From: Verrucomicrobia bacterium 12-59-8
GTDB lineage: Bacteria; Verrucomicrobiota; Verrucomicrobiae; Verrucomicrobiales; Verrucomicrobiaceae
Direction: 5' to 3'
Length of the DNA stretch: 9,191 nucleotides
NCBI GenBank assembly: GCA_002279765.1
Contig: NCCR01000167.1
Coordinates: 1-9,191, forward strand
The notes under the pieces were generated by a model. That model made no database searches, was not told the origin of the DNA, and saw only the letters and a list, made by a program, of their open reading frames with translations. The position numbers and the translations under genes were made by a program. Below are positions 1 to 9,191 of this stretch, one piece after another. How positions within the stretch are numbered: the first letter of the stretch is position 1; the number at the start of each line of letters is the position of its first letter.

Positions 1-99
1 CAAAGCGCTGCCAGAACCCCGAACCAATCCACCACTCCCAGCCGTGAGCATCATAGCTTAACTTCACACAATCCTGGCCGAAGAACGGGGTCCACCTCA
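1..99 (-). other. Sequence abutting the truncated IS630 element, possible end of a second IS
   Basis: Read on the minus strand, the IS630 transposase frame stops at a TGA at 99-97, immediately after the codons for VVMDN. The sequence that follows begins TGAGGTGGACCCCGTT and no longer matches the transposase. A sharp junction that starts with TG and supplies the stop codon is what insertion of another IS would leave, since IS3-type termini commonly begin with TG. Only about 99 bases are visible and they contain no recognisable gene. A deletion junction is equally possible. Confidence 0.25.
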
Positions 100-453
100 A
101 TTGTCCATCACCACGATGTCACCCTGCTTGAGCGTCGGGCAGAGCACCTGGCCGATGTAGGCCACGAAGGCTGCCGTGTCGACCGCTCCCGAGAGGTGCA
201 TGCAGGCAGTGGTGCCATCCAGCCGGATTGAGGAGATCATCGTCGTGCTCTGCCAGCGCCCGCAAGGGGCCGCCGCATGGAGTCTTTTCCCGCGCGGTGC
301 TCTGCCTCGAAGGCGTGTCATGTTGGTCTTGGCCCCGCTTTCATCAAGAAAGACCAGCCGCCAGGGCTCTAGTCCTCCTTGCTTGCGCTTCCAGAGGCGG
401 CGTGCTTTGTGGACGTCCTCCCGTTCTTGTTCGGCGGCGCGGAGCGTCTTTTT
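97..453 (-). pseudogene. IS630-family transposase, catalytic part (OrfB), truncated
   Basis: This is the DDE half of the same transposase. The frame opens right after a TAA at the A7 run and reads KKTLRAAEQEREDVHKARR, continuing seamlessly from OrfA after a -1 shift. The motif LVFLDESGAKTNMTR carries the first catalytic Asp. DIVVMDN at the C-terminus carries the second. The frame then stops at TGA (99-97), where family members continue (DNLxxHK-like) to the third catalytic acid. The RNase H-like fold is therefore incomplete and the product should be inactive. There is no credible start codon before an internal ATG at 321, so expression would need a frameshift from OrfA. The family call is firm, and inactivity is inferred from the missing third acidic residue. 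Confidence 0.8.
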
Positions 454-785
454 TTATATGTCAGCCCCATGTCTGCGAGGACGTAGTGGATCGCAGGCAG
501 GCTGCACTTTAGTCCGAGCGCCTCGCGCAGCTCAGCCAACGTCAGGTCGGGTTTGCGCTTGAGGTGCTGCCGGATGGCCATGCGGTGCTCGGCCACAATG
601 AGCTTCTTGCGCCCGGCGAGATGGTGCCGAGGTTTGATGCACTTGGTGTGCCTGCGCTGCTGGAGGAGCTTTTTGACCATGCCAAGGGAGACTTGAAAGC
701 GTTGCGCGATCTCATCTCGGGTGCCTTCGCCCTTGTCATAAGAGCTCAGAATTCGTTCGCGCAGGTCAAGGGAGAGGGTTGACAT
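369..785 (-). CDS. IS630-family transposase, N-terminal part (OrfA, helix-turn-helix)
   Basis: This is the DNA-binding half of an IS630 transposase. The protein opens with MSTLSLDLRERILSSYDKG and continues through DEIAQRFQVSLGMVKKLLQQ, a typical helix-turn-helix. A second helical unit (TLAELREALGL...AIHYVLADMGLTYKK) is the usual winged-helix segment before the catalytic domain. Family-like sequence ends at TYKK, where the mRNA carries seven A (plus-strand T run 449-455). The remaining roughly 26 residues in this frame are an out-of-phase tail. The natural continuation lies in the -1 frame. There is no Shine-Dalgarno sequence, and a perfect TATAAT sits only a few bases upstream of the ATG. The split is either programmed frameshifting, which is reported for some IS630 members, or decay. 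Confidence 0.8.
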   Translation of the reverse strand: MSTLSLDLRERILSSYDKGEGTRDEIAQRFQVSLGMVKKLLQQRRHTKCIKPRHHLAGRKKLIVAEHRMAIRQHLKRKPDLTLAELREALGLKCSLPAIHYVLADMGLTYKKRRSAPPNKNGRTSTKHAASGSASKED

Positions 786-790
786 ACCAC

Positions 791-796
791 ATTATA
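791..796 (-). promoter_or_regulatory. Candidate -10 box of the IS630 transposase
   Basis: On the minus strand the sequence TATAAT occurs at 796-791, with the transposase ATG at 785. There is no good TTGACA-like box 16-18 bp upstream; the position is occupied by GTGGCC or nearby AT-rich sequence. If used, transcription would begin at or next to the ATG and give a leaderless mRNA, which fits the lack of a ribosome binding site. The match could also be part of the terminal sequence of the IS. Confidence 0.35.
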
Positions 797-907
797 CCAT
801 GCATCTGAAATATGGCCACATTTTTATTTAAAATGCTCTAGGAGGGGCAGAAAGGATCATTGGTTTACCTGCAAGGGCACTGCAAACAACAGCCAACGAC
901 CGTAAAC

Positions 908-1819
908 TCAGAAGCTCGTGAAGGTGCGCAGTTCGGCAATACGCGCGGCGATGTCCGCCTGCGTGACCGTCTGCAGCTTATGCGTGCTGAAGGCTTCGCA
1001 GGTGTAGCTGGCGGTCACGCTGCCATGCACGACGGCGGTCTTGAGGTCTTCAAAGGTCGGCTTGGTCTTGCCATTGGCGGCGAGCCAGCCGGACAAACCA
1101 CCGAGGAAGGAATCTCCGGCGCCAGTCGGGTCAAAAACGCTGTGCAGAGGGTAGGCGGAGCAGGCGAAGAACTCCTCCGGCTTTTCACCGAAGAGGAAGC
1201 TGCCATGCTCACCACGCTTCACGATGACAAAGCGCGGGCCCTTGGCCTGCAGCTTGCGTCCGGCTTCCACGAGGTTGGTCGTGCCGGCGAATTCCTTGGC
1301 CTCGCCGTCGTTGATGACCAGGAGGTCGATGCGCTTGAGCACTTCGTGCAGGCGCTCGTTGGCGATGTTGATCCACAGGTCCATCGTGTCGGCGGTGACG
1401 AAATCAGCCTCGATCTGGTCCAGCATCTGCATCTGGTTGTCCGGGCTCATGTTGGCGGCCACAGCCACCTTGGCCTGCTTGGCAGCCGTGGGGAGCTTAG
1501 GCTGCCACGCCTCCAGCACGTTCAGGCCCACCTTGTGCGTGGTGCGGTTGTTCATGTCCTCGTGGTATTCGCCGGTCCAGGTGAAGGATTCACCGTCGCT
1601 GCGCTCCAGGCCTTCCAGCGTGATGCCGTGGGAGGCCAGCATGTCGAGATGCGGCTTTGGGAAATCATGACCAATCACGCCCACCAGATGGATCGGCTGG
1701 CAGAAGATGCTGGCGGCCAGCGCCGCATAGCTGGCGGAACCTCCGAGCAGGTTTTCCTGCGCATCCTGCGGGGTTTTGACATTGTCGAGGGCGACGGTTC
1801 CGGCGATGACGACTGACAT
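908..1819 (-). CDS. PfkB/ribokinase-family carbohydrate (or nucleoside) kinase
   Basis: This 303-residue cytoplasmic enzyme should transfer the ATP gamma-phosphate to a hydroxyl of a sugar, sugar phosphate or nucleoside. I chose the ATG at 1819 because the family's first strand then starts directly (MSVVIAGTVALDNV). An upstream in-frame ATG at 1900 would add 27 unrelated residues. The substrate-side double glycine is at about residues 26-27 (LLGGSASYAALAAS). N170-DGEAKEF and KRGEHGSFLF (about 201-210) fit the nucleotide-binding half. The PfkB signature DPTGAGDSFLGG is at 230-241, with the GAGD anion hole and probable catalytic base D236. The length is normal for the family and the gene looks intact. 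It stands alone, divergent from the OmpA-like operon and followed by the IS remnant, so context does not reveal the substrate. No clear Shine-Dalgarno sequence precedes the ATG. Confidence 0.9.
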   Translation of the reverse strand: MSVVIAGTVALDNVKTPQDAQENLLGGSASYAALAASIFCQPIHLVGVIGHDFPKPHLDMLASHGITLEGLERSDGESFTWTGEYHEDMNNRTTHKVGLNVLEAWQPKLPTAAKQAKVAVAANMSPDNQMQMLDQIEADFVTADTMDLWINIANERLHEVLKRIDLLVINDGEAKEFAGTTNLVEAGRKLQAKGPRFVIVKRGEHGSFLFGEKPEEFFACSAYPLHSVFDPTGAGDSFLGGLSGWLAANGKTKPTFEDLKTAVVHGSVTASYTCEAFSTHKLQTVTQADIAARIAELRTFTSF

Positions 1820-1960
1820 GAGCGTGTATTTTTGGTTAGGTAAGATGTAACAGTTATTCCTTGCCTCGCTGGCGGTGAACTTTAACGGTGCAGCGGCCAA
1901 CGCGGACGCCGATTATCGGTTCCACCTCCGTTGTGTCAATTGCCACTCCGCCACTCTTTC
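1820..1960. promoter_or_regulatory. Divergent intergenic region with a small dyad
   Basis: These 141 bases separate the PfkB-family kinase (minus) from the OmpA-like gene (plus) and must hold both sets of start signals. A perfect odd palindrome, CCGATTATCGG, lies at 1909-1919, about 40 bp before the OmpA-like ATG. It is a possible operator half or a chance dyad. Neither side has a convincing -35/-10 pair or a Shine-Dalgarno sequence. The side next to the kinase gene is AT-rich (1826-1860). Confidence 0.35.
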
Positions 1961-3235
1961 ATGCGTCTCAGTCTCTGCTTTTTCATGCTGATCCTCCTTC
2001 CCGTGGCGACGGGGGTGCATGCCTGGCTGTTTTGCCGTGAGAACCTGCCGCTCCTCACCCAGGAGGCCGTGGCGCGTCTGCAGGCCGCCGGAGTGCGCAA
2101 TCCCGTCGTGGACGTACGCTTTTTCGACATCGCCGTCAGCGGCGAGGCCCCGGACCCGCCCGCACGTCAGCAGGCGCTGGCGGCCATCCGCACGCTGGTT
2201 CCTTTGCGTTTGCTGCCCTCTGAGGAGCGCATTCACGTGGAGGCCAGTCTCAGCGCCACGCTGGAACAGAACACACTCCGCCTCAAAGGCTGGTTTCCTG
2301 CGGGGGATGAAATCAGCAATGTTCAGCGCCTGCTCGCAGAGCTGCGCCCCGATCTTGTCATCAATACCGCTGAGCTGCGCTCCGACCCCGAAGTGCGCTG
2401 GCCGCAGGGCATGCGGCCGCCCCTCACCGCCGCCCACCCCCTGCTCAAGCCGATTATCGACACCCTGCGCGTGCCTGCTGCGCTGCACATCCAGGCCAAG
2501 GCAGATGCCATCGTCCTCAGCGGCCTGCTGCCGGACACACTCTTGAAGGAAGAGCTCGTGGCCGTGCTCGCGGAAGTGGCCGGCGCACGGGAGGTGGACC
2601 CCACCGCGCTCAAGGCCAGCCCGCATGTGCTGCCTGCCGCCTTTGCCAAACCGGAGCTGCTCACCGCCTTTGTAAACAGCTTTTTCAGCCTCCCGCCACC
2701 CCGCTCCTTCGACATCCAGAGTGACGGCATCCCGCACCTCACCGGGGTCGCGACGCGGCAGTTGGAAAGTGTGTGGCTGGCGCTGCTCAGGCCCGTCACC
2801 GGCTCGGCCAAGGTGGATGCGCAGTTCACGCTGGTGCCCTCGCGGTACCATTTTCCAGGGTATCAAATTCAGTCCCAGCTCCCCCCCGCCACCCTGGACC
2901 CGCTGCGCGAGACCCTGCGTGGCTGCACGATCGTCTTTGAGGCCGGCTCCGCACACATCCCACCGCAGGAGCAGACCCGGCTCGCCACCCTGGCACCCAC
3001 CTTGCTCGCCGCTGGGCCGACTCTGGGGCTGATCATCGGCGCGCATCCCGATCCCGCCGGGCCTGAGAGCGTTGAAAAAGACATCGGCAAAGCCCGTGCC
3101 GACGCCGTGCTGTCCTTCCTCGTAGAGCAGGGGGTGCCCGCCGCAGATATCCATGCGGAGGTGTTTGATGCCGTGCCCGCCGGTTCCCCTGCGGCTCCGG
3201 CCAGTCCCCGCTCTGTCGAACTCCTCCTCAAATAG
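1961..3235 (+). CDS. Exported BON-repeat/OmpA-like envelope protein
   Basis: The product, 424 residues from the ATG at 1961, is probably anchored in or exported across the inner membrane and contacts peptidoglycan. This start places a hydrophobic segment at the very N-terminus (MRLSLCFFMLILLPVATGV); a TTG at 1931 would only add ten polar residues. Residues of about 60-300 look like repeated BON-type modules: short beta-alpha units such as NTLRLKGWFPAGDEISNVQR, AIVLSGLLPDTLLKEELV and a third degenerate unit near PHLTGVATRQLESVW. The last 105 or so residues resemble OmpA C-terminal domains: IVFEAGSA, GAHPDPAG with D364, then KARADAVLSFLVEQGV with R379. That Asp and Arg match the diaminopimelate-binding pair of the family. 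The layout recalls mycobacterial OmpATb/ArfA. It is followed after 6 bp by the H3TH protein gene, so the two are almost certainly co-transcribed. Confidence 0.75.
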   Translation: MRLSLCFFMLILLPVATGVHAWLFCRENLPLLTQEAVARLQAAGVRNPVVDVRFFDIAVSGEAPDPPARQQALAAIRTLVPLRLLPSEERIHVEASLSATLEQNTLRLKGWFPAGDEISNVQRLLAELRPDLVINTAELRSDPEVRWPQGMRPPLTAAHPLLKPIIDTLRVPAALHIQAKADAIVLSGLLPDTLLKEELVAVLAEVAGAREVDPTALKASPHVLPAAFAKPELLTAFVNSFFSLPPPRSFDIQSDGIPHLTGVATRQLESVWLALLRPVTGSAKVDAQFTLVPSRYHFPGYQIQSQLPPATLDPLRETLRGCTIVFEAGSAHIPPQEQTRLATLAPTLLAAGPTLGLIIGAHPDPAGPESVEKDIGKARADAVLSFLVEQGVPAADIHAEVFDAVPAGSPAAPASPRSVELLLK

Positions 3236-3241
3236 CCGCCC

Positions 3242-4189
3242 ATGAAATTCGACTTTGAATCCCTTTCCACCGAGCCGCTTTTCTACATGCTCATGCACAG
3301 CGGTGCGTTTGTCTGCGTCCTGGGATTCATCTTCTTCGTCGTCGGCCTGCTGTTTGGCTATGCCACCTGGGGGCGTTACAAGCGCCAGGCGCGGCAACTC
3401 CGGGGCGAGGCCGACGCCATGAAGGATGAAATTGCCAGCTTGAAACGCAAGGTGGGGGATCACTCCATCCTCTCCGGTCCCACCATCCCGATGGCCACCG
3501 AGACCATTCACATGCCCAAAAAAGAGGGCACCACAGCCGCCGAGGCCGTCCCCGTAGTCACGGCAGAAACCATCACCACGCGGGACATTCGTCTTCCGGC
3601 CACGCCCCCAGCCCCGGCTGCACCCGCGCCTGCTGAAGCACCAGCACCCGCCGCCGCCAGCCTCCCGCCTTCCGCCGCCGAACTCCCGCAGCCAGCGCCG
3701 CACGCCTCCCCCCTGGCCGCCATCATTGCCGCACCGCCCGTCAAAGCAGAGCCGGAGCCGGAAGCCGCCACACCTGCCGCCCCCGCAGCACAGGCACCTG
3801 CCGCTCCCGCAGCACAGGCACCTGCCGCCCTCCTCCCCGCGCTCACCGATCTCCTGCTGCCCGCCCTGCCTGAACTGGAGCTGCAGCCCGAACTCCATCC
3901 CAAGCTCGAACCCGAGCTTGAGACTGACACCGACCTCGATCCCAAGCTCGGCCTCATCTACAAGAACCGGCCTGCAAATGCAGACGACCTCACCGCGCTC
4001 GAAGGCATCTCGCTCGTGCTCGCCCAGCGTCTCCACGACATCGGCATCTACACCTACGCCCAGATCGCCGCCTGGGATGAAGACCACGTCAAAGAGTTCT
4101 CCGCCCGCCTCGCCTTCAAAGACCGCATCTACCGTGAGCGCTGGGTGGAGCAGGCCCGGAAGCTCGTGGCCAAGCCAGCGGCTGTTTGA
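3242..4189 (+). CDS. Membrane-anchored protein with Pro/Ala spacer and C-terminal H3TH (HhH-like) domain
   Basis: The product has 315 residues. One strong membrane helix spans about 20-40 (GAFVCVLGFIFFVVGLLFGY). A short charged coiled coil follows (45-72: RYKRQARQLRGEADAMKDEI). Then comes a low-complexity Pro/Ala-rich linker (about 116-200), an acidic Pro/Glu/Leu stretch (205-236), and a folded C-terminal domain at about 245-311. That domain (NADDLTALEGISLVLAQRL, then DIGIYTYAQIAAW and FKDRIYRERWVEQARKL) resembles the helix-3-turn-helix domain annotated as 'predicted 5' DNA nuclease, FEN1-like', widespread on envelope proteins. The hairpin glycine pattern GIG is GIS here and no nuclease residues are evident, so DNA cleavage is unlikely and a protein-interaction role is plausible. 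It is the second gene of the operon with the BON/OmpA-like protein, suggesting a partnership at the inner membrane. No Shine-Dalgarno sequence is visible; the short spacing suggests translational coupling. Confidence 0.75.
   Translation: MKFDFESLSTEPLFYMLMHSGAFVCVLGFIFFVVGLLFGYATWGRYKRQARQLRGEADAMKDEIASLKRKVGDHSILSGPTIPMATETIHMPKKEGTTAAEAVPVVTAETITTRDIRLPATPPAPAAPAPAEAPAPAAASLPPSAAELPQPAPHASPLAAIIAAPPVKAEPEPEAATPAAPAAQAPAAPAAQAPAALLPALTDLLLPALPELELQPELHPKLEPELETDTDLDPKLGLIYKNRPANADDLTALEGISLVLAQRLHDIGIYTYAQIAAWDEDHVKEFSARLAFKDRIYRERWVEQARKLVAKPAAV
3779..3826 (+). repeat. Two tandem 24-bp repeats in the Pro/Ala linker
   Basis: Copy 1 (3779-3802) and copy 2 (3803-3826) differ at one base (gccccc versus gctccc at their starts) and share gcagcacaggcacctgcc. 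Each encodes APAAQAPA in frame. The repeat is a multiple of three, so copy-number changes would lengthen the linker without breaking the protein. The near-identity at DNA level indicates a recent duplication. Confidence 0.85.
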
Positions 4190-4226
4190 GGCGCTTCTGC
4201 ATCCGCAGACGATTCACTTTCCCTGA

Positions 4227-4246
4227 GCATCCGCGCCATCGGATGC
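4227..4246 (+). terminator. Hairpin downstream of the OmpA-like/H3TH operon
   Basis: GCATCCG (4227-4233) and CGGATGC (4240-4246) form a perfect 7-bp stem with a 6-base loop, 38 bp past the operon's last stop codon. The position fits transcription termination, but there is no following T-run (the sequence goes on gatccctcc). It is at best an atypical terminator or an mRNA 3'-end-stabilising hairpin. Confidence 0.3.
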
Positions 4247-4394
4247 GATCCCTCCGACCCCTGCGCCATTCCCCGGCGCTCAGCAAGGGGCAGTTGTTAC
4301 TTAGATCGGCGAAGACGCTGGATTGCGTTGGCGGGGGGGGGCTGGCTCAGTCAGTGTTGTATTCTGAAGCATTGTGCGCAGACATGTCGTAATT

Positions 4395-4418
4395 AGCGTT
4401 TTTTATGTCGCAAACGCT
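4395..4418 (+). other. Inverted repeat upstream of the kinase gene
   Basis: AGCGTTT (4395-4401) and AAACGCT (4412-4418) are perfect inverted repeats separated by ten bases. The dyad lies about 167 bp before the first possible kinase start. It could be an operator, an RNA hairpin or chance; nothing in the sequence decides. Confidence 0.25.
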
Positions 4419-4568
4419 TCATTCAGGCCCCGCCTTCGCTTCACCTCGTCGTATTCGGATGGCTGTCTGAGGTGGCTTGGCTGCGTGCTGGAGGTCGGGT
4501 GGTGCTTGAGTGGGGAAATGCCTGCTCAAGAGGTGGCATTGTCATGAGATGGCTTCTTGCTGTAAGAT

Positions 4569-4598
4569 TTGATTCATGCTTTAAATGTTAAGAATAAT
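4569..4598 (+). promoter_or_regulatory. Candidate sigma70-like promoter of the kinase gene
   Basis: TTGATT (4569-4574) matches four of six bases of the -35 consensus. AATAAT (4593-4598) matches five of six of the -10 consensus. The spacer is 18 bp. Transcription would start near 4605, downstream of the ATG at 4585 and 13 or so bases before the in-frame ATG at 4618. The boxes are imperfect and the region is AT-rich, so this is tentative. If it is real, the protein starts at 4618. Confidence 0.3.
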
Positions 4599-7500
4599 CG
4601 ATGCCTATTGTGCGCAAATGACTTCCGAAAACGTCCCCTCATCATTTTCTCGTCATGCATTTAAAGGTCACTGGCAACCTCCGGTGATAGGGGAGATTCA
4701 GGCGCTCTTTCCTCAGTATGAAATCGTCGGTCTTCTAGGGCGAGGCGGAATGGGGGCGGTTTACAAAGGCTGGCAGCGAAGTCTTGATCGCTTTGTGGCC
4801 ATCAAAATTCTGCCACCGGCGCGCACGGATGATTCACAGTATGCCGAGCGCTTCAAACAAGAAGCCCGGTCGATGGCAAAACTCAGTCATCCCGGCATCG
4901 TGGCCGTGTTTGATGCCGGCGAGACTTCTGACGGGATGCTCTATTTCGTCATGGAGTTCATCGAAGGAACGGACGTGCAGAAGATGATCTCTGAGCAGGG
5001 CTACCTGCCTCCGGCGCACGCCATGGCCATTACGGCGCATGTGTGCGATGCGCTGCAGTATGCGCATGATCGAGGCATCATTCACCGCGACATTAAGCCT
5101 GCGAACATCATGGTCGGTTTCGATGGTGTGGTGAAGGTGGCGGATTTCGGGTTGGCGAAGCAGCAGCAGGAAGGTGTTTCAGGCATCACGGAAAGCGGCA
5201 TGATGATGGGCACTCTTCACTACATGGCCCCCGAATCCCTCATCCTGGGGGTCAGTGTAGATCATCGTGCCGATATTTACGCAGTGGGTGTCATGCTCTA
5301 CCAAATGCTCACCGGCAGGCTGCCACAGGGCCTGTTTGAAATGCCCTCACAAAAAGTGGCCGGACTTGATCCGCGTTACGATGCCGTCGTCGCCCAGGCT
5401 ATACGGGATGATCGCGATATCCGGTATCAGAGCGCCGCCGAGCTCCGTGCCGCTCTGGACAGTATCCTCACGCAGCCCGTCGTGAAAGTGGATCCCGCTG
5501 TCACACAAGCCCCGGCAGCATTGCCCACCGTCGCCAGGCCACGCCGCCCCCAGGGGTATGTGCAGCATACACCGCTGCCGGTGCAGAAAAAAAGTTCCCC
5601 AACCGGCATCCTGCTTGTGGCTGTTTTGATACTGGCAGCAGGTGGGTTCTTCGTCTTTAAAGACAAGCTGCTGCCCCAGGCCAGGCCGGCACAACCCCCC
5701 GTGACGGCTGAGGCACCGAAGGCCGATCCAGACACAACCCCCAAACCCTCTGCTGAAGAGACAGGCAAAAAGGACACTGCATCGGCGACACCAGCTCCCA
5801 CGACAGTCCGGCCTGCCAGCATGCCGGTGGTGGCTCCCAAGTCCGCCGAACCCGTGGCACCCACGCCCGCCGCTCCACAGACCGAGCTCGAAAAGCGCAT
5901 CGCAGTTCTGGAAGCTGGTTTTCAAAATGCCGCCAAGGCTGAGCCGGAGCAGGTGTTCCAGCAAAGCATGGTCGCTCTGAACAAGAGCTATCTCGCTGCG
6001 CTTGACCGCTCCCTGGCTGCCGCCACCCAGAAGGGGGCGCTGGACGACGCCGTGGCCTTGCGCGAGGAAAAACAACGCATGGAAAAGGTCTCCAGCGTCC
6101 CGAGCCTGCTGGAGGAAAGCACTCTCGTCACTCCCGTGCGAGAAGCCGTCAAAAAGTTGCGCGAAACCTACCGTGCCACCTGGCTTCAGCACGAAACCAC
6201 CAAGGCTAGGGCCATCGCCACTCTTTACGACAAATACGACCAAGCCCTTGCCGCCATCCAGGCTGATCTGACCAAGGTCAGGAAGCTCGACGAGGCGCTA
6301 ACTTTGAAACCGGTTCGTGAGCAGATCAGCCGACGGAAGTCAGAAGTGCTAAGTTTCAAGCTTGTCTCCACCGTCTCAAAAACGTTAACTAATACTCTCG
6401 ATGCTGGAGAGCCGGGTGGTTTCACCAACAGCCTGGGCATGAAGTTCGTCCCCGTTCCCGACACGGACATTCTCATGTGCATCACTGAGACAAGGCGGCA
6501 GGATTATGCCGCGTTTGCCGCCGAAGTTGATGGTGTGAAAAATTACTGGAAAAAGCAAATGTGCGGCAGCCTGCCATGCGGTGACAAAGACGACCATCCG
6601 GTGGTCGGTGTCTCGTGGGCAGAATCGAAACAATTTTGTGATTGGCTGAGCCGGAAGGAAAACCGCACCTACCGTCTTCCTAAAGATGAAGAATGGAGCA
6701 AGGCCGTTGGTGTCGCACCTTTGGAATCTCGCTCACCAGACGTGACCTTGGACATGCTGAGTCAGAAAGAGCAAACGCATTTCCCTTGGGGCGGAGTATT
6801 CCCTCCGCAAACCAGTGATCGGGCCGGCAACTATGCGGACTGCACCTGGCATGAGCAGTATCCTGACAGCGCGTACTTTGAAAACTATACGGATGGATAT
6901 GCCACGACGGCGCCTGTTGGCAGTTTCAAACCCAACAAGCTCGGCCTCTATGACATGGGCGGGAATGTGTGGGAGTGGGTGGAGGAGTGGCGCAATGCTG
7001 AACAAAAGGACCATGTGAACCGCGGAGGCGGTTTTTTCTACAATGGCGGCCGTGGCAATTTGCTTTCGTCCTCACGTGGTTTCACTCCGGCAGAAGCTCG
7101 CTATTTCAACACTGGTTTCCGGGTCGTGGTGAAAGTCAATGCGGCAACCGCAGCCACAACGCCTCCAGCGGTGCCGGTGGCCCCGCCTCCAGCCGTCACG
7201 CCTCCCACGAAGCCTGCAGATGTTCCTGCTGCTGCTACGCCGCGCACAGCAACGGGCAAGGTCAGCGTGCGCTTCGGGCCTGAAATGATCTTCTTTGGTA
7301 CCAAGGGAAAAGTAAGCGTTATTGCCAAAGACGGTACAATCTCAGATGGCGCTTGTGCTTTACCACCACCTCAGGGCACGGCGTTTGCTTCAAAGGTCTT
7401 CCCGGGCAGCATTGTCAGGACTGCTGCGGATAGTTCGGCAGACATTGCCTTGGTAGGAGGGGGCTCAGTGCGTCTGGATGTTGACTCCGAAATCAGGCTG

Positions 7501-8448
7501 CCCGAGGTGACGGGTGGCAAGCCGACGGTGGAAAGCCTGGAACTTCTCAAGGGGCGCATTTTCCTTCATGTGGACGCGTTAGATCTCGCTAAAACCGGAC
7601 GCAAAAGCCTACAGGTCAAGACACCATTTGCCTCTCTCGCACTGCAAGGTGGTAAATGTTATGCTGAGATTGGTGCCACCAATGAGACCTTCGGAGTATT
7701 CAAAGGCGCTGCTGAAATCATGGATGCCAAGGCGGTTGGCAGGGTTTTGCTTCAGGAAGAAATGGGTGCGGCGGTCAAAGTGGGGGTTGTGAGTCTTCCT
7801 CAAAGGCTGACGATGGCGCAGACCGCTTTCAGGAAGATGTGCGACCAAATCGAACTGGTCCGAACGGAATCGAGCCTGCTTCCATCGGGGGAAATGGAGG
7901 ACACTCTCAGCGATCTGTACTTTTTCGATAACAACAACATGACAAATCCACCGGGAAACTTTCTCTCATCCGAGCAGACTTCGTCTGCCCGTTCCAAGGC
8001 GGCTGGTATTTTATTGGTAATAAGAATCAACGACCTGCCTAAGCTCAGAAGCCGCACCATTCGTTACACTCCTAAAGTGGATGTGGCACGCTTAAAGGCA
8101 GAAGTTGTCGCTGTCGAGTTCGGTTGCCGGAGTGATGGCATAGCCCGCTTATCACCGGGCCTACAAGGCCAGGATCTTGATTCCGGACAGTTCGATGTCA
8201 CTCCTTTCGCCGCCGATTATGCTTACCACACGGGACGATTGATTCATCTGAAACCAGGTGATGGCCGGTTGGGAGAGTGGGTGAACACTATTTATCCACT
8301 TTATCCGCCCACTAGGGGCCTCACACTGTCACTTTTAAGGCCATCCTTTTACCTGTATATGGGGGAGAACAAAGATTACTTCTTGCCGGGCAAAAACGAA
8401 TATAAGATCGAATTCAGCCCATGTGTGATCATTACTCGCAAGCAATAG
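4585..8448 (+). CDS. Transmembrane Ser/Thr protein kinase with FGE-like and FecR-like extracytoplasmic domains
   Basis: The product is a 1287-residue Hanks-type kinase, numbered from the ATG at 4585; the ATG at 4618 (M12) is an alternative start. The cytoplasmic catalytic domain, about 45-295, looks complete: P-loop GRGGMGAVY (52-60), Lys74 in VAIK, Glu93, HRDIKPAN with Asp169, DFG at 187-189 and APE at 215-217. It is an RD kinase with a short activation segment. A membrane helix lies at about 341-358 (GILLVAVLILAAGGFFVF). A Pro/Ala/Thr-rich stretch follows (365-432), then a long charged helical, probably coiled-coil region (433-600). Next come an FGE-sulfatase/SUMF1-like domain (about 610-850) and a FecR-like domain (about 935-1065: FPGSIVRTAADSSADIAL, VKTPFASLALQGG). 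The last 190 residues match nothing I know. The FGE-like part keeps HPVVGVSW, YRLPKDEEW, GLYDMGGNVWEW and GFRVV, but Tyr819 and Gly824 stand where the enzyme's two cysteines would be, so it is probably a binding module. The likely role is transmembrane signalling by phosphorylation; substrates are unknown. Confidence 0.9.
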   Translation: MLRIIDAYCAQMTSENVPSSFSRHAFKGHWQPPVIGEIQALFPQYEIVGLLGRGGMGAVYKGWQRSLDRFVAIKILPPARTDDSQYAERFKQEARSMAKLSHPGIVAVFDAGETSDGMLYFVMEFIEGTDVQKMISEQGYLPPAHAMAITAHVCDALQYAHDRGIIHRDIKPANIMVGFDGVVKVADFGLAKQQQEGVSGITESGMMMGTLHYMAPESLILGVSVDHRADIYAVGVMLYQMLTGRLPQGLFEMPSQKVAGLDPRYDAVVAQAIRDDRDIRYQSAAELRAALDSILTQPVVKVDPAVTQAPAALPTVARPRRPQGYVQHTPLPVQKKSSPTGILLVAVLILAAGGFFVFKDKLLPQARPAQPPVTAEAPKADPDTTPKPSAEETGKKDTASATPAPTTVRPASMPVVAPKSAEPVAPTPAAPQTELEKRIAVLEAGFQNAAKAEPEQVFQQSMVALNKSYLAALDRSLAAATQKGALDDAVALREEKQRMEKVSSVPSLLEESTLVTPVREAVKKLRETYRATWLQHETTKARAIATLYDKYDQALAAIQADLTKVRKLDEALTLKPVREQISRRKSEVLSFKLVSTVSKTLTNTLDAGEPGGFTNSLGMKFVPVPDTDILMCITETRRQDYAAFAAEVDGVKNYWKKQMCGSLPCGDKDDHPVVGVSWAESKQFCDWLSRKENRTYRLPKDEEWSKAVGVAPLESRSPDVTLDMLSQKEQTHFPWGGVFPPQTSDRAGNYADCTWHEQYPDSAYFENYTDGYATTAPVGSFKPNKLGLYDMGGNVWEWVEEWRNAEQKDHVNRGGGFFYNGGRGNLLSSSRGFTPAEARYFNTGFRVVVKVNAATAATTPPAVPVAPPPAVTPPTKPADVPAAATPRTATGKVSVRFGPEMIFFGTKGKVSVIAKDGTISDGACALPPPQGTAFASKVFPGSIVRTAADSSADIALVGGGSVRLDVDSEIRLPEVTGGKPTVESLELLKGRIFLHVDALDLAKTGRKSLQVKTPFASLALQGGKCYAEIGATNETFGVFKGAAEIMDAKAVGRVLLQEEMGAAVKVGVVSLPQRLTMAQTAFRKMCDQIELVRTESSLLPSGEMEDTLSDLYFFDNNNMTNPPGNFLSSEQTSSARSKAAGILLVIRINDLPKLRSRTIRYTPKVDVARLKAEVVAVEFGCRSDGIARLSPGLQGQDLDSGQFDVTPFAADYAYHTGRLIHLKPGDGRLGEWVNTIYPLYPPTRGLTLSLLRPSFYLYMGENKDYFLPGKNEYKIEFSPCVIITRKQ

Positions 8449-8526
8449 CGCTGAGCCTCATCATGGTTGTCTTGTTCCCCCCTGGCAGATCACGACGCCA
8501 ATCCTTTCCAAGTGAATCGAGGGTTC

Positions 8527-8608
8527 CGACGGCGGCTTGAGGACAAGCCGCCCCGGGCGCTCGCATGCCCAGCGCGAGGTTGGGCGCTTGGTCCTCCAAG
8601 CGCCGTCG
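8527..8608. repeat. Nested GC-rich palindrome, REP-doublet-like
   Basis: Two perfect 9-bp stems with 4-base loops lie side by side: GGCGGCTTG/CAAGCCGCC with loop AGGA (8531-8552), and GGCGCTTGG/CCAAGCGCC with loop TCCT (8583-8604). The loops are complementary. The whole block is also one imperfect inverted repeat: the outer arms 8528-8544 and 8591-8607 pair along their length with two single-base bulges. The DNA or RNA can thus form either two short hairpins or one long one. It lies between convergent genes, the usual place for REP/BIME-type elements and bidirectional terminators. There is no clear T-run on either side. Confidence 0.65.
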
Positions 8609-8671
8609 AGCGTCGCCACGCGCCGCTTCCCGGAAATCGGTTTCGCAAAACGCTAGATCGCCATGGCAGCA

Positions 8672-8692
8672 ACACCGGACCGCAGGCGGTGT
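8672..8692 (-). terminator. Possible hairpin just after the foldase stop codon
   Basis: ACACCG (8672-8677) and CGGTGT (8687-8692) are inverted repeats separated by nine bases, directly adjacent to the minus-strand stop codon (8696-8694). On the minus strand a weak TTGCTGCC follows rather than a U-tract. The position suggests termination or mRNA end protection, but the structure is weak. Confidence 0.25.
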
Positions 8693-8693
8693 C

Positions 8694-9191
8694 TCAGCCC
8701 AGCTTGGCGATCGCCACGCGCGCAGCTTCGTGCTGCTTCTTGAACCAAGCCTGGAACAGACTCCGGCGCTCGCGGTTGGTAAGATCGTTCAGTTGGTTCT
8801 TGCGCACCTCGACTGCGTCAGGGCGTTTGCGCAGTTCCTTGGCGCTGACGTAAACGAGCAGCGTGCCTTTGTCGAAATCCACTGCACGGGAGATGCTGCC
8901 AACGGCCGTTTTGGCGGCTTCCTGGGCGATTTCAAAGCCGTTGGGCACTTCCTGCGGCGGATTGGCGGTGTCGATGTCCGGCAGGGGCTCAAGGGTCAGC
9001 TTCTTCTCCTTCACCAGATCCTCGATCTTCTTGCCCGCCTTCAGGCCTTCGCTCAAAGCCAGACGTGCTTCATTCACGGCCTTGCTGCGGGCCTCGTCCG
9101 CCTTCTGGCCCACCAGCACCTCTTTGATCTTGCCGGTCACTTCGGCCAGCGTCTGCTGCTTGGGCTCCTCGAATTTGGTGACATCGAAGAC
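8694..9191 (-). CDS. Probable PpiD/SurA-type periplasmic foldase, C-terminal part (partial)
   Basis: Only the last 165 residues are in the window; the frame is open to its right edge, beginning VFDVTKFEEPKQQTLAEV, so the 5' end lies outside. The visible part starts with a charged helical stretch (KIKEVLVGQKADEARSKAVN), then EGLKAGKKIEDLVKEKKLTL. It continues with AAKTAVGSISRAVDFDKG and LLVYVSAKELRKRPDAVEVR, ending in an aromatic/basic helix (RSLFQAWFKKQHEAARVAI). This order (helical segment, 'exceeds x-G-x-S' strand motif, VxVxxxxxR-like strand, closing helix) is that of the C-terminal region of PpiD/SurA-like chaperone-isomerases, which fold exported proteins. The parvulin catalytic domain, if present, is upstream and unseen. 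The gene is convergent with the kinase gene and ends in a hairpin-rich gap. Confidence 0.55.
   Translation of the reverse strand, partial: VFDVTKFEEPKQQTLAEVTGKIKEVLVGQKADEARSKAVNEARLALSEGLKAGKKIEDLVKEKKLTLEPLPDIDTANPPQEVPNGFEIAQEAAKTAVGSISRAVDFDKGTLLVYVSAKELRKRPDAVEVRKNQLNDLTNRERRSLFQAWFKKQHEAARVAIAKLG

Follow-up and report, generated by a model that had tools for sequence, protein, structure and literature searches.

The receptor kinase gene of this locus joins, in a single reading frame, a Ser/Thr kinase with an FGE fold and a FecR domain. FecR domains are commonly read as sigma-factor regulators, and the question is raised what such a domain contributes to a kinase chain. The window, that is, the whole stretch of 9,191 nucleotides which was analysed, was compared with related genomes, and the reading that we consider moderately probable is that of a modular receptor kinase in which a FecR co-sensor, normally a separate and secreted partner, has been fused in cis.

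Architecture and predicted topology of the receptor kinase

The open reading frame (ORF) which had been proposed in the initial annotation was borne out in position, strand and length (Table 1). Its product was found to contain a Hanks-type kinase, one transmembrane (TM) helix, a Pro-rich linker, a helical stalk, an FGE fold, a FecR domain and a C-terminal domain, and the order claimed earlier from the kinase to FecR is supported by Pfam, hydropathy and composition, with the stalk judged by eye; all three profiles suggested for a check (Pkinase, FGE-sulfatase and FecR) were matched in Pfam. The order TM-FGE-FecR-C-terminal domain is common to two relatives, P0002 and P0001, which are encoded on separate contigs, and hence the ORF is not an assembly join and a chimera is ruled out. 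The kinase-FGE-FecR-sandwich order was met in the searches in one full-length relative lacking the stalk and in one N-terminally truncated protein. The stalk is missing from P0002 and is 83% identical in P0001 (alignment), the latter being truncated inside the kinase. As P0002 starts at Met12 of the window protein, the true start may be at 4618 (Met12). A protein query limited to residues 930-1070 gave no matches; this query is uninformative on the rarity of the fusion, since the known relatives P0001 and P0002 were missed too. Its parts are known ones; the architecture is new, and rare, in the way they are combined and is no new kind of system.

Table 1. Coordinates of the receptor-kinase ORF and its parts in the window.
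Feature	Residues	Position	Strand	Basis or remark
Receptor-kinase ORF, whole		4585..8448	+	1287 aa; ORF list
Hanks-type Ser/Thr kinase domain	45-300	4717..5484	+	PF00069; catalytic motifs intact; among solved chains PknB scores best
Juxtamembrane segment and TM helix	TM about 340-358	5485..5676	+	hydropathy; K/R-rich N side
Pro-rich linker, predicted outside	365-433	5677..5883	+	composition; 45-58% identity in relatives
Helical stalk	434-600	5884..6384	+	alignment; helicity judged by look of the sequence, not modelled
FGE-sulfatase domain	612-850	6418..7134	+	PF03781; PDB sequence matches
FecR domain	900-1088	7282..7848	+	nearest to CHASE2-associated lineage in the best tree
C-terminal domain	1089-1287	7849..8445	+	predicted beta-sandwich, putatively carbohydrate-binding-module-like

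By its domain and motifs the product is classed as a Hanks-type receptor Ser/Thr kinase with predicted kinase activity. The Pkinase profile was matched over residues 45-248 (E 7.2e-51), and the glycine loop (GRGGMGAVY), VAIK, HRDIKPAN, DFG and APE motifs are all present, the VAIK lysine being residue 74 and the HRD aspartate residue 169. The sole 19-residue hydrophobic peak with a mean hydropathy of at least 1.8 lies near residues 340-358, and the N-terminus is predicted to be inside because residues 300-342 hold six K/R against one D/E. Hydropathy, this charge bias and the signal-bearing free relatives of both ectodomain halves point to a kinase inside and a remainder outside; the call was made with no dedicated topology program, and signal peptides were judged by eye. 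The earlier proposal of a one-protein transmembrane receptor kinase with FGE and FecR outside is thus supported as a prediction by Pfam, hydropathy and charge. Over the kinase and TM parts, identity to P0001 and P0002 is 84-88%, P0001 overlapping the kinase by only 43 residues. Relatives of the juxtamembrane-TM segment in 10 loci were all (10/10) labelled Verrucomicrobia, Verrucomicrobiales, Verrucomicrobiaceae or Prosthecobacter; relatives thus suggest a verrucomicrobial host for the window.

Lineage of the FecR/beta-sandwich unit

The FecR profile was matched over residues 944-1043 (E 1e-7; 32.7 bits, cut-off 24), and the FecR-domain fold, which is shared with the FecR/PupR anti-sigma regulators, was recognised by a match to 6ovk (FecR/PupR fold). 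The C-terminal domain following it had been described as unknown; its presence was confirmed, and a beta-sandwich is predicted for it. The same FecR/beta-sandwich unit is found in P0003, a separate 428-aa protein with a signal-like N-terminus (by eye), which covers 100% of the unit with 39% identity over it (E 7.7e-108).

In a tree of 47 FecR domains, the three fused domains and P0003 group together (99/95), with P0003 branching outside the three. The 15-row clade (99/98) that holds them has 11 further rows, of which ten come from CHASE2 contigs. All ECF-linked FecR domains (19/19) lie on the other side of a tree branch (98/93). An AU test in which the window FecR was placed with the sigma-linked ones gave p 0.104, so that this grouping is not rejected and is only disfavoured. 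The 23 rows labelled CHASE2 include G008:C8, with no CHASE2 on its contig, and two with distances of about 10 and 17 kb; G055:C275, with neither partner, was left ungrouped. FecR matches below 75 residues were dropped, and the FecR domains of G056:C15 and G055:C34 (neither partner) and of G005:C57 and G006:C9 were kept out of the tree. This tree supports, but does not prove, a place of the window FecR among FecR proteins that for the most part come from CHASE2-cyclase loci. The structure predicted for a standalone CHASE2-linked FecR was too poor to use (mean pLDDT 43.1).

The gene neighbourhoods were examined as well. Among 39 FecR matches in five genomes, 15 lie within 10 kb of CHASE2 and 19 within 1.5 kb of the sigma matches listed; by the same listed matches none is near both and five are near neither. 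The sigma count rests on 21 listed places near FecR, picked by eye. On contigs of CHASE2-near or unassigned FecR, the nearest listed sigma match is 12.7 kb away, apart from one already counted. In 12 genomes, 24 of 83 FecR matches lie within 10 kb of CHASE2, against a chance figure of 0.5% that is a crude estimate. Eight of these genomes, with 11/53, belong to the nine recovered by kinase matches, G007 being left out; the other four, with 13/30, are G050, G055, G056 and G059, which were chosen for their FecR matches to the window. In all three tandem loci a FecR gene lies 9-31 bp behind the CHASE2-cyclase gene, and both are on one strand (ORF bounds). FecR companions in the relatives are often separate genes, which bears on the earlier suggestion that the system may be self-contained.

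CHASE2 operons with a FecR companion are described for Campylobacterota adenylate cyclases (PMC9239204) and for the Burkholderia BiofilmReg LysM-FecR with a CHASE2 histidine kinase (PMC5192318). They resemble the window protein in combining a FecR-domain protein with a membrane signalling enzyme and no sigma factor. In these operons FecR is separate and CHASE2 is on the enzyme, whereas in the window FecR is part of the kinase chain itself; Pfam found no CHASE2 domain in the six window ORFs scanned, the kinase chain included.

The precedent of a FecR relay to an ECF sigma factor, which had been invoked earlier, may be carried over into a FecR-FecI-like scheme, where an outer-membrane TonB-dependent transducer would supply the signal and the kinase would stand in for the anti-sigma output. 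With the AU result taken into account, we regard this scheme as unlikely. The best tree separates the window FecR from the sigma-linked domains, and no anti-sigma domain was among the Pfam matches of the receptor kinase up to E 1, the predicted cytoplasmic part being the kinase. Moreover, the five neighbouring ORFs scanned in the 9.2 kb visible gave no Pfam match over cut-off to a TonB receptor, sigma factor, anti-sigma factor, phosphatase or CHASE2 protein; the lack of a sigma-factor or phosphatase neighbour had also been claimed in the initial annotation. One of them (369-785, 138 aa) looks transposase-like; its helix-turn-helix matches, Sigma70_r4 (18.7 bits, cut-off 24.1) included, stay below threshold. 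A sigma-factor relay is therefore disfavoured by the best tree and the missing anti-sigma domain, although it is not rejected by the AU test.

The kinase-FGE family and the FGE domain

The receptor kinase belongs to a large known verrucomicrobial family of kinase-FGE receptors, as judged from sequence. Nine relatives have 7-59 family matches per genome at E<=1e-40 among the matches listed (matches, not genes), and the ectodomains vary among the fetched loci. Sister proteins carry PF06439, of which DUF1080 is the older name. Receptor Ser/Thr kinases with a SUMF1/FGE domain are reported in the PVC group for Planctomycetota (PMC11032199), for chlamydial Pkn1 (PMC3581485) and for chlamydial NirV/DUF323 kinases (PMC1262709), and they share the kinase and the FGE-type domain with the window protein. 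For Planctomycetota, the FGE-type domain is described as mostly periplasmic in single-TM kinases, and DUF1080 is also described. The addition of the window protein is FecR and the beta-sandwich in the same chain, and this joining to the kinase-FGE chain is what is new here; the word FecR is absent from the main text (supplements aside) of PMC11032199 and PMC1262709.

An ordinary kinase-FGE receptor, in which FecR and the beta-sandwich serve as structural spacers or anchors and sense nothing, would agree with the paralogs, which have other modules or none recognised at this place, and with the 40-55% identity of the two parts to P0001 and P0002, among the least conserved of the chain. However, the FecR/beta-sandwich pair is kept in three fused proteins and one free-standing one, and relatives of the FecR part lie directly behind CHASE2-cyclase genes; a pure spacer role is accordingly given a low probability.

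The FGE-sulfatase profile PF03781 was matched over residues 631-848 (E 2.4e-29). The PDB sequence matches of the domain include FGE, sulfatase modifying factor 2, PorK and PvdO. When alignment A5 was searched against PDB sequences, no match was obtained up to E 1. The last cysteine of the domain is residue 753, and there is none between 753 and 924. The catalytic cysteine pair of FGE is placed near the C-terminus (Cys336/Cys341 in the human enzyme). As no cysteines are present at this site, the domain is probably a binding module and not a catalyst. An active enzyme, be it formylglycine-generating or some other oxidase, by which the protein would modify an envelope target and report on it, is highly improbable in spite of the significant matches to FGE structures and PF03781, the catalytic pair being missing here and 27 of the 29 FGE matches with the scripted motif (of 34 in the loci) having fewer than two cysteines in the loop; an active FGE was rejected for want of these cysteines. 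Free-standing stalk-FGE ORFs were seen in 8/8 fetched cases, chosen for short frames, seven with a signal-like segment (by eye).

The FGE loops differ strongly among the paralogs seen, and the FGE fold is of the C-type-lectin-like type. Cyanobacterial kinase-CLec proteins combine a Ser/Thr kinase with a C-type-lectin-like domain and are diversified by retroelements (PMC7517822). The window family is similar in the kinase, the lectin-like domain and the variable loops, but the six window ORFs scanned have no reverse-transcriptase match, and the retroelement-diversified domain that the variable loops had brought up was set aside. Three of six relatives' genomes have six such matches between them; in G004 and G006 these are off the contigs of the kinase matches listed, and G059 is not among the kinase-searched genomes.

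Proposed mode of action and implications

The fused co-sensor reading can be set out as a single-pass receptor Ser/Thr kinase with a conserved kinase-TM output module and exchangeable extracytoplasmic modules. Two cassettes would follow the TM helix, one of the stalk and a catalytically dead FGE fold and the other of FecR and the beta-sandwich, each also seen free-standing with a signal-like N-terminus. The most likely source of the FecR cassette is the group of FecR proteins whose genes, in the relatives, mostly lie beside CHASE2-cyclase genes, and so a co-sensor that is normally separate seems to have been joined in cis to the kinase; the direction of this fusion is inferred. A ligand from the envelope or the environment, whether glycan or protein, may be bound by the FGE and beta-sandwich domains. 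A change in conformation or oligomerisation would then be relayed by the FecR domain and stalk, and the kinase would phosphorylate itself and cytoplasmic targets.

It is possible, and we put it forward tentatively, that in Verrucomicrobia the FecR/beta-sandwich is a general sigma-independent co-sensor currency, FecR modules being used in trans by CHASE2 cyclases and kinase-CHASE2-cyclase fusions and in cis here. Taken with its relatives, the window protein suggests a second role of FecR that is independent of sigma factors and lies beside cyclases and kinases, and the cis fusion hints, by the gene-fusion argument, at which enzymes the separate FecR proteins talk to. If the idea of a co-sensor currency is true, cassette fusion would equip a conserved kinase-TM unit with envelope sensors that can be exchanged, in a way similar to the diversification of eukaryotic receptor kinases. 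The window protein also suggests how large verrucomicrobial receptor-kinase families may be assembled, from a near-constant kinase-TM unit and cassettes which also exist as separate proteins.

Domain organization and predicted topology of the receptor kinase

The FGE (formylglycine-generating-enzyme fold, SUMF1), FecR and kinase domains proposed in the initial annotation were all recovered above their Pfam cut-offs: Pkinase at residues 45-248, FGE-sulfatase at 631-848 and FecR at 944-1043. The kinase motifs are complete (Gly loop, VAIK, HRDIKPAN, DFG and APE) and PknB gave the top-scoring solved chains. Due to a single hydrophobic segment at about 340-358, preceded by the K/R-rich stretch 300-342 (6 K/R, 1 D/E), the kinase is predicted to lie on the cytoplasmic side and residues 360-1287 outside; this prediction from hydropathy and charge bias agrees with the placement of FGE and FecR suggested earlier.

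Open reading frames of the window
Feature	Position	Strand	Remarks
Looks like N-terminal part of a transposase	369-785	-	138 aa; sub-threshold helix-turn-helix matches
OmpA-type envelope protein	1931-3235	+	upstream of kinase gene; sub-threshold BON match
Protein with sub-threshold helix-hairpin-helix matches near C-terminus	3242-4189	+	pairs with 1931-3235
Receptor kinase	4585-8448	+	1287 aa, ORF list
Rotamase_2 (PPIase) match barely above cut-off	8694-9191	-	convergent with kinase gene; exits window end

A search of 5.8 billion proteins with residues 900-1287, which scored only the 7989 candidates with most words in common, has given two relatives of the same fused order: P0001, which is truncated within its kinase domain, and P0002, which has a kinase, a pair of FGE domains and FecR. 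The N-terminus of P0002 aligns with Met12 of the window protein, so the true start of the window ORF may be 4618. Identity to the relatives is 84-88% over the kinase and TM segments, P0001 covering just 43 kinase residues, whereas it was found to be 51-80% in FGE, 52-55% in FecR and 40-52% in the C-terminal domain. Moreover, the stalk is missing from P0002, and P0001 also carries the second FGE domain that the window protein is without. Hence the output part is nearly constant and the sensor part variable, and on these alignments the architecture is judged to be kept, not accidental.

The kinase family and its FGE domains

Comparison of the juxtamembrane-TM alignment with genome contigs gave 10 loci from 101 candidate stretches, all ten labelled Verrucomicrobia, Verrucomicrobiales, Verrucomicrobiaceae or Prosthecobacter. 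In each of nine whole genomes, 7-59 matches to the window protein were counted (E<=1e-40), a count of matches, some sharing one frame, and not of genes. In the loci examined, profile search linked the same kinase to 0-3 FGE domains and other modules; one broken or frame-split case had four pieces. Seven receptor-kinase genes stand in series on one contig (G003:C145; loci L056, L057). Their kinases resemble each other while their ectodomains differ greatly, and Pfam gives FGE and 3-keto-disaccharide hydrolase domains and sub-threshold RCC1-like matches at this place.

The enzyme FGE requires a cysteine pair close to its C-terminus. The window domain resembles by sequence the structures of FGE, PvdO, PorK and sulfatase modifying factor 2, but no cysteine was found between residues 753 and 924 of the window protein. 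The loci yielded 34 FGE matches, of which 29 contained the motif needed for counting loop cysteines; the window is among these 29, as is a gene that was counted twice and has a cut loop. Of the 29, 27 had fewer than two cysteines in the loop. The window FGE domain is most likely a binding domain. In paralogous kinases (L062, L057, L058, L060 and others) the RGG...SSxR...GFR framework is retained and the intervening loop varies strongly, as expected of a binding surface.

The pairing of kinase and FGE is of a known kind, since the window protein shares it with Planctomycetota STKs, whose SUMF1/FGE and DUF1080 domains are mostly or only periplasmic (PMC11032199), and with chlamydial Pkn1, described as kinase plus FGE domain (PMC3581485, PMC1262709).

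Stalk and FGE without kinase were observed in all eight ORFs examined (414-524 aa, chosen from short-frame matches to the window protein), seven having a signal-like segment by eye. In two loci, L104 and L106, such free-standing ORFs have a kinase-stalk ORF no more than about 5 kb away, so that action of the FGE cassette in trans is possible as well.

Lineage and neighbourhoods of the FecR domain

In an IQ-TREE analysis of 47 FecR domains (129 columns), the window, P0001, P0002 and the free-standing FecR protein P0003 form one clade (99/95), nested in a 15-row clade (99/98) whose other 11 rows are from contigs with the sensor domain CHASE2 (ten) or without it (one). P0003 branches outside the three fused domains, as would be expected if a free-standing ancestor had been fused once, although the tree has no inferred root. 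All 19 sigma-linked FecR fall on one side (98/93). The FecR-to-sigma precedent raised in the initial annotation is thus weakened by the best tree, which places the fused FecR off the sigma side, but grouping them with sigma-linked FecR was not rejected by the AU test (p 0.104). Long branches meet in this tree.

Twelve genomes contained 83 FecR and 20 CHASE2 matches. FecR lay within 10 kb of CHASE2 in 24/83 cases (crude chance figure 0.5%; 13/30 in four genomes selected for FecR matches, 11/53 in the remaining eight), and 14 of the 20 CHASE2 had FecR within that distance. In five genomes with sigma mapped, 15/39 FecR were CHASE2-near, 19/39 had a Sigma70_r2 match, among the matches listed, no more than 1.5 kb away, none was near both and five were near neither. 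Further, FecR ORFs stand in tandem at three loci, and the first of them starts 9-31 bp after a CHASE2-guanylate cyclase ORF on the same strand. CHASE2 enzymes with FecR companions have been published among Campylobacterota adenylate cyclases (PMC9239204) and in a Burkholderia histidine-kinase operon (PMC5192318). The view that the window FecR is a normally separate co-sensor fused in cis has support but falls short of proof.

Triple fusions of 1015-1065 aa were also seen, in which one chain holds a Ser/Thr kinase, CHASE2 and a guanylate cyclase (L070:5288-8335, L071:4211-7378, L072:4739-7936). A FecR-TPR gene shares their contigs: in L072 it adjoins the fusion and has the same orientation, in L071 it is about 5 kb away and in G006:C16 about 17 kb. 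Its product also matches a TonB-receptor barrel, above cut-off in one of three. A dual-output receptor with an outer-membrane partner is possible. Separately, locus L078 (G056:C6:100001-114000) has an ORF joining FecR and FGE, with three separate CHASE2 matches nearby in frames both short and long; decay or rearrangement of the locus seems likely.

Proposed working

In the most probable working, a ligand would be bound outside by the FGE-fold and predicted beta-sandwich domains, the signal would pass through FecR, stalk and TM, and the activated kinase would phosphorylate putative substrates inside. The sequence comparisons establish the domains, the kinase motifs and the free-standing relatives, whereas the topology is a prediction and the ligand, the transfer and the substrates are inferred. 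Among the open-licence papers listed in text searches for kinases with FecR or FGE, no title or abstract beginning describes this combination. Each piece of the protein is already known.
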